Shown here piece by piece: positions 1-64,000 of a stretch of DNA of 64,000 nt; positions within the stretch are counted from its first letter, which is position 1; each line of letters opens with the position of its first letter. The stretch is taken from contig NZ_JAPEMC010000001.1 in the NCBI RefSeq assembly GCF_026343115.1, positions 3,987,501-4,051,500 of the forward strand. The letters run 5' to 3'. The position numbers were made by a program, and so were the translations under genes. The notes below the pieces were generated by a model. The model ran no database searches and was not told the origin of the DNA. It was given only the letters and a program-made list of their open reading frames with translations. The DNA comes from Streptomyces sp. NBC_00102. Lineage in GTDB: Bacteria > Actinomycetota > Actinomycetes > Streptomycetales > Streptomycetaceae.

Positions 1-2212
<2,212 letters not shown>

Positions 2213-2285
2213 CAGTTGCTCGCGTCCACTGTGTTGGTTCTGAAATAACAACCGCCGTGTTTTTCCGGTTGGTTAATTTCATAGT

Positions 2286-2404
2286 GTTTCGGTGGTCATT
2301 GCGTTAGGGAAACGCCCGGTTACATTCCGAACCCGGAAGCTAAGCCTTTCAGCGCCGATGGTACTGCAGGGGGGACCCTGTGGGAGAGTAGGACGCCGCC
2401 GAAC
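2286..2404 (+). rRNA. 5S ribosomal RNA
   Basis: A 119-nt 5S rRNA lies about 75 bases after the 23S 3' end, the normal rrn order. Its two ends (GTTTCGGTGG and CCGCCGAAC) pair to form helix I. The internal CGAACCCGGAAGCTAAG and the terminal GGGAGAGTAGGACGCCGCC segments are standard actinobacterial 5S sequence. Ends are estimated from the terminal helix. Confidence 0.95.
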
Positions 2405-2417
2405 AATTTTTCCGGGA

Positions 2418-2447
2418 GACCCCCGTGCCTTGTGGCACGGGGGTTTT
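2418..2447 (+). terminator. rrn operon terminator
   Basis: A GC-rich hairpin, CCCCCGTGCC / GGCACGGGGG with a four-base loop, is followed by TTTT. It starts about 14 bases after the 5S gene, so it is a canonical intrinsic terminator for the rRNA operon. Confidence 0.9.
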
Positions 2448-2475
2448 CTGCGTTCTGAGCGTCTAGGCTCGAACC

Positions 2476-3120
2476 ATGCGCTACGAACTGGTCATCTTCG
2501 ACAACGACGGCGTGCTCGTCGACAGTGAGCCGATCTCCAACACGATCCTCGCCGCGTACCTGACCGAGCTCGGTCACCCCACCACGTACGAGGAATCCCT
2601 GCGCGACTACATGGGGTCCGCCGTGCACCGGGTGCACGATCTGGTCCTGGAGCGTACGGGCGGGAAATTGCCCGACGACTTCGAGACGACGCTCAACGCA
2701 AGGCTGTTCGCCGCCTTCCAGGAAGAACTCGTCGTCGTCCCCGGGGTCGAGAACGTGCTGGAGTCGCTCGTCGCGGAGGGCGTGGACTACTGCGTGGCCT
2801 CCTCCAGCGGGCACGAGCGCATTCGCGTCAGCCTCCAGAAGGCCGGGCTGGACCAGTGGTTCGAGGAGGAGTGGATCTTCAGCGCGGAAGACGTCGGCCG
2901 CGGGAAGCCGGCCCCGGACCTGTTCCTGCACGCGGCACGCTCGATGGGCGTCTCCCCCGAGCGCTGCGTGGTGATCGAGGACAGCCCGCTCGGCGTCGAA
3001 GCCGCCCGGGCCGCGGGGATGGACGTCTACGGCTTCACCTCGATGATGCCGGCGGACCGGCTCACCGGAGTGACCGGGCTCTTCTCCGACATGGCCCAAC
3101 TCCCCGATTTGCTGGCCTGA
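2476..3120 (+). CDS. HAD-superfamily phosphatase (beta-phosphoglucomutase/GPP-like)
   Basis: A 214-aa soluble hydrolase of the haloacid dehalogenase superfamily. Motif I is FDNDGVLVDSE (residues 8-18; first Asp is the nucleophile, second the general acid). The helical cap follows, then motif II (Ser in VASSSG, near 107), motif III Lys (GRGKPAPD) and motif IV (VIEDSPLGVEAA). Length and the VDSEP cap entry match subfamily IA phosphatases acting on sugar phosphates or related small phosphoesters. The substrate cannot be read from sequence. It is the first gene after the rrn terminator and is followed after 41 bases by an MFS transporter on the same strand. Confidence 0.9.
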   Translation: MRYELVIFDNDGVLVDSEPISNTILAAYLTELGHPTTYEESLRDYMGSAVHRVHDLVLERTGGKLPDDFETTLNARLFAAFQEELVVVPGVENVLESLVAEGVDYCVASSSGHERIRVSLQKAGLDQWFEEEWIFSAEDVGRGKPAPDLFLHAARSMGVSPERCVVIEDSPLGVEAARAAGMDVYGFTSMMPADRLTGVTGLFSDMAQLPDLLA

Positions 3121-3161
3121 TCCGTCTACCCACGGGTAGATCCTGGCCCTACGCTCCCGCC

Positions 3162-4367
3162 ATGACAGATGCGCGGTTGCGGTACGGCAGGGGTTCGTTG
3201 GCGTTCAGCTTCTTCGTGCAAGGGGTGACCTTCGCACTGCTGGTGACGCGTATCCCCGCCATCCAGGACCAGTACGGGATATCCGACGGGCTGCTGCCCG
3301 TCTTCCTGGCCGCCGTGCCGATCCTCGCCGGGGTCGGCAGCGTGGTCACCGAGAAGGTGGTCGCGCGGGTGAGGCCCGGGACGGTCCTGCGCTGCGCGCA
3401 GCCCCTCGTCATGCTGGCCCTGCTCGGGGTCGGTGCGGGAGACGCGGTGTGGCACGCGGCCGTCGCGCTCGCTCTCTTCGGGCTCTCCGTGGGGGCGCTC
3501 GACGCCTCCATGAACATGATGGGCGTCAGCCTCCAGCGGGCCTACGGCCGCAGCATCATGCTCGGCTTCCACGCGGTGTTCAGCCTCGGCGGGATCGTCG
3601 GGGCCTCGCTCTCCTGGGCCGGGGCGCACTGGGACCTCTCCCTCCTCGTCTCGTACCTCCCGGCGGTCGTCGTCCTGCTGCCGGCCGCGCTGATCGGCAG
3701 CCGGTGGTACACGGAGGGCGCGGCGGAGTCCGGCAAGGCCGGTGGAGCCGGCGGGGCCGCGGCGCCCTCCGTGCCGTTCCGGCTGCTGCTGCCGCTCTGC
3801 CTGGTGATGTGCTTCGCGTACATAGGGGACTCGACGGTCTCCAACTGGAGCGCCAAGTACCTCCAGGACGTGCTGGGGAGTTCGGAGCAGCTGTCGACGG
3901 TCCCGTACAACGTCTACATGGTGACGACGCTGCTGGGGCGGGCCGTGGGGGACTACGGGGTGCGGCGGATCGGTGCGGCGGCCGTGGTGCGGGCCGGTTC
4001 GCTGGTGGCGGCCGTCGGGTTCTCGGTGGTGGCGGTGGCGCCGGACCCGTGGACCGGGATGGCCGGGTTCACCCTGCTCGGGTTCGGGCTGTGCGTGATC
4101 GTGCCGCAGACCTTCGCGGCGGCGGGGCGGTTGTTCCCCGGCGCCAGTGATGTGGCGGTCGCCCGGCTGAACATCTTCAACTACGTCGGCTTCCTCATCG
4201 GTTCGCCGCTCGTGGGGGCGCTCGGCGACGCCTGGGGTTACCGCGAGGCGATGGTCGTGCCGATGGTCCTGGTGCTGGTGACGCTCGTGTACGCCCGGTC
4301 GTTCGGCGGTGACGACGCCCGATACGGTGGCGGGCATGAGCGGGCGCGCACAGCTGATGTGGGATGA
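3162..4367 (+). CDS. MFS transporter
   Basis: A 401-aa major facilitator superfamily permease with about 12 hydrophobic segments, beginning FSFFVQGVTFALLVTRIPAI near the N terminus. It has the loop 2-3 basic motif and the mid-protein GFHAVFSLGGIVGA and GFGLCVIVPQTF segments seen in sugar/drug MFS proteins resembling FucP/YbjJ-type permeases. The ATG at 3162 was chosen because it precedes the first membrane segment; no strong SD is visible. A central Gly/Ala-rich loop (about residues 190-205) separates the two six-helix halves. Its 3' end overlaps the acuC start by 32 bases, suggesting co-transcription. Substrate unknown. Confidence 0.85.
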   Translation: MTDARLRYGRGSLAFSFFVQGVTFALLVTRIPAIQDQYGISDGLLPVFLAAVPILAGVGSVVTEKVVARVRPGTVLRCAQPLVMLALLGVGAGDAVWHAAVALALFGLSVGALDASMNMMGVSLQRAYGRSIMLGFHAVFSLGGIVGASLSWAGAHWDLSLLVSYLPAVVVLLPAALIGSRWYTEGAAESGKAGGAGGAAAPSVPFRLLLPLCLVMCFAYIGDSTVSNWSAKYLQDVLGSSEQLSTVPYNVYMVTTLLGRAVGDYGVRRIGAAAVVRAGSLVAAVGFSVVAVAPDPWTGMAGFTLLGFGLCVIVPQTFAAAGRLFPGASDVAVARLNIFNYVGFLIGSPLVGALGDAWGYREAMVVPMVLVLVTLVYARSFGGDDARYGGGHERARTADVG

Positions 4368-5508
4368 CGCGGTAACGGGGTACGACTTCGGGCGCAGCCA
4401 TCCGATGGACCCGGTACGCCTGGCCCTGACGATGGGGCTGGTGCGGGCTTTCGGCCTCGACGGGGCCGTGGACGTGCGGTCGGCCAAGGCCGCCGGGGAC
4501 TCCACGCTCCGCCTGGTGCACCGGCCGGACTACGTGGCGGCGGTACGGGCGGCCTCGGCCGACCCCCTCGCCGCCGACCAGGGCTACGGGCTCGGGACCG
4601 TCGACGACCCCGCTTTCGCGGGGATGCACGAGGTCTCCGCGCTCATCGCCGGGCTCTCCGTGGGCGCCGCCGAGGCCGTGTGGCGGGGCGCGACCGACCA
4701 CGCGGTGAACTTCACCGGCGGCCTGCACCACGCGATGCCCGGAGCCGCCGCCGGGTTCTGCGTCTACAACGACCCGGCGCTCGCCATCGCCCGGCTGCTG
4801 GAGCTGGGCGCCGAACGCGTCGCGTACGTGGACGTGGACGTGCACCACGGCGACGGGGTCCAGGCGGCGTTCTGGGACGACCCCCGGGTGCTGACCGTGT
4901 CGCTGCACGAGCACCCGCGCACCCTCTTCCCGCACACCGGGTTCCCGCAGGAGACCGGAGGGCCGGCCGGTGAGGGCGCGGCGGTCAACGTGGCGCTGCC
5001 GCCGGGGACCGGCGACGCGGGGTGGCTGCGGGCCTTCCACGCGGTGGTGCCGGAGCTGATCGCCGACTTCCGGCCGCAGGTGCTGGTGAGCCAGCACGGG
5101 ACGGACACCCACTTCGACGACCCGCTCGCCCATCTCGCGGTGACGCTGGACGCGCAGCGGGCCGTGATGGAGGCCTGCCACGAACTCGCGCACGCGCACG
5201 CCGAGGGCGGGCGGTGGGTGGCGCTGGGCGGCGGCGGGTACGCCGTCGTCGACGTGGTGCCGCGTTCCTGGACCCACCTGGTGGGGATCGCCGCGCACCG
5301 GCCGGTCGACCCGGAATCGGTGATCCCGGCGTCCTGGCGGGACGAGGTGCACGCCCGCACCGGGCAGCCGGGTCCCGAGCGGATGACGGACGGGCGCACC
5401 CCCCGCTGGCAGTCCTGGGACTCGGGTTACGACCCCGTGGACCGGCTGGACCAGGCGGTGCTGGCGACGCGCCGGTCCGCGTACCCGCTGCGTGGACTGC
5501 TCGCCTGA
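4336..5508 (+). CDS. acuC: Acetoin utilization protein AcuC (class I HDAC-fold deacetylase)
   Basis: A 390-aa Zn-dependent deacetylase of the arginase/deacetylase fold, probably acting on acetyl-lysine in proteins such as acetyl-CoA synthetase. Visible active-site elements are GGLHHAMPG (the His-His pair), YVDVDVHHGDGVQ (Asp and His Zn ligands), the VSLHEHPRTLFPHTG loop, LVSQHGTDTHFDDPLAHL (second Asp ligand) and GGGGYAV near the C terminus. The ATG at 4336 gives the N terminus MSGRAQLMWDDAV seen in streptomycete homologues. A GTG at 4309 would add nine residues. It overlaps the upstream MFS gene. Confidence 0.93.
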   Translation: MSGRAQLMWDDAVTGYDFGRSHPMDPVRLALTMGLVRAFGLDGAVDVRSAKAAGDSTLRLVHRPDYVAAVRAASADPLAADQGYGLGTVDDPAFAGMHEVSALIAGLSVGAAEAVWRGATDHAVNFTGGLHHAMPGAAAGFCVYNDPALAIARLLELGAERVAYVDVDVHHGDGVQAAFWDDPRVLTVSLHEHPRTLFPHTGFPQETGGPAGEGAAVNVALPPGTGDAGWLRAFHAVVPELIADFRPQVLVSQHGTDTHFDDPLAHLAVTLDAQRAVMEACHELAHAHAEGGRWVALGGGGYAVVDVVPRSWTHLVGIAAHRPVDPESVIPASWRDEVHARTGQPGPERMTDGRTPRWQSWDSGYDPVDRLDQAVLATRRSAYPLRGLLA

Positions 5509-5626
5509 AAGGGCCCGGTGCGCAAGGCGGCTGACGGGGCGTCGGGCGGGGACCCGCGCATGTGTGTTACGCCAACGGTGGTGCGGTGTACGGGTTGTGG
5601 CCCCCGGGGAAGGCCTGTAGGGAAGC

Positions 5627-6451
5627 ATGGCACGGGTGTTGAGCACCGGGGCGCTACGCGCCCACCTGCTGGCGGCCCGGCTGGCGGGGCCCGTCGCCAC
5701 CTCGCGCGAGAACAGTCTGCGCAGCTACCGGCTCTTCGCCGCCGGGGACCCCCGGGTGACCCTGGGGGTGCGCCCCGACGGGGTCTGGGGGGAGCGGGAG
5801 CTGCTGGGGCTGATGGCGGAGAGGTGCGGGGTCTCGGGCGATCCGGGGCGGGTGACGGGGGCCGACACGATCGACCCGGAACGCACCCTCGCGAGGCTGG
5901 ACGCGTTCGCCGGTCGGCTCGCGGAGGCGGCCGCGCGACGCGCCCCGGTCCTGTTCGGTACGGGGCACCCGGAGCGGCTGACCGGCTTCTACGCCGGGCT
6001 GGCAGACGCTCTGTCGGCGGCCGGCTGTACGGTCCTCACCCCCGGGCGGGGCCGTCGTGTCGACATAACGACTCGATTCGGCGTACGTCCGTACCGGCTC
6101 GATTACGTACGCGGGGTCGCGTTCGTGCGGGAGCCCGGCGCGCGCGGCGGAAGCGGGGGGCCGGGGGCGCACACCCACTCCCCGCTGCCCGTGCGGGCCG
6201 CGCTGGAGAGTGCCGCGGAGGACTCCCGCGGGCTTCCGGAGCTGGTGATCGGCGACCACGGATGGGCCTGCGGCGCAGGTCAGCTGGGCTTCGAGGCGAT
6301 GGGGCCGGCCGATGTGAACGACCCGGCGCTCTTCGTCGGCGAGGCGGAGGGCCGGGTGTCGGTGGCCGTACCCCTGGACGACGCCGTGGCGGCCGAGCAC
6401 TACCTGCCTCTGACGCGCTATGTGCTCAATCGGGCCTGTCTGTCACAGTAG
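5627..6451 (+). CDS. Conserved actinobacterial phosphatase-like protein
   Basis: A 274-aa protein of a conserved streptomycete family usually labelled phosphatase. Recognisable family segments are ATSRENSLRSYRLF (about 24-37), MAERCGVSGDPGR, DTIDPERTLARLDAF, LFGTGHPERL (about 107-116), the HTHSPLPVRAALE segment and ELVIGDHGWACGAGQLG. The C terminus has AVPLDDAVAAEHY. Conserved His and Asp residues in HTH and GDHGW could form a metal site, but no named catalytic motif is present and the reaction is unknown. The ATG at 5627 follows a GGGAAG ribosome binding site. Confidence 0.75.
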   Translation: MARVLSTGALRAHLLAARLAGPVATSRENSLRSYRLFAAGDPRVTLGVRPDGVWGERELLGLMAERCGVSGDPGRVTGADTIDPERTLARLDAFAGRLAEAAARRAPVLFGTGHPERLTGFYAGLADALSAAGCTVLTPGRGRRVDITTRFGVRPYRLDYVRGVAFVREPGARGGSGGPGAHTHSPLPVRAALESAAEDSRGLPELVIGDHGWACGAGQLGFEAMGPADVNDPALFVGEAEGRVSVAVPLDDAVAAEHYLPLTRYVLNRACLSQ

Positions 6452-6579
6452 GCGCCCGATCGCCTCACCTCTTCCCCACTCGCATCACGCGCCCCTAATC
6501 TGGGCAGTGAGCGCACAACGACGAAGAGTCACCGGAGGGGAAGCCGGTGCGCGTCGCCTGCGGAAGGTACAGGTGGGTC

Positions 6580-6792
6580 ATGGCTGCTGGGAGCGAGAGA
6601 CCTCTGAACGAGGTCAAGTTTCTGACCGTGGCGGAAGTCGCCTCGGTCATGAGAGTGTCGAAGATGACCGTGTACCGCTTGGTGCACAGCGGTCATCTGC
6701 CGGCGATCCGGGTGGGCAGGTCGTTCCGGGTGCCCGAGCAAGCGGTTCACGAGTACCTCCGCGAATCCTTTGTGGGGGTCGAGTCCGCCTGA
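6580..6792 (+). CDS. Excisionase-family (BldC-like) helix-turn-helix protein
   Basis: A 70-aa DNA-binding protein with the MerR/excisionase winged-helix core FLTVAEVASVMRVSKMTVYR (about 14-33), followed by LVHSGHLPAIRVGRSFRVP, the wing. This is the BldC/AlpA architecture. From memory the equivalent S. coelicolor gene is annotated bdtA. The ATG at 6580 is preferred over a GTG at 6547 because homology begins shortly after it. The gene stands alone between the phosphatase-like gene and the small ribosomal protein gene. It is probably a small developmental or housekeeping regulator; the target is unknown. Confidence 0.85.
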   Translation: MAAGSERPLNEVKFLTVAEVASVMRVSKMTVYRLVHSGHLPAIRVGRSFRVPEQAVHEYLRESFVGVESA

Positions 6793-6902
6793 CGTCTTTC
6801 CCTCGGATTACGTCCCTCACCAAGTGACGGGTAGGCTAGGCCGACGTAGGTCGTGTGGGCCCAGACGCCCCGCACCAGGATGAGAAGTGAGCGAGGGTAG
6901 TC

Positions 6903-7001
6903 GTGGGCTCTGTTATCAAGAAGCGGCGCAAGCGGATGGCCAAGAAGAAGCACCGCAAGCTGCTCAAGCGCACGCGCGTTCAGCGTCGCAACAAGAAGTA
7001 A
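6903..7001 (+). CDS. Small ribosomal protein bTHX-like (AURKAIP1/COX24 domain), 32 aa
   Basis: A very short, extremely basic 32-residue protein (GTG start): [20 protein letters not shown], then [11 protein letters not shown]. This is the AURKAIP1/COX24 domain found in a small extra 30S-subunit protein (bTHXc/bS22-like) encoded at this site in streptomycetes. A GAGGG ribosome binding site lies six bases upstream. A strong intrinsic terminator follows 19 bases after the stop, so it is transcribed as a short unit. It is too short for most gene finders but is clearly real. Confidence 0.92.
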
Positions 7002-7020
7002 GCGAACGCAGTTCGTGTCT

Positions 7021-7063
7021 CCGCAGCCCCTCCGTCGACATGGCGGAGGGGCTGCGGTATTTT
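7021..7063 (+). terminator. Intrinsic terminator after the bTHX gene
   Basis: A perfect 14-bp stem (CCGCAGCCCCTCCG / CGGAGGGGCTGCGG) with an eight-base loop is followed by TATTTTT. This is an unusually classical Rho-independent terminator for Streptomyces. Confidence 0.92.
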
Positions 7064-7252
7064 TCCGCCGCTGTTTTTTCAGCGGGTCCCCGACGGTGCC
7101 TTTCCGCCCCGGTTTCCGGCTCCGTCCGCGACGAGTTCGTCAAACCCCGGTCCGGGGAAGCCGCAGGGAAACATCCACCCGCTACGGTGACCGGCAGGGG
7201 ACGGCCCTTTTCGCGGGCGTCCCGCCTCGTGGACCGACGGAAGGCGCTGATC

Positions 7253-8365
7253 TTGGGGAAGGTCGTGCTCGTCACAGGAGCGGCCCGGCAGTTGGGAGGC
7301 CGCTTCGTGCGGCGCGTCCAGCGCGATCCCGGAGTGGACCGGGTGATCGCCGTCGACGCCACGGAGCCCGCGCACCGGCTGGGTGACGCGGTGTTCGTAC
7401 GCGCCGACATCCGGCAGCCCGCCATCGCACGGGTGCTCGCGGAACACTCCGTGGACACCGTGGTCCACCTCAACGTCTCCGGCAAGGCGCTCGGCGCGGC
7501 CGGCCGGACGGCGATCAAGGAAACCAACGTCATCGGCACCATGCAGCTCCTCGGTGCCTGCCAGAAGTCGCCCACCGTCCAGCGACTGGTGGTGAAGTCC
7601 ACCACCAGTGTCTACGGCGCCGCCCCGCGCGACCCGGCCGTCTTCACAGAGACGACCCCGCCGAAGTCCCTGCCGAGCGGCGGCTTCGCCAAGGACGCGG
7701 TCGAGGTCGAGGGGTACGTACGCGGCTTCGCCCGGCGCCGCCCGGACGTCGCGGTCACCGTCCTGCGCTTTGCCAACATCCTCGGCCCGATGCCGGACTC
7801 GCCGCTCGCGGACTACCTCGCGCTGCCCGTACTGCCGACCGTCCTCGGGTACGACCCCCGGCTCCAGTTCGTCCACGAGGACGACGTGATCGACGTCCTG
7901 GGCATCGCGGCGAGGGAACCCCGGCGCGGAACCCTCAACAGCGGCACCTTCAACATCGCCGGCGACGGGGTGCTGCTGCTCTCGCAGTGCGCGCGCCGCC
8001 TGGGCCGGCCCACGGTCCCGGTGCTGCTGCCCGCCGTCACCTGGGTCGGTTCGGCACTCCGCGCGGTCGGCATGACGGACTTCTCCCCGGAGCAGATCCG
8101 GCTGCTCACCCACGGCAGGGTGGTCTCCACCCTCCAGATGTACGAGACGCTGGGCTTCCGCCCGAGATTCACCACGGCGGAGACCTTCGCGGAGTACGGC
8201 CGCAGCCGCGGTCCCGGGCTGCTGCCGCCCGAGACGGTGGGCCGCGCGGTCGACCGCCTCGCCGGGCTGCCGCTCGTCGGCCCGGCGCGCCGGTCCCGGC
8301 CGGCCGTCCCGGCGGCGGAGCGTGGCGCAGGGCAGACGACGCAGACGACGCACGGCGCCAGGTAG
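7253..8365 (+). CDS. NAD-dependent epimerase/dehydratase family protein (extended SDR)
   Basis: A 370-aa extended short-chain dehydrogenase. The Rossmann entry is GKVVLVTGAARQLGG at the N terminus, followed by VIAVDATEPAHRLGDAVFVRADIR (Asp binding NAD ribose) and DTVVHLNVSG. The substrate region contains STTSVYGAAP and the later FVHEDDVIDVLGIA motif. The usual YxxxK position reads FAKDAVEVEG, so the canonical catalytic Tyr is not obvious. The TTG start at 7253 is chosen because homologues begin MGKVVLVTG; GGAAGG lies upstream. It is followed 15 bases later by an acyltransferase gene, a conserved actinobacterial pair of uncertain function, possibly in lipid or envelope metabolism. Confidence 0.82.
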   Translation: MGKVVLVTGAARQLGGRFVRRVQRDPGVDRVIAVDATEPAHRLGDAVFVRADIRQPAIARVLAEHSVDTVVHLNVSGKALGAAGRTAIKETNVIGTMQLLGACQKSPTVQRLVVKSTTSVYGAAPRDPAVFTETTPPKSLPSGGFAKDAVEVEGYVRGFARRRPDVAVTVLRFANILGPMPDSPLADYLALPVLPTVLGYDPRLQFVHEDDVIDVLGIAAREPRRGTLNSGTFNIAGDGVLLLSQCARRLGRPTVPVLLPAVTWVGSALRAVGMTDFSPEQIRLLTHGRVVSTLQMYETLGFRPRFTTAETFAEYGRSRGPGLLPPETVGRAVDRLAGLPLVGPARRSRPAVPAAERGAGQTTQTTHGAR

Positions 8366-8380
8366 AGGAGCGCATCGACG

Positions 8381-9505
8381 ATGGCGGACGCCAAGGTCAT
8401 TCCGTTCGACGACGACCGGTCCCGGTCCGGGGGCGGGTCACGCTCCGCGCGGCGCCGTACCGGCTCCGGCGCGCACTCCGGGCGGGCCGAGGGCGCCGCG
8501 GCGCCCGTGAGCGCCCTGCCGGGCGCCCAGGTCCCCGGACAGGCGCGCGCGGGCACCGAGCCGCCCCAGGCGGCGCACGGACCCCAGGAGGGGCCCGGGG
8601 CACGCGAGGAGGCGGCGACGCCCGGGACGCAGGAGGCGGGGGAGACCCGCGGGAGCACGGCACGCGCCGACTGGGACCGCCGGATCGCGGGCGGACTCGC
8701 CTTCCTGCGGCGGCGCGTGACCGGCGATTACGAAGTGGACGAGTTCGGCTACGACGCGGAACTGACCGACCAGGTCCTGATGTCGCTGTTGCGGCCCCTC
8801 GCGGACAAGTACTTCCGCGTCGAGGTGAAGGGGATCGAGAACATCCCCGAGGACGGCGGCGCGCTCGTCGTCGCCAACCACTCCGGGACCCTGCCCCTCG
8901 ACGGGCTGATGCTCCAGGTCGCCGTGCACGACCACCACCCCGCCGAGCGCCACCTGCGGCTGCTCGCCGCCGACCTCGTCTTCCAGCTGCCGGTCGTCAA
9001 CGAACTGGCCCGCAAGGCCGGTCACACCCTGGCCTGCGCGGAGGACGCGCAGCGGCTGCTGGAACTCGGCGAGATCGTCGGGGTGATGCCGGAGGGCTTC
9101 AAGGGACTCGGCAAACCCTTCGGCGACCGGTACAAGCTCCAGCGGTTCGGCCGGGGCGGGTTCGTCTCCACCGCGCTGCGCGCCGGGGTACCGATCGTGC
9201 CCTGCTCGATCGTGGGCGCGGAGGAGGTCTACCCCATGCTCGGCAACGCCAGGACCGTCGCACGGCTGTTGGGCTTCCCGTACTTTCCGGTCACTCCGAC
9301 CTTCCCCTGGCTCGGCCCGCTCGGCCTGGTGCCGCTGCCGACGAAGTGGACCATCCAGTTCGGCGAGCCCATCCCGACCGACGGCTACCCGCCCGAGGCG
9401 GCCGAGGACCCGATGCTGATGTTCAACCTCACCGACCAGGTGCGCGAGCAGATCCAGCACACGCTCTACACGCTGCTCGTCCAGCGCCGCTCGGTGTTCT
9501 TCTGA
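8381..9505 (+). CDS. Lysophospholipid acyltransferase family protein (PlsC-like)
   Basis: A 374-aa protein with an about 110-residue Gly/Ala/Pro-rich disordered N terminus, followed by a PlsC-type acyltransferase domain. Domain motifs are ALVVANHSGTLPLDGLML (the His and downstream Asp of the catalytic block, about residues 163-180), GVMPEGFKGLGKPFG (glycerophosphate-binding block III) and GVPIVPCSIVGAEE (block IV). It probably transfers a fatty acyl group to a lysophospholipid-type acceptor at the cytoplasmic membrane. It follows the epimerase gene by 15 bases with an ATG start, consistent with one operon. Confidence 0.85.
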   Translation: MADAKVIPFDDDRSRSGGGSRSARRRTGSGAHSGRAEGAAAPVSALPGAQVPGQARAGTEPPQAAHGPQEGPGAREEAATPGTQEAGETRGSTARADWDRRIAGGLAFLRRRVTGDYEVDEFGYDAELTDQVLMSLLRPLADKYFRVEVKGIENIPEDGGALVVANHSGTLPLDGLMLQVAVHDHHPAERHLRLLAADLVFQLPVVNELARKAGHTLACAEDAQRLLELGEIVGVMPEGFKGLGKPFGDRYKLQRFGRGGFVSTALRAGVPIVPCSIVGAEEVYPMLGNARTVARLLGFPYFPVTPTFPWLGPLGLVPLPTKWTIQFGEPIPTDGYPPEAAEDPMLMFNLTDQVREQIQHTLYTLLVQRRSVFF

Positions 9506-9525
9506 CGGCGTTCCTCAGCGCGCTT

Positions 9526-9570
9526 CCAGGGGGCGGGCGTCCGGTGTCGATCCGGATGCCCGCCCCCTGG
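9526..9570. terminator. Bidirectional hairpin between convergent genes
   Basis: Nineteen-base arms (9526-9544 and 9552-9570) pair with one G-T wobble around a seven-base loop. The hairpin sits between the acyltransferase gene (+) and rsbN (-), which converge here, so it probably terminates both. Confidence 0.8.
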
Positions 9571-9589
9571 TGTCGTACGGACGGAAGGG

Positions 9590-10822
9590 CTACTCGTCCG
9601 CGTCCTCCGCGCTGATGCCCAGGCCGGGGAGGAGGCCGGGCAGCAGCGGAGGCAGGGTGACGTCCGGCGTGCCGGAGCCGTCGGATCCGCCCGGCTCCTC
9701 CGACTCGTCCGAGCCCGACGGCGAGCTGCCCCCGTCGGTCGGCAGGCCGTCCAGCAGGCCGTCCGTGCCGCCGAGGAGACCGTCCCGCTCCTCCGGCGAC
9801 GCCGAACCCGAGGGCGAGGCGGAGCCGCCCTCGGCCGAGGAGGCCGCGGAGGAGGGGGCCGACGACGGGGCCGCGGACGGAGAGGTCCGCGAGGAGCCAC
9901 TGCCCCCCTGCGGGACCCCGGACCGCTGCGAGGCGCCCCCGCCGCTCCTGTCCGGAGTGCGCGGCAGCAGCGATTCCAGCGGCGCGACCTCTTCGTCTAT
10001 GGCCGCCAGCACCGAGCTGACCTTGTCCCCGACGTCGGTGAGCTGGACCGGCAGCCGGTCGCGCAGGCTGCTCCAACTGTCGCGGTGCGAACGGGAGAAC
10101 GAGTCCAGGGTCTGGATGGGACCGAGGGTGCCCTCGCGTTCGTACGCGGCGTGGAGCAGCCGGTGCCCCTCGGAGGCGTCGTGCGACATCCCGCTGAGGG
10201 CGCGCCTGATCTCACCGAGCGACTCGTGGTCCAGGTGGCCGGAACGGCCGCGTTCCATCAGGCGGCGCGCCTCGCTGAGCCGGGTCGAGGCCTGGTCGAG
10301 GAATGCCTCGCCGCGGTCGGTGTCGCTGTCGGCCATGGAGCGCTGGATGTCCTCCATGCCCCGCTTGAGGCCGTACAGCGAGTCACCGGGGAGGGCGTCG
10401 GAGCTGGCCGCGGCGACGCCGCCGAACGCCCCCGCCGCGACACCCACGGTCAGCCCGCCTGCGGTGAGCCCCTTCGCCCAGCGGGAACGCGGACGGAGCT
10501 TGCGGAGCGGGGAGGCCCGGTGGGCTCCCCTGGGGCGTTGCTCGGGCACCGTGGGGCCCGTGGACGCCCCGGCCTCGGCGGCCTCGGCGAACATCGCTTC
10601 CATGGCGGCGACGAGCTGCGCTCGCTGCACCACTTTGACTTCGGGATCGAACTGCGGCGACGGCAGTTCACCGAGGCCGTTCGCCAGGGCCAACAGTGCT
10701 CCGTGGTCGGCCTGTTCGGCCGGTTCCTCGGGCTGTACGGCCGCCGCACCCTGGGGGGACTGTTCCTCCAGGGCCTGGGCGAAGGCGTTCGCCCGCCGGT
10801 GTGCCGAAACGTTTGCGATCAC
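9590..10822 (-). CDS. rsbN: RsbN, anti-sigma factor of BldN (DUF5667 protein)
   Basis: A 410-aa single-pass membrane protein. The N-terminal cytoplasmic part (about 1-125, starting with IANVSAHRRANAFAQALEEQ) is the sigma-binding region. One membrane segment follows (GLTAGGLTVGVAAGAFGGVAAA, about 134-155), then a DUF5667 extracytoplasmic helical domain (LPGDSLYGLKRGMEDIQRS). The C terminus is a Ser/Gly/Pro/Glu-rich tail of roughly 110 residues. The GTG at 10822 was chosen because AGGAGGTG lies just upstream. It lies directly downstream of bldN, as known for the BldN-RsbN pair that controls aerial hyphae. A BldN-type promoter is visible 130 bases upstream, implying feedback. Confidence 0.88.
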   Translation of the reverse strand: MIANVSAHRRANAFAQALEEQSPQGAAAVQPEEPAEQADHGALLALANGLGELPSPQFDPEVKVVQRAQLVAAMEAMFAEAAEAGASTGPTVPEQRPRGAHRASPLRKLRPRSRWAKGLTAGGLTVGVAAGAFGGVAAASSDALPGDSLYGLKRGMEDIQRSMADSDTDRGEAFLDQASTRLSEARRLMERGRSGHLDHESLGEIRRALSGMSHDASEGHRLLHAAYEREGTLGPIQTLDSFSRSHRDSWSSLRDRLPVQLTDVGDKVSSVLAAIDEEVAPLESLLPRTPDRSGGGASQRSGVPQGGSGSSRTSPSAAPSSAPSSAASSAEGGSASPSGSASPEERDGLLGGTDGLLDGLPTDGGSSPSGSDESEEPGGSDGSGTPDVTLPPLLPGLLPGLGISAEDADE

Positions 10823-10953
10823 TGGCGGCACCTCCTCTCGTCATGACGGTCGACTCCCCTGAGGGTCCGGAAGGTTGTACACCCGGGGTCGATGCCACTC
10901 GATGGGGTGAGTGACGCCGGTCGAGGTGTAGCTACAGGGGGCCTGCATCCGGC

Positions 10954-10982
10954 ACAACGAGCGGCGCGGCACTTGGGTTACG
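10954..10982 (-). promoter_or_regulatory. BldN-type promoter upstream of rsbN
   Basis: Read on the minus strand, CGTAAC (10982-10977) is followed after 17 bases by CGTTGT (10959-10954). These match the -35 and -10 elements described for the ECF sigma factor BldN in Streptomyces. The site lies about 130 bases upstream of the rsbN start and downstream of bldN, so rsbN would be induced by the sigma factor it inhibits. Confidence 0.72.
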
Positions 10983-11030
10983 GACGAAAGATGATCGGAC
11001 CAGTGCGTCATGAACGCGACATACCGGAGG

Positions 11031-11048
11031 GCCGGGGCACGCCCCGGC
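11031..11048. terminator. GC hairpin between bldN and rsbN
   Basis: GCCGGGGC and GCCCCGGC form a perfect eight-base stem with a two-base spacer just after the bldN stop. There is no T tract, so it may be an attenuator or weak terminator partly separating bldN from rsbN. Confidence 0.45.
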
Positions 11049-11062
11049 GGCGGCGGGCCGCG

Positions 11063-11914
11063 TCAGCGGGCGTCGTCCGGCAGCAGGCGGGCGAGGGTGC
11101 GGACGGCCCGGTACTGGAGGGTCTTGATCGCGCCCTCGTTCTTTCCCATCACGCGGGCGGTCTCCGCGACCGAGAGCCCTTGCAGGAACCTGAGCGTCAC
11201 GCACTCCTGCTGCTGCGGGTTGAGGCGTCGCACGGCCTGGAGCAGCGCGGCGTTGGAGAGGGATTCCAGCACGGAGTCCTCGGGGGAGCGCTCGACCTCG
11301 TTGGCGTCGAGCATCTCGCCGGTGGTGACCTCCAGCCGGAAGCGGCTGGACTTGAAGTGGTCGGCGACGAGGTTGCGCGCGATGGTGACGAGCCAGGCGC
11401 CGAAGTCGCGGCCCTGCCAGGTGAACGTGGAGATGCGGCGCAGCGCGCGGAGGAAGGTCTCGCTGGTGAGGTCCTCCGCCGTGGCCTTCCCGCCCACGCG
11501 GTAGTAGATGTACCGGTACACGGTGTCGCTGTACTGGTCGTAGAGGCGGCCGAACGCGTCGGCCTCGCCGGCCTGCGCGCGCTCGACGAGGTCCATCATG
11601 CGGGCGCTGTCGCTGTCGGCGGTGGGACGGCGGACGGTCGACGTGGCCGCGGCCGCGGCCGAGGACCCCGAGGACGCTGGGGACCCTGAGGACGCCGGGG
11701 ACGCCGAGGACGCGGTCGAGGCGGCGCGGGTGCCGCGTCTTCCGACCACCGCACCGCGTTCCGCCAGGGCATAGCAAGGGCCGGCAGGTGCGGCTGCAGG
11801 GGTGGCGAGCGCGGGTACGGCGTACGCGGTGGGGACGAAGCCGCGCAAGCGGTCGAGGACCGTTGCACGCAGCGTAGCCAGGCCCGAGGCGTCAACCCCG
11901 ACGTGTGGGTACAC
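11063..11914 (-). CDS. bldN: ECF RNA polymerase sigma factor BldN
   Basis: A 283-aa ECF sigma factor for aerial mycelium formation, with a long N-terminal pro-extension (about residues 1-95) as in streptomycete BldN/AdsA. The extension starts YPHVGVDASGLATLRATVLD and turns into an Ala/Ser-rich stretch. The sigma-2 domain follows (FGRLYDQYSDTVYRYIYYR, then TAEDLTSETFLRAL). The sigma-4 domain is near the C terminus (LNPQQQECVTLRFLQGLSVA, then the HTH ETARVMGKNEGAIKTLQYRA). The GTG at 11914 is the conserved start, with GGGAG upstream. The anti-sigma gene rsbN lies downstream. The long 5' region before it (700 bases, no gene) is consistent with a heavily regulated promoter. Confidence 0.93.
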   Translation of the reverse strand: MYPHVGVDASGLATLRATVLDRLRGFVPTAYAVPALATPAAAPAGPCYALAERGAVVGRRGTRAASTASSASPASSGSPASSGSSAAAAATSTVRRPTADSDSARMMDLVERAQAGEADAFGRLYDQYSDTVYRYIYYRVGGKATAEDLTSETFLRALRRISTFTWQGRDFGAWLVTIARNLVADHFKSSRFRLEVTTGEMLDANEVERSPEDSVLESLSNAALLQAVRRLNPQQQECVTLRFLQGLSVAETARVMGKNEGAIKTLQYRAVRTLARLLPDDAR

Positions 11915-12613
11915 GGGACTCCCAGAGGCAGAGCTTCCATCACGAGCAGTTCGAAATCCGTCCCCTTGTGGAGGAGGGTGGCGGGCTCCGTCATTGCGTT
12001 TGAGGAGAATAACGCTTCGTACAGGCGGCACTACACCGAGTTGCTAAAATCACCGGTTGCGCCAATTCTCGTACCGCTCGGTGACTATTCCGATCGCGGA
12101 TGGTGACCGGTAATTGATCGAATTGCTTCGCCATCTGTCTCTGCTCGGTACCGGTTGTGGTCGGTCACCGTCCGTCGGGCCCTCGCGGGCCGGGCGCCGC
12201 AGGGCCTGCGGGGTTCTTCCGTACGGGGTCTCGCGGGTGGGCGGTCCCGGGCGTGGCCCCTGCGGGGGTCGCGGGCCGGCGGAGGGGGAGTGCGGGGCGC
12301 ACAAAGGCGCGCGGGCGGAGTGTTCGGAGGGCTGCCCGGAGGCGCACAGATGTCCGTGCCGGCGGAAGGGGTACCGGGCAGCGGACCGGGCGGCTGCGCG
12401 TGCGTACGGGCGTGCAGTGTGTACGGGCTGCGCGGGGCCGGGGACGCGGCGGCGGGTGTGCGCGGCATCGCGGGCGCGCGGAGTACCGGGGCGGGCGCGT
12501 GCGGGCGGGCGAACGCCCGCGCCCGGGCGTTCGGTCGGCCGGACGTCGGGTGGGCGCGGGCGGAGGTGGCCGCGGGTGTGGGGCGGCGAACCGGCTGCGG
12601 GGGCAGCCGTGGG
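11915..12613. other. 700-base gene-free region upstream of bldN
   Basis: No convincing gene is seen. The bldN-proximal 200 bases (11990-12130) are much less GC-rich than the rest and look like a promoter/5' leader. Positions 12150-12600 are extremely G-rich on the plus strand with no coding signature. The BldD and AdpA control reported for bldN in other species would act here, but I cannot place exact sites. Confidence 0.5.
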
Positions 12614-13567
12614 TCAGCGGCGGCGGCGGTGCAGGGCGACGGCGGCGACGGTGCCGCCGGCCAGCGCCCCGACCCCGGCCGCGGCCGGGAGTGCGACCTG
12701 CGCGGCCTTGCGGCCGGTGCGGTAGTCGCGCAGCCGCCAGTCGTGGGCGCGGGCGTGCTTGCGCAGCTTGGCGTCGGGGTTGATCGCGTAGGGGTGGCCG
12801 ACCAGCGAGAGCATCGGGATGTCGTTGTGCGAGTCGCTGTACGCGGCGCAGCGCCCGAGGTCCAGGTTCTCGGCCGCGGCCAGGGCGCGTACCGCCTCGG
12901 CCTTCGCGGGGCCGTGCAGCGGTTCGCCGACCAGGCGGCCGGTGTAGACGCCGTCGACGGACTCGGCGACCGTGCCGAGCGCGCCGGTGAGGCCGAGCCG
13001 GCGGGCGATGATCGTGGCGGTCTCCACCGGGGCGGCGGTGACCAGCCAGACCTTCTGGCCCGCGTCGAGGTGCGCCTGGGCCAGTGCGCGGGTGCCCGGC
13101 CAGATGCGGTCGGCCATGTACTCGTCGTAGATCTCCTCGCCGATGGACATCAGCTCGGAGACGCGGTGTCCCTTGACGATGGAGAGGGCGCTGTCGCGGG
13201 CGTCCTGCATGTGCTCCGGGTCTTCCACGCCGGCCAGCCGGAACCATGCCTGCTGCCAGGCGAACCGGGTGAGCTCGCGGCGCTGGAAGAACTTCCGCTT
13301 GTAGAGGCCCCGGCCGAAGTGGAAGAGCGCGGCGCCCTGCATCACGGTGTTGTCGAGGTCGAAGAAGGCGGCGGCGCGGTCGTCGCCGGCCACCGGGAAC
13401 GCCGGTTCCTCGGGTGCGGCGTCCGCGTCCCGGCCCGTTTCGAGGAGGGTGTCGCCGTCCCCGTGCAGCGTCGCCTTGCGGGCGGCTTCGGCCGCCGCCT
13501 CGCCCGCCAGCACGCTGCGTGCCGTGGCGGGGCGCCTGCGAGGTGTGAGCCATCCAAGAGAGGCCAT
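12614..13567 (-). CDS. HAD-IB family hydrolase (SerB-like phosphatase)
   Basis: A 317-aa hydrolase. The catalytic motif is AAFFDLDNTVMQGAA (about residues 66-80, the Asp pair of motif I) after a 60-residue variable N terminus. Motif II lies in VWLVTAAPVE, motif III Lys in GPAKAEAV, and motif IV in CAAYSDSHNDIPML. This is the HAD-IB subfamily, related to phosphoserine phosphatases and to CicA. The C terminus ends in a hydrophobic helix (ALPAAAGVGALAGGTVAAVAL) plus an Arg tail, suggesting membrane attachment. It is divergent from the glutaredoxin-like gene and convergent with nothing. Substrate unknown. Confidence 0.85.
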   Translation of the reverse strand: MASLGWLTPRRRPATARSVLAGEAAAEAARKATLHGDGDTLLETGRDADAAPEEPAFPVAGDDRAAAFFDLDNTVMQGAALFHFGRGLYKRKFFQRRELTRFAWQQAWFRLAGVEDPEHMQDARDSALSIVKGHRVSELMSIGEEIYDEYMADRIWPGTRALAQAHLDAGQKVWLVTAAPVETATIIARRLGLTGALGTVAESVDGVYTGRLVGEPLHGPAKAEAVRALAAAENLDLGRCAAYSDSHNDIPMLSLVGHPYAINPDAKLRKHARAHDWRLRDYRTGRKAAQVALPAAAGVGALAGGTVAAVALHRRRR

Positions 13568-13650
13568 GCGGCGAGCATAACCATTTCACCGGGCACTTCC
13601 CGTTCCGCCGGGTACCGGGCACGTGAACTCTGCGGAACTCGCAGGGTGCT

Positions 13651-13711
13651 GTGGGCGGGCGGGAGAGACGCAGGGTGGGCGGGCGGGAGAGACGCAGGGT
13701 GGGCGGGCGGG
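13651..13711 (+). repeat. 24-bp tandem repeat, about 2.5 copies
   Basis: The 24-base unit starting GTGGGCGGGCGGGAGAGACG is repeated exactly at 13651 and 13675. A third, partial copy at 13699 diverges after about 13 bases. It sits between the divergent HAD-IB and glutaredoxin-like genes, in their promoter region. Confidence 0.9.
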
Positions 13712-13779
13712 TGGGGGAGAGGGGAGGAGGGCGTGCGGCGGGGTGCCGGGGCGGGGCACGGCGGGCGGAGAATGGGGCC

Positions 13780-14055
13780 ATGAGTGCCCTGCTGCGTCGT
13801 ACCAAGAAGAAGCCCGCCGACCGGATCGTCACGCTGCTCGGGAAGCCCGGCTGTCATCTCTGCGAGGACGCGCGGGCGGTGGTCGACGCGGTGTGCGCGG
13901 AGACCGGTTCGGTGGTGGAGGAGAAGGACATCACCCAGGACGAGGAGCTGTACGCGCGGTACTGGGAGCAGATCCCGGTGGTGCTGATCGACGGGGAGCA
14001 GCACACCTTCTGGCGTGTCGATCCGAAGAGGCTGCGTGCGGCACTGGGTGCCTGA
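13780..14055 (+). CDS. Glutaredoxin-family protein (thioredoxin fold, CxxC)
   Basis: A 91-aa thioredoxin-fold protein with the redox motif GKPGCHLCEDA (about 22-32, CHLC active site), followed by VVEEKDITQDEELYARY and the cis-Pro segment IPVVLIDGEQHTFWRVD. This matches the short DUF836/glutaredoxin-like family. It may reduce a protein disulphide or act in thiol homeostasis. It is upstream of the redox-responsive rex operon in the same orientation but separated by 350 bases with the rex promoter, so it is not in the operon. Confidence 0.88.
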   Translation: MSALLRRTKKKPADRIVTLLGKPGCHLCEDARAVVDAVCAETGSVVEEKDITQDEELYARYWEQIPVVLIDGEQHTFWRVDPKRLRAALGA

Positions 14056-14313
14056 CTGGTTCCAACCGGTTCCACCGTTTCCGCGGGGCGGACGGCGGGT
14101 GGAAACGCCGGACGCGGCATTGAGTGCCTGAGTCAACGATTTTCGCGTACCATCATGGGCGTTTTGAGTGGTCTCGGGGGCTTGATCATGAGGAGTGTGT
14201 TCGGTTTTGCCCCCTTCGAGCCCGCAACGGGTTGATGCGATCCGTGGTTCCGGGATCAGGCGGCGAATTCGCGTGACCCCGGTCACTTTGACCGGACAAA
14301 ACGGACACAATCT

Positions 14314-14331
14314 TTGTGCACGTGTTCACAA
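14314..14331. promoter_or_regulatory. Rex operator (ROP) of the rex-hemACD operon
   Basis: TTGTGCACGTGTTCACAA matches the Rex consensus TTGTGAANNNNTTCACAA at all but one or two positions and has TTGTG/CACAA arms. It lies 77 bases before the rex start, after a TTGACC box at 14288. Rex is known to autoregulate this operon, releasing DNA when NADH rises. The 14056-14407 gap otherwise holds no gene. Confidence 0.93.
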
Positions 14332-14407
14332 AGACATAGCCTGCATTCGACGGGGCGGTCTTGGGACATACGGCCGCCTACAGCCCCGCTCATCCCGCAG
14401 GAGCACC

Positions 14408-15175
14408 GTGGCAACTGGCCGAACTCACCGACCGGCGACCCGAAGCCGAGGAATTCCCGAGGCCACTGTCGCCCGACTCCCCCTGTATCTGCGCGCACTG
14501 ACCGCGCTGTCCGAGCGTTCCGTTCCCACGGTCTCGTCCGAGGAACTCGCCACGGCCGCGGGGGTCAATTCCGCGAAGCTCCGCAAGGACTTCAGCTACC
14601 TGGGCTCCTACGGCACCCGGGGTGTCGGGTACGACGTCGAGTACCTCGTCTACCAGATCTCCCGTGAGCTCGGCCTCACCCAGGACTGGCCGGTCGCCAT
14701 CGTCGGCATCGGAAACCTCGGCGCCGCCCTCGCCAACTACGGCGGGTTCGCCTCCCGTGGCTTCCGGGTCGCCGCGCTGATCGACGCGGACCCCGCGATG
14801 GCCGGTACCCCGGTCGCCGGGATTCCCGTCCAGCACACCGACGACATGGACCGCATCCTCACCGACAACGGTGTGTCCATCGGCGTGATCACCACCCCGC
14901 CCGGCGCCGCCCAGCAGGTCTGCGACCGTCTCGTGGCGGCCGGTGTCACCTCGATCCTGAACTTCGCGCCGACCGTCCTCTCCGTCCCCGAGGGCGTCGA
15001 CGTGCGCAAGGTCGATCTCTCCATCGAGCTCCAGATCCTCGCGTTCCACGAGCAGCGCAAGGCCGGCGATGACGGCACGGCGGACGAGACCGACGAGGCC
15101 GCGCCGCCGATGCGCGCGACCCCCGTGAACCGGAAGGGACCCGACGGGGACATGCCCGCCGTGATGCCGGCATGA
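14408..15175 (+). CDS. rex: Redox-sensing transcriptional repressor Rex
   Basis: A 255-aa NADH-sensing repressor. The N-terminal winged helix is IPEATVARLPLYLRALTALS through SSEELATAAGVNSAKLRKDFSYLG (about 15-70), the classic Rex DNA-reading helix. The Rossmann domain has VAIVGIGNLGAALANY (GxGxxG, about 95-110) and binds NAD(H). A domain-swap helix (LSIELQILAFHEQRKA) lies near the C terminus. GTG at 14408 is preceded by CAGGAG. The last four bases overlap hemA (ATGA), so translation is coupled. Rex couples respiration and haem supply to the NADH/NAD+ ratio. Confidence 0.96.
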   Translation: MATGRTHRPATRSRGIPEATVARLPLYLRALTALSERSVPTVSSEELATAAGVNSAKLRKDFSYLGSYGTRGVGYDVEYLVYQISRELGLTQDWPVAIVGIGNLGAALANYGGFASRGFRVAALIDADPAMAGTPVAGIPVQHTDDMDRILTDNGVSIGVITTPPGAAQQVCDRLVAAGVTSILNFAPTVLSVPEGVDVRKVDLSIELQILAFHEQRKAGDDGTADETDEAAPPMRATPVNRKGPDGDMPAVMPA

Positions 15176-16722
15176 GCCTTCTCGTCGTCGGACTGAGTCA
15201 CCGCAGCGCCCCCGTCTCCGTGCTGGAGCGGGCCTCGCTCGCCCAGGACGCCCAGGTCAAGCTGTTGCAGGACACCCTCGCCGCGGAACCCGCGGCCGAG
15301 GCCACCGTGCTGGCCACCTGCAACCGCATCGAGCTCTACGCCGACGTGGACAAGTTCCACGCGGGCGTCGCCGAGCTGTCGACGCTGCTCGCCCAGCACA
15401 GCCAGGTCGGGCTGGACGAGCTCACTCCCCATCTCTACGTGCACTACGAGGACCGCGCCGTCCACCACCTCCTTTCGGTGGCCTGCGGGCTGGACTCGAT
15501 GGTCGTGGGCGAGGGCCAGATCCTCGGCCAGATCAAGGACGCGCTCGCCCTGGGGCAGGAGCTCCACACCGCGGGCCGGCTGCTGAACGACCTGTTCCAG
15601 CAGGCCCTGCGCGTGGGCAAGCGCGCCCACAGCGAGACAGGGATCGACCGCGCCGGACAGTCGCTGGTCACCTTCGGCCTGGAGCAGCTCGCCGCCGGAC
15701 AGGACGTCGACACCTGGGCCCGGGGCAAGCGCGCCCTGGTCATCGGGGCCGGTTCGATGTCCTCCCTGGCCGCCGCGACGCTGGCCCGTACCGGAGTCGG
15801 CGAGATCGTCGTCGCCAACCGGACCCGCGCCCGCGCCGACCGTCTCGTGGAGATCCTCGGCCAGGCGTCGGGACCCGCGCTGCGGGCCCGCGCCGTGGAG
15901 ATGAGCACCGTCACGGACGAGCTGACACGTGCCGACATCGTGGTGTCCTGCACCGGTTCGACGGGCCTGGTGCTGACCGCCGAGGCGATCGCGAAGGCCG
16001 TCGGCGCGGAGTACGAAGCCACGGCCGTCCCGGCGCCGAAGGCCGCCTCCGGCGCGCCCGTGGACGCGCTGGACCAGCACGCCGCCTGGGTGGAGAACGG
16101 TTCCGCCCCGGAGGACGCCGCCGGTACCGACGCCGCCGGTACCGACTCCTCGAATGCCGGCGCGGGCGCGCGGGTGACCGTGCCGCGCCGCGCCATCCCC
16201 GCGCAGAACAGCGGACCCGTGCGGCTCGCCGTCCTCGACCTCGCGATGCCGCGGGACGTGGACAGCGGTGCGCACCGCATCGACGGCGTGCGCCTGGTCG
16301 ACATCGAAACGCTCGCCGAGGCGTCCGCGGACGCCCCGATGGCCGCCGACGTCGACCGGGTGCGGGGCATCGTCTCCACCGAGGTGGCCGCCTTCGGCGC
16401 CGCCCAGCGCGCCGCGCACATCACCCCGACCGTCGTCGCCCTGCGCACGATGGCCGCCGACGTGGTGGCCGGCGAGATCGCCCGGCTCGACGGACGGCTG
16501 CCCGACCTCGACGAGAAGACGCGCGCCGAGATCACGCAGACCGTGCGACGCGTCGTCGACAAGCTCCTGCACGCGCCGACCGTGCGGGTCAAGCAGCTGG
16601 CGAGCGAGCCCGGCGGCGCCGGGTACGCGGACGCGCTGCGAGAACTCTTCGACCTCGACCCGCAGACGGTGGCCGCCGTCTCCCGGGCAGACCTGAACGA
16701 CCCGAATAGAGGGCGGTCATGA
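15172..16722 (+). CDS. hemA: Glutamyl-tRNA reductase HemA
   Basis: A 516-aa NADPH-dependent enzyme making glutamate-1-semialdehyde from Glu-tRNA, the first step of C5-pathway haem synthesis. The catalytic Cys is in VLATCNRIELYAD (about 44-56), and the conserved SGLDSMVVGEGQILGQ-type block reads GLDSMVVGEGQILGQIKDA. The NADPH fold is LVIGAGSMSSLAAATL. It has an actinobacterial insertion of about 60 residues (roughly 285-345), Ala/Gly/Asp-rich, with a 15-base tandem repeat at DNA level. It starts inside the end of rex and its stop overlaps hemC (ATGA). Confidence 0.96.
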   Translation: MSLLVVGLSHRSAPVSVLERASLAQDAQVKLLQDTLAAEPAAEATVLATCNRIELYADVDKFHAGVAELSTLLAQHSQVGLDELTPHLYVHYEDRAVHHLLSVACGLDSMVVGEGQILGQIKDALALGQELHTAGRLLNDLFQQALRVGKRAHSETGIDRAGQSLVTFGLEQLAAGQDVDTWARGKRALVIGAGSMSSLAAATLARTGVGEIVVANRTRARADRLVEILGQASGPALRARAVEMSTVTDELTRADIVVSCTGSTGLVLTAEAIAKAVGAEYEATAVPAPKAASGAPVDALDQHAAWVENGSAPEDAAGTDAAGTDSSNAGAGARVTVPRRAIPAQNSGPVRLAVLDLAMPRDVDSGAHRIDGVRLVDIETLAEASADAPMAADVDRVRGIVSTEVAAFGAAQRAAHITPTVVALRTMAADVVAGEIARLDGRLPDLDEKTRAEITQTVRRVVDKLLHAPTVRVKQLASEPGGAGYADALRELFDLDPQTVAAVSRADLNDPNRGRS

Positions 16723-17705
16723 CCGACAGCTCACCCCAGGGTGGGACCGACAACACGCCGCTGCGGCTCGGCACCCGGCGCAGCACACTCGCCATGGCCC
16801 AGTCGGGCCTGGTCGCTCAGGCGGTCAGCGAGGTGACCGGGCGCGACGTCGAACTGGTGGAGATCACCACGTACGGCGACGTCTCGCGCGAGGACCTGGC
16901 ACAGATCGGCGGCACCGGAGTGTTCGTCGCCGCGCTGCGCGAGGCGCTGCTGCGGGGCGAGGTGGACTTCGCGGTCCACAGCCTCAAGGACCTGCCGACC
17001 GCGCAGCCCGAGGGCCTGGTGCTGGCCGCCGTGCCGCTCCGCGAGGACCCGCGCGACGTGCTGGTGGCACGCGACGGGCTGACCTTTGAGGAGCTTCCGG
17101 CCGGGGCCCGGGTGGGTACGGGTTCGCCGCGCCGCATGGCGCAGCTGAACGCGTACGCCCGGGCGCACGGCCTCTCCATAGAGACCGTGCCGATCCGCGG
17201 CAACGTGGATACGCGCATCGGGTTCGTACGCGACGGAAAGCTGGACGCGGTGGTTCTCGCCGCGGCCGGTCTGAGCCGTCTCGGCCGGACGGACGAGGTG
17301 ACCGACTTCCTGTCGCCCGACACCGTCCTGCCCGCTCCCGGCCAGGGAGCACTGGCGATCGAGTGCGCGGCAACGAGCACCGATCTCGCCGCCGCGCTCG
17401 CGGAGCTCGACGACCCGTACACCCGGGTCGCCGTCACCGCCGAGCGTTCCCTGCTCGCCGCCCTGGAGGCCGGCTGCTCCGCACCCGTGGGTGCGTTGGC
17501 CGACCTCCTGGTCGACGGTCAGGCTGTCAACGAACTGCGCCTGCGCGGTGTCGTCGGTTCCACCGACGGTTCCTCGCTGGTGCAGCTGTCCACCACCGGT
17601 CCCGTTCCCACGTCGCAGGACGACGCGGCGGCCCTCGGACGCGAACTCGCGTCGGAGATGCTCGCCAAGGGTGCGGCCGGTCTTATGGGGGAGCGAGCAC
17701 TTTGA
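16719..17705 (+). CDS. hemC: Porphobilinogen deaminase (hydroxymethylbilane synthase) HemC
   Basis: A 328-aa enzyme polymerising four porphobilinogens to hydroxymethylbilane. Visible motifs: LRLGTRRSTLAMAQSGLV at the N terminus, DFAVHSLKDLPT (catalytic Asp region), VGTGSPRRMAQL, IRGNVDTRI, and the dipyrromethane cofactor Cys in LLAALEAGCSAPVGA (Cys near 251). Overlaps hemA by four bases and hemD by four bases, so rex-hemA-hemC-hemD are translationally coupled in the Rex-controlled operon. Confidence 0.96.
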   Translation: MTDSSPQGGTDNTPLRLGTRRSTLAMAQSGLVAQAVSEVTGRDVELVEITTYGDVSREDLAQIGGTGVFVAALREALLRGEVDFAVHSLKDLPTAQPEGLVLAAVPLREDPRDVLVARDGLTFEELPAGARVGTGSPRRMAQLNAYARAHGLSIETVPIRGNVDTRIGFVRDGKLDAVVLAAAGLSRLGRTDEVTDFLSPDTVLPAPGQGALAIECAATSTDLAAALAELDDPYTRVAVTAERSLLAALEAGCSAPVGALADLLVDGQAVNELRLRGVVGSTDGSSLVQLSTTGPVPTSQDDAAALGRELASEMLAKGAAGLMGERAL

Positions 17706-19372
17706 GCCCCACCGGCCCCGCCGTGTCCGACTTTCCGCTGCTGTCCGCACAGGGACACGTCACCTTCCTCGGCGCCGGTCCCGGCGACCCGGGTCTGCTG
17801 ACGCTGCGCGCCGTCGAGGCGCTTGCGAGCGCGGACGTTCTTGTCGCAGAGCCCGAGGTGCTCGACGTCGTGCGCACACATGCGCGGGCAGGCGTGAGCA
17901 CCCCTGAGCTGACCGTCGTTGACGTGATGTCAACAGCCGCCGGAGTACCTGTACTCAGGGACGCGGCCAATATTGTCATGGAGGCCGCGAAGGGCGGCAG
18001 GCGGGTCGTCCGTGCTGTCGCCGGTGACCCGGGTCTGGACGGTGGCGCGGGGGCGGAGATGCTCGCGTGTGCCGCCGCCGGGGTTCCCTTCGAGGTCGTC
18101 CCGGGTGTCGCCAACGTCGTCGGCGTGCCCGCGTACGCCGGTGTCCCGCTGCGCGACGCGCAGGGGACGGACGTGCGTTTCGTGGACGCCCGTACCGCGA
18201 CCGACCGCTGCTGGAGCGAGGTCGGCGCGAGCGACGCGACCGCCGTCGTCTCGACCACCCTGGACTCGGTCGCGGCGGCCGCGGGCGAGCTGGTCTCGGC
18301 GGGCCGCAAGCCCGACACCCCGCTGACCGTCACGGTCGCGGGCACGACCACCCGTCAGCGGACGTGGACGGCGACGCTCGGCACCATCGCGCAGCTCTTC
18401 AAGCAGACGAAGGTGCTCCCGTCTCCGGACGGGCACCAGCCGGTCATAGCCGTGGTCGGGGACCGTACGTCGGCCGCCCAGCGCGACCAGCTCGCGTGGT
18501 TCGAGTCCAAGCAGCTCTTCGGCTGGAAGGTGCTCGTCCCGCGGACGAAGGAGCAGGCGGCCTCCCTCTCCGACCAGCTGCGTTCCTACGGCGCGGTGCC
18601 GCACGAGGTGCCGACGATCGCCGTCGAGCCGCCGCGTACGCCCCAGCAGATGGAGCGCGCGGTCAAGGGACTGGTCACCGGCCGGTACGAGTGGATCGCG
18701 TTCACCTCGGTGAACGCGGTGAAGGCCGTACGGGAGAAGTTCGAGGAGTACGGGCTCGACGCCCGCGCCTTCGCCGGGATCAAGGTCGCGGCCGTCGGCG
18801 AGCAGACCGCCGCCGCGCTGGTCGACTTCGGTGTGAAGCCGGACCTGGTGCCGTCGGGCGAGCAGTCCGCCGCGGGTCTCCTGGAGGACTGGCCGCCGTA
18901 CGACCCGGTCTTCGACCCGATCGACCGCGTCTTCCTGCCCCGCGCCGACATCGCCACCGAGACCCTGGTGGCGGGCCTGATCGACCTGGGCTGGGAGGTC
19001 GACGACGTGACCGCGTACCGCACGGTCCGCGCCTCGCCGCCCCCGGCGGACACCCGGGAGGCGATCAAGGGCGGCGGCTTCGACGCGGTGCTCTTCACCT
19101 CGTCCTCGACCGTCCGCAACCTGGTCGGTATCGCGGGCAAGCCGCACAACGTGACGGTCATCGCCTGTATCGGCCCGGCCACCGCGAAGACCGCCGAGGA
19201 GCACGGCCTGCGGGTCGACGTCCTCGCGCCGGAGCCCTCGGTGCACAAGCTGGCCGAGGCGCTGGCGGAGTTCGGCGCGCGGCGCCGGGACGCGGCCAAG
19301 GAGGCCGGCGACCCGGTGACCCGCCCGAGCGAGCGGCGACCCGGTGCGCGGCGGAGGCGTACGACGACCTGA
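17702..19372 (+). CDS. hemD: Bifunctional uroporphyrinogen-III C-methyltransferase / uroporphyrinogen-III synthase (HemD)
   Basis: A 556-aa two-domain protein. The N-terminal SAM methyltransferase (CobA/SumT fold, about 18-250) begins [20 protein letters not shown] and has [17 protein letters not shown] and [16 protein letters not shown] motifs. The C-terminal HemD domain (about 275-535) has [37 protein letters not shown] and [15 protein letters not shown], which cyclise hydroxymethylbilane to uroporphyrinogen III. A TTG at 17702, overlapping the hemC stop and preceded by GGGGGAG, is the most likely start; GTG at 17723 is an alternative. The PGDG-type SAM loop is partly altered (AGDPGLDGG), so methyltransferase activity needs testing. 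Confidence 0.9.
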
Positions 19373-19391
19373 CCGGTCGGCACGGACGTAC

Positions 19392-19429
19392 GGGCCCGGC
19401 GGCTCCCTGGTGGAGCTGCCGGGCCCTTT
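19392..19429 (+). terminator. Terminator of the rex-hemACD operon
   Basis: A 15-base stem (GGGCCCGGCGGCTCC / GGAGCTGCCGGGCCC, one G-T pair) with a five-base loop is followed by TTT, 20 bases after the hemD stop. hemB lies beyond it and so has its own promoter. Confidence 0.85.
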
Positions 19430-19532
19430 CCGCGCTCGTGCCCGGTGGTGGTTCCGGAGCGCGGGCGCGGGGCCCGTTTTTCCGGCAGGGGTGTCGGTAA
19501 GAGACCGATGTGGGCGGGTCTATGGTCAAAGA

Positions 19533-20537
19533 ATGACTGCGTACGGAAACTTCCCCGGCTCCCGCCCCCGGCGGCTGCGGACGACCCCGACGATGCGACG
19601 GATGGTCGCCGAGACCCGCCTCCACCCCGCCAACCTGATCCTGCCCGCGTTCGTCCGCGAGGGCATCGACGCGCCGGTCGAGATCTCGGCGATGCCGGGC
19701 GTGCGGCAGCACACCCTGGACACCCTGCGGAAGGCCGCCGTCGACGCGGTCGAGGCCGGGGTCTCCGGGATCATGCTCTTCGGCGTTCCGGCCGACGAGA
19801 AGAAGGACGCCCGGGGCACGGCGGGGACGGACCCGGACGGCATCCTCCAGCAGGGCCTGCGCGCGGTGCGCAAGGAGGTCGGCGACGACCTCGTCGTCAT
19901 GTCGGACCTCTGCCTGGACGAGTACACCGACCACGGCCACTGCGGTGTGCTGACCGAGGACGGCCGCGTCGACAACGACGCCACCCTGGAGCGGTACGCC
20001 GAGATGGCCCAGGTCCAGGCCGACGCGGGCGCCCACACGGTCGGCCCGAGCGGCATGATGGACGGCCAGATCGGTGTGATCCGCGACGCCCTGGACCAGA
20101 CCGGGTACGAGGACGTGTCGATCCTCGCGTACACCGCGAAGTACTCCTCCGCCTTCTACGGCCCCTTCCGGGAGGCCGTCGGCTCCTCGCTCCGGGGCGA
20201 CCGCAAGACGTACCAGCAGGACCCGGCGAACATCCGCGAGTCCCTGCGGGAGCTGGCGCTCGACCTGGAGGAGGGCGCCGACATGGTGATGGTCAAGCCC
20301 GCCGGCCCGTACCTCGACATCCTCGCCAAGGTCGCCGACTCCGTGAACGTGCCGGTCGCGGCGTACCAGATCAGCGGCGAGTACTCGATGATCGAGGCCG
20401 CCGCCGAGAAGGGCTGGATCGACCGCGACGCGGCGATCCTGGAGAGCCTGACCGGTATCCGGCGCGCGGGTGCGTCGATGATCCTGACGTACTGGGCGAC
20501 GGAGGTCGCGCAGCGGCTGGGCGGGCGCTCGGCGTAG
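19533..20537 (+). CDS. hemB: Delta-aminolevulinic acid dehydratase (porphobilinogen synthase) HemB
   Basis: A 334-aa enzyme condensing two 5-aminolevulinates to porphobilinogen. Motifs: [16 protein letters not shown] at the N terminus, [16 protein letters not shown] (metal-binding-loop region), [33 protein letters not shown] (first Schiff-base Lys region) and [13 protein letters not shown] (second catalytic Lys). Only one Cys of the classical zinc loop is near the expected place, as in Mg-dependent HemB types. ATG at 19533 is chosen; there is little SD, and a TATGGT box lies only seven bases before it, which could mean near-leaderless transcription. Confidence 0.95.
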
Positions 20538-20681
20538 CCGTCACCGTACCGGCGGGGGCCCGGCGGGCGTGTCCGTGCGGATGGCCTGCCGGGCCTCGCC
20601 GTACCCGCTCGACTCCGGCCCCCGGCATACGGGTTCGGCGCGCGGGGTACCGGCCTGCCGGGGTGGTGGCACGATGCCCGG

Positions 20682-21275
20682 GTGAACCACTTCTCGCGCT
20701 TCGCCAAAGGTCCCAGCCCCGGTAGTAGCGGGATGCGAGAGCCCCCGGAACCCGTGCCGACCGAGCCCGGGCGGTGGCCGAAGCTGGAGGCGGCGCTCGC
20801 CGTGGTCAACCGCGACCTGCTGGCGACCCTGCCGGACCAGGACGCGCTGGTGCTGATGGGTGTCCCGTCGTACGAGCCCGCGTCCCGGGCGTTCACCGGC
20901 GAGGAGCAGGTCTACGTGGCGATGTCCGACGGCCGTTGGCAGGGCAACGCGGTCAACGCGTCGGACCTGGAGGAGGGCGACCCGCCGGAGCCGGGCGACC
21001 CGCACACGGTCCTGGCCGTCGTCGCGGAGGCCGCGCAGGACACCCTCATGGAGCTGCTGTGGCAGGCCTGGCCCGTCTGTCCGGCGCACGGGACCGGCAT
21101 GCACGTCCAGGCCGCGGGGACCAGCGGCGGTTGGCCCCACCCAGACGATCCGGATCCGGTGGGCCCGCCGGTGTGGTGGTGCGGTGGCGGGCGGGACGGT
21201 GGGTGTCATGATGCGTCCGCGGTAGGGGAGTTGGCCGTCGACGGTCCGACCGGGTCGTCCGGTGAGGGGCGTTGA
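20682..21275 (+). CDS. Conserved actinobacterial hypothetical protein with Zn-ribbon-like C terminus
   Basis: A 197-aa protein not recognised as an enzyme. The central part (about 34-130) reads WPKLEAALAVVNRDLLATLP, VLMGVPSYEP and VLAVVAEAAQDTLMELLWQAW. The C-terminal part has CPAH (133-136), WWC (167) and a later CH pair (175-176), spaced like a degenerate zinc ribbon. Similar proteins follow hemB in other streptomycetes, from memory. GTG at 20682 is used; an ATG at 20733 is possible. Function unknown. Confidence 0.65.
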   Translation: MNHFSRFAKGPSPGSSGMREPPEPVPTEPGRWPKLEAALAVVNRDLLATLPDQDALVLMGVPSYEPASRAFTGEEQVYVAMSDGRWQGNAVNASDLEEGDPPEPGDPHTVLAVVAEAAQDTLMELLWQAWPVCPAHGTGMHVQAAGTSGGWPHPDDPDPVGPPVWWCGGGRDGGCHDASAVGELAVDGPTGSSGEGR

Positions 21276-21500
21276 CGGGTCGGGAAGGGCGCTCTCGGTC
21301 GCTCGGGCTCCCGGACCGTGTCCCATGTGGTGGGTCGGACGAGACGTTTCCAGCGGCGGGGAGCGGCCGCGAGTCCCCCGTACCGGTTTCTCGGACACTC
21401 GCTCACGCGGATTCGACAGCGACTCCTCCTGCCCGGATGGTCTGCCGGCGCTCCACTGCGGCCTTCACCAGACCGGCGAAGAGCGGGTGCGGGCGGGTCT

Positions 21501-22814
21501 GTGACCCAGAAGTTCCATCTCTCGTTCATCTGCAACTTCACCCCGGACGACTGGCAGGGCCCGTTCGGCACGGGCGGCTCCCCGTGGGACGGCAAGTTCT
21601 ACACCGAGGTGGCCCAGGACCTGGAGCGCGCCTGCTTCGACTACGTGATCATCGAGGACAAGCTCATGGTCCCCGAGAGCTACGGAGGCTCCTCCGAACG
21701 GGCCCTGGGCCAAGGCATCGTCGCGCCGAAGCACGACCCGGTCCCGCTCGCCGCCGCGATGGGGCTGGCCACCTCTCACCTGGGCATCGTTGCCACTCTG
21801 TCGACGATGGCGTACCCGCCGTTCATCACGGCGCGGCTCTCCTCGACGATGGACAGCATGCTCGGGGGCCGATTCGGCTGGAACATCGTCACCAGCGCCG
21901 AGAACCTGGCCGCCCAGAACTTCGGGCTGGCGGAGCTGCCGTCGCGGGAGGCCCGTTACTCGGCGGCCGACGAGTACGTCGACGTGGTCCGGCAGCTGTT
22001 CGCCTCCTGGGACGCGGACGCCGTGGTACTCGACCGGGAGAAGGGGATCTACGCCGACCACACCAAGGTCCGGCCGATCCACTTCAAGGGCGAACACTTC
22101 CAGGTGCGCGGCCCGTTGAACACCGTGCCCTCCCCGCAGCACAGGCCCGCGTTCGTGCAGGCCGGCGCCTCACCCCGGGGCCGGCGGTTCGCGGCCCGCA
22201 ACGCGGACTCGGTCATCGCCGTCGCCAACGGCGTGTCCGGCATGAAGCAGTTCCGCGACGACGTGCGCAAGCACGCCGAAGAGGCCGGACGCGACCCCGA
22301 CGACGTGAAGGGGCTGTTCTGCGTGACGCCGACCGTCGGCGAAACCGAACAGGACGCCCGCGACAAGTATGAGCGGGCGGTCTCCTCGCCCCAGTTCATC
22401 CACGACATCCTCGCCGAGACCTCCGCGCTCACAGAGATCGACTTCGCGCAGTTCGACCTCGACAAGCCACTGCCGTACCGGCTGGAGACCAACGGCGAAC
22501 AAGGTTCATCGGACCAGCTGCAGCAATGGGGCAGCGGGAAGACCCTGCGCGAACTGGTCATCGACGGCGCCGGAGGGCTCGTCTCCTCGCTGGAGCTGAT
22601 CGGCACGCCGGACCAGGTGGCCGAGCAGATGGGCGCGGCGATGGAGGAGGTCGGCGGCGACGGGTTCATGCTGACCACTCCGGTGCTGCGGCTGAACCGC
22701 CGCTGGATCGCCGACATCACCGACGGACTGATCCCCGCGCTCCAGCGCCGGGGCCTGACCCGGACGGCTTACACGCCGGGCAACACGCTGCGGCAGAATC
22801 TCAAGGAATTCTGA
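21501..22814 (+). CDS. LLM-class flavin-dependent monooxygenase (NtaA/SnaA/DszA family)
   Basis: A 437-aa bacterial-luciferase-like monooxygenase. Family segments: FDYVIIEDKLMVP, PVPLAAAMGLATSHLGIVAT, the TMAYPPFITARLSSTMDSML block with GGRFGWNIVTS (nitrilotriacetate monooxygenase signature), the RGPLNTVPSPQHRPAFVQAG block and a C-terminal GTPDQVAEQM segment. It should use reduced FMN from a separate reductase to oxidise a small organic molecule. No reductase gene is adjacent. The GTG at 21501 is the only start near where family homology begins; the SD is weak. It converges on an HxlR regulator, so it may or may not be its target. Confidence 0.87.
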   Translation: MTQKFHLSFICNFTPDDWQGPFGTGGSPWDGKFYTEVAQDLERACFDYVIIEDKLMVPESYGGSSERALGQGIVAPKHDPVPLAAAMGLATSHLGIVATLSTMAYPPFITARLSSTMDSMLGGRFGWNIVTSAENLAAQNFGLAELPSREARYSAADEYVDVVRQLFASWDADAVVLDREKGIYADHTKVRPIHFKGEHFQVRGPLNTVPSPQHRPAFVQAGASPRGRRFAARNADSVIAVANGVSGMKQFRDDVRKHAEEAGRDPDDVKGLFCVTPTVGETEQDARDKYERAVSSPQFIHDILAETSALTEIDFAQFDLDKPLPYRLETNGEQGSSDQLQQWGSGKTLRELVIDGAGGLVSSLELIGTPDQVAEQMGAAMEEVGGDGFMLTTPVLRLNRRWIADITDGLIPALQRRGLTRTAYTPGNTLRQNLKEF

Positions 22815-22845
22815 GCAGGGCCGTAGCGATCGGCACCCGCCGGTT

Positions 22846-22891
22846 CCTTCGGCCTTCGCCCCGGATCACGCCGTGGGGTGAAGGCCGAAGG
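22846..22891. terminator. Bidirectional hairpin between the LLM monooxygenase and HxlR genes
   Basis: Arms 22846-22862 and 22875-22891 pair over 17 bases with one wobble. The right arm lies inside the last codons of the convergent HxlR gene, so the terminator is shared and overlaps coding sequence. Confidence 0.75.
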
Positions 22892-23231
22892 GTGCCTCGC
22901 GGCGTATCGTCTCGCGGTACCAGCGGCCCCATTTGTCCAGCTCGTCGGTGATGGACTCCAAGCTCTGCCCGACCTCGGTGAGCGCGTACTCGACCCTCGG
23001 CGGCACCTCGGCGTACACGGTGCGTGTCACCAGGCCGTCGGCCTCCAGTTCCCGCAGCTGGCGGGTGAGCATGCGCGGGGTGACACCTTGCAGCGCGTGC
23101 CTCAGCTCACCGAACCGGTGGGTGCCCGAGACCAGCTGTTTGAGCACGGCCAGCTTCCAACGCCCCCCGAGCATCTCCATGGCGAACTCGACCGCACATT
23201 CCTCCGGGACGTCCTCGACGCCAGAACGCAC
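22866..23231 (-). CDS. HxlR-family transcriptional regulator
   Basis: A 121-aa winged-helix protein with the HxlR signature ECAVEFAMEMLGGRWKLAVL (about 12-31), HRFGELRHALQGVTPRMLTR (recognition helix region) and LVTRTVYAEVPPRVEYALTE. HxlR proteins are often redox or electrophile sensors through a Cys near the N terminus; here Cys is at about 12. GTG at 23231 is preceded by GGAGGT. It is divergent from an MFS efflux gene 90 bases away, which is the likely target. Confidence 0.9.
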   Translation of the reverse strand: MRSGVEDVPEECAVEFAMEMLGGRWKLAVLKQLVSGTHRFGELRHALQGVTPRMLTRQLRELEADGLVTRTVYAEVPPRVEYALTEVGQSLESITDELDKWGRWYRETIRREAPFGLHPTA

Positions 23232-23320
23232 TGCTGACCTCCATTGGTATGCAGAATGTGCCTAGGGGACATCAAAGACCGTACTTGTGACGGGTGTTGG
23301 TACTCCCTGAAGCTGAGCGT

Positions 23321-24882
23321 ATGGCAAAGAAGCAGGCACCGTCACCGGTGCGGGTCACCGGGAAGACGGAAAACACGGGGCCTTCTCAGCCCCCGTCCAC
23401 ACGGCGATGGCTGGTTCTGGCCGTGGTGTCGGGAAGCCTGCTGCTGTGCGGCATCGACCTCACCGTGCTGCACGTCGCCGTGCCCAGCATGAGCCGGGAA
23501 CTCAATCCCACGCCCTCGGGGCTGCTGTGGATCGTCGACGTCTACTCACTCACGCTCGCGGCCCTGCTCGTCACCTGCGGCACGCTCGGCGACCGCCTCG
23601 GTCGGCGCCGCATGGTGCTCAGCGGGTTCGCCGCCTTCGGACTGGCCTCGGCGGCGGCGGCCTTCTCCACCTCGACGGCGCAGCTCATCGCGGCGCGGGC
23701 CGCGCTCGGAATCGGTGCCGCCATGATCATGGCATCCACAGTGGCGATCATCAGGGTCGTCTTCACCGACGACCGTGAGCGCGCCTTCGCCATCGGGATC
23801 TGGACCTCCGCCCACAGTGCCGGTGCGACGATCGGCCCGCTGATCGGCGGTCTGGTCACCGCGCGGTGGGGCTGGGGTGCGGTCTTCCTGATTAACGTTC
23901 CGATCGTCGTCATCCTGCTGGCCGTCGGTGTCAGAGTCATTCCCGAGTCGAAGAATCCCGTCCCCCGCCGCTGGGACCTGGCCAGCGTGGCGCTGTCCGT
24001 CATCGGTCTGGCCTGTGTGGTCTACGCGCTCAAGCAGGCCGGCGAACACGCGGGCGTGAACTGGCTCATTCTCACTGCGGCCGCCGTCGGGAGCTTCCTG
24101 CTCCACCGTTTCGTACGCCGCCAGCGACGCATCGAGGAGCCGCTCCTCGACTTCTCCCTCTTCGGCGAGCGTCGCTTCACCACCGCCACCCTGTGCGTGA
24201 TCGGCTGCTTCGGCTCTTACGTCGCCCTGCTGTTCTTCCTCACCCAGTGGCTGCAGCAGGTGGGTGAGTACACACCCCTGCGCGCTGGACTGGCTCTGAT
24301 GCCCCTCGCGGCCGCCAACGCCATCGGCGCGATCACCGCACCCTGGGTATCGAGCCGATGGGGCAACCGGTGGGCGCTCACCGGAGCACTTGTCCTGTTC
24401 GCCACCGCCCTTCCGCCATGGCCGCCACCGGCGACACCGGCCACTACGGCGTGCTGCTCCTCCCGCTGCTCGGCGCGGGATACGGTGCCGGCATCGTGAT
24501 GACACTCGGTGCCGACTCGATCATGGGCGCCGCCCAGCCGGAGCGTTCGGGGGAGGCGGCGGCGATCCAGGAGACCTCCTTCGAACTCGGCGCCGGCCTC
24601 GGTGTCGCCGTTCTGGGCAGCGTCCTCGGCGTCGTCTACCGGACCAGTCTTCCCCCCCTGCCGGATCTCGATCCGGTCCAGCGCGCAGCGGCCGGTGAAT
24701 CGTTCTCCAGCGCCGAGAATGTCGCCGCCGGCCTCCCGTCCGAAACCGCGCGGGAACTGCTGCGCACGGCACGGCAGGTCTATGACCAGGGCTTCACCAC
24801 CGTGCTGGTCATCGCCGCCCTCGGCCTGATCGCCACGGCTGCCGCCGCAGCCGTGATGCTGCGCCCGCCGGAGCACCCGTAG
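23321..24882 (+). pseudogene. MFS efflux transporter (DHA2/EmrB-QacA type), frameshifted
   Basis: The first 360 codons (23321 onward) encode a drug-efflux MFS protein: the motif D1-like stretch LLCGIDLTVLHVAVPSM, motif A GDRLGRRRMVL and motif C GATIGPLIGGLV. Near 24410 the frame breaks. The natural continuation AMAATGDTGHYGVLLLPLLG with two or more further helices is in another frame and ends at 24882. A single-base loss around CCCTTCC (24408-24414) explains it, because adding one T or C restores about 520 aa, the family length with 14 helices. Either a real inactivating mutation or a base-calling error. ATG at 23321; divergent from HxlR. Confidence 0.85.
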
Positions 24883-25086
24883 AGCGACCTGCCAGAACCG
24901 GCCGGGCGAGCAGGCGCCGGCTTCGAGCGGCCCACGACGGCACCTCGGAGGGCTCCCTGACCATCCGGCTGCGAGGGGCACGGGGGCACCGCACGTGGGG
25001 CGCCGCGCCCGGTCAGCACCGGGCTGATGAGACCGAGCGGCCTGCGGCCGTCGCGCCGTACGACGGTCCGGCCGGGCACACCGCCC

Positions 25087-25509
25087 TCAGCCCCTCGGGG
25101 CCCAGAGCTCGTCGCCCTCACCGCGGTCGAGGTGCTCGGAGTAGACGCCGATCTTCCAGACGATGACGGAATGGCACTCCTCCAGGGCCCGGATCTGTGC
25201 TTCGACGCGCTTCTGGTGGGCATCGAGGAGCTGGAGCCGGTCGGCCTCGTTGCCCGGCCCGTTCCGTACGAGCTCGGCGAACCGCCTGAGTTCGGCGAGC
25301 GGCATCCCCGACTCCCGCAGTTTCACGCAGACCATCAGCCATTCCACGTCCGCCGCGGTGTAGCGGCGCCGGCCGGCCGCGTCCCGTCCCACCGGTCCGA
25401 CCAGCAGGCCCTCACGCTCGTACAGGCGCAGGGTGTGCACGCTCAGGCCGGTCCGCTCGGCCACCTCGCCGATGCTCAGCGGCACTTCGCGGGTCCTGGT
25501 AGTCGTCAT
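25087..25509 (-). CDS. MerR-family transcriptional regulator
   Basis: A 140-aa MerR-type activator. The N-terminal HTH is SIGEVAERTGLSVHTLRLYE (about 11-30), followed by REGLLVGPVGRDAAGRRRYT and DVEWLMVCVKLRESGMPLAE. A long coiled-coil dimerisation helix follows (LLDAHQKRVEAQIRALEECH). Only one Cys is in the C-terminal effector part, so a metal sensor is unlikely; a small-molecule or redox type is more likely. ATG at 25509 follows GAAGGG; a TTG nine bases earlier is possible. It is divergent from an SDR gene whose promoter has the MerR-specific long spacer. Confidence 0.9.
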   Translation of the reverse strand: MTTTRTREVPLSIGEVAERTGLSVHTLRLYEREGLLVGPVGRDAAGRRRYTAADVEWLMVCVKLRESGMPLAELRRFAELVRNGPGNEADRLQLLDAHQKRVEAQIRALEECHSVIVWKIGVYSEHLDRGEGDELWAPRG

Positions 25510-25573
25510 GCCCTTCAACCTAATCGCCGTCCGCGGTTGTTGGCGGATGGTCTGCTCGCGGCTGGCGGCGGAG

Positions 25574-25604
25574 TTGACCTAGACCGCGCTCCAGCTCGTA
25601 GCGT
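25574..25604 (+). promoter_or_regulatory. MerR-type promoter/operator with 19-bp spacer
   Basis: TTGACC (25574-25579) and TAGCGT (25599-25604) are 19 bases apart, the over-long spacing that MerR proteins untwist. The spacer holds an imperfect dyad, ACCTAGACC-GC-GCTCCAGCT (6 of 9 symmetric). It drives the SDR gene starting at 25612, giving an almost leaderless transcript. Confidence 0.75.
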
Positions 25605-25611
25605 CCTTCGC

Positions 25612-26583
25612 ATGACCATCAGCGAACAGCAGCCGCTCGGCTCGCCCTTCTCCGCCGCCAGCACCGCCGAGGACGTCCTGGCCGGGACCGACCTCTCCGG
25701 GAAGACCGCCGTCGTGACCGGGGGCTACTCCGGGCTCGGCCTGGCGACCACCCACGCCCTGACGGCCGCCGGAGCCCGGGTGATCGTGCCCGCCCGCCGC
25801 CCCGAAGTCGCCGAGGCCGCCCTCGCCGACGTGAAGGGTGCCGAGGTCGTCCCCATGGACCTGGCCGACCTCGACAGCGTGCGGGAGGCCGCCGCGCGGA
25901 TCACCGCCTCCGTCGCTCGGCTCGACCTCCTCATGGCGGTGGCCGGTGTAATGGCCACCCCCGAGCGGCGCGTCGGGCCCGGCTGGGAGAGCCAGTTGGC
26001 CGCCAACCACTTCGGGCACTTCACCCTCGCCTGCGAGCTCTATCCGCTCCTGGCCGGTGCCGGTGGTGCGCGGGTCGTCGTCAACAGTTCCGCCGGACAT
26101 ACCCTGACCGGCTTCCGCCGGCACGACCCGCACTTCCGCACCGGCTACGACAAGTGGCTGGCCTACGGTCAGTCCAAGACCGCCAATATCCTGTTCGCCG
26201 TGCACCTCGACGCCCTCGGACGCGAGGACGGCGTCCGGGCGTTCTCCCTCCACCCCGGCAAGATCATCACGGGGCTCCAGCGGGAGATGGAGCTCCAGGA
26301 GCAGATCGACCTCGGGTGGGTGGACGAGCACGGGAACGTCGTCGGAGCCGGTTTCAAGTCCCCTTCGCAGGGGGCCGCCACCGGTCTGTGGGCCGCCACG
26401 TCCCCGCTCCTCGACGGACACGGCGGGCTCTACCTCGAAGACTGTGAGGTCGCGCGCGTCTCGGCCCCGGACGAGGCCATGGACGACGGTGGGGTCCGCG
26501 GGTACGCCGTCGATCCGGATGCGGCCGCACGGCTGTGGGAGCTGTCACTCGCGGCGACCGGGGCCACTCCGATCGGCCGGTGA
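25612..26583 (+). CDS. Short-chain dehydrogenase/reductase (MerR-controlled)
   Basis: A 323-aa classical/extended SDR resembling the retinol-dehydrogenase/WW-oxidoreductase-like group. NAD(P) loop: GKTAVVTGGYSGLGLATTHA (about 30-49). Further motifs: MAVAGVMATPE (the usual NNAG position is changed), NHFGHFTLACELYPLL, VVVNSSAGH (catalytic Ser) and YGQSKTANILFA (Tyr-x-x-x-Lys). A substrate cap follows with RHDPHFRTGYDKWLA. NADP-dependent oxidation or reduction of a lipophilic alcohol/carbonyl is likely; the substrate is unknown. It sits right behind the MerR-type promoter, suggesting induction by the compound it detoxifies. Confidence 0.9.
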   Translation: MTISEQQPLGSPFSAASTAEDVLAGTDLSGKTAVVTGGYSGLGLATTHALTAAGARVIVPARRPEVAEAALADVKGAEVVPMDLADLDSVREAAARITASVARLDLLMAVAGVMATPERRVGPGWESQLAANHFGHFTLACELYPLLAGAGGARVVVNSSAGHTLTGFRRHDPHFRTGYDKWLAYGQSKTANILFAVHLDALGREDGVRAFSLHPGKIITGLQREMELQEQIDLGWVDEHGNVVGAGFKSPSQGAATGLWAATSPLLDGHGGLYLEDCEVARVSAPDEAMDDGGVRGYAVDPDAAARLWELSLAATGATPIGR

Positions 26584-26619
26584 CGCTCCGGGCCGCGGGG
26601 CCCGCGGACGGGACAGCCC

Positions 26620-27150
26620 TCAATCGGCCGCCCGCTGCTCCCACCCCGTGAGGATGCGGGCGGCCTCGTGGCCGAGGTGGGCGTCCTCGGAGAGTCGGCG
26701 GAGCACCTCGGCCCGGCCCTCGCTCGGACCTGCCTCGCTGAGTGCCGCCAAGGCGTTGTCCCGTACGAGCGGGTCGGGGTCGCTGAGTACGGCGTCGGCC
26801 AGGGCCGCGAGGACGACGGAGTCGTCGGCGTACGAGCCCAGCGCCATCACCGCGTACTGGCGGACCAGGTCCTCGTCCGGGTGTTCGACGGCCGACACCA
26901 GGACGGCGCCCGCGAGACGCCAGGTCTCCGGGTCGGACGGGGGCCAGAGCCGCAGTACCTTCGTCGCCTCGACGCGCGCGAGGTCGAACGCCTCGTAGTC
27001 GGCGACGACCTCGATGAGGAACGACAGAATGCCCGGGTGATCCGGCTCGGTGGAGAGCACGCCGCCGAGGTCGTAGACGATTTCGCGCCTGCGGTCGCTC
27101 TCCTGGGGCAGCGTTCCGTACTCCGTGATCAGCTTTTCCGTCCGGTTCAT
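26620..27150 (-). CDS. HEAT-repeat-like hypothetical protein
   Basis: A 176-aa all-helical protein with alternating helices such as DLVRQYAVMALGSYADDSVV, LAALADAVLSDPDPLVRDNA and LAALSEAGPSEGRAEVLRRL, the pattern of two or three HEAT repeats. No catalytic residues are seen, so it is probably a scaffold or partner protein. ATG at 27150 (MNRTEKLITEYGTL) is used with GGGGGAAA upstream. Downstream of it is the convergent SDR; upstream lies a 300-base gap and a DUF4253-like gene on the same strand. Confidence 0.7.
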   Translation of the reverse strand: MNRTEKLITEYGTLPQESDRRREIVYDLGGVLSTEPDHPGILSFLIEVVADYEAFDLARVEATKVLRLWPPSDPETWRLAGAVLVSAVEHPDEDLVRQYAVMALGSYADDSVVLAALADAVLSDPDPLVRDNALAALSEAGPSEGRAEVLRRLSEDAHLGHEAARILTGWEQRAAD

Positions 27151-27216
27151 GGGATATGCGTTTCCCCCGACGCGAAGTTCCACGCATCCGGCCGCTTTCC
27201 GGGTCGGTCGGGCCTT

Positions 27217-27237
27217 GAGCCGTGAGCCGTGAGCCGT
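27217..27237 (+). repeat. GAGCCGT heptamer, three tandem copies
   Basis: GAGCCGT is repeated three times without interruption. It is followed by several GGGGCGT(A/G)C-like copies to 27280 and by CGGCC-rich palindromic sequence to 27430. The whole 27151-27453 gap is simple-sequence DNA with no gene. Confidence 0.8.
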
Positions 27238-27284
27238 GCGGGGCGTACGGGGCGTGCGAGGCGTAAGGGGCGTGCGGGTGTGGC

Positions 27285-27320
27285 GCGGTCCGGCTTCTCC
27301 CCTCGTGGAAGCCGGACCGC
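27285..27320 (-). terminator. Hairpin downstream of the DUF4253-like gene
   Basis: A perfect 13-base stem (GCGGTCCGGCTTC / GAAGCCGGACCGC) with a 10-base loop lies between the two minus-strand genes, about 130 bases after the DUF4253-like stop. It is a likely terminator for that gene. Confidence 0.65.
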
Positions 27321-27453
27321 GCGTCCGGGGTGGCCGGTCACGGCCGCTCGGTCCCGGCCGGCCGGTCACGGCCGGTCGCGGGCGCTCGGGACCGTCGGTC
27401 AGGGTCGGGTGGTCAGGCCAGGTCAGGTCGGGCCGGGGCGTCCGGGCGGGCGG

Positions 27454-28302
27454 TCAGTCCCACCAGAAGGTCCAGCAGTCGCGGTTCATCAGGTGCTTCT
27501 CGGCGTACGCGTCGAGGTTGTACGGCGGGTTCTGGTTGATGTTGTCCGGGCAGAAGGCGTAGTGCTCGGCCGCGACCGCCCGGGCCTCGGCGAGGGTGGC
27601 CGGCGGGCGGCCGACCGACACGGTCAGGGTGTCGAAGCCGAGCATGACGACCCGGATGTCGAACCGGTCCTCCCAGGAGCGGAGTACCGCGCAGAGGCGG
27701 GCGACGTCGTTCTCGTGGTTGACCGGGCCCGACCAGCCGATGGCGGCGGGGATGTCCGCGCTGCGCCGGGCGGGTACGAGGGCGGGGCGCAGGCCGGTTC
27801 CGTCCTCTTCGAGGTAGGCGCTGCCGATGACGTCCGCGAGCTCGGCGGCCAGTTGGTCGGGGTCGCCGATGCCGGCGGCGGGGACGGGGGCGAGTCCGGG
27901 CCACTCGGGGGTGCTGCCGGACCCGGCCGGGCCACCGGCCTCGGACGTGTCGCCGGACTCGGCGTCCCCGTCCCCGAGTTCGTCGTCGGCGTACGGCTCC
28001 CAGAAGCTCAGGAGCACCTCTTCGGCGTCGTGGTCACCCGGGTACGAAACGCGCTCGGGTGCGAGATCCCACGCGCTGGGCGGCTCCCGGCGCGGGCCCT
28101 CGTCGATCAGCACGGGCAGCAGTCCGACCCGCCGGCCGGTGGCGCGCAGGGCCGCGAAGTCGCCCGGGGCCGCCGCCGTGTTCCCGTACCAGAACAGGGG
28201 TTCGTGCCAGGGGCCGTCGACGGTGGCGTCCACGAGGGATCCGGACGGCAGATCCAGCCCGTGGGAGGCAAGGGACGGGAGGGGGTTCGGAAGCGTCGCC
28301 AT
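27454..28302 (-). CDS. DUF4253 domain-containing protein
   Basis: A 282-aa protein. The C-terminal 90 residues (about 190-282) carry the DUF4253 pattern: WEDRFDIRVVMLGFDTLTVS, then VAAEHYAFCPDNINQN and a Trp-rich end RDCWTFWWD. The N-terminal part has LFWYGNTAAAPGDFAALRAT and a Glu/Asp/Gly-rich linker. These proteins often occur near polymorphic-toxin or immunity genes but the role is unknown. ATG at 28302 (MATLPNPLPS) is preferred over an upstream in-frame start at 28332. The IS110 element begins just upstream of this gene's start, so its promoter may have been displaced. Confidence 0.75.
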   Translation of the reverse strand: MATLPNPLPSLASHGLDLPSGSLVDATVDGPWHEPLFWYGNTAAAPGDFAALRATGRRVGLLPVLIDEGPRREPPSAWDLAPERVSYPGDHDAEEVLLSFWEPYADDELGDGDAESGDTSEAGGPAGSGSTPEWPGLAPVPAAGIGDPDQLAAELADVIGSAYLEEDGTGLRPALVPARRSADIPAAIGWSGPVNHENDVARLCAVLRSWEDRFDIRVVMLGFDTLTVSVGRPPATLAEARAVAAEHYAFCPDNINQNPPYNLDAYAEKHLMNRDCWTFWWD

Positions 28303-28399
28303 GCCGCAGACACTAAGGGGAACCACTGACATTGATGCTGATACTCAGGTTCCGGTGGTCGTGGCTCTGCCACTGACTGACGCCCTGCTGGGCTGTCCT

Positions 28400-28549
28400 C
28401 AAGTTGTTCTGTCCGGCCGCCGGAACCTGTTCTCATGGCTCCGGCCGGGCGGAACATGACCTGATAGGAGCTTGGTCAGAAGCCCCCTTCAATGTCCTGT
28501 CTGCGCCACCCGGCCGGCGCCCACCTCCGGTTGGGAAGGCACTATCAGC
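28400..28549 (+). ncRNA. Candidate bridge RNA in the IS110 left end
   Basis: IS110-group elements encode a structured guide ('bridge') RNA in the non-coding left end before the recombinase. Here two consecutive GTTC...GAAC hairpins are visible (28406-28426 and 28429-28455), each with a GC-rich loop sharing CCGGCCG. This could be the two-loop region. No expression or structure evidence exists and the limits are guesses. Confidence 0.35.
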
Positions 28550-29764
28550 ATGACATCAGAGGTCGCAGAGGAGACTGTGGACCAGGCTGTGTTCGGCGGG
28601 GTCGACTCCCATGCCGACACCGTGCATGTCGCGGTTGTCAGCGACAACGGCGGGCACCTCGCCGATGCCGAGTTCGCCACCACGGCCGCCGGATACGCGG
28701 CGGCCCTGGCGTTCCTGGACGCCCATGGCCATGTGAGGGCGATCGGTGTGGAGGGCACTGCCTCCTACGGTGCCGGATTCACCCGTGCCGCCCGCTCACG
28801 CGGGCACCGGGTCGTCGAGGTCAACCGGCCCGACCGGGCCGAACGCCGCCGGATCGGCAAGTCCGACCCCATCGATGCTTACGCCGCCGCGCGAGCCGCA
28901 CTGTCCGGACGGGCTTCCAGCGCGCCCAAGGACGACACCGTCACCGGCATACGGGCCATGCACAACACCGCCCGCTCCGCTGTCAAAGCCCGCACCGCCG
29001 CCCTGAACCAGATCACCCACATCCTCATCACCGCCCCCGAGGACATCCGCGCCCGATACGGACAGCTCAAAGGGAATGCCCGCACCGACGCCCTGGCCCG
29101 GTTGCGACCGGCCGGAGACGCGGTCCACATTGCGGTCCTCACCGCGCTGAAGAGCCTCGCCCGACGCGTCAACGGACTTGCCGCGGAGCACGAGGCTCTC
29201 ACCAAGGCGCTGGACAGCGAGGTCACCGCGCACAACCCCGGGCTGCGGGCTGCTTACGGAGTCGGCCCCGACACTGCTGCCCAACTGCTGATCACGGCCG
29301 GAGGCAACCCCGAACGCATGCGGACCGAGTCCTCCTTCGCAGCCCTCTGCGGAGCCGCGCCGGTCCCCGCCTCCAGCGGCCGGACCAACCGTCACCGCCT
29401 CTCGCGAGGCGGTGACCGGGCAGCCAACGCCGCCCTCTACCGAATCGCCCTCGTCCGCATGTCCAGCGATTCCCGCACCCGCGAGTACGTGGTCCGCCAG
29501 ACCGCCGCCGGCCGCACGAAGAAGGAGATCATCCGGCTCCTGAAACGGGCCATCGCCCGGGAGATGTTCCGTTGCCTCACCACTACGGTCACCGTTCCCG
29601 GCATCGCCGACCTGCGACCCCTGCGGCAGTCCAAGAACATCACCCTCACCACCGCGGCAAGCCACTTCGGCCTCTGGCCGGCCACCATCTCCACTCTCGA
29701 ACGGGGAATCCGCCGGGACGACGACCTGGCCAGCACCTACCGGGACTGGCTCCAAGCAGCATGA
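28550..29764 (+). CDS. IS110-family transposase with C-terminal HTH extension
   Basis: A 404-aa DEDD transposase. The N-terminal RuvC-like domain begins FGGVDSHADTVHVAVV (first Asp at about 19), then AIGVEGTASYGAGF (Glu) and KSDPIDAYAAARAAL (Asp-x-x-Asp). The C-terminal Transposase_20 domain has AAYGVGPDTAAQLLITAGGN, FAALCGAAPVPASSGRTNRH and ANAALYRIALVRM (Ser nucleophile region). Beyond the usual end, residues about 365-404 read NITLTTAASHFGLWPATIST then LERGIRRDD, an XRE-like helix-turn-helix. This tail also occurs in other actinomycete IS110 proteins, from memory. ATG at 28550. Confidence 0.93.
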   Translation: MTSEVAEETVDQAVFGGVDSHADTVHVAVVSDNGGHLADAEFATTAAGYAAALAFLDAHGHVRAIGVEGTASYGAGFTRAARSRGHRVVEVNRPDRAERRRIGKSDPIDAYAAARAALSGRASSAPKDDTVTGIRAMHNTARSAVKARTAALNQITHILITAPEDIRARYGQLKGNARTDALARLRPAGDAVHIAVLTALKSLARRVNGLAAEHEALTKALDSEVTAHNPGLRAAYGVGPDTAAQLLITAGGNPERMRTESSFAALCGAAPVPASSGRTNRHRLSRGGDRAANAALYRIALVRMSSDSRTREYVVRQTAAGRTKKEIIRLLKRAIAREMFRCLTTTVTVPGIADLRPLRQSKNITLTTAASHFGLWPATISTLERGIRRDDDLASTYRDWLQAA

Positions 29765-29768
29765 GTCC

Positions 29769-30200
29769 TCAGAGAACGTCCGACCCCCGGGGCCACTGAA
29801 GGCCCTCAGGGGAAAACTTCGGCGGCCGGCTAAGCCGCACGAAGTCGCGGTACTCGTCCTGGACGACGTTCTCGTTGACCCACCGCCCCCGCTCGGCTCC
29901 AGTGCGATCTTCGGCAATGATCAGCGCGGCCAGCGGGTCCTCAGCCATGCCCAGGAACCGGCCGAACTCGTCGGCCTCCTCATCAGGATCGAGCGGCGGG
30001 AACTCGCCCAGGTCCAGGAAACTCTCACTGCCGACGTCCTCGACCGCGTGGAGATAGACCTCATAGGACGCCTTCGCCGGACGAACCTCTACATAGCGCA
30101 CGCCGGGACGCTCGGCCGAACTCCACGGCCCAAGGAACTGCTCAACCGCGTGACCCCGCCGCAATGACCCGAGGATGAACACTTCCGCCAAGTACCGCAC
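29769..30200 (-). CDS. Hypothetical protein, 3' end possibly altered by the IS
   Basis: A 143-aa acidic soluble protein (GTG start) containing YVEVRPAKASYEVYLHAVED and EFGRFLGMAEDPLAALIIAE. No family is recognised. Its stop is four bases from the transposase stop, and the last 15-20 residues run into what must be the IS right end or the junction. The native C terminus may therefore have been replaced. Codon bias is good, so the gene is real; function unknown. Confidence 0.55.
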   Translation of the reverse strand: MRYLAEVFILGSLRRGHAVEQFLGPWSSAERPGVRYVEVRPAKASYEVYLHAVEDVGSESFLDLGEFPPLDPDEEADEFGRFLGMAEDPLAALIIAEDRTGAERGRWVNENVVQDEYRDFVRLSRPPKFSPEGLQWPRGSDVL

Positions 30201-30290
30201 CCGGCCACCATACGGCGCAACGACCCGCCTCAGGCCCCTCGAAAGACTTGACGACCAATAGGAGCATCAACGTCCCCGGCGGTGCCGTTG

Positions 30291-30309
30291 GCACTGTTAC
30301 CAACAGTGC
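30291..30309. repeat. Perfect inverted repeat GCACTGTT-ACC-AACAGTGC
   Basis: An eight-base perfect palindrome with a three-base centre lies 107 bases upstream of the next plus-strand gene. It is in a low-GC patch close to the IS element. It could be an operator or a small hairpin; it has no T tract, so termination is less likely. Confidence 0.6.
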
Positions 30310-30415
30310 GGTCCAGAACGGCCTGAAGTGCTCGAACGCCCCCGTATCAAGCTCTGATTCGCGCGACAATCCCTCTTCGGGGCATCCGTGGAGCCCTCGC
30401 CGCCGAAGAGGAGAC

Positions 30416-30832
30416 ATGGCCCCTCAACCGAAACAACCCGAACAACCCGAGCGACCCGAGCAGTCGAAGCGACCCGAGAGGTCCGGACGGCCGCAACGCT
30501 CCGGACCGGCCCGACAGGGCGACCAGAGGCGTGATCCCGGCCAGGATCGCGAGAGCAGCCAGGGCGGCCCCGGCAGTCGGCAGCCCAACCGGGGCAAGCG
30601 GACGAAGACTTCGCGTCTCGCCGACGGCCGGCTGCTCATCGCGGACATCGATCTGGAGCTCCCCCCGGGCCGCAGCCCGCTCCAACGGGCCCTGCGTACG
30701 GCCGACATCAACCTCCCGCCCGCCCGCTCCAGGGCGGGCGTACCGACGGAGGCGGGCGGGCCCGCCGGTGAGGCCGGGAAGACTGCGTCGGTGGACGGAG
30801 TCGCTGCGGGGGAAGCCGCCTCAGGAGGGTGA
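30416..30832 (+). CDS. Hypothetical low-complexity protein
   Basis: A 138-aa protein (ATG at 30416 after GAGGAG). The first 60 residues are simple repeats rich in Pro, Glu, Gln, Arg and Ser (PKQPEQPERPEQSKRPERSG). A short folded-looking segment follows, TSRLADGRLLIADIDLELPP, with LQRALRTADINLPPARSRAG. A TTG at 30248 would add 56 residues. No family is recognised and the Pro/Arg composition also gives long frames in other phases, so the call rests mostly on the SD and start. Confidence 0.45.
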   Translation: MAPQPKQPEQPERPEQSKRPERSGRPQRSGPARQGDQRRDPGQDRESSQGGPGSRQPNRGKRTKTSRLADGRLLIADIDLELPPGRSPLQRALRTADINLPPARSRAGVPTEAGGPAGEAGKTASVDGVAAGEAASGG

Positions 30833-30854
30833 ACCGGGTGTTCGCACGGCCGGT

Positions 30855-31400
30855 TCAGTCGGCTTTCGGCGTCGTCGCGTACGTGAACGGGCCGACGACG
30901 CCCGCACTGTGGTAGGCCGCCGCTTCGAGTGCGGTGGTGATCCGCTGACGCGGTTTCAGGCCGAGAGCGGCGGTGGCGTGGAGCGCGCCGAGGGCGATGT
31001 CGTCACCGCAGCCGACCGCCGCGTACTGGTCCGAGGGCTCGCCGACCTGGTAGTCCGAGTGGATGGTGTAGAGCCGCCCGGCTATCCCGACGAGGAACGT
31101 ACCGGCCTGCTCCTGCTCCGAGTCCTTGCGTGCCCAGCCGCCGTCCTTGAGGCAGGAACGCAGCGCGTCGATGAACTTGGTGACCATGAACCGGTCCAGG
31201 TCACCGCTCGGATGCGGCACTTCGAACGCGTACCGCAGGAGCTGTCCCATGCGGAACGACGAGGTGAACCCCATGACGTAGGGGCCGTTCCGGAACACCT
31301 TGAGGTCCCGGCGCACGGTGATCGAGAGGCCGGCGACCCCTGCCGAGTCGCCGCCGAGGTGGACGCGGTTCTTGTGGACGAGCCCGACGATCACGGTCAT
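30855..31400 (-). CDS. Orphan proteasome-like (HslV/Ntn-hydrolase fold) protein
   Basis: A 181-aa protein beginning MTVIVGLVHKNRVHLGGDSA. After Met removal the N-terminal Thr would be residue 1, with Asp at 17 and Lys at 33 (RDLKVF), exactly the proteasome beta-subunit catalytic triad T1/D17/K33. The later YAAVGCGDDIALGALHATAA matches the GxGxxxAxGA segment of HslV and proteasome subunits. Similar short Ntn proteins occur in actinomycetes and phages. No ATPase partner is nearby. It could cleave peptides after self-assembly, or be a stand-alone amidohydrolase. ATG start at 31400. Confidence 0.72.
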   Translation of the reverse strand: MTVIVGLVHKNRVHLGGDSAGVAGLSITVRRDLKVFRNGPYVMGFTSSFRMGQLLRYAFEVPHPSGDLDRFMVTKFIDALRSCLKDGGWARKDSEQEQAGTFLVGIAGRLYTIHSDYQVGEPSDQYAAVGCGDDIALGALHATAALGLKPRQRITTALEAAAYHSAGVVGPFTYATTPKAD

Positions 31401-31659
31401 GCGAAGGCAACCTCACGGGGGTGTGGTGGGGTGGGTGTACGGATGTCAGAAGAGGCTTCCCGGGCCGGGTCGTCGCAAATCGCTTGGGCGCGGGGCGAGT
31501 TCGAGGCGCGCGGGAGGCGCGGCGGGGCGTGCGGGGGCGCGGAGCGCGCATCGCGGCGCACTCGTGGGGCTTCTCCGTCGCATCCCGTGGGGCCGTCCGG
31601 TACCGGCGTCCGCCGCGTACGGGTGGTCGAACCTCCGGGCGGGGGTGTCCGCCCGCCGG

Positions 31660-32181
31660 TCAGGCGACCGCGTCACCGGGGGTCGTCGGGCCGGTCCAGG
31701 TGATCTCGAAGTACCGGACGCGCTCGTCCTGGCCGGCCGGTCGCATGCCCGCCGCGATCATGACGTGCTGGGACGCGAGGTTGTCGTGGTCGGCGTCGCC
31801 CTTTACGCGGGTGACGCCCTGTTCCCGCGCGAACAGCAGCAGGCCGCGCAGGGCTTCGGATGCGTACCCCCGGCCCCGCTCGGACGGGACGAGGCCGTAG
31901 CCGATCGTGACGCTGCCCTCGGCGTCGGCGGGAGCATGGAAGCCCACCCCGCCGATCGCCCGGCCGTCCTCGCGCCGGCGGATCTCGTAGTTGCCGAACG
32001 GGTGGGGGTCGCCGGTGTCCGCGCAGGCGCGCAGGTAGCGCGTGGCCGCGGAGACGTCTCCGGCGGTGGGGTAGCCGGGCGCCCATCGGGCACCGGCGTC
32101 GGGCTCGCCCGCCACTATGCGCTCGGCCTCGCGGACGGTCGTCGGGTGGAGCAGGAGCCGTGCTGTCGCGAGATCGCTCAT
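31660..32181 (-). CDS. GNAT-family N-acetyltransferase
   Basis: A 173-aa acetyltransferase with the RimJ/RimL-like pattern: LATARLLLHPTTVREAERIV at the N terminus, FGNYEIRRREDGRAIGGVGF (beta strands), then the acetyl-CoA loop LVPSERGRGYASEALRGLL (Q/RxxGxG/A) and a DHDNLASQHVMIAAGM segment. It may acetylate a small amine or a protein N terminus. ATG at 32181; a GTG six codons earlier is possible. It is divergent from a TetR gene 119 bases away. Confidence 0.87.
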   Translation of the reverse strand: MSDLATARLLLHPTTVREAERIVAGEPDAGARWAPGYPTAGDVSAATRYLRACADTGDPHPFGNYEIRRREDGRAIGGVGFHAPADAEGSVTIGYGLVPSERGRGYASEALRGLLLFAREQGVTRVKGDADHDNLASQHVMIAAGMRPAGQDERVRYFEITWTGPTTPGDAVA

Positions 32182-32270
32182 GGCAGGGAGGAGTATCACG
32201 CGGGCCGTACCGGCCGCACGAGGATTACCGGGGCGTGCGTGCGGGCGGGCCGAGCCGCCTGCGTCAATTC

Positions 32271-32290
32271 TGTACCTACTGGTATGTACA
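32271..32290. promoter_or_regulatory. Probable TetR operator
   Basis: TGTACCTACTGGTATGTACA has perfect TGTAC/GTACA arms ten bases apart around ACC-TACT-GGT. It lies 10 bases before the TetR start, where an autoregulatory operator is expected, and between divergent TetR and GNAT genes. Confidence 0.65.
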
Positions 32291-32300
32291 CTCCTCCACC

Positions 32301-32939
32301 ATGAGTACTGCCATGAGCACCGCGGACCGTCTCGTCGAGAGCACCCGGGAACTGCTGTGGGAGCGCGGATACGCCGCCACCAGCCCGAAGGCCATCCAGA
32401 AGAGGGCCGGGGCGGGGCAGGGCAGCATGTACCACCACTTCGCGGGCAAGCCCGATCTGGCGCTCGCCGCGATAGTCCGTACGGCCGAGGAGATGCGCGC
32501 CAAGGCCGAAGCGCAGTTCTCGGCTCCGGGTACGGCCGGAGGGCGGATCACCGCGTATCTGCTGCGTGAGCGCGAGGTGCTCAAGGGCTGCCCGATCGGA
32601 GGGCTCACCCAGGACCCGGAACTGATGGCCGACCCCGTCCTGCGGGCCCCCGTCGAAGTGACCCTCGGCTGGCTGCGCGGCCGCCTCGCCGAGATCGTCG
32701 CCGAGGGACGCGCGAGCGGTGAACTGAGCGCCGCGCTGGACCCGCAGGCCACCGCGACGACGATCGTGGCGGTGCTCCAGGGCGGCTATGTGCTGGCCCG
32801 CGCCGCCGACTCGGTGGACCCGTTCGACCAGGCGATCTCCGGCGTGCTGGGGCTGCTTGCCGCACACACCACGACCGTCGCCGCGCACACCACGACCGTC
32901 GCGGAGGAAACGGCGGCCGGGGAGACCGCCGCCGAGTGA
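32301..32939 (+). CDS. TetR-family transcriptional regulator
   Basis: A 212-aa repressor. N-terminal HTH: LWERGYAATSPKAIQKRAGA then GQGSMYHHFAGKPDLALAAI (about 20-55). The ligand-binding part has LREREVLKGCPIGGLTQDPE, typical of the AcuR/YxaF-like TetR group. The C-terminal about 25 residues are a repetitive Ala/Thr/Glu tail (two HTTTVA units, 21-base DNA repeats) unlike the rest. It precedes a DUF4865 gene on the same strand with a repeat-rich 135-base gap; TetR-DUF4865 pairs are common in streptomycetes. Confidence 0.9.
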   Translation: MSTAMSTADRLVESTRELLWERGYAATSPKAIQKRAGAGQGSMYHHFAGKPDLALAAIVRTAEEMRAKAEAQFSAPGTAGGRITAYLLREREVLKGCPIGGLTQDPELMADPVLRAPVEVTLGWLRGRLAEIVAEGRASGELSAALDPQATATTIVAVLQGGYVLARAADSVDPFDQAISGVLGLLAAHTTTVAAHTTTVAEETAAGETAAE

Positions 32940-33018
32940 CCCCGCCGGGGAGACCACCGCCGAGTGCCTCCCCGCCGAGTGCCTCCCCGCCGAGGAGACC
33001 CCCGCCGAGGAGACCACC
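32865..33018 (+). repeat. 21-nt and 15-nt tandem repeats across the TetR 3' end
   Basis: A 21-base unit is repeated twice at 32865-32902 inside the TetR tail. After the stop a 15-base unit (GCCGAGTGCCTCCCC and variants) recurs at 32959, 32974, 32989 and 33004. The repeats encode E/A/T-rich peptide in the TetR frame, then continue past the stop in another frame. Confidence 0.8.
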
Positions 33019-33074
33019 GGCAGGCGGCGCCGCGTCGAGGACGCCGCGACAGTACCGAGAGAGGCAGCACCTTC

Positions 33075-33689
33075 ATGTACGCCACGCAGTACGAGATCAC
33101 CCTGCCCGCCGACTACGACATGGGGATCATCCGGAAGCGGGTGGCCGTGGGCGGCCCCACCATGGACGACCGTGCCGGACTCGGACTGAAGGCGTTCGTG
33201 ATCCGCGAGCGCGGTCTCGCCGGCTCGCCGGTCAACGAGTACGCGCCCTTCTACCTGTGGAACGACACCGGCGCGATGGCCCGATTCCTCGTCGGCGGCG
33301 GTGGGTTCCAGAACATCGTCCGCGACTTCGGGCGACCCGCCGCCCACCACTGGGCGGGCATCGCCTGCCACGCCGGTCCCGCCCGCGCCACGGCCCCCCG
33401 ATCCGCCTCGCGCAGGCTCACCCCCATCCCCGCCGACCCCGACCAGCGCCGCGACGGCCTCGGGCCGGCCGCGCTGATCGAGCGGGAGGTCGAGCAACTG
33501 GCCGTCCTCGCCCGGCGCGGAGGTGTGCACACCGCCGCCCTCGCCTTCGACCCGCACTCCTGGCAGCTGGTGCGGTTCGTCCTCTGGTCGGACGCCGTGG
33601 CGCCCGACGAGGAAGCCACCGAGCGCTACGAGATCCTGCACCTCTCCGCCCCCGGCCTGGCCGGCCTCCCGGAGGGCCGCGCCTGGTGA
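33075..33689 (+). CDS. DUF4865 family protein
   Basis: A 204-aa protein starting YATQYEITLPADYDMGIIRK, the DUF4865 signature, with GLGLKAFVIRERG, the NEYAPFYLWNDTGAMARFL segment and a middle AGIACHAGPAR. The fold resembles a ferredoxin-like dimeric barrel (as in small monooxygenases), but no catalytic residues are established. It probably acts on the ligand sensed by the adjacent TetR repressor. ATG at 33075 follows a GAGAGAGG ribosome site. Confidence 0.82.
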   Translation: MYATQYEITLPADYDMGIIRKRVAVGGPTMDDRAGLGLKAFVIRERGLAGSPVNEYAPFYLWNDTGAMARFLVGGGGFQNIVRDFGRPAAHHWAGIACHAGPARATAPRSASRRLTPIPADPDQRRDGLGPAALIEREVEQLAVLARRGGVHTAALAFDPHSWQLVRFVLWSDAVAPDEEATERYEILHLSAPGLAGLPEGRAW

Positions 33690-33726
33690 GCGGCGCGGCC
33701 GACCGGGACTTCCCCGGCGTTACGGG

Positions 33727-34092
33727 TCAGGAGGCGTCGACCAGTCTCCGCACCTCGGGCGCGAGGTCCGGGCCGGATTCGACGGCGAAGAGCGTGGCCG
33801 TCTCCGGTGTGTCCCCGATGGCGATGGCGACCTCGGGAGAGACGCCGACCACCTCGTAGGCGGTCCCCTTCACGTCCGGATCGTCGCTCCGGTCGTCGCA
33901 GGCGGGCTGGGTGGCGACGCCGAGCTTCTTCCCCGGGGTGATCGTCGCGTTCGCCACGTCCACGTACGAGCGGCCCTGGTAGGTGTACTGATTCGGGCAG
34001 AGGACCTCTCTGCCCTCGACCGAGCACGCGGCTACCGACATCACCAATGCCGCCGCCACTGCCGAGCCGGTGATTCGCGCTGTCCAACTCAT
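33727..34092 (-). CDS. Putative lipoprotein
   Basis: A 121-aa secreted lipoprotein. The signal peptide is SWTARITGSAVAAALVMSVA with lipobox VAAC (Cys at about 23). The mature part has CPNQYTYQGRSYVDVANATI and KLGVATQPACDD, with two more Cys that may form a disulphide. It resembles streptomycete DUF6281-type proteins, though I am unsure of the number. ATG at 34092 is preceded by GGGGGAAC. Function unknown. Confidence 0.75.
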   Translation of the reverse strand: MSWTARITGSAVAAALVMSVAACSVEGREVLCPNQYTYQGRSYVDVANATITPGKKLGVATQPACDDRSDDPDVKGTAYEVVGVSPEVAIAIGDTPETATLFAVESGPDLAPEVRRLVDAS

Positions 34093-34464
34093 CTTGTTCC
34101 CCCCACGGTTGTCGATGCGCGGAGGAGGGATGCCTCCACCGCGCCGAGTGGCCCCGCCGCTGCTCGGCACGGGGGTGAGACCGTGCCGGCGGTGAGGCTC
34201 TCGTGAATCCGCGGTTCGACGTGGGCACCTCGGATCTGGTTCCGCCAGGAGCGTGATTCCTCAGGGGCGAGATGTGATCGTGATCTTGAGGGCTGGGGCG
34301 GGCGGCCGAACCGGGGAACCGGCGGGCGCCGACATGCCGTGCGGGGTACGGGTCACGGGCCGGGCGGCTCCGCGCGCGTAACGTCTCGGGCCACCCGCAC
34401 GCCGTGCGCGGTAGCCCGTACACCGCACATGGTGCGGTGTACCCACCGATACGCGAGGCCGCCG

Positions 34465-35058
34465 ATGCGCAAGCTCATCCTCTCCATCTCCGTCTCCCTC
34501 GACGGCTTCTTCGAGGGGCCGGACCACGACATCGAATGGCACTTCGTGGACGAGGAGTTGCACCAGCACTTCAACGACGAGCTGGGGCGGATGGGCGCGT
34601 TCATCCACGGGCGGGTGACGTACGAGCTGATGGCCGATTTCTGGCCCACGGCGGACGAGGACCCGGCGAACGCGGGGACGGTGGCCGAATTCGCCACGAT
34701 CTGGAAGGACATGCCGAAGTACGTCTACTCCCGCACCCTCACCGAGGCGGGCTGGGGCTCCACGATCGTGCGCGAGGTGGACCCCGACGCGATCCGCGCC
34801 CTGAAGGCGGAACCGGGCGGCGACCTGGTGGTCGGCGGACCGACGCTGGCGGACGCGTTCCGGCGGCACGGGCTCATCGACGAGTACCGGATCTACGTCC
34901 ACCCGGTCCTGATCGGGCGCGGCAACCCCCTCTTCCGCGACACCGACACCCGTACCAACCTGAGCCTCGTGGAGACCCGGCGCTTCGGCAGTGGGGTGGT
35001 GCTGCTGCGGTACGAGGCGGGGGGTCGCAGCACGGGCGCGGACGGGGCCGCGAGCTGA
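34465..35058 (+). CDS. Dihydrofolate reductase family protein (RibD C-terminal-like)
   Basis: A 197-aa DHFR-fold reductase of the YyaP/RibD-C group: RKLILSISVSLDGFFEGPDH at the N terminus, MGAFIHGRVTYELMADFWP, the WxKD-like MPKYVYSRTL and the NADPH loop GGDLVVGGPTLADAFRRHGL. The C-terminal segment has RIYVHPVLIGRGNPLF. These are NADPH-dependent reductases of unknown substrate, not true folate enzymes. ATG at 34465. It converges on the aminotransferase gene with a 33-base gap. Confidence 0.85.
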   Translation: MRKLILSISVSLDGFFEGPDHDIEWHFVDEELHQHFNDELGRMGAFIHGRVTYELMADFWPTADEDPANAGTVAEFATIWKDMPKYVYSRTLTEAGWGSTIVREVDPDAIRALKAEPGGDLVVGGPTLADAFRRHGLIDEYRIYVHPVLIGRGNPLFRDTDTRTNLSLVETRRFGSGVVLLRYEAGGRSTGADGAAS

Positions 35059-35091
35059 GCCGTTCCGGGAACCTCGCACCGCAGATCGTCG

Positions 35092-36426
35092 TCACAGGGC
35101 TCCGAACGCCTCCGTGACGGCCGTGCAGGTCGCTGCGAGGTCGTCGTCCGTGATGGCGGCGGAGACGAACCAGCAGGCCATGGGGAAGGCGTTGGCGTGG
35201 ATTCCGCGTTTGAGGAGTTCGTGGCGGAAGGCGTGCGACCGGGCCTGGTCGACGCGCAGCAGGTCGCGGTAGTTGCGCGTGGGCAGGCCGTCGGAGGTGA
35301 AGACGGTCTGGAACATGGCGCCGACGCCCTGCACCGAGCAGGGGATTCCCCGGTCGTGGGCGGCCTTCTGCGCTGTTTCCATCACCTGGCGGCCGGTGTC
35401 CTCGATGCGCCGGACGACGTCGGGGTCGCCGAGTTGTCGCAGGGTCACGAGGGCGGCCGTCGCGCAGAGCGGCGAGGCGTTGTACGTGCCGCCGTGCTTG
35501 ACGCGTCCGGAAGCGAGTTCTTCCATGATCTCCCGGCGTCCGGCGAAGGCGGCGATGGGCAGTCCTCCCCCCAGGGCTTTGGAGAACACGGCGAGGTCGG
35601 GCACGACGGCGAAGAGGCTCTGTGCACCGCCGGGGCCTGTGCGGAAGCCGGTGCAGACCTCGTCGAAGATCAGCACGATGCCGCGGGCGGTGCACTCCTC
35701 GCGAAGGGCTTCGAGGTATCCCGGCTCGGGCATGGTGCAGGCGTTGTTGGCGACGATCGGCTCGCAGATGACAGCGGCGAGAGTCCCGGCGTGGGCGTCG
35801 AGGACCATGCGCAGCGCGGTCAGGTCGTTCCACGGACACACCACCACGTCGTCCACGACACCGGCGGGGATCCCCGGGGAGTGGGGCACGGACCGTGGGG
35901 CCGTGTGAGGGCCGGCTTCGGTTTCGGTGGGGCGGTTCGAGATCGCCAGGGTGTCCGACCACCCGTGGTAGTGCCCTTCGAACTTCAGGATCCGGGAGCG
36001 CCCGGTGTGGCCGCGGGCCGCGCGTACGGCGCCCTGTACGGCCTCGCTGCCGGAGTTCGCGAAGCGGACGAGTTCCGCGCAGGGCACCATCCGGCAGATC
36101 GTCTCCGCGAGTTCGACCTCCGGGACGTTGCAGGTGCCGAACATCGTGCCGGTGTGCAGTACCCGGGTGAGGGCGTCCGTCAGCACGGGCGGGGCGTGGC
36201 CGAGGATCGCGCTGCCGTAGGAGATGAGGTAGTCGACGTACTCGTTGCCGTCGACGTCCCGGATGCGGGAGCCCGCCCCGCTGGTGATGTAGAGCGGGTA
36301 GGGGTGCGGGCCCGTGGAGGTGAGACGGGAGGAGGAGCTGATCCCGCCCGCGAGTGACTGCTTGGCGCGTTCGAACCACGATCGGCTGCCGTCCGTGCCG
36401 TGCAGGGCCTGTAAACGGTCATTCAT
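35092..36426 (-). CDS. Class III aminotransferase (glutamate-1-semialdehyde 2,1-aminomutase-like)
   Basis: A 444-aa PLP enzyme of the HemL/beta-amino-acid aminotransferase group. It has SLAGGISSSSRLTSTGPHPY, FANSGSEAVQGAVRAARGHT (phosphate-binding), KFEGHYHGWSDTLAIS, LIFDEVCTGFRTGPGGAQSL (Asp for pyridine N) and the Schiff-base Lys in VFSKALGGGLPIAAFAG. HemL proper is not expected beside hemACD at this distance, and PLP aminotransferases of this type often tailor amino acids in secondary metabolism. ATG at 36426 follows CAGGAG. It is divergent from an SDR gene and close to PhyH, suggesting one biosynthetic group. Confidence 0.87.
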   Translation of the reverse strand: MNDRLQALHGTDGSRSWFERAKQSLAGGISSSSRLTSTGPHPYPLYITSGAGSRIRDVDGNEYVDYLISYGSAILGHAPPVLTDALTRVLHTGTMFGTCNVPEVELAETICRMVPCAELVRFANSGSEAVQGAVRAARGHTGRSRILKFEGHYHGWSDTLAISNRPTETEAGPHTAPRSVPHSPGIPAGVVDDVVVCPWNDLTALRMVLDAHAGTLAAVICEPIVANNACTMPEPGYLEALREECTARGIVLIFDEVCTGFRTGPGGAQSLFAVVPDLAVFSKALGGGLPIAAFAGRREIMEELASGRVKHGGTYNASPLCATAALVTLRQLGDPDVVRRIEDTGRQVMETAQKAAHDRGIPCSVQGVGAMFQTVFTSDGLPTRNYRDLLRVDQARSHAFRHELLKRGIHANAFPMACWFVSAAITDDDLAATCTAVTEAFGAL

Positions 36427-36519
36427 GGTCGCTCCTGTTTGCTGGGTCATGCCCGGGGACACGCTGTTGGATGTTCGTGCCCGGTGCTGCAGAGGGTGTT
36501 GGCGAAGGGGTGGTGCGGT

Positions 36520-37266
36520 GTGGTGAGGACTGCTGTGGTCACGGGAGCGGGCAGCGGTATCGGACGGGCCTGTGCCCTGGGCCTCCTGGCCGACGGATGG
36601 ACGGTCGTGCTGACCGGCCGACGGGAGGAGCGGCTGCGGGAATCGGCGCGCCTGGCGGACGCCTCCTGCCGCGCGCGTGCGGTGGTGCTGCCCGCGGACG
36701 TCACCGACCCGCAGTCGGTGGACGCGCTCTTCTCCGCGGTGGTGGAACGGTGGGGGCGGCTGGACCTGCTCTTCAACAACGCGGCCGACCTGATGCCGTA
36801 CACGGCCACCGAAGACGTGGACGTGGCGGACTGGCACCGGGTCATGGACTCGGTCGCCACCGGGGCTTTCCTGTGCTCGCGAGCGGCCTTCCGGATCATG
36901 AAGACACAGACTCCCCGGGGCGGACGGATCATCAACAACGGTGCTCCCTCGGCGCAGATACCGAGACCCGACTCGATCGCTTTCACCGCGGCCAAGCACG
37001 CCGTGGCCGGCATCACGCGCTCGCTCTCTCTCGACGGCCGCCGTTTCGACATCTCCTGCGGGCAGATCGACATCGGCAACGTGACTCCCGCCGACCGCCC
37101 CCAGCCTGCCGTCCGGCAGCCCGACGGCTCACTGCGGGTGGAGCCCACCATGGACGTCCGGCACGTGGTCGACACGTTCCGGGCCATGGCCGCCCTTCCG
37201 GTGGGGGTGAACATCCAGTCCGTCCTGGTGATGCCCAGCGCCATGCCCTACGTCGGCCGGGGGTAG
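36520..37266 (+). CDS. SDR-family protein lacking canonical catalytic residues
   Basis: A 248-aa classical SDR by fold. TGAGSGIG (8-15) and LLFNNAAD (83-90) are intact, so NAD(P) should bind. The catalytic set is changed: the Tyr position is Phe155 (FTAAK, Lys159 kept), the Ser 13 residues before it is Ala142 (NNGAPSA; Ser144 is two away) and the Asn expected near 112 is Val. Either Ser144 serves or the protein is not a normal dehydrogenase. GTG at 36520 with AAGGGG upstream (a second GTG at 36523). It is divergent from the aminotransferase and overlaps the convergent hypothetical gene by 138 bases. Confidence 0.82.
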   Translation: MVRTAVVTGAGSGIGRACALGLLADGWTVVLTGRREERLRESARLADASCRARAVVLPADVTDPQSVDALFSAVVERWGRLDLLFNNAADLMPYTATEDVDVADWHRVMDSVATGAFLCSRAAFRIMKTQTPRGGRIINNGAPSAQIPRPDSIAFTAAKHAVAGITRSLSLDGRRFDISCGQIDIGNVTPADRPQPAVRQPDGSLRVEPTMDVRHVVDTFRAMAALPVGVNIQSVLVMPSAMPYVGRG

Positions 37267-37779
37267 GCCCGCCACGTAAGCCTTCAGGGTCCGGCCGGGT
37301 ACCAGCAGACCGGCCCGCTCCCAGGCCAGCATCCGGTGCAGCCCGTCCAGGTGGATCAGCCCTTCCCGGACAGTCAGCCGTTCGTAGTCCGGACCTCCTA
37401 CCGCCCGGGCGCTCAGGAACACCGCGGTGGGTACGGCGCGCGACTGGCGGTCCAACTTGTGTGCACACAGCGGGTTGGAAAGGGTGTACGCGTCCCCGAG
37501 CGTCGTCAGCCGGGCGGCGGCGACCCGCACGGTGAGACCGGTTCTCGGGATCAGTTCGACGTCCCCTCCCTCGCCCAGATGCCAGGGCAGCACCACACCG
37601 CGGACTTCCGGTCCCTCCAGCAGCACTTCGTGCCAGCGGCCCTCCGACAGGGTCTGCGCGTTGCGGATGTGGCGCTCCGCCTCGTCGTTGGAGTTGGCGG
37701 TGTCCCCGGGGCGGTACGGGTGGTGCCGCCCGAAGTGGCTCAGTACCTCGTCGAAGGAGACGGCCTGGAGAATCCTCAT
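37129..37779 (-). CDS. Hypothetical protein (DUF6309-like), 3' end overlaps SDR gene
   Basis: A 216-aa protein starting RILQAVSFDEVLSHFGRHHP and containing EAERHIRNAQTLSEGRWHEV and VREGLIHLDGLHRMLAWERA, resembling a small streptomycete family I recall as DUF6309 (unverified). Homology-like sequence seems to end near LKAYVAGLPP. The remaining 45 residues are just the antisense of the SDR gene, so the natural stop was probably lost. The ATG overlaps the PhyH stop (ATGA), so the two are translationally coupled. Function unknown; it may be an enzyme partner. Confidence 0.68.
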   Translation of the reverse strand: MRILQAVSFDEVLSHFGRHHPYRPGDTANSNDEAERHIRNAQTLSEGRWHEVLLEGPEVRGVVLPWHLGEGGDVELIPRTGLTVRVAAARLTTLGDAYTLSNPLCAHKLDRQSRAVPTAVFLSARAVGGPDYERLTVREGLIHLDGLHRMLAWERAGLLVPGRTLKAYVAGLPPADVGHGAGHHQDGLDVHPHRKGGHGPERVDHVPDVHGGLHPQ

Positions 37780-38585
37780 GCCGCACGCCCGGCGCCCTGC
37801 GATTCGTACGCGCTGAAGTGACGTTCCTCGAAGAGTTCCTGCCACCGTTCCTGCCCGTCCCGGAGCTTCCGGCCGGCTGCCAGTATCCGCCGCCAGTACG
37901 GCTTGACCGGAGGCCACGGCTCCCCCGTGCGGCAGTACGACGCGTCGATCAGGTAGCGGTCCGGCTCCCCGGGCGCGGAGGCGCCCGCGGCGCGTCGGGT
38001 GTGGAACAGCGCGGAGTGAAGGACCACGGCGGACCCCGGGGGCAGTTCGGTGATCAGCGCCTCCCCGGGCAGGACCCCCGTCCCCAGATGGCTGCGGGCG
38101 TCCTTCTCCGCGACCTCGTGGTGCGAGCCGGGCAGCACGGCGAGAGCCCCCATGCCCGGCCGCAAGCCCTGGACGTAGTGGAGGACGTGAACCATCGGAA
38201 GCCGCCGATGGCGCTGAGGCCGCTGCTCGTAATCGTGGTGCCAGGGCTTGCCCGGAGCTCCGGGCGGTCGGCGGTCGCTGTGGAGGTGGTGGAACACGAA
38301 AGCGGGGCCGAGCAGGTTCTCGTTCTCCAACAGCTCCAGCAGTGGCGGGTAGGCGACCAGCTCGCCGTGCGCCGCCATCTCCAGCTCGACCGCTTCCGGC
38401 TCGGGGGACCGTTCGGGGCATAAGCAGGCGTCGATGGAACGCTGCCTGAGACCCGAGTCCACCCAGTGGTCGACCTCCTGTGTCAGGCGCCTCACGAACT
38501 CGGCGGGCAGCAGGCCTCGAAGGACCAGGAAGCCCTTCTCGTCGAACTCGTCGATCTGCGTTGCGGCATGCGAAGAGACGGTCAC
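37776..38585 (-). CDS. Phytanoyl-CoA dioxygenase (PhyH) family protein
   Basis: A 269-aa Fe(II)/2-oxoglutarate oxygenase. Motifs: FDEKGFLVLRGLLPAEFVRR at the N terminus, the metal motif PWHHDYEQRPQ (His-x-Asp), VHVLHYVQGLRPGMGALAVL, PGSHHEVAE and the distal metal His with the oxoglutarate Arg in SALFHTRRAAG. It probably hydroxylates an amino acid or small acid; PhyH members are frequent in natural-product clusters. GTG at 38585 follows GGAGGT. It heads a two-gene unit (ATGA overlap) near the aminotransferase and SDR. Confidence 0.85.
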   Translation of the reverse strand: MTVSSHAATQIDEFDEKGFLVLRGLLPAEFVRRLTQEVDHWVDSGLRQRSIDACLCPERSPEPEAVELEMAAHGELVAYPPLLELLENENLLGPAFVFHHLHSDRRPPGAPGKPWHHDYEQRPQRHRRLPMVHVLHYVQGLRPGMGALAVLPGSHHEVAEKDARSHLGTGVLPGEALITELPPGSAVVLHSALFHTRRAAGASAPGEPDRYLIDASYCRTGEPWPPVKPYWRRILAAGRKLRDGQERWQELFEERHFSAYESQGAGRAA

Positions 38586-38966
38586 GCGGCTCGACCTCCG
38601 ATGTACGCCGATGGGTGACCCGGGGGGTGGCACGGGTCTTGCCATCCATATCCCGGCCCCTCCGCGACCATGCCGTCACGCAGCGGAATGGCCGATCACC
38701 GGCGCCTGCGGTGTGACGCCGGTGTCTCGGAGAGGCGGAGAGGGTTTGCCGAAACGGGTGATGCACCGATGTTCGCGGGAGGACGGCCGGAATGCGCACT
38801 GGGGGACGGGAGCCGGTCCGACGTGGTGTGGCCCCGGGGCCCTTCTCCGAGCCGGGCAGCGTCTTCGAACTGCCGCCGGTCGACCGGCGACGCCTTGACC
38901 AACGGGCGCATCGTCACGCCGGTTGCGCGCCGTCAGCCGACATCGACGAGAGCGTGCCGCGAGCTC
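38586..38966. other. Gene-free region between PhyH and DUF397 genes
   Basis: No convincing gene is seen in these 381 bases. The part next to the PhyH gene must carry its promoter. Short frames such as one at 38696-38917 (-) are not supported by codon bias or an SD sequence. Confidence 0.5.
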
Positions 38967-39155
38967 TTACGCGGAGGCCGTGGCCGCGTAGGCGGCGAAG
39001 GCGCTCCAGGTGCCGGTGGCGACGGTGAGGACGGGGCCCTCGGGGTCCTTGGAGTCGCGGACGTGGATGGCGGTGGGGTGGGCGGCGATTTCGACGCAGG
39101 CGCCGCCTTCCTCGTCGCTGTAGCTGGACTTGATCCAGGCGTGCGTAGTGATCAT
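38967..39155 (-). CDS. DUF397 domain-containing small protein
   Basis: A 62-aa DUF397 protein with the signature WIKSSYSDEEGGACVEIA and VRDSKDPEGPVLTV. These small proteins are partners of Scr1/WhiJ-type HTH regulators and can act as toxin-like or inhibitory effectors in streptomycete development. Its ATG lies inside the end of the HTH gene (39152-39155), so the two are co-translated. Confidence 0.93.
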   Translation of the reverse strand: MITTHAWIKSSYSDEEGGACVEIAAHPTAIHVRDSKDPEGPVLTVATGTWSAFAAYAATASA

Positions 39156-39976
39156 CGTTCTCCTAGAAGACTTTCCAACAGGCCCCTCGTCTCATCCGTA
39201 TTGAGGGCCTGCGTTCGCAGCATCCCATATTTCTGGACGAGGATGGCGACCTCGTTGGGCTCGGGGACAATCCGACTTCCGCGCTGCGTTTCGGTGTATC
39301 CGATGCGCTGAAAGTCAGGGGTCTCCAACACGATGAAGGGTCCTCCGAGCCCAGCGTGACTCGTTCGCCCCAGGGGCATCACCTGAAGGGAGACCCCCGG
39401 CAAATCGGCGCACGTGCGCAGGTGCTGAAGAGTTGCGAAATACACCGCGTCGCCGTCGAGGCGATCCCTGATGATCGCCTCCGCAATGACAAAGCTCAAG
39501 GTGGGCGGGGTGTCGCGATTCAAGATTTCGTGCCTCTTCACACGTGTGGCAACCCGGTTCTCGATCTCCGCCGCGCTGAGAGCCGGAACTCGGTTGCGAA
39601 ACACCGCCCGTGCGTACGCCTCAGTCTGGAGCAGCCCCGGCAGGACCGCGTTCTCCCACCACGACAGTGCCAGCGCCTCGCGCTCCAGGTCCATGTACTG
39701 CTCGGCCCAGGCCGGGATCAGGTCCACCTCCGGCAGGTTCTCCACCGCTGTCGCCAAGGCGCCCTTGGTGTCGAGTAGTTCGTCCAGACGGTGTGCCAGA
39801 TCGGGGAGGAGGGCGCGCCTGCCCTGCTCGATCGAGGCGATCGTCTCGACCTGAACGCCGACGCTTGTCGCCAACTGGGCCTGGGTAAGCCCTGCTTCGA
39901 TACGGAACAGGCTGACCAGCTTGCCGACGAGCTTCATGGCTGACGCATTTCTGCGCTGCCGATTCCTGGTGTGCAT
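39152..39976 (-). CDS. WhiJ/Scr1-type helix-turn-helix regulator (DUF5753)
   Basis: A 274-aa regulator. The XRE HTH is LFRIEAGLTQAQLATSVGVQ then VETIASIEQGRRAL (about 23-56). A DUF5753 domain follows with WENAVLPGLLQTEAYARAVF, RVKRHEILNRDTPPTLSFVI and MPLGRTSHAGLGGPFIVLE. It pairs with the downstream DUF397 gene and the divergent ATPase gene, the standard three-gene arrangement of WhiJ/AbaA-type loci that modulate differentiation and antibiotic production. It probably represses its own locus through the palindrome at 40020. ATG at 39976 has GGGAGGG close upstream; an internal ATG at 39937 is possible. Confidence 0.88.
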   Translation of the reverse strand: MHTRNRQRRNASAMKLVGKLVSLFRIEAGLTQAQLATSVGVQVETIASIEQGRRALLPDLAHRLDELLDTKGALATAVENLPEVDLIPAWAEQYMDLEREALALSWWENAVLPGLLQTEAYARAVFRNRVPALSAAEIENRVATRVKRHEILNRDTPPTLSFVIAEAIIRDRLDGDAVYFATLQHLRTCADLPGVSLQVMPLGRTSHAGLGGPFIVLETPDFQRIGYTETQRGSRIVPEPNEVAILVQKYGMLRTQALNTDETRGLLESLLGER

Positions 39977-40019
39977 GCCCTCCCAATCCCCACGGGGACC
40001 CGTACGTCACGCGCGCGCG

Positions 40020-40044
40020 ACCCGTACAAAAGATTTGTACGGGT
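40020..40044. promoter_or_regulatory. 25-bp operator of the whiJ-type locus
   Basis: Arms ACCCGTACAAA (40020-40030) and TTTGTACGGGT (40034-40044) are perfectly complementary around AGA. A further GCGCGC flank on each side nearly extends the symmetry. A half-site GACCCGTAC also occurs upstream at about 39996-40004. The position between the divergent HTH and ATPase genes fits a regulator binding site. Confidence 0.75.
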
Positions 40045-40088
40045 GCGCGCACTGCATCACTGTAGTCACTGAGGGTGACTCTTGACCG

Positions 40089-40583
40089 GTGAATGAATCA
40101 AAAGGGACCACCCCTCACCTCGCGCCTCCCGCTCTCCCCGTGCGCCCCAGGCCCGCCGTCGCTGTCCGTGAGCTGCTCTTCTGGCGGCGACGCGATTCGG
40201 TCGCTGCGGTGAGGGAGTTCGTGCGGCGGGCCGCGCAGGAGTGGGGGCTCGGTGAGCGGGTGGGCGATGTCGTGCTGTGCGCGAGCGAGTTGGCGACCAA
40301 CGCGGTGCTGCACGGGGTGCCGGCCGGGCGGGGGTATCTCGTACGGGTCGAGAGGCTGGGCGGGGCGGCCGGGCTGCGGATCGAGGTCCACGACAGCGGC
40401 GACGGCCGGGAGTCGGTACGGGCCGCTGCCGGGGAACCGGCGCCGACCGAGGACGAGCCGGGTGAGGAGTCGGGGCGCGGGCTGATCATCGTCGACGCGC
40501 TCGCCGATCGCTGGGGTGCGGCGGTAAGGAACCCCGGCAAGATCGTCTGGTGCGAGTTCGCGGAGGGTGTTCCCCGCCGGTGA
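40089..40583 (+). CDS. ATP-binding (SpoIIAB/RsbW-like) regulatory protein
   Basis: A 164-aa histidine-kinase-like ATPase (HATPase_c, anti-sigma type). The N box is VVLCASELATNAVLHGVPAG (about 60-79). The G1 box is IEVHDSGDG, and the G2 region has ESGRGLIIVDALADRWGAA. No kinase domain is present, so it should act like the RsbW/SpoIIAB group or as a protein partner. It diverges from the HTH/DUF397 operon, completing the three-gene developmental regulatory module. GTG at 40089. Confidence 0.87.
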   Translation: MNESKGTTPHLAPPALPVRPRPAVAVRELLFWRRRDSVAAVREFVRRAAQEWGLGERVGDVVLCASELATNAVLHGVPAGRGYLVRVERLGGAAGLRIEVHDSGDGRESVRAAAGEPAPTEDEPGEESGRGLIIVDALADRWGAAVRNPGKIVWCEFAEGVPRR

Positions 40584-40698
40584 GAGCTCGTGCCTACGGC
40601 CCGATACGGGTCGGTGGGTGCCGGCTCGCGCCCGGCACCCGCCGCCCCGGCCCCGGGCGGTGTCCAGAGACTCACGACCGGATGGAGGGCGCGGGCTC

Positions 40699-41496
40699 TC
40701 AGAACGAAGTGGCGGTCTCGAAGTCGGACTGCCAGTACGTGACCACGGCGGAGCTATCGATCCAGACCGACTTGCTGAGCGGAACGGTCACCTGTCCGTC
40801 GTTGAAGCCGCCCAGGTTGTCCTGGAAGCTCACCCGCAGCGCCTTCACGTCGAAGCCGCCCTCGCCGCTGCCGTCCGCCGCCGAGGTGCGTACGGAGGCG
40901 TAGGCGGACTGGCCGGGCTCCAGGGCGATGACCGACTGCGGCACGCTGTTGTGGTCGTACGCCATGACCGCCTGGGCGCCCTCGTAGCCGATGCCCGGGT
41001 AGCCGACCGCGTTGCAGGTAGTCGAGCCGGTGTTGGTCACCGTCAGCAGCACGTGGTTGATCGGGCGGCTCAGGATGCTGCCCTTCACCTTGCTGTTCGT
41101 ACCGTCGCAGCTCGGGTAGTTCGGAGTGTCGTCGTCGCTGTCGGAGGAGCCTCCGGACGAGCCGTTCGACGAGTTGCCGGAACCCTGGGAGGTGCCCGAG
41201 GACGACGTGCCCGAGCCGGAAGCGGAACCCGAGGACTTGGAGCCGGAGGAACCCGAGGAGCCGGAGGAGCCCGAGGACTTCCCCTGCGTGGAGGTCTTGC
41301 CGTCGGTCGCGGCGGCGTCGGTGGCGAGGGGGGCCGGCGAGGCTGCGGAGTCGGCGTCCGCCTGGGACGAGGCGACGGCCCGGTCGATCGTGGCCCGGTC
41401 CTCGTCGCTGCAGGCCGTCAGGGAGAGCGCGCCGATCAGGGCGGCGACACCGAAGACGGAGGTACGGGTGATGCGGCGGGTGCGGAGCTGACGCAT
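40699..41496 (-). CDS. DUF4232 lipoprotein
   Basis: A 265-aa secreted lipoprotein. The signal is RQLRTRRITRTSVFGVAALI with lipobox LTAC (Cys at about 29). A Ser/Gly-rich linker of about 55 residues (SSGSSGSSGSSGSKSSG) follows. The C-terminal beta-rich DUF4232 domain (about 125-265) has HVLLTVTNTGSTTCNAVGYP and LEPGQSAYASVRTS. These proteins are anchored outside the membrane and their role is unknown. ATG at 41496 has GAGGAAAT upstream. Confidence 0.85.
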   Translation of the reverse strand: MRQLRTRRITRTSVFGVAALIGALSLTACSDEDRATIDRAVASSQADADSAASPAPLATDAAATDGKTSTQGKSSGSSGSSGSSGSKSSGSASGSGTSSSGTSQGSGNSSNGSSGGSSDSDDDTPNYPSCDGTNSKVKGSILSRPINHVLLTVTNTGSTTCNAVGYPGIGYEGAQAVMAYDHNSVPQSVIALEPGQSAYASVRTSAADGSGEGGFDVKALRVSFQDNLGGFNDGQVTVPLSKSVWIDSSAVVTYWQSDFETATSF

Positions 41497-41591
41497 GGTG
41501 GATTTCCTCTTTCTGAGAATCACGTGGTGGAAGAGCGGCGCCGGTTGGGCGTCCTGACGGCGAACCGGTGTACTGGACAATGACGTGGGTG

Positions 41592-41687
41592 TCAGTGCCG
41601 CAGGAGTGCGAGGGCCGCCGCGGAGACGGTGATCAGTGCTCCTGCGAACACGGTTCCGATGAGGGCTGCGAGGCCGGATCCGGGCAT
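41592..41687 (-). CDS. Small predicted membrane protein, 31 aa
   Basis: Reading the minus strand, ATG at 41687 opens PGSGLAALIGTVFAGALITV followed by SAAALALLRH and a TGA stop. Thirty-one residues form a single hydrophobic helix. A CGGAG ribosome site lies seven bases upstream of the start. It is 95 bases upstream of the DUF4232 lipoprotein gene on the same strand. Rest of the 41497-41891 gap is non-coding. It needs expression evidence. Confidence 0.4.
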   Translation of the reverse strand: MPGSGLAALIGTVFAGALITVSAAALALLRH

Positions 41688-41891
41688 GACGACTCCGTGT
41701 GTGAGGTGGGTGGGTTCGTGCCGTTCGCGGTCGGCGACCCGGCATGGCCACATGCTGTCCGGGTCCTCATCCCAGCGGCAATGGATCTCGGCCTACATGG
41801 GACGCCGGAACGCTGGAATGGCCTCTGACCTGCGGGTATGTGAGGTCCCTGGAACGCTCTTCCGGGACGGGAACGAGGGGGGAACTGTCGG

Positions 41892-43388
41892 GTGGGCACG
41901 GAAATCCAGGACTTCGCCGCAGCGCTGGTCGCGCTGAAGGAGCGGTCCGGCATGAGTTACGGGACGCTGGCCAAGCGGCTGCACATGAGCACGTCCACGG
42001 TGCACCGCTACTGCAACGGCGACGCCGTCCCGCCCGAGTTCGCACCCGTCGAGCGGATGGCGAGGCTCTGCCGGGCGACGCCCGACGAGATGGTCGAGCT
42101 GCACCGGCAGTGGATTCTGGCGGACCAGGCGAAGAAGCAGGGCGGAGCGCGGAGGGAACAAGCGCCGTCACCCGTCCCCGCTGCTCCCGCTGCCGCGCCT
42201 TCCTGGGCCCGGCCCGCCGAGGCGGAAGCGGAATCTGCCGAGGACGGTCAAACGGAGCAGGAAACGGAGGCGGGACCGAAAGCGTCCTCGGACGCGGCTC
42301 CGATCGTGAGTCCGGCCCCGGCCCCCGCCCCGATCCCGGCCCCGACTTCGATCCCGGCCCCCGCGCCGCTCCCGGCCGCATCCGAAGCCGAGGGACCGCT
42401 GGTGACGGGGCGGCAGGACAAGGCGGGCGGGCCCCGCCGTCCGCGGTCCCGGCGCACGCGCGTCCTGCTGGCCGCCGCCGTCGTGGTCGCGCTCAGCGTG
42501 CCGTCCGCGATCGTCGCCCGTAACCTCGCGGGCGGCTCCGACGACGGCCGGAACGCCGACGCCACCGGAGCCACCGCGACCGCCGTACGGAACGCCTCGC
42601 CGACCCCGTCCCGCAAGCCGTCCACCAAGCCCTCGGCGAGCGCCTCGGCCTCCGCGTCGCCGTCTCCTTCGGCGACCGCGTCGGACGGTCCGGACGCCAC
42701 GGCGTCCCCGGCGAAGAAGGGGACGGTGTCGTCGGACGAGGTGCCGCTGCGCGCCACCATCACCTCGTACAACTGGGACGCGCCCTGCGGGCAGTACACC
42801 CTGCTGGACGACGATCCGTCCGACGTACCGCCGCCACCGCCCCCGCAGAGCAGCCGGGGCTGGGCGAAGGCGCTGGGCGGGGTGGACGGCGGATCTCAGC
42901 TGCTGGAGGTGACGCTCCAGGGCTCCTCGTCCGAAGCGGTCGTCGTCAGCGCCCTGCACGTCCGGGTGGTGACGCGGAAGGCGCCGCTCGCCTGGAACTC
43001 CTTCTCGATGGCCGAAGGATGCGGCAGCAGCATTTTCCCGCAGAGTTTCGACATCGACCTCGACGACGCCCAGCCGAGGACGAAGCCGGTAGCCGGGAAG
43101 CAGGGGGACGAGGTCGTGCCCGCGCAGGACTTCCCGTTCCGTACGAGCTCCACCGACGTCCAGGTCCTCAACCTCGACGCCCATGTGGAGGGGCACGACG
43201 TGTCCTACTACCTGGAGCTCGACTGGACCAGCGGGGACCGCAGCGGCACCCTGCGCGTGGACGACCACGGCGAACCGTTCCGTACGAGCAGCGTCAAGGC
43301 CCGGCCCGAGTACATCTACTGGCAGGACCGGGCGCAGTGGATGGACAAGGACTACACCGATCCGGCCATGGCCGACGAGGGGGAGTGA
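41892..43388 (+). CDS. Membrane-anchored XRE-type HTH protein
   Basis: A 498-aa protein in three parts. An N-terminal helix-turn-helix (about 8-60) contains MSYGTLAKRLHMSTSTVHRY and CNGDAVPPEFAPVERMARLC. A Pro/Ala linker follows, then one membrane helix (RVLLAAAVVVALSVPSAIVA, about 190-210), a Ser/Pro/Thr-rich outer stalk and a C-terminal beta-type domain with PCGQYTLLDDDPSD and WNSFSMAEGCGSS. The layout resembles streptomycete one-component membrane transcription factors. It is followed 7 bases later by the IMPase-like gene. GTG at 41892. Confidence 0.8.
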   Translation: MGTEIQDFAAALVALKERSGMSYGTLAKRLHMSTSTVHRYCNGDAVPPEFAPVERMARLCRATPDEMVELHRQWILADQAKKQGGARREQAPSPVPAAPAAAPSWARPAEAEAESAEDGQTEQETEAGPKASSDAAPIVSPAPAPAPIPAPTSIPAPAPLPAASEAEGPLVTGRQDKAGGPRRPRSRRTRVLLAAAVVVALSVPSAIVARNLAGGSDDGRNADATGATATAVRNASPTPSRKPSTKPSASASASASPSPSATASDGPDATASPAKKGTVSSDEVPLRATITSYNWDAPCGQYTLLDDDPSDVPPPPPPQSSRGWAKALGGVDGGSQLLEVTLQGSSSEAVVVSALHVRVVTRKAPLAWNSFSMAEGCGSSIFPQSFDIDLDDAQPRTKPVAGKQGDEVVPAQDFPFRTSSTDVQVLNLDAHVEGHDVSYYLELDWTSGDRSGTLRVDDHGEPFRTSSVKARPEYIYWQDRAQWMDKDYTDPAMADEGE

Positions 43389-43395
43389 CCCCGGA

Positions 43396-44274
43396 ATGAA
43401 CGACCTGTACACGGTCTCCGAGGACGTCGGGATCGCGGCGGCCGGGGCGGAGGCGGGCGCCAGGGTGGTGCGCGCCCTCTACGGCCGGCGGCTCGCCCGC
43501 GTCGACAAGGGCGGCGGGGACTTCGCGACCGCCGCCGACCTGGAGGCGGAACGGGCGATCCTCGACACCCTTCGCGCCGCCCGGCCCGACGACGCGGTGC
43601 TCGGCGAGGAGGGCGGGCAGCAGGGCGCGGCCGACGCGGCACGCCAGTGGCTGGTGGACCCCCTGTGCGGCACGCTGAACTACGCCGCCGGGACCCTGGT
43701 GGTGGCCGTCAACGTGGTCCTGCTGGACGGGGATTCGGGCGGCGGGGCGGCCGCGGTGGCGGACCCCTTCGGCGAGGAGGTCTTCCTGACCGACGGCCGG
43801 AGCGCCTGGGTGCGCCGCGAGGGGACCGACGCGCCCCTGGAACCCTCCTCGGCCACCCGTCTGGTGGACGTCAACCTCGATCCGCCGTTCCCGAGTGCCC
43901 CCGGATTCCGGGCGGTGGACCTGCTGGCCCACCCCGGGTTCGGCGAGCGGTTCCGGCCCCGGGTGGTGTCCTCGACGCTCGCGGTGGCCTGGGTCGCGGC
44001 GGGCAAGCGTGCCGCGTACGTCACCGACGGCGGGGACCTCTCGGGCAGCGTGCACTTCGCCGCCGGAATCGCCCTCTGCCGGGCGGCCGGCTGCGTCGTC
44101 ACCGACCTCGACGGCGCCCCGCTCGGCCCGGCGGCCCGAGGGCTCGTGGTGGCCGCCGACGCCGAGACGCACGGGCTGCTGATCGGGATGATCGGAGGCA
44201 GAGAGCGTCGGCCGCGTCCCTCCTGGCCGACCGCGTCCAACCCCTTGAGCGGAGCCGGATCGAATGACGGATGA
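43396..44274 (+). CDS. Inositol-monophosphatase-family protein with altered metal ligand
   Basis: A 292-aa FIG-superfamily protein. The first metal ligands (GEEGG, Glu71/72) and Asp88 of the DPxDGT motif are kept, but the second Asp is Cys91 (WLVDPLCGTLNYAAG). Later LAVAWVAAGKRAAYV and a GGDLSGSVHFAAG segment replace the usual WDxAAG. Such CGT variants recur in streptomycetes, so it may have a different metal requirement or not be a phosphatase at all. ATG at 43396; co-directional with the HTH gene upstream, and its end overlaps the next small gene. Confidence 0.82.
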   Translation: MNDLYTVSEDVGIAAAGAEAGARVVRALYGRRLARVDKGGGDFATAADLEAERAILDTLRAARPDDAVLGEEGGQQGAADAARQWLVDPLCGTLNYAAGTLVVAVNVVLLDGDSGGGAAAVADPFGEEVFLTDGRSAWVRREGTDAPLEPSSATRLVDVNLDPPFPSAPGFRAVDLLAHPGFGERFRPRVVSSTLAVAWVAAGKRAAYVTDGGDLSGSVHFAAGIALCRAAGCVVTDLDGAPLGPAARGLVVAADAETHGLLIGMIGGRERRPRPSWPTASNPLSGAGSNDG

Positions 44275-44473
44275 AGTCGCCGCCTACCACTACCTCTGGG
44301 ACGGCTCCGAAGATGGCTGGGTCGTCCTCCGCACCCGGGTCGCGCTGGGCACCATCTTCAACACGCGGGAACGCGTCGCCCTCGTCATCGAGGACGACGC
44401 CGTGTACGCGCGGGTGATCCAACTCATGAGCACGCACGGGCGCCCGTTCCTGGACACCATCCCGCCGGAATAG
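44264..44473 (+). CDS. Small conserved-looking hypothetical protein
   Basis: A 69-aa protein (ATG) overlapping the end of the IMPase-like gene by 11 bases. It has AAYHYLWDGSEDGWVVLRTR and ALVIEDDAVYARVIQLMSTH. No family recognised. Good codon bias and translational overlap support it as real; function unknown. Confidence 0.6.
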   Translation: MTDEVAAYHYLWDGSEDGWVVLRTRVALGTIFNTRERVALVIEDDAVYARVIQLMSTHGRPFLDTIPPE

Positions 44474-44537
44474 GGCCATGTGGCCCGCCTCGGGCGCAGA
44501 CCCGGGCCGCGACTCCGCTCCCCGGTCGTCCTGTCGG

Positions 44538-44903
44538 CTACCCGGTCGTCGCGTCCGCTTCCCGGAAGGTGACGACCGCCTCGCCGTTCTCCCGCGCCCA
44601 CGCGGTGAGCATCCTGATGGGCTCCTCCAGGGTCCGCCCGAGCTCGGTCAGGCTGTACTCCACGCGTGGCGGGGCCTCGGCGTACGCGTGCCGCTCGACG
44701 AGCCCGTTGGCCTGGAGGCGGCGCAGCGTCTGGGTCAGCACCTTGCGTGAGATTCCGCCGCTCAGTTCGACCAACTCGCCGTGGCGCAACGGGCCGTCGG
44801 TCAGAGCGAAGAGCGTGACCATCGACCACTTGCTTGCGATGATCTCCATGGCGAGGAGAGCGGGACAGTCGGCGAGGAAGATGTTTCCGGGTCGCAGGCT
44901 CAC
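44538..44903 (-). CDS. HxlR-family transcriptional regulator (beside DoxX)
   Basis: A 121-aa HxlR winged-helix regulator: FLADCPALLAMEIIASKWSM at the N terminus (Cys at about 13, possible sensor), RHGELVELSGGISRKVLTQT (recognition helix) and LVERHAYAEAPPRVEYSLTE. GTG at 44903. A 16-base palindrome 10 bases upstream is the likely operator, and a DoxX-type membrane gene is divergent. HxlR-DoxX pairs often respond to electrophiles or oxidants. Confidence 0.9.
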   Translation of the reverse strand: MSLRPGNIFLADCPALLAMEIIASKWSMVTLFALTDGPLRHGELVELSGGISRKVLTQTLRRLQANGLVERHAYAEAPPRVEYSLTELGRTLEEPIRMLTAWARENGEAVVTFREADATTG

Positions 44904-44912
44904 GTCCCGAAG

Positions 44913-44928
44913 GGTACCTGGAGGTACC
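44913..44928. promoter_or_regulatory. Probable HxlR operator
   Basis: GGTACCTGGAGGTACC is a perfect 16-base palindrome (GTACCT-GG-AGGTAC core), located 10 bases upstream of the HxlR start and 69 bases upstream of the divergent doxX gene. Confidence 0.7.
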
Positions 44929-44996
44929 TGACGGCTGCCTATCGTCGGTGAGGTGCGCACGCCTCCTGCCCGCCTCCCGCATGATCGAGGTATCCC

Positions 44997-45347
44997 GTGT
45001 TCCTCTCCCTCGTCGTCACAACTTCCCTCATGGCAGCCGTACTCCTGACCTCGGCCGGCGCCAAGTTGCTGCGGACGCGCCACATCACCGAGCAGATGAC
45101 CACCCTCGGAGTGCCGCAGGGCCTGATGCCGCTCCTGATCACCGCCCAGATCGCGGGCGCGGCCGGGGCGCTCGCCGGGCTCCGGTGGGGCCCCCTCGCC
45201 ATAGCCGCCGAGATCGGTCTGACGCTCTACTTCGCCGGGGCCGTCGCCTTCCACCTGCGTGTCCGCGACCACAAGGGCGCGCTACCGGCAGCGGTCCTCA
45301 CCGTGGCCGCCGTCGCCCTGATCGTGCTGCGCGCCGCCACCCTCTGA
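44997..45347 (+). CDS. DoxX-family membrane protein
   Basis: A 116-aa integral membrane protein with about four helices, beginning FLSLVVTTSLMAAVLLTSAG then AKLLRTRHITEQM, and ending with two more hydrophobic helices (VLTVAAVALIVLRA). DoxX proteins belong to a quinone/thiosulphate-related family in redox and stress metabolism. GTG at 44997, with GAGGTATC upstream. Divergent from the HxlR gene. Confidence 0.85.
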   Translation: MFLSLVVTTSLMAAVLLTSAGAKLLRTRHITEQMTTLGVPQGLMPLLITAQIAGAAGALAGLRWGPLAIAAEIGLTLYFAGAVAFHLRVRDHKGALPAAVLTVAAVALIVLRAATL

Positions 45348-45471
45348 CCCGCCGCCCGCAGGAGTGCCCCGCCCCATCCCGGGCATCCGGAACGACGGCC
45401 GTCCCCGTCCCCCGGCCCCCGGTACCCGCCGGGGCGTCGGGACGCCGCTCGCGAACACCGGAGGGTGATCC

Positions 45472-46710
45472 ATGACCAGCAGTACGCTCGACGCCGCGCC
45501 CTCCGGCAGCGGCGTTACCCGGGAAAGCGGGCAGAGCATCGACCCCGAGCTCTCCGCCGAGCGGGTCCAGCGACTCAGACGCCGGCTGGAACGGCTCATC
45601 GGGATCGCCGCGACCGAGGGGAACGAGCTCCTCCCGCTCCGCAACGGCGACGAGATATTCGGCGCGATGCTCGGGGCGATACGGGCCGCCGAGCACACCG
45701 TGGACATGATGACCTTCGTGTACTGGCGTGGGGACATCGCCGCCCGGTTCGCCGAGGCTCTCGCCGAACGCGCGCGGGCCGGGGTCCGGGTGCGGCTGCT
45801 GCTCGACGGTTTCGGCAGCCGGCTCATCGAGAAGGACCAGCTGGCGATGATGAGCGACGCGGGCGTGCACGTCGCCTGGTTCCGCAAGCCGCTCTACCTC
45901 TCGCCGCTCAAGCAGAACCACCGCTGCCACCGCAAGGTCCTCGTCGTGGACGAGCGCACCGCCTTCACCGGCGGGGTCGGGATAGCCGAGGAGTGGTGCG
46001 GCGACGCCCGCAACGAACACGAGTGGCGGGACACCCACGTCCGGCTGCGCGGTCCCGCCGTCGACGGGCTCGCCGCCGCGTTCGCGCAGAACTGGGCCGA
46101 GTGCCACGAGGAGTTGTTCGACGCCGACGACCGGTTCGTACCGGGCGCGCCCGAGGGCGACGCGATCGTGCAGGTGGTGCGCGGCTCCGCCAGTTTCGGC
46201 TGGCAGGACATGCAGACCCTGATCCGGGTCGTCCTCGAATCCGCCGAGGAGCGCGTCCGCCTCACCACCGCGTACTTCGCGCCCGACGCGTACTTCACCG
46301 AGCTGCTCTGCGCCACCGCCCGGCGCGGCGTCGAGGTGGAGATCCTGCTCCCGGGCCCGTACACCGACAAGCGGGTCTGCCAGTTGGCCGGGCAGCGGTT
46401 CTACGAGGACCTGACCGCGTGCGGGGTCAAGATCCACCAGTACCGGCCGACGATGATGCACACCAAGACCCTCACCGTGGACCGGGTCGCCGCCCTCATC
46501 GGCTCCACCAACTTCAACCGGCGCTCCCTCGACCACGACGAGGAGGTGATGCTCGCCGTGCTGGACCCGGAGTTCACCGCCGTGCTCGACGGCCACTTCG
46601 AGCAGGACCGCGCGGCGAGCGACCTGATCGACGGCCGCCGCTGGCGCCGCCGCTCGCTGCTGCAACGGGCCCGCGAGGCGTCGGTGTACCCGATCCGCCG
46701 GTTCCTCTGA
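45472..46710 (+). CDS. Phospholipase D-like/cardiolipin synthase-like protein
   Basis: A 412-aa protein with two PLD HKD motifs: HRCHRKVLVVDERTAFTGG (His-x-Lys-x4-Asp, about 156-174) and MHTKTLTVDRVAALIGSTNF (about 328-347). The NNRRSLDHDEE stretch after the second motif matches cardiolipin synthases (NFNRRSLDHDEEVML). The N terminus has no membrane helix, unlike classic Cls, so it may be a soluble or peripheral phosphatidyltransferase/phospholipase. ATG at 45472. No partner gene is adjacent. Confidence 0.88.
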   Translation: MTSSTLDAAPSGSGVTRESGQSIDPELSAERVQRLRRRLERLIGIAATEGNELLPLRNGDEIFGAMLGAIRAAEHTVDMMTFVYWRGDIAARFAEALAERARAGVRVRLLLDGFGSRLIEKDQLAMMSDAGVHVAWFRKPLYLSPLKQNHRCHRKVLVVDERTAFTGGVGIAEEWCGDARNEHEWRDTHVRLRGPAVDGLAAAFAQNWAECHEELFDADDRFVPGAPEGDAIVQVVRGSASFGWQDMQTLIRVVLESAEERVRLTTAYFAPDAYFTELLCATARRGVEVEILLPGPYTDKRVCQLAGQRFYEDLTACGVKIHQYRPTMMHTKTLTVDRVAALIGSTNFNRRSLDHDEEVMLAVLDPEFTAVLDGHFEQDRAASDLIDGRRWRRRSLLQRAREASVYPIRRFL

Positions 46711-46839
46711 GCCCCGCTGAACCAGCCGCAGGTGTGGCGCGGTCCGCTCGGGGCAGACGGAAGGCCCCACCCGCCGTACGGCCTTGGGGGCGTCACCCGC
46801 CCCGCCCCCGGGCCGTACGTCACCTGAAGGGAGTGGCCC

Positions 46840-47268
46840 ATGAGCGCGTTCGCCGACACTTCACGGGAAACGACGGCGGCGGTGATCACCGAACCCCTGC
46901 CCGATCTCCAGCTCCAGCTGCTGATCCAGCTCCTCGACCGCGAACTCCGCTCCAGCCTGCCGCTGACCCTCACCGTCGCCGGAGGCGTACTCCACGGGGA
47001 CGTCATCGGGCACGAGGAGTGGAAGGCCGAGTGGGCGCGGAGCCTGCGCCAGGTGGAGGGCGAGGGGGCGAACCTGCTCGCCGAGTTCCCCGAGACGGTC
47101 GACCAGGGGCTGAGCGAGTTCGGCGCCGACGAGGACCCGGGGCTGCCGCGCTGGATCCACCTGCGGGACGTCACCCTCAGCGTCGGCGGGGTGAGCCCGG
47201 TGCTTCTCCCCCTCTGGCGCGGCCGGCTCTCCGACGTGTCGGGATGGGCGCTGGGGCGGCCGCAGTAA
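46840..47268 (+). CDS. Gas vesicle GvpU-like protein
   Basis: A 142-aa protein whose middle, LPLTLTVAGGVLHGDVIGHE then EWKAEWARSLRQVEG, and end, RWIHLRDVTLSVGG then LWRGRLSDVSGWALG, follow the GvpU pattern (LTLTVGG, IHLRDAR, WRGRL, G-LG). GvpU is an accessory protein of gas-vesicle clusters, but no other gvp gene is seen in this window. It may be a divergent stand-alone relative. ATG at 46840 with AAGGGAGT before it. Confidence 0.6.
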   Translation: MSAFADTSRETTAAVITEPLPDLQLQLLIQLLDRELRSSLPLTLTVAGGVLHGDVIGHEEWKAEWARSLRQVEGEGANLLAEFPETVDQGLSEFGADEDPGLPRWIHLRDVTLSVGGVSPVLLPLWRGRLSDVSGWALGRPQ

Positions 47269-47299
47269 GGGCATCCGCGGCGCATCCATCCACGCCGAA

Positions 47300-47329
47300 G
47301 GCCCGGCGGATCAGGTGATCCACCGGGCC
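47300..47329. terminator. Bidirectional terminator between GvpU-like and argS genes
   Basis: GGCCCGGCGGATCA and TGATCCACCGGGCC pair over 14 bases with one mismatch around GG, between convergent genes ending at 47268 (+) and 47355 (-). Confidence 0.75.
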
Positions 47330-47354
47330 CTCGTACGTCAGGCGCGTGCCACCG

Positions 47355-49139
47355 TCACAGGCGCTCGGGCGTCCGGATGCCCAGCAGCTCCATACCGGTG
47401 TGCAGGGTTCGGGCGGTCAGCTCCACGAGGAAGAGCCGGTTCTCGACGACCTCGGGGGCGTTGTCGTCGCTGAGCACCTGGCACTGGTCGTAGAAGGTCG
47501 TCAGGTGCGACGCCAGCTGGTAGAGGTACGCGGCCAGCTTGTGCGGCTCGTACCCCGCGGCGACCTCGTCCAGCGTCTCGCCGAACCGGTCCAGGTGCAG
47601 ACCGAGCGCGCGCTCCGCCGGGGCCAGCTCCAGCTCCGGGTGGGCGACGGGCTTCGCGTCCCCGGCCTTGCGCAGGATCGACCGGATACGGGCGTAGGCG
47701 TACTGGAGGTAGACCGAGGTGTCGCCGTTGAGCGAGACCATCTGGTCCAGGTCGAACTTGTAGTCGCGCACGGCGGACGTGGACAGGTCGGCGTACTTCA
47801 CCGCGCCGATGCCGACGTACCGGCCGTTCTCGACGATCTCCTCCTCGGACAGGCCCACCTTCCCGGCCTTCTCCCGCACCACGGCCGTCGCCCGGGAGAC
47901 CGCCTCGTCGAGGAGGTCCTCCAGCCGGACCGTGACACCCTCACGGGTCTTGAACGGCTTGCCGTCCTTGCCGAGGACCGTGCCGAAGGCCAGCTGGTGC
48001 GCGGTGACGTCCTCGCCCAGCCAGCCGGCCCGGCGAGCGGTCTCGAAGACCATCTTGAAGTGCAGCGACTGCCGGGCGTCGACCACGTAGAGCAGGGTGT
48101 TCGCCTTGAGGTTCTGCACCCGGTCGCGGATCGCGGAGAGGTCGGTCGCCGCGTAGCCGTAGCCGCCGTTCGTCTTCTTGACGATCAGCGGGACCTGGTT
48201 GCCGTCCGGGCCCTTCACGTCCTCGAAGAAGACGCACAGCGCACCCTCGGAGCGCACGGCGACGCCGGTCTCCTCCAGGATGCGGCAGGTCTCCTCCAGC
48301 ATGTCGTTGTACCCCGACTCGCCGACGATGTCCGGGTCGGAGATCTCCATGTCGAGCTTGTCGAAGACCGAGTAGAAGTAGACCTTCGACTCGTCCACGA
48401 ACCGCTGCCACATGGCGAGCGTCTCCGGGTCCCCGGCCTGGAGCGCGACCACCCGGTCCCGGGCGCGGGCCTTGAACTCCTCGTCGGAGTCGAAGAGCGC
48501 GCGGGACGCCTTGTAGAGCCGGTTCAGGGAGGACATCGCGGCCTCGCCCGCCGACTCGGCGTCGGTGTCCGCAGTGTCGTGGCCCAGCTGGTCCGGGTGC
48601 TCGACGAGGTACTGGATGAGCATGCCGAACTGGGTGCCCCAGTCGCCGATGTGGTGGCGCCGGACCACGGACTCGCCGGTGAACTCCAGGATGCGCACCA
48701 TCGCGTCACCGATGACCGCCGACCGCAGGTGGCCGACGTGCATCTCCTTGGCGACGTTCGGCTGGGCGTAGTCGATGACCGTCGTACCGGCGTCCGCCGA
48801 GGACGCCACACCGAGCCGGCCCTCCGCGTCGGCGGCCCGCTCGGCCAGCGTCCGCAGGATCGCCTCGTCGGTGAGGGTGATGTTGAGGAAGCCGGGGCCG
48901 GAGACCTCGATCTCCTTGATCAGGTCACCCGCCGGAATCGCGGCGGTGACCTGCGACGCCAGCTCGCGGGGGTTGCCCTTGAGCTTCTTGGCCAGCGCGA
49001 GGATGCCGTTGGCCTGGAAGTCGGCCCGGTCGCTTCGTCGCAGCAGCGGGTCGGCGGCGCCGGCGTCGGGCAGGGCTGCCGTCAGGGCGTCCGCCAGCTG
49101 CTGCTGGAGCGTGGAAGCGAGGGAAGGGACCGAGGCCAT
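47355..49139 (-). CDS. argS: Arginyl-tRNA synthetase
   Basis: A 594-aa class I synthetase. The arginyl N-terminal domain is followed by [20 protein letters not shown] (HIGH-type HVGH at about 130), [20 protein letters not shown], and a weak KMSKS counterpart near [14 protein letters not shown]. The C-terminal anticodon-binding DALR domain is [13 protein letters not shown] and a C-terminal RL. ATG at 49139 (MASVPSLAS) is chosen. It is divergent from lysS with a 167-base shared promoter region. Confidence 0.96.
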
Positions 49140-49306
49140 GTGCCGGCTGCCGTTTCCGTAGGGGGTAATGGGTTTCCCCAAGTATCCCACGGGCGGTGAG
49201 CGCGTTCGCAAGCCATTTGAGCGGGCTCGCAAAGTCATTTTCGCGCTCCGCCGTGTACCTGGGAGAATGGCAGGGCCCCCGAAAGATTCCTGTACGAGAG
49301 AAGGGC

Positions 49307-51058
49307 GTGCCGACCGTGGCCGAGAGTCAGACAAGCACCGAGACCGACTGGGTCTCCCGCTTCGCGGACGATGTCATCGCCGAATCGGAGCGTCGTGCGC
49401 CTGGCAAACCGGTCGTCGTCGCGTCCGGCCTGTCCCCGTCCGGCCCGATCCACCTCGGCAACCTCCGCGAGGTCATGACCCCGCACCTGGTCGCCGACGA
49501 GATCCGCCGCCGCGGGTACGAGGTCCGCCACCTGATCTCGTGGGACGACTACGACCGGTACCGCAAGGTCCCGAACGGCGTTCCCGGCATCGACGCGTCC
49601 TGGGCCGAGCACATCGGCAAGCCGCTGACCTCGGTGCCCGCCCCGGCCGGGTCCGCGTACCCGAACTGGGCCGAGCACTTCAAGGCCGCCATGACCGAGG
49701 CGCTGGACGAGCTGGGCGTCGAGTACGACCCCATCAGCCAGACCGAGCAGTACACCGCCGGGGCCTACCGCGAGCAGATCCTGCACGCGATGAAGCACCG
49801 CGCGGACATCGACGCCGTCCTCGACCGCTACCGGACGAAGAAGGACCCGGCCGCCGCGGGCAAGGGCAAGCAGCAGCAGAAGAAGGTCGACGAGGCCGAG
49901 CTGGAGGCCGCCGAGGGCTCCGGCGCGGCCGACGAGGACGACGGCGGCAGCTCCGCCGGGTACTTCCCGTACAAGCCGTACTGCGGCAACTGCGGCAAGG
50001 ACCTCACCGTCGTCACCTCCTACGACGACGACAGCACCGAGCTGAACTACACCTGCTCGGAGTGCGGCTTCGCCGAGACCGTGCGGCTCAACGAGTTCAA
50101 CCGCGGCAAGCTGGTCTGGAAGGTCGACTGGCCGATGCGCTGGGCGTACGAGGGCGTGATCTTCGAGCCCAGCGGCGTGGACCACTCCTCGCCGGGCTCG
50201 TCGTTCGTCGTCGGCGGCCAGATCGTCCGCGAGGTCTTCGACGGCGTCCAGCCGATCGGCCCGATGTACGCCTTCGTCGGCATCTCCGGCATGGCGAAGA
50301 TGTCCTCCTCCAAGGGCGGGGTGCCCACCCCGGGCGACGCCCTGAAGATCATGGAGGCGCCCCTGCTGCGCTGGCTGTACGCCCGCCGTCGGCCCAACCA
50401 GTCCTTCAAGATCGCCTTCGACCAGGAGATCAACCGGCTCTACGACGAGTGGGACTCCCTGGAGCGCAAGGTCGCCGACGGCACCGCGCTGCCGGCCGAC
50501 CTCGCCGCCCACGGGCGTGCCGTCCGCACGGCCGCCGGTGAGCTGCCGAGCACCCCGCGCCCGCTGCCGTACCGCACGCTGGCCTCCGTCGCCGACATCA
50601 CCGCCGGCGCCGACGACCAGACGCTGCGCATCCTCAGCGAGCTCGACCCGGAGAACCCGCTCACCTCGCTCGACGCCGTACGCCCCCGCCTCGACCGCGC
50701 CGAGAACTGGATCACCACCCAGGTCCCGGCCGAGGCCCGCACGATCGTGCGCGGCGAGCCGGACGCGGAGCTCCTCGGCTCGCTCGACGACCAGGGGCGC
50801 GAGTCGCTGCGCCTGCTGGTGGAGGGCCTCGACAGCCACTGGTCGCTGGACGGGCTCACCACCCTCGTCTACGGCGTGCCGAAGGTGCTGGCCGGACTCG
50901 AGCCCGACGCCAAGCCGACGCCCGAACTCAAGGTGGCCCAGCGGTCGTTCTTCGCGCTGCTCTACCGTCTGCTGGTCAGCCGGGACACCGGCCCGCGCCT
51001 GCCCACCCTGCTCCTCGCCGTCGGCGCGGACCGGGTGCGGGCGCTGCTGGGGGCGTAA
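49307..51058 (+). CDS. lysS: Lysyl-tRNA synthetase, class I
   Basis: A 583-aa class I LysRS (archaeal type, shared with actinobacteria). [20 protein letters not shown] holds the HIGH-type HLGN. A linker with [19 protein letters not shown] and a Zn-type CGNCG/CSECG pair follows. KMSKS-type [14 protein letters not shown] is near 350. The ribosome start is GTG at 49307 (PTVAES) or GTG at 49316 (better SD spacing). It is divergent from argS, so the two synthetase genes share a regulatory region. Confidence 0.95.
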
Positions 51059-51082
51059 ACACCCGCGCCACGCACGACACGA

Positions 51083-51118
51083 GGGGCCGCCACCCGGGAC
51101 GATCCGGGCGGCGGCCCC
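51083..51118 (+). terminator. Terminator after lysS
   Basis: A GC hairpin (GGGGCCGCC...GGCGGCCCC, with internal CCGGG/TCCGGG pairs) starting 25 bases after the lysS stop and followed by TT. Confidence 0.7.
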
Positions 51119-51259
51119 TTCGCGTGCGCGCTCCCCGGCGATACCTGGGTGCGCTGGATACCTGTGCGCGCTTCCCGTTGACACGGTGATCACTTCGGGC
51201 GTTCGCTGGGGAGCGGAGGGGCCGCGCACGCCGGTGCGGCGCCCGGGACGAGGGTTTCC

Positions 51260-51544
51260 ATGGGACAGGCGTGGCAGTCGTGGTTCGTGCTGACAGGCGG
51301 CGTGGTGGTCGCGACGATGGGCGTCCCGCACTTGACCGGCCGGAAGACGGCCGGTTTCCGGCGTCCCCGGGTGGGAGGCTGGGCATGTTCGACGGGGGGT
51401 GCGGGTCTGGTCTTCGGTGCGCTGCTGGACCTCGTCGGGGTGGGCGGCTTCGCGCTGCTGGTCCCGTTCTGTCTCGTCTTCCTGGCGCTGGTGCTCCTCC
51501 TCTGCGGCGGACCGGTCGCCAGGTCCTCCCGGCACCGGGCGTGA
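51260..51544 (+). CDS. Small membrane protein
   Basis: A 94-aa protein (ATG at 51260) with two or three hydrophobic stretches: WFVLTGGVVVATMGVPHLTG, then GAGLVFGALLDLVGVGGFAL and LVPFCLVFLALVLLLCGG. No family recognised. It follows lysS by 200 bases on the same strand behind a terminator. Moderate confidence that it is coding. Confidence 0.5.
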   Translation: MGQAWQSWFVLTGGVVVATMGVPHLTGRKTAGFRRPRVGGWACSTGGAGLVFGALLDLVGVGGFALLVPFCLVFLALVLLLCGGPVARSSRHRA

Positions 51545-51634
51545 CGGAGCGGAACACGACGGCCGCGGGCCCCGCGCTCGGTGCGCGGGGCCCGCTTCTC
51601 GTACTCGGTGCTTCCGGTGCTCGGTGCTTCCCGC

Positions 51635-53122
51635 TCAGGCGATGTGGTCGGCCGCGAGCTCGGCGTCGTAGCGCTGCTTGAACTCCGGCATCAGGCGGCG
51701 CAACAGGGCGGCGCTGCGCGGGTGGTGGACGTTCTGGCCGTCGGCGAGGTGGATGGCGAGGACGTCGATGCTGGGGTAGCCGCTGTTCGTCGAGACGAAC
51801 GTACGGAAGACCTGGTACGCGATCTCGGCGTACTCCGCGTCTTCGGCGGTCTCCGGTTCGGCCGACGCGGCCCGCTCGGCCCGCTCGGCCTCCCGTACGG
51901 TCTCCTCGGCCTCCTGGACGGCCTCCCGCGCGTCCTCGTCGGCGTCGGCCTGCTGCTGGGCGCCGCGCTGCTGCGGGACGGCGCCGATGGTGCCCACGTT
52001 GCCGAGCGAGCGGGTACGGCCGCCGGGGCCCAGGGGCACCTGGGCGGGCGTGCGCTCGACGTCCTCGTAGTCGGGGTCGTAGCCGCCCTGGTACTCCTGG
52101 TCCGACGGCGGCTTCGCGAACCACGGGCTGCCCTGCGCCTCCGGGTCGGGGTCCACCGGAACCCAGTCGCCGCGCTCCTGCTGGACGGTGTCCTGCGGGT
52201 ACGGCCCCTGCGGGTACGGGTCCTGGGGGTACACGTCCGGCGGCACGTCGTCCTGGACGTAACCGCCCTGGACGTACCCGCCCCGGGCGCCGTCGTTCCG
52301 CTGCTGCGGCAGGGCCGCGCGCGGCGGGAGGTCCCGCTGCTGCGGGTGGGGCGCCCCGTCCTGCCGGCGCTCGGTGCCCTGCGCGTGCTCCGTGAAGTCA
52401 CCGGGGGCGAGTTCGGGCTTCGGCGCGGGCGGCAGCAGCACCGGTTCGATCCCGGCCGCGGCGAGGCCCGCCGGGGCGGTCTCGGCGAGCGGTACGCCGT
52501 ACTTGGCGAGCCGCAGCGGCATCAGCGCCTCGATCGGGGCCTTGCGCCGCCAGCCGCGGCCGAAACGGGCCTGCAGCCGGGCCTGGTAGATCAGCCGGTC
52601 CTGTTCGAGCTTGATGACCTGTTCGTAACTGCGCAGCTCCCAGAGCTTCATGCGCCGCCACAGCTTGAACGTGGGCACCGGGGAGAGCAGCCAGCGCGTG
52701 AGGCGCACGCCCTCCATGTGCTTGTCGGCGGTGATGTCGGCGATCCGGCCCACCGCGTGGCGGGCGGCCTCGACGGCGACGACGAAGAGGATCGGGATCA
52801 CCGCGTGCATGCCGGTGCCGAGCGGGTCGGGCCAGGCGGCCGCGCCGTTGAACGCGATGGTCGCCGCGGTCAGCAGCCAAGCCGTCTGACGCAGCAGCGG
52901 GAACGGGATGCGCAGCCACGTCAGCAGCAGGTCCAGCGCCAGCAGGACGCAGATGCCCGCGTCGATGCCGATCGGGAACACCAGGGAGAAGTTCCCGAAC
53001 CCCTTCTCCAGGGCCAGTTCGCGCACGGCTGCGTACGAGCCCGCGAAACCGATCGCGGCGATGATCGCCGCTCCGGCGACGACGAGCCCGATGAGTACTC
53101 GGTGCGTGCGTGTGAGCTGCAT
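51635..53122 (-). CDS. DUF2637 membrane protein (Spd/Kil-like)
   Basis: A 495-aa protein. The N-terminal part (about 1-130) has four membrane helices and the DUF2637 core, starting QLTRTHRVLIGLVVAGAAII then GIDAGICVLLALDLLLTWLR, as in streptomycete plasmid-spread (SpdB) and conserved chromosomal proteins. Then KLWRRMKLWELRSYEQVIKL, a basic helical stretch. The C-terminal 280 residues are Gln/Pro/Gly/Glu-rich with YPQDPYPQGPYPQD repeats and end in an acidic/Ala coiled-coil-like segment with AAALLRRLMPEFKQRYDAE. Possibly a mycelial or conjugation-related role. ATG at 53122; a GTG nine bases earlier is possible. Confidence 0.8.
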   Translation of the reverse strand: MQLTRTHRVLIGLVVAGAAIIAAIGFAGSYAAVRELALEKGFGNFSLVFPIGIDAGICVLLALDLLLTWLRIPFPLLRQTAWLLTAATIAFNGAAAWPDPLGTGMHAVIPILFVVAVEAARHAVGRIADITADKHMEGVRLTRWLLSPVPTFKLWRRMKLWELRSYEQVIKLEQDRLIYQARLQARFGRGWRRKAPIEALMPLRLAKYGVPLAETAPAGLAAAGIEPVLLPPAPKPELAPGDFTEHAQGTERRQDGAPHPQQRDLPPRAALPQQRNDGARGGYVQGGYVQDDVPPDVYPQDPYPQGPYPQDTVQQERGDWVPVDPDPEAQGSPWFAKPPSDQEYQGGYDPDYEDVERTPAQVPLGPGGRTRSLGNVGTIGAVPQQRGAQQQADADEDAREAVQEAEETVREAERAERAASAEPETAEDAEYAEIAYQVFRTFVSTNSGYPSIDVLAIHLADGQNVHHPRSAALLRRLMPEFKQRYDAELAADHIA

Positions 53123-53431
53123 CGCGGCCACCCGCGATCCCCTCCCCGACCTCTGTTCTCCGCCCGGCTTCCGACATCCGGCGGTGCCCAGCCTGGCACA
53201 CGCGTACGAGGCGTGATGCGCGGGGAGGCCGGGAGGGCCGTGCGCGGGGGCGTCCCGGGGGAGTCCCGGATTCCGCAAAGGGGGCTCTGGGCTGGGACGT
53301 TGGCCCGGGGGCGATTTTCGGTCACGACTTGGGAGCGGCCGAGGGGATCGGTTCCGTGCGGACCTACGCTGTGGTCGCGACAGGGCGCCCATGGCCCTCT
53401 CGGTCCCTACGAGCAGCCCTGGTGATGACCC

Positions 53432-53959
53432 ATGAACTCGGACGTCGTCTCCGTACGCCCCCGTGCCCTCCGCGCGACGGCCCTCGCCGGCCTCTTCCTC
53501 GTGCCTGCCGCCTTCAGGGCGTTCGTGAACGGCGGGGTGCTCGAACGGTGGATTTTCGTCGGTGGGGCAGTGATGCTCCTGGCCGTCTTCGTGTCCGTCC
53601 GCTTCGGATTCGGCGTCACCGTCACCCCCGATACCGTCACCGTGCGACAGCCTCTGCGGACCGTCTCCTTCAATCTCGACAGGCTGCGCTCGGTGTCCGG
53701 CCGTATTCCCGGGTCCGGCAGGAAGCCCGGCGTGGAGTCGCTGACGTTCGAGGGCGCCGACGGGACCCGCACCTCGCTGGGCATGACGTTCTTCTCGTGT
53801 CCCGACCGCGTGCGGCTGCTGGCCGTCCTCACGGAGCGCACGGCGCCGGACGTGGTGCGGTGGGACGCGCCGATGCGCGCCATGCTCGCCGGAGGGCGCC
53901 CGGACACGCCTCCGGGGTCCGGCTCCCAGGAAGCAGCCGGACCCCGGAGCGGGGCCTGA
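53432..53959 (+). CDS. Membrane protein with PH-like domain
   Basis: A 175-aa protein (ATG). Two N-terminal helices (ATALAGLFLVPAAFRAF and FVGGAVMLLAVFVSVRF) precede a bacterial PH-type region VTVTPDTVTVRQPLRTVSFN and LRSVSGRIPGSG, which resembles streptomycete PH-domain membrane proteins. The C terminus is Pro/Gly-rich. The gap 53123-53431 before it has no gene; promoter-like TACGCT lies at about 53367. Function unknown. Confidence 0.65.
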   Translation: MNSDVVSVRPRALRATALAGLFLVPAAFRAFVNGGVLERWIFVGGAVMLLAVFVSVRFGFGVTVTPDTVTVRQPLRTVSFNLDRLRSVSGRIPGSGRKPGVESLTFEGADGTRTSLGMTFFSCPDRVRLLAVLTERTAPDVVRWDAPMRAMLAGGRPDTPPGSGSQEAAGPRSGA

Positions 53960-53994
53960 GGAGTCTCCTGACCTGACGGAGACCCCTTCGGGCG

Positions 53995-54921
53995 TCAGGA
54001 CTTCGTCGTGGCCTTGGGCGTCGCCTTGGCGGTCGCGCCGGAGTCGGAGTCCGTGGTGCCCTCGTCGTCCGAGCCGGCGCTCTCGCTGCTGCTGGTCTTC
54101 GGGCTGTCGCTCGCGGCGGCGCTCTTGCTGCTGCTCGTCTTCGGGCTGGCGCTGGTGGTGGCGCTCGGGCTCGCCGACCCGGAATCGGTGCTGCCGCCCG
54201 TACCGCCGCCGACGGCCGCCACGACCTCCTTGGCCGCGGTCTGCGCGCCGGCCGTGATGTCCGCGACGGACGGGGCCTTGGCGCCCGCGTAGCCGGTGCC
54301 GTTGTAGTTCACCGAGACGACGACGTTGGCCGTACGCACGACGATCGTCGCGTAGGAGAAGTCCTCGCTCGTCTTGTTCAGGGTGTACGTGATCGCGGTG
54401 GCCTGGTCGCCGATGCCGGAGACGGGCGCGCTCTTGAGCGACTTCGCGCCCTCGGCGGCCTGCGCCTTGGCGACCGACTTGGTGTAGTCGGTGGTCGCGC
54501 GGTCCGCGCCGCTGCCGAGCGTCTCCTCGGAGTCGTACCGGACGAGGCCGATGTCCAGCCAGTGGTAGACGGAACCCTTGACGCCCTTGTCGTCCAGGCC
54601 GTTCCAGGAGCAGCTGCTCCGGGCGTCCTCGTCGCTGGACTTGCCCAGGGTGCCCGAGGCCTTCTTCGCGGACGGCACGAGCTTCTTGACCGTCTTGGCG
54701 GAGACCGCCTTGCACGCATCGGGCAGCCCGGCGAACTTCGCCGGTTCCACGGTGGGGCTCGCGGAGGCGGCGGCGCTCGACGAACCGGAGGCGGTGGAGC
54801 CGGAGCCGGCGCTCTTCTCCTTCGCGTCGCCGGAGTCCGACGAGCAGCCGGCGGCGACGAGCATCACCGGGACGGCGGCGCAGAGGAGTATGCGGGACAG
54901 GCGCGGGGCTGATCGGTGCAT
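53995..54921 (-). CDS. DUF3558-like lipoprotein (first of a tandem pair)
   Basis: A 308-aa secreted lipoprotein: signal with IPVMLVAAGC-type lipobox (VAAGC, Cys at about 25), a Ser/Ala linker, then FAGLPDACKAVSAKTVKKLV and SSCSWNGLDDKG, the two-Cys pattern of the DUF3558/LppA-like fold. The C-terminal 70 residues are low-complexity Ser/Ala/Thr with SASPSATTSASPKTSSS. It lies 182 bases downstream of a similar lipoprotein gene on the same strand. Role unknown; often sterol/envelope-related in mycobacteria. Confidence 0.8.
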   Translation of the reverse strand: MHRSAPRLSRILLCAAVPVMLVAAGCSSDSGDAKEKSAGSGSTASGSSSAAASASPTVEPAKFAGLPDACKAVSAKTVKKLVPSAKKASGTLGKSSDEDARSSCSWNGLDDKGVKGSVYHWLDIGLVRYDSEETLGSGADRATTDYTKSVAKAQAAEGAKSLKSAPVSGIGDQATAITYTLNKTSEDFSYATIVVRTANVVVSVNYNGTGYAGAKAPSVADITAGAQTAAKEVVAAVGGGTGGSTDSGSASPSATTSASPKTSSSKSAAASDSPKTSSSESAGSDDEGTTDSDSGATAKATPKATTKS

Positions 54922-55102
54922 GGTTCCTTCACTCGGACGGGACGGCGATCGCGGTCGTGCGGTCGGGCGGGCGTTCCCGGGGTCGGGCGGTGCGGGTGCG
55001 TGTTCCGGAGAGCCACCGTACGACGGACGCGGAATACGCGCGGCCACGCCGGCCGCTCGCGAGGGGGCCCTCGCGGGTCCCCCCGGCGCCCGTGGAGCGG
55101 GT

Positions 55103-55966
55103 CTATTCGTTGATGTTCTCGTCCAGTCCGCGGGCCAGTGCCTGGGCCTTCTCCTGGAGTTCCGCACTCTCCGGCACCTCGGCGGCGTCGGTCGTCTCCT
55201 CGGCGTACCGGACGGTGACGACCACGTTCGATGTGCGGAAGACCACGCTGACGGTGCGGTGCTGCGGAGCGGAACCTCCACCTTCGAGTGCATCGTCCAG
55301 GAATGCGGCATTTCCGAGGTTCTTCAGTGTCCGCGGCGCGAGGGTCGCGCCGCCGTCACCGTCGCCCCCCGTGTCGTTTCCGGTCGGGTTCAGCGTCGCG
55401 GGGGTCGTGGGGGAGGCGGAGCCCTGGGGCGCCACGCCGTCCCCGGCGGACGGGGACGCGGTCGCGGAGGGCGACGCGGAGCCGCCGTCCGAGCCGCTCT
55501 CCGGGCCGTCGGCCGGGTCGTCGGCCGAGGGGGAGGGCGCGGGCAGGCCGACCGCCTCCGCCTTCTTGCCGTACACCGTGGCGGCGCTGTCCTCGTCGCT
55601 CACCGAGGGGTCGTAGGAGACGACCCGCTCGAAGTCGACCACCAGGGTCCGGGTGGAGTCCGCGGTGCGCGACTGCCAGGTGCAGCCGCCCTTGCGGTCG
55701 GTGTCGTACGTGACCGACGCCTTGCCCCCGTACGCGGCCTTCTGCTGGTCCGCCGGGAGATCGGCCAGGCCCGGCAGGAGCTGCTTGAGCGTGCCGGTGC
55801 TCACGGACCGACAGGCCTCGGGCAGGGTCTGGTACTTGCCGGGGGGTGCGACCGAGACGGTGGGGCTGCCGGGCTTCGCGTCGGTGGTGGCGTCCTCGGT
55901 GCCCGAGCCTCCGGTGCAGCCGGTGACCAGCGCCGCGAGAAGCGCGATGCCGGGAACGTACGCCAT
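55103..55966 (-). CDS. DUF3558-like lipoprotein (second of a tandem pair)
   Basis: A 287-aa secreted lipoprotein: short signal AYVPGIALLAALVTGC (lipobox VTGC), YQTLPEACRSVSTGTLKQLL and GGCTWQSRTADSTRTLVVDF, the same two-Cys fold as the downstream gene, with a Pro/Ser/Asp-rich mid linker of about 60 residues. ATG at 55966 is used. The paired organisation with 53995-54921 suggests duplication followed by divergence. Confidence 0.8.
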   Translation of the reverse strand: MAYVPGIALLAALVTGCTGGSGTEDATTDAKPGSPTVSVAPPGKYQTLPEACRSVSTGTLKQLLPGLADLPADQQKAAYGGKASVTYDTDRKGGCTWQSRTADSTRTLVVDFERVVSYDPSVSDEDSAATVYGKKAEAVGLPAPSPSADDPADGPESGSDGGSASPSATASPSAGDGVAPQGSASPTTPATLNPTGNDTGGDGDGGATLAPRTLKNLGNAAFLDDALEGGGSAPQHRTVSVVFRTSNVVVTVRYAEETTDAAEVPESAELQEKAQALARGLDENINE

Positions 55967-56238
55967 GGGTCGCAAGGTCCCAGGCCCCCTTCGGTACGAA
56001 AACGGGTTGCCGCGCGAGGGCGGCCGGTGGACACAATGTGTATCGCACGTGCGGCTGTGAATGCCGGTCGGCCGAGATGTTTGCCGACCTTGGCACCGGT
56101 TTTGCGTTTTATGTCTTTTGGGCCCTCTCGGGCCGTTTTGCTGTCTGTCCCGTCCGTCTGTCCCGTCGAGGCTCCGAAGGGCTTCCGCGGGGCTTCTGCG
56201 GGGCTCTGTCGGACTCCGTCGGGGGAAAACGAGGAATC

Positions 56239-57432
56239 ATGTCGTACGTGGAGATGCCGGGCGCGCAGGTGCCGATCCGGATGTGGACCGACCCCGCGTC
56301 GGTCGAGGACGTGGCGATGCAGCAGTTGCGGAACGTCGCGACCCTGCCGTGGATCAAGGGTCTGGCCGTGATGCCCGACGTCCACTTCGGGAAGGGGGCG
56401 ACGGTCGGCTCGGTGATCGCCATGCACGGCGCGGTCTGCCCCGCCGCCGTCGGCGTGGACATCGGCTGCGGTATGTCCGCGGTGAAGACGTCACTGACCG
56501 CCAACGACCTCCCCGGCGACCTCTCCCGGCTGCGCTCCCGCATCGAGGAGGCCATCCCGGTCGGGCGCGGGATGCACGAGGAGCTGGTGGACCCCGCCGC
56601 ACTGCCCGGAGTCGGAGCAGCGGGCTGGGACGACTTCTGGGGCCGGTTCGGCGGCATCGCGGACGAGGTCAAGTTCCGCCAGCAGCGGGCGGTCCGGCAG
56701 ATGGGCACGCTCGGCGGCGGCAACCACTTCATCGAGTTCTGCCTCGACGAGGCGGGCTCGGTCTGGCTGATGCTGCACTCCGGCTCGCGCAACATCGGCA
56801 ACGAACTGGCCGACCACCACATCGGCATCGCCCAGAAGCTCCCGCACAACCAGGACCTGATCGACCGCGACCTCGCGGTCTTCGTCGCGGACACCCCGCA
56901 GATGGCCGCCTACCGCAACGACCTGTTCTGGGCGCAGGAGTACGCCAAGTTCAACCGCGCCGTGATGATGGGCCTCTTCCAGGACGTGGTCCGCAAGGAG
57001 TTCCGCAAGGCCAAGGTCGCCTTCGACCCGGTCATCTCCTGCCACCACAACTACGTGTCCGAGGAGCGGTACGACGGCATGGACCTGCTGGTCACCCGGA
57101 AGGGCGCGATCCGGGCGGGCTCCGGCGAGTACGGGATCATCCCCGGGTCCATGGGCACCGGCTCGTACATCGTGAAGGGCCTCGGCAACGAGAAGTCCTT
57201 CAACTCCGCCTCGCACGGCGCCGGCCGGCGGATGAGCCGGATGGCGGCGAAGCGCCGCTTCACCACCAAGGACCTGGAGGAGCAGACACGGGGCGTCGAG
57301 TGCCGCAAGGACTCCGGGGTGGTGGACGAGATCCCGGGCGCCTACAAGCCGATCGAGAAGGTCATCGACCAGCAGCGCGACCTGGTGGAGGTCGTCGCCA
57401 AGCTGAAGCAGCTGGTCTGCGTCAAGGGCTGA
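56239..57432 (+). CDS. rtcB: RNA-splicing ligase RtcB
   Basis: A 397-aa 3'-phosphate/2',3'-cyclic phosphate RNA ligase using Mn and GTP. The metal/nucleotide ligands are visible: GVDIGCGMSAVKT (Cys), GTLGGGNHFIEFCLDE (Asn, His), MLHSGSRNIGNEL (His), SCHHNYVSEER (His) and the guanylated-His segment FNSASHGAGRRMSR. A short N terminus (SYVEMPGAQVPIRMWTD) is typical for the bacterial stand-alone form. ATG at 56239 with ACGAGGA. No archease gene is adjacent. A repair role on cleaved tRNA or mRNA is likely. Confidence 0.94.
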   Translation: MSYVEMPGAQVPIRMWTDPASVEDVAMQQLRNVATLPWIKGLAVMPDVHFGKGATVGSVIAMHGAVCPAAVGVDIGCGMSAVKTSLTANDLPGDLSRLRSRIEEAIPVGRGMHEELVDPAALPGVGAAGWDDFWGRFGGIADEVKFRQQRAVRQMGTLGGGNHFIEFCLDEAGSVWLMLHSGSRNIGNELADHHIGIAQKLPHNQDLIDRDLAVFVADTPQMAAYRNDLFWAQEYAKFNRAVMMGLFQDVVRKEFRKAKVAFDPVISCHHNYVSEERYDGMDLLVTRKGAIRAGSGEYGIIPGSMGTGSYIVKGLGNEKSFNSASHGAGRRMSRMAAKRRFTTKDLEEQTRGVECRKDSGVVDEIPGAYKPIEKVIDQQRDLVEVVAKLKQLVCVKG

Positions 57433-57487
57433 ACGCCAGGGGCTGAACGTCAGGAGCTGAACGTCAAGGGCCGAACGCCAGGGGCTG
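57426..57487 (+). repeat. 15-nt tandem repeat, about four copies, after rtcB
   Basis: GGCTGAACG(C/T)CA(G/A)G-type 15-base units recur at about 57427, 57441, 57456 and 57471, the first overlapping the rtcB stop codon. Degenerate copies, each carrying a TGA or CGA. Confidence 0.75.
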
Positions 57488-57495
57488 GGACGGGG

Positions 57496-57528
57496 TGCGC
57501 GCCCACGGGCCGGGCCGGTGGGCGCGCA
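57496..57528. terminator. Bidirectional terminator between rtcB and SDR genes
   Basis: A perfect 11-base stem, TGCGCGCCCAC / GTGGGCGCGCA, with a GC-rich 11-base loop between convergent genes. Confidence 0.8.
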
Positions 57529-57536
57529 GTCGTTCC

Positions 57537-58295
57537 TCAGAGCGTGCGGTGCACCTTGCTGTTGGAGGCCTGGGCGCGCGGGCGCACCACGAGCAGGTCG
57601 ATGTTGACGTGGCTGGGACGCGTCACGGCCCAGCCGACGGTGTCGGCCACGTCCTCGGCGGTGAGCGGGGCGTCGACGCCCGCGTACACCTTCGCCGCCT
57701 TCTCCGTGTCGCCCCGGAACCGGTTGGTGGCGAACTCGTCGGTCTTCACCATGCCGGGCGCGATCTCGATGACCCGAACCGGCGTCCCGACGATCTCCAG
57801 CCGCAGCGTCTCGGCGAGGACGTGCTCGCCGTGCTTGGCCGCGACATAGCCCGCGCCGCCCTCGTACGTCCCGTGGCCGGCCGTCGACGTCAGCACCACG
57901 ATCGTGCCGTCGCCGCTCGCGGTGAGGGCCGGCAGCAGGGCCTGGGTGATGTTGAGGGTGCCGACGACGTTCGTCTCGAACATCTGGCGCCAGTCCGCCG
58001 GGTCCCCGGTGGCGACCGGGTCCGCGCCGAGCGCCCCGCCCGCGTTGTTCACCAGCACGGCGAGCGACGCGAAGGCGGTGCCGAACTCGTCCACCGCCGC
58101 GCGGTCGGTCACGTCCAGGGCGTACGCGGTCGCCTGGTGGCCCGCCGCGTTGATCTCCTCGGCCAGCGCCTCGATCCGGTCCTTGCGGCGGGCGGTGAGC
58201 ACCACGCGGTAACCCTCGGCGGCGAGCCGGCGGGCGGTCGCGGCACCGATGCCGCTGCTCGCACCGGTGATGACGGCGATGGGGGTGGCGGCCAT
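57537..58295 (-). CDS. SDR-family oxidoreductase (YdfG-like)
   Basis: A 252-aa classical SDR: VITGASSGIGAATARRLAAE (TGxxxGIG), LVNNAGGALGADP, a catalytic Ser in VVLTSTAGHGTYEGG and Y-V-A-A-K (YVAAKHGEHVLAE). APGMVKTDEF follows. Similar to NADP-dependent 3-hydroxy-acid dehydrogenase YdfG and related reductases. The C terminus LLVVRPRAQASNSKVHR is typical for this group. ATG at 58295. Substrate not certain. Confidence 0.9.
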   Translation of the reverse strand: MAATPIAVITGASSGIGAATARRLAAEGYRVVLTARRKDRIEALAEEINAAGHQATAYALDVTDRAAVDEFGTAFASLAVLVNNAGGALGADPVATGDPADWRQMFETNVVGTLNITQALLPALTASGDGTIVVLTSTAGHGTYEGGAGYVAAKHGEHVLAETLRLEIVGTPVRVIEIAPGMVKTDEFATNRFRGDTEKAAKVYAGVDAPLTAEDVADTVGWAVTRPSHVNIDLLVVRPRAQASNSKVHRTL

Positions 58296-58358
58296 GACGA
58301 ACTCCCTCGGACAGGTGACCGGTACCCGGCCAGGATAGGCAGACCCCGCCCGGCGGTC

Positions 58359-59126
58359 TCAGGCGGCGTCCGGACCGCCGAACTCGCGCACCGCGTCCGC
58401 GACCACCGTCTCCAGGTGTCCGTGGTGCGCGCCCCGCCAGTACACCCGCTCGCAGACCGTGCACTGCGCGAACACGTCGTACGCCGCCTGCGTGCCGTGC
58501 TCCAGCCGGTCGGCCACCGCCTCCTTGTCGGCCTCCCGCAGCGGCCCGTTGCACGCGGTGCAGCGCGACCACGGAACCAGCACCGGCGCGAAACGCCCCA
58601 GCACGTCACGGAGCTGCTCCTCGGGCCGGTCGCTGTAGACGTAGGCCCCCGCCCAGAGCTCCCGCCGCCGCAGCAGCCCGCGGTCCCGTGACAGCATCAC
58701 CCGCCGCTCGCGCGCGGAGAGCGCCGCCAGCGCGGGGTCCCCGATGTCCTCGCTCTCGTACGCCGCGTCGACCCCGAGCAGCCGCAACCGCCGCGCCAGC
58801 GTGCCCAGATGCACGTCGAGCAGGAACCGCAACGGCGCTCCCGGCACCCGCTGCGGACGCTCCACCGCGCGTACGGCCAGGTGCTCCCCGGTACGCGGGA
58901 CGTGCGACACCGCCACCTCCGCCCCGTCCACCACCAGCGCCCCCGCCTCGGTGAGCGGCACCCCGAGCGACTCCACGACGTGCCCGAGCGTCGACACCCC
59001 GTCCGTCGCCAGCGCGGTCACCCCCTGCCGCCGCTCGTGCGCGACGAACAGCCGCAACTCGGGGGCCACTTCGACGGTGATCCGCTGCTTGGTCGCGGGC
59101 GGCCTGGACACGGGAGGCTTGGTCAC
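58359..59126 (-). CDS. Mut7-C RNase domain protein with N-terminal ubiquitin-like domain
   Basis: A 255-aa protein. The N-terminal about 85 residues form a MoaD/ubiquitin-like fold (VEVAPELRLFVAHERR and GALVVDGAEVAVSHVPRTGE). The C-terminal Mut7-C domain (about 95-250) has FLLDVHLGTLARRLRLLGVD, VMLSRDRGLLRRRE and a CTACNGPL/CTVCERVYWRG zinc-like pair. The domain is predicted to be a PIN-type RNase. Starts with ATG at 59126, downstream of the regulator on the same strand. Possible RNA-processing or tRNA-related role. Confidence 0.87.
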   Translation of the reverse strand: MTKPPVSRPPATKQRITVEVAPELRLFVAHERRQGVTALATDGVSTLGHVVESLGVPLTEAGALVVDGAEVAVSHVPRTGEHLAVRAVERPQRVPGAPLRFLLDVHLGTLARRLRLLGVDAAYESEDIGDPALAALSARERRVMLSRDRGLLRRRELWAGAYVYSDRPEEQLRDVLGRFAPVLVPWSRCTACNGPLREADKEAVADRLEHGTQAAYDVFAQCTVCERVYWRGAHHGHLETVVADAVREFGGPDAA

Positions 59127-59205
59127 CCGCCCAGGATGTCACCGGGCAGGGCGGCGGAGCGAGGAGTTTGTGGGCGGGGCGGGCCAGGCACCCACGAGGC
59201 GGAGC

Positions 59206-60570
59206 TCAGACCAGCACGCCACTGCGCCGGGCGAGACTGCGCAGCTCCGTACCGGTGGGGCCGGACACCAGGAGCGACGAGACGAGCGACTTCACGGCGG
59301 GCCGGGCGTGGGTCTCCTCCGGAGCGTGGTGCTCGGCGGACAGGAGCGTCCTGACGCAGTCCTGGCGGCGCCCCAGCCGTTCGAGGGCCGTGGCGACGTC
59401 GGTGAGGCAGCGGGACCGGCGTTCGACGCTGGGCAACGCCTTCAGAGAGACGGTCCTGGCCGCGGCGAGAGCGGCCAACGGGTCGCCCGCGTGATTCTCG
59501 GCGGAGATGCGGTGCAGCCGCACGGTGAGTGGGCTGAAGCCGCCCCCGTGGTCACGCAGTAGCGTCGCCCCGCCGAGTTCCTCGGCGATGGCCGCGGCTT
59601 CATCGGTGAGTTCCCGCATGCCGTCGCGGTCGCCACGCCGGGCGACCGTGTAGGCGGCGGACTGGATGAGTAGTCCGCGTTCCGCCGTGCCGGCGCGGCC
59701 GACGGCCCGCAGATCGGGATGGTCCGCTGCGGTGAGGGCGATCGACAGCGCCTCCGTGTGCCACCCCGCCTTGCGTGCGAGGACAGCGAGCTGGCGGGCG
59801 GACTCCGCGACGGCGAGGGCGTCGCCCCCGGCCGTGGCGAGCCCGTGGGCGCGGTCGGCAGCCATCCAGCCGAGCTGCTGCTCGTCCATCTTGATCAGCA
59901 TGCGGGTGGCCAGAAGGTAGCTCCTGGCGAGCAGGCCGCAGCTGTCCGGAGCGCCGGTGGAGGCTTCCGCGTGACCGGCGCGGATCAGGCGGGGCAGCCG
60001 TACGGTGAGGCCCGAGTACCGGCAGGCGTCGAAGTCCGCGAGAGCACGGGTGAAGTCGGAGGAGAGTCCCCCTGCCGGCAGGGCGGGGCCGAAGCCGCCC
60101 AGGCCGAGCATCGCGTCCCTGATCCCGGCGACCAGCAGATCACCGAGGACTCCCTCGTCCGCGTGGGCCGACCGGTTCCCTGAACCGGGGGATACCGCAG
60201 TCGCCGCTGCCGCGGCCGCCATGCCCGCCAGTAACTTCCTCCGCCGCACCGGATCTTCACCGTCCTCGCGCTCTGAGCCGATCAGGCTGACCACCCTAGG
60301 GCCGGGCAGCCGGGGGAAGGTCGTGGTTGCGGCGATCCGCTGGCCGTGTCGTGTATCGGAGCGTGGCGCCGGCGGAACCAGGCCGAATGCCTGATGCGGA
60401 AGGTCCAGGGCATCCGCGAAGGTTCGTAGCACGTCCACGTCTGTAAGGGGTGAGATGCCGCGCTCGTAGCGGGAGACTTGGGCGGCGGAGAACCTGGTCA
60501 GTTCTCCCAGTTCGGCGAGAGTCAGTCCCTTGGCCTGTCGAGTCTCCCGGACGAGATCCCCGGGCTTCAC
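59206..60570 (-). CDS. XRE-family HTH regulator with C-terminal helical repeats
   Basis: A 454-aa regulator. HTH at the N terminus: AKGLTLAELGELTRFSAAQV then SRYERGISPLTDVDVLRTFA (about 13-52). A long Ala-rich region follows, including a helix AGMAAAAAATAVSPGSG that looks like a twin-arginine-type stretch but is internal. The C-terminal 330 residues are TPR-like helices (AADRAHGLATAGGDALAVAE, LADAADHPDLRAVG). Similar to streptomycete regulators that control adjacent secondary-metabolism genes. GTG at 60570 (KPGDLVRETRQ) is chosen; longer in-frame starts are possible. Divergent from the mur-like operon, so its likely regulator. Confidence 0.82.
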   Translation of the reverse strand: MKPGDLVRETRQAKGLTLAELGELTRFSAAQVSRYERGISPLTDVDVLRTFADALDLPHQAFGLVPPAPRSDTRHGQRIAATTTFPRLPGPRVVSLIGSEREDGEDPVRRRKLLAGMAAAAAATAVSPGSGNRSAHADEGVLGDLLVAGIRDAMLGLGGFGPALPAGGLSSDFTRALADFDACRYSGLTVRLPRLIRAGHAEASTGAPDSCGLLARSYLLATRMLIKMDEQQLGWMAADRAHGLATAGGDALAVAESARQLAVLARKAGWHTEALSIALTAADHPDLRAVGRAGTAERGLLIQSAAYTVARRGDRDGMRELTDEAAAIAEELGGATLLRDHGGGFSPLTVRLHRISAENHAGDPLAALAAARTVSLKALPSVERRSRCLTDVATALERLGRRQDCVRTLLSAEHHAPEETHARPAVKSLVSSLLVSGPTGTELRSLARRSGVLV

Positions 60571-60811
60571 ATCGGCCCCGTAGGTCTCGTGCGCCCTGTT
60601 AATCGCATCTATGCCCCGTCTCTGAAGGATGGTCGAGATGGCCCCGCCCCGACCGTAGCCCCGGAAACGCCTGCTTGGGCAGGGGCTTTGCATGAGACGC
60701 AAACGGGATTGCGTGCCAGAGCGGTACCTCTCCCTGTCCGGGCATGCAGCGGCGATCGTCGAAGTCCGTCGGCCGACCAGGCCGTCGGCTCTTCTCCTCG
60801 CGGAGGTTCCG

Positions 60812-61537
60812 ATGCAACCCGTGCCTTCCACTCCGTCTCCGACGGCAGCCGGCGATGTTCGCCTCACCCCCGGCTACTACTTCCGGTCCGACGATCTCGG
60901 CTCCCGCGTCACCAGCCTGCTGGAGTGCTCCAGCGTCTTCGGTATCAAGGCCGCCATGGTCGAACTCTTCTCCAGTGCCGCGGCCGGGCTTCGTGACGAG
61001 CACTGCGGTGTCGTCGAAGAAGGGGCCCTGCTGCAGGGTGACGTCATTGTGCAGGCAGGTGCCCGCGTGGAGGCGGGCGCACAGGTCGTCGGCCCGGCCC
61101 TGATCTGCACGGGCACTGTTGTCGCGGCTGGAGCGCTGATTCGCGACAACAGCGTCATCGGACCCGGGTGCAGGATCGGCTTCGGCGCGGAGGTTACCCG
61201 GAGCCTGCTGACGGGCTACGTCTTCATGAAGCACCCCTGCTTCGTCGGAGACTCGGTGATCGGACGCCGAGTCAACCTCGGCTCGTTCTGCTCCACGACC
61301 GGACTGCGGTGTGATCGTGGACCGATTGCGGAACCGGCTGTCGAGGAGATTTCGATCAACCTTGGCGGGCAGCGGATTCTCACCGGGCAGACGAAGTTCG
61401 GCGCAGTGATCGGCGACGAGGTCTCCTTGCCGGCCGGAACCGTTCTGTCGCCGGGCACGCTGATCGGGCCGGGAACGGTGGTCTACCCGCGCGATCACAT
61501 CGGGGGCTTCCTGCCTGCCGGTACCCGGGTCCGGTGA
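60812..61537 (+). CDS. Left-handed beta-helix (hexapeptide) protein, GlmU-C-terminal-like
   Basis: A 241-aa hexapeptide-repeat protein: VIVQAGARVEAGAQVVGPAL, VVAAGALIRDNSVIGPGCRI and VSLPAGTVLSPGTLIGPGTV are successive turns. It lacks the nucleotidyltransferase half of GlmU, matching the short LbH_G1P_TT/GlmU C-terminal group. It could be an acetyltransferase on an amino-sugar phosphate or nucleotide, or a structural relative. The ATG at 60812 follows GGAGG, and the stop overlaps the next start (GTGA). First gene of the MurA/MurB-like operon. Confidence 0.82.
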   Translation: MQPVPSTPSPTAAGDVRLTPGYYFRSDDLGSRVTSLLECSSVFGIKAAMVELFSSAAAGLRDEHCGVVEEGALLQGDVIVQAGARVEAGAQVVGPALICTGTVVAAGALIRDNSVIGPGCRIGFGAEVTRSLLTGYVFMKHPCFVGDSVIGRRVNLGSFCSTTGLRCDRGPIAEPAVEEISINLGGQRILTGQTKFGAVIGDEVSLPAGTVLSPGTLIGPGTVVYPRDHIGGFLPAGTRVR

Positions 61538-62844
61538 CAGCCATGAACGCAGTCAGCGCACCCGGCACCTTGGTCCAAGTGGTCGGCGGGCGGCCGCTGG
61601 TCGGACGCGTTACCGTGCAGGGCAGCAAGAACATCGCCCTGCACCTGTATGCCGCCGCGCTCTTGACCGACGCCCCTCTCGCGTTGACCGGTGCTCCGGC
61701 GATTCTCGACACCGAGGTGTGCGCTGGGATCCTCCGGCACACGGGCGCGCATGTCGACCTCCAAGCGGGCCGCTTTATGGTGAGTCAGGGAGGCAACATG
61801 CGCCCGATCATCCATCCTGAACTCGGCCGCAAGGTCCGAACGACCGCCGTTTTGGCTGGAGCGGTACTCGCCCGGACCGGACAGGTAGCCTTCCCCTACC
61901 CCGGAGGCGACGCCTTCTGCCCTCGCTTCATCGACCGACACCTTGCGGCGATGCAGGCCGCCGGCGCCGATCTGACACTGAGCGGAAGTGGCATCAGTGC
62001 CCGATGCGAAAGCCGAGGAGTGCGGCCGTTCACCGTGGATGTGAACACGCCGTTCGGACCCAGCCTTGGGGCGACAGTGACCTCGATGCTGCTCGCCGCT
62101 CGTGCGCCGGGAACGAGCCTGATCACCCATCCGTCCATCGAGCCGGAGGTCGCCGAGACTGCCCGGTTTCTCCAGGCGCGAGGGATTCACATCGCCTTAG
62201 ACCAGGACGGCTTGCACGTGACGGGTAGCGACAGCGTGGGCGGAGGCACTTTTGCCGTGGCAGGCGACCGCATCGAGGCAGCGACCATGATGATGGCCGG
62301 GGCCGCGACCGGGGGGAGCGTCCATCTCGACAACATCAGCGTCGGCGATCTCCCGACAGGGCTGACGGACGCCCTGTCCCGGGCCGGACTCGTCCTGACC
62401 GACGACGAAGCCTCCGGCGGAGTTCGCTCCTCTCCGGTTGGACTGTTGCGTGGGGTGGAAACGGCGACGGGGCCGCACCCTGGGCTGCCCACCGACAGCG
62501 CGCCCCAGCTTGGCGCCATGCTCACGCAGGCCGAAGGGGCCTCGCTGATCTCCGAGCGCGTCTACCCGCAGCGTGACACCCATGTGAGGGGACTTCGCGC
62601 CTTCGGCGCAGACATTTCCTCCTCCGGCTCCTTGATCCGGATTCGAGGACCCGTGCGACTGCGCGGTGCGGACGCGGAGGCCGCCGACATTCGCGCGGTG
62701 ACCTCTCTGCTGATTGCCGCCCTTGCAGCAGACGGGACCTCTACGATCCGGGGGATCTACCACCTCCGGCGCGGCTACGGCAACCTCCTGGACAACCTCG
62801 CCACGCTGGGAGCCGTCATCGCAACGACCCCCGGAGGCCCTTGA
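61534..62844 (+). CDS. MurA-like UDP-GlcNAc enolpyruvyl transferase paralogue (Cys-to-Asp, TTA codon)
   Basis: A 436-aa EPSP-synthase-fold protein of the MurA type. VQGSKNIALHLYAAALL has the Lys32-Asn33 pair, VRTTAVLAGAVLA (Arg102) is conserved, and PTDSAPQLGAML holds the base-type Asp. The active-site loop reads YPGGDAFCPRFIDRH: Asp126 stands where E. coli MurA has the fosfomycin-target Cys115. Mycobacterial MurA also has Asp there. In-frame Leu codon TTA at 62197, rare in Streptomyces, makes translation depend on the bldA tRNA. GTG start in the upstream stop; ATG at 61543 possible. A second, probably specialised enzyme rather than the housekeeping MurA. Confidence 0.87.
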   Translation: MTAMNAVSAPGTLVQVVGGRPLVGRVTVQGSKNIALHLYAAALLTDAPLALTGAPAILDTEVCAGILRHTGAHVDLQAGRFMVSQGGNMRPIIHPELGRKVRTTAVLAGAVLARTGQVAFPYPGGDAFCPRFIDRHLAAMQAAGADLTLSGSGISARCESRGVRPFTVDVNTPFGPSLGATVTSMLLAARAPGTSLITHPSIEPEVAETARFLQARGIHIALDQDGLHVTGSDSVGGGTFAVAGDRIEAATMMMAGAATGGSVHLDNISVGDLPTGLTDALSRAGLVLTDDEASGGVRSSPVGLLRGVETATGPHPGLPTDSAPQLGAMLTQAEGASLISERVYPQRDTHVRGLRAFGADISSSGSLIRIRGPVRLRGADAEAADIRAVTSLLIAALAADGTSTIRGIYHLRRGYGNLLDNLATLGAVIATTPGGP

Positions 62845-63884
62845 TGTCTGTTGTCCCGTTCACTGCCGAAGACGCCGCTCGACTCCAGGACTCTCTCGAG
62901 CAGGTCGTTGCGGACGGCGCTACCCCTGGTGGTGTGCTCGCCTTCGGCACCCTGGACGCCGTCCCCAGGTTCCTGTCCGCCGGCCGAATCGCATTCGAGT
63001 GCGGCGACGCGGAGCCTGACCGGCACACTGCGTACGACATCGCCTCGCTGACAAAGGTGGTAGCCACCTGGCCTCTGATCGGTCAGGCTCTCCAGGATGG
63101 CCTTCTTGACCTGGACGCACCGATCCGCGACTTCCTGCCTCCGATGCGCAGCGAGACGCCCAGCGCTGAGCCCTCCGTCCGCCAGCTTCTCGCCCACACT
63201 TCGGGGCTGCGGGCTTCCACTCGCCTCGATCACTACCGCGGCGCAGAACTACCGTTGCATGAACTTCTGTGCCGGGAGCCCCTCGAAGACACGTCAGGAC
63301 AGCACCGGTACATCAACCGCGGCTACATTCTTCTCGGCCTGGCTCTCACTCACCTTCGCCACCGCTCGCTCGACCAGCTCACCGACAGCCTGTGGCACGC
63401 CCTCGGCATGAACGACACCGTATTCGGGCCCGTTACCCGTACTCGTCAGGTCGCGCCAACGGAGCAGCGCATCCCCGGCGCCCCGCGCATCTGGGGCGCG
63501 GCCCATGACGACAACGCAGTTCTTCTCGGTGGCGTCGCTGGCCATGCTGGTGTCTTCTCCACCCCTGCCGACCTTGCCGTCTACGCGCAGCGGCTGCTGA
63601 CCGCCCACGTAGGGGGTGACGAGACGGCGCTCGGCTCGTGGCTGCAGGACAGCCTCGTTCCCCAGACTCCGATCGAGCCGGGCCTGGATCGAGGCCTGTC
63701 CTGGATCCTCGCCGCCGGGGGACGCGTGGCTTACCACCACGGCTTCACCGGTACCAGCCTCTACCTCGCCCCCGACACCGGCCGCTACCTCGTCCTCTGC
63801 ACCAACGCCGTTTATCACGGCAACGCCCGCACGCGCATTGCACCGCTCCGCGCTCTCGCGATCAAGACTGTCTCTGCCACCTGA
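62844..63884 (+). CDS. Serine beta-lactamase/PBP-fold hydrolase (class C type)
   Basis: A 346-aa protein of the beta-lactamase superfamily (class C/PBP4 and esterase EstB type). SxxK: YDIASLTKVVATWPLIGQA (Ser at about 68). YxN: RYINRGYILLGLAL. The third motif is HGFTGTSLYL (KTG counterpart HGF). The stretch QLLAHTSGLRA is typical of the family. No signal peptide, so it acts in the cytoplasm, unlike ordinary beta-lactamases. ATG at 62844 overlaps the MurA-like stop (TGATG) with GGAGG upstream. It may be a peptidase, esterase or acyltransferase of the pathway. Confidence 0.87.
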   Translation: MSVVPFTAEDAARLQDSLEQVVADGATPGGVLAFGTLDAVPRFLSAGRIAFECGDAEPDRHTAYDIASLTKVVATWPLIGQALQDGLLDLDAPIRDFLPPMRSETPSAEPSVRQLLAHTSGLRASTRLDHYRGAELPLHELLCREPLEDTSGQHRYINRGYILLGLALTHLRHRSLDQLTDSLWHALGMNDTVFGPVTRTRQVAPTEQRIPGAPRIWGAAHDDNAVLLGGVAGHAGVFSTPADLAVYAQRLLTAHVGGDETALGSWLQDSLVPQTPIEPGLDRGLSWILAAGGRVAYHHGFTGTSLYLAPDTGRYLVLCTNAVYHGNARTRIAPLRALAIKTVSAT

Positions 63885-63899
63885 CCAAAGGAGGCCCCC

Positions 63900-64000
63900 A
63901 TGGGCGAGCTCCTTGCCGACCACACCACGTTGCGTCTCGGTGGACCTGCCGATCGGTTCCTTACCCATACCGACCCCGCTGCCTGGCCCGATCTCGCCCG
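63900..64000 (+). CDS. MurB-like UDP-N-acetylmuramate dehydrogenase, 5' part (cut by window end)
   Basis: Only 33 codons are present, GELLADHTTLRLGGPADRFL, which is the start of the MurB FAD-binding domain (HTTLRLGGPAD). An AAAGGAGG ribosome site and a short 15-base gap from the beta-lactamase-like gene place it in the same operon. MurB reduces the enolpyruvyl-UDP-GlcNAc made by MurA, so finding it behind a MurA paralogue is strong evidence for a dedicated pathway. Confidence 0.85.
   Translation, partial: MGELLADHTTLRLGGPADRFLTHTDPAAWPDLA

What the first reader, a model, noticed from the sequence alone, without database searches (positions are those of the whole stretch)
60812..64000. A second MurA-MurB pathway in a bldA-type operon with GlmU-like and beta-lactamase-like genes
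Four overlapping or closely coupled genes (GlmU-C-like helix protein, MurA paralogue, cytoplasmic serine beta-lactamase fold, MurB) sit next to a divergent XRE regulator. Together they resemble a self-contained route to a UDP-MurNAc-like molecule outside the housekeeping peptidoglycan pathway. MurA paralogues of this kind make precursors of peptidyl-nucleoside antibiotics (e.g. the NikO/PolA type) or modified cell-wall sugars. No product is known to me for this exact gene set, so this is my leading candidate for an undescribed system.
Basis: partly seen in the sequence, partly recalled or inferred. Interest (0 to 1): 0.85.

Follow-up and report, generated by a model that had tools for sequence, protein, structure and literature searches.

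The report
Mobile second MurA pathway in Streptomyces
A small mobile set of genes in some Streptomyces encodes a second, diverged copy of the first steps toward the bacterial cell-wall sugar muramic acid, paired with an unusual acyltransferase and a hydrolase; its product is unknown and no description of the set was found.

Summary
Window 60812-64000 carries a packed operon: a GlmU-C-like beta-helix (LbH) acyltransferase, a MurA paralogue (MurA2), a serine hydrolase of beta-lactamase fold, and MurB2, which runs to 64940 outside the window. A divergent XRE regulator precedes it. The genome has another MurA and MurB of housekeeping type. The set recurs as a mobile cassette. LbH, MurA2 and hydrolase are intact and co-vary in 36 cassettes; MurB2 is intact in 20 of these, broken in 5 and absent in 11. 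Active-site residues are conserved. MurA2 has Asp where the genome's three other MurA-type proteins have the fosfomycin-reactive Cys. NikO is a much weaker relative than MurA. The hydrolase is nearest to the PBP4B (YfeW) model; yfeW sits in E. coli's murQ-murP operon. My reading is an accessory, regulator-linked pathway to a muramic-acid-type amino sugar, with the hydrolase acting on the lactyl carboxyl. Gene set and conservation are shown; substrates, product and role are inferred. Other accessory MurA cassettes with different partners exist.

The parts
59206..60570 (-). Divergent XRE-family regulator (HTH_31 N-terminus, long C-terminal region without a Pfam match); the GTG start at 60570 is my choice, not proven; its frame holds one TTA codon
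   Evidence: a match to one of the regulator queries lies within 2.6 kb upstream of LbH in 33 of 36 cassettes, three of them weak
60571..60811 (.). Intergenic control region between XRE and the operon
   Evidence: no operator motif was searched for
60812..61537 (+). LbH acyltransferase related to the acetyltransferase domain of archaeal-type GlmU (ST0452); no nucleotidyltransferase domain
   Evidence: (2ggo/5z09, E about 4e-26)
61534..62844 (+). MurA2, MurA-type enolpyruvyl transferase with Asp at the position of E. coli Cys115
62197..62199 (+). Single TTA codon in murA2 (not conserved in the family)
62844..63884 (+). Serine hydrolase, beta-lactamase fold (SLTK, YIN and HHG motifs), nearest NCBIfam model PBP4B; no signal peptide by eye
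63900..64000 (+). Start of MurB2; the gene continues to 64940 outside the window (L007:3400-4440)

Best explanation
The operon is a mobile, XRE-linked accessory pathway that makes a muramic-acid-type amino sugar in parallel with the housekeeping route. LbH N-acylates a hexosamine 1-phosphate. Host enzymes supply the UDP form. MurA2 adds enolpyruvyl to the sugar 3-OH. MurB2, or the host MurB where MurB2 is missing, reduces it to the lactyl ether. The serine hydrolase then acts on the lactyl carboxyl as an amidase, esterase or acyl transferase, by analogy with relatives in muramic-acid recycling. The product is most likely a specialised metabolite or a modified wall sugar, not bulk peptidoglycan. 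Shown: genes, recurrence, correlated divergence, purifying selection, conserved active-site residues, plasmid carriage. Inferred: every substrate, the order of steps, control by the XRE protein, and the product.
For: MurA2 keeps the catalytic MurA residues tabulated; D305 is replaced in 5 of 56 rows, two of those rows being one locus (roles recalled). MurB2 keeps Arg, Ser and Glu of the E. coli active site in all 12 aligned rows, E. coli included (roles recalled). LbH keeps the equivalents of GlmU H363, N377 and K392 in the five members aligned (roles recalled), and its best solved relative is ST0452. In 36 of 58 loci the first three genes are intact, and protein distances of the four genes correlate at 0.86-0.93, permutation p 0.001. 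Median dN/dS is 0.26-0.42 per gene. The hydrolase's best NCBIfam model is PBP4B. E. coli PBP4B (yfeW) lies in murQ-murP-yfeW and aligns at 31% over 229 aa, E 6e-22 in a two-sequence comparison. B. subtilis AmiE, a PF00144 protein in the murQRP cluster, is a MurNAc-L-Ala amidase (passages, PMC5061867, PMC10653849). A second cassette in the same genome also pairs a MurA-like gene with a hydrolase of this subfamily.
Against: The set has no uridylyltransferase, ligase, export or assembly gene. MurB2 is absent or broken in 16 of 36. The PBP4B score is far below that model's cut-off (59.5 against 385 bits), PF00144 is large, and the fold search does not separate functions. In LbH the GlmU Y366 position is Phe in five of five members, and N386 is replaced in four of five. 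The positions of E. coli P121 and L124 are changed in most MurA2 rows, so the nucleotide may not be UDP. One plasmid carries a close hydrolase without a detectable MurA2. No metabolite is known.
Confidence: 0.5

Rival explanations
1. Drug-insensitive bypass: the XRE protein senses cell-wall stress and switches on a MurA/MurB pair that a MurA inhibitor such as fosfomycin cannot block, so that UDP-MurNAc continues to be made for the ordinary wall.
For: Asp at the Cys115 position in all 56 accessory MurA2 rows (some are the same locus twice), against Cys in the genome's housekeeping-type MurA and its two other MurA-type paralogues; natural Cys-to-Asp MurAs in Mycobacteria and Chlamydia are fosfomycin resistant (PMC6801904, passage); mobile, sporadic, regulator-linked.
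Against: Fosfomycin resistance would need MurA alone; LbH and the hydrolase are kept more faithfully than MurB2 among the cassettes scored (where intactness of the first three genes was the entry condition); relatives carry MurA2 with an epimerase instead of LbH and hydrolase.
Confidence: 0.25
2. NikO/PolA-like nucleoside chemistry: MurA2 transfers enolpyruvyl to a nucleotide sugar-ring hydroxyl and starts a nucleoside antibiotic.
For: A related plasmid gene set couples a MurA2-family gene to genes annotated as dTMP kinase and NUDIX; the second cassette type has two DCD-family genes and a metallophosphoesterase.
Against: NikO is a distant match (100.3 bits against 218.8 for MurA); MurB2 and LbH have no obvious role in such a route; no nucleoside or peptide genes were seen alongside.
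Confidence: 0.1
3. Conflict or defence module whose small product harms phage or rivals.
For: Sporadic, on plasmids, with broken copies; the epimerase-type kin lies once in a prophage-like region; XRE linkage.
Against: No PADLOC model matches any of the five cassette proteins; a pattern scan of IMG/VR viral contigs confirmed no relative; no effector-like domain in the Pfam scans.
Confidence: 0.12

Closest known systems
Housekeeping MurA and MurB
   Same: Fold family, tabulated active-site residues, likely enolpyruvyl transfer and reduction
   Different: 33% and 39% identity to the genome's own housekeeping-type copies; Asp for Cys; a separate, supported clade; accessory, mobile, with LbH and hydrolase
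NikO (nikkomycin), accessory enolpyruvyl transferase
   Same: A MurA-type enzyme outside peptidoglycan synthesis
   Different: NikO uses UMP and has Cys130 (PMC6801904, passage); MurA2 is far closer to MurA
E. coli YfeW (PBP4B) and B. subtilis AmiE in muramic-acid recycling operons
   Same: PF00144 hydrolase beside muramic-acid genes
   Different: Here beside biosynthetic MurA/MurB; no recycling genes were called in the operon; the AmiE sequence itself was not compared
ST0452 / GlmU acetyltransferase domain
   Same: LbH fold, His/Asn/Lys of the active site
   Different: No nucleotidyltransferase domain; the Tyr366 position is Phe in the five members aligned, the Asn386 position is changed in four of them

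Membership tests
MurA | EPSP-synthase fold family with MurA residues K22, R91, R120, D305, R331, R371, R397 | tested here: met
   met in the window protein; D305 replaced in 5 of 56 rows (L027 and L052, one locus; L084, L086, L093); K22 not covered in two truncated rows
MurA | Acts on UDP-GlcNAc and PEP | not testable with these tools
   needs enzyme assay; P121 and L124 positions differ
MurA | NCBIfam equivalog cut-off TIGR01072 | tested here: not met
   317.5 bits against 392.7; the broader subfamily model NF006873 is met, 322.5 against 297; hence 'MurA-type paralogue', not MurA
MurB | FAD_binding_4 + MurB_C, with catalytic Arg, Ser, Glu | tested here: met
NikO/PolA type | Closest kin is NikO rather than MurA | tested here: not met
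GlmU acetyltransferase | LbH fold with His363/Asn377/Lys392 equivalents | tested here: met
   five members aligned with E. coli GlmU
GlmU acetyltransferase | Tyr366 and Asn386 equivalents | tested here: not met
   Phe in five of five; Asn386 position replaced in four of five
GlmU acetyltransferase | Bifunctional with uridylyltransferase domain | tested here: not met
   241 aa, no such domain
PBP4B (YfeW) | NCBIfam equivalog cut-off NF002968 | tested here: not met
   59.5 bits against 385
MurNAc-L-Ala amidase (AmiE-like) | PF00144 with SxxK and YxN | tested here: met
   (19 of 19 rows)
MurNAc-L-Ala amidase (AmiE-like) | Sequence kinship to AmiE itself | not tested
   AmiE sequence not obtained; YfeW used instead
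Known anti-phage system | Match to a PADLOC model | tested here: not met
   no match for the five cassette proteins at E 1e-5

The most novel reading that the evidence does not exclude
Streptomyces and kin carry a whole class of minimal, mobile pathways built round an accessory enolpyruvyl transferase. The partner sets seen are LbH + hydrolase (+MurB), NAD-epimerase, dTMP kinase + NUDIX, and metallophosphoesterase + two DCD proteins + GT4 + hydrolase. Each would make a different enolpyruvyl- or lactyl-ether sugar or nucleotide as a signal or antimetabolite, a chemical class not yet recognised.
Probability: 0.27. Interest if true: 0.8.

Novelty: new variant of a known kind. Interest (0 to 1): 0.57.

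Why it matters
If right, muramic-acid chemistry, usually seen as the private business of the cell wall, has been packaged into mobile cassettes and reused. This would open a source of unknown metabolites, and give a directly testable case of a naturally Asp-type, predicted fosfomycin-insensitive MurA coexisting with a Cys-type housekeeping enzyme.

Tried and rejected
Rejected: a bigger biosynthetic cluster to the right; in 44 loci clustered by protein similarity no family other than the cassette genes and the main XRE regulator is in more than 7 loci (a crude gene caller). Rejected: NikO type. Rejected: bldA dependence as a family trait: TTA in 6 of 128 intact cassette genes, against 24 of 375 high-GC3 called frames in the same loci, cassette genes not removed. 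Led nowhere: the single-sequence scan of genome contigs and the viral scan confirmed no relative; the phage tblastn gave 39 records, all under 60% identity and 28-34% in the 30 rows listed; the fold search of the hydrolase gave many tied S12/class C matches; the paper search on ST0452 gave nothing usable (listing); PMC12723261 and PMC5270213 had nothing on point (passages); PMC13041923 was seen as abstract and outline only. Not held: the NikO structure paper. 'No description found' rests on paper searches (listings) only; most subscription journals are missing. On checking, the odds of the novel case were lowered from 0.30 to 0.27, because the XRE neighbour of the second cassette matched in none of the six relatives' loci.
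Full report
WHAT IS THERE. The window is G000:C1:3987501-4051500 of an 8.6-Mb genome. It is a Streptomyces: a same-genus genome (G123) has the 12,982-base contig named S. longisporoflavus in the other collection. The operon reads LbH (60812-61537), MurA2 (61534-62844), serine hydrolase (62844-63884) and MurB2 (63900-64940, mostly past the window end), with short overlaps or gaps, and a divergent XRE gene to the left. GC3 is 0.73-0.79, below the mean 0.87 (sd 0.06) of 48 genes called crudely in the window, which suggests import. Downstream come hemL and cytochrome-biogenesis-type genes (gene names recalled from the sequences).

SITE. The left neighbour (58359-59126) and hemL are 7.3 kb apart here. 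They are 1.6 kb apart in G006 and 2.9 kb in G005, neither of which has the LbH gene. This fits an insertion. It is not clean: in G004, also without LbH, the two genes are 8.8 kb apart, and in the other relatives searched they are on different contigs, far apart, or one is missing.

NOT THE HOUSEKEEPING COPY. The genome has six EPSP-family genes: two that score highest and look AroA-like (not tested further), a housekeeping-type MurA (L011; called so from its sequence and an HU-like neighbour, recalled), an XRE-MurA fusion (L009), one in a second cassette (L010), and MurA2. There are two MurB_C matches. MurA2 is 33% identical to the housekeeping-type MurA, and MurB2 39% to the other MurB. In a tree of 55 rows MurA2 and its kin form a clade of 51 with support 99/91; the other paralogues have long branches, so their own places are unsure.

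ACTIVE SITES. At 24 positions of E. coli MurA tabulated for 56 accessory rows, some of them the same locus twice, K22, R91, R120, R331, R371 and R397 hold wherever covered; two truncated rows lack K22/N23, and N23 is Gly in L087. D305 is Gly in L027 and L052 (one locus) and Asn in L084, L086 and L093. Cys115 is Asp in all 56, while the three other MurA-type proteins of this genome have Cys. Natural Cys-to-Asp MurAs of Mycobacteria and Chlamydia are fosfomycin resistant (PMC6801904, passage). The P121 and L124 positions are changed in most rows, so the nucleotide pocket may differ (inference). Eleven MurB2 rows and E. coli MurB share Arg161, Ser239 and Glu335 (window MurB2 numbering) in 12 of 12. 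The hydrolase keeps S68-x-x-K71, Y156-x-N158 and HHG in 19 of 19 rows. LbH best matches the archaeal ST0452 protein by sequence and by fold (model pLDDT 76). It keeps the equivalents of GlmU H363, N377 and K392 in five members aligned, but has Phe for Y366 in all five, and N386 is replaced in four. The roles of these residues are recalled.

DISTRIBUTION. LbH is in 7 of 199 same-genus genomes sampled, this one included. Of 396 genomes sampled across the phylum, 12 matched the LbH profile: this genome and 11 much weaker ones of one distant family. A scan with the MurA2 alignment gave 43 loci in Streptomyces, Kitasatospora, Streptosporangium, Microtetraspora, Embleya, Kutzneria, Nocardiopsis and others. 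On PLSDB plasmids there were 21 records, 18 of them in Streptomyces or Embleya; the other three are 35-36% matches annotated murA. I fetched 12 of these 18 plasmid regions and scored 11 gene by gene, with 43 + 4 other loci, 58 in all. In 36 of the 58, LbH, MurA2 and hydrolase are intact, and there MurB2 is intact in 20, broken in 5 and absent in 11. The other 22 are: eight with MurA2 but no LbH, hydrolase or MurB2 (an NAD-epimerase next to it was seen in L051, L057, L083 and L085); three plasmid loci with other partners; one with a dTMP kinase gene; two cut by contig ends; six with broken core genes; and two that the script labels broken but that may be mere partial matches (hydrolase in L063, LbH in L092). 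Some loci are near-copies. MurB2 status needs many changes on the MurA2 tree (12 for intact, at least 9 forced by starred branches), and five loci hold broken MurB2, so repeated loss is the simplest reading; direction was not tested. The epimerase group is nested inside LbH-type rows.

A UNIT. Protein distances of the four genes correlate at 0.86-0.93 with permutation p 0.001 (36 loci, or 20 where MurB2 is involved). Shared ancestry alone contributes to this. Median dN/dS is 0.26 (LbH), 0.30 (MurA2), 0.27 (hydrolase) and 0.42 (MurB2, 9 pairs only). A match to one of the regulator queries (four families hit) lies within 2.6 kb upstream of LbH in 33 of 36, on either strand; those of L042, L043 and L045 are weak, under 65 bits. 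Beyond the cassette and the main XRE family, no protein cluster is in more than 7 of 44 loci.

THE HYDROLASE. It has no obvious signal peptide (by eye). Only three hydrolases in this genome match at 1e-10: itself, the one in the second cassette, and one with a secretion-like N-terminus. Its best NCBIfam model is PBP4B, far below that model's cut-off (59.5 against 385 bits). E. coli PBP4B (yfeW) follows murQ and murP and aligns at 31% over 229 aa (a two-sequence comparison). B. subtilis AmiE, a PF00144 protein in the murQRP cluster, is a MurNAc-L-Ala amidase (PMC5061867 and PMC10653849, passages). A beta-lactamase domain is also fused to a glucosaminidase in Rhodothermus (PMC6987092, passages). 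This points to the lactyl carboxyl of muramic acid, but the fold is common and does not settle it.

SECOND CASSETTE. In the same genome (L010) a MurA-like gene with Cys is followed by a metallophosphoesterase, two DCD proteins, a GT4 glycosyltransferase and a hydrolase 36% identical to the window's. In six loci of five relatives, all six genes matched in five loci (some only in part in L116 and L120); the sixth, L119, showed only the MurA-like gene. The XRE gene beside the own copy matched in none of the six, although a helix-turn-helix gene is annotated near the plasmid copy. The MurA-like gene is in 9 of 100 genomes sampled, this one included. Pairing an accessory MurA-like gene with this hydrolase subfamily therefore recurs; an XRE link for this second type is not established.

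JUDGEMENT. Its chemistry up to an enolpyruvyl or lactyl amino sugar is likely. The end product is open. The bypass rival deserves a test because of Asp115, but it does not explain LbH, the hydrolase or the missing MurB2.

Noticed in passing
L010 (G000:C1:3673501-3693500), 4888-10725: Second cassette: MurA-like, metallophosphoesterase, two DCD-family proteins, GT4 and a related serine hydrolase; found in other genomes and on a plasmid.
   Followed up: partly
L009:9481-11010 (G000:C1:6022523-6023776): A MurA-type protein whose open frame begins with an XRE-like helix-turn-helix (by eye).
   Followed up: no
L057 (Kitasatospora humi), 9039-11248: NAD-epimerase + MurA2 pair in a prophage-like region: six of eight neighbours tested match PHROGs, among them tail, endolysin and antirepressor families.
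   Followed up: partly
L087:7983-10434 (S. anulatus plasmid): MurA2-family gene followed by genes annotated dTMP kinase and NUDIX.
   Followed up: no
L084, L086, L093 (plasmids): MurA2-family gene with D305 replaced by Asn, next to three hypothetical proteins (no Pfam hit for those of L086), and a GH15 gene in L084 and L093.
   Followed up: no
G003:C17 97800-115400: The second cassette type lies about 10 kb from hemL in G003, so the hemL region may be a hot spot for such cassettes.
   Followed up: no
L121 (Streptomyces sp. NBC_01304 plasmid), 4995-6032: A hydrolase 81% identical to the window's; no MurA2 was found in that record at 1e-40, and none of the other cassette genes is annotated alongside.
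   Followed up: no
L082, L095, L089: Plasmid cassettes have a gene annotated sugar nucleotide-binding protein beside the XRE gene, and PIG-L deacetylase genes nearby; L082 and L095 also have peptide deformylase.
   Followed up: no
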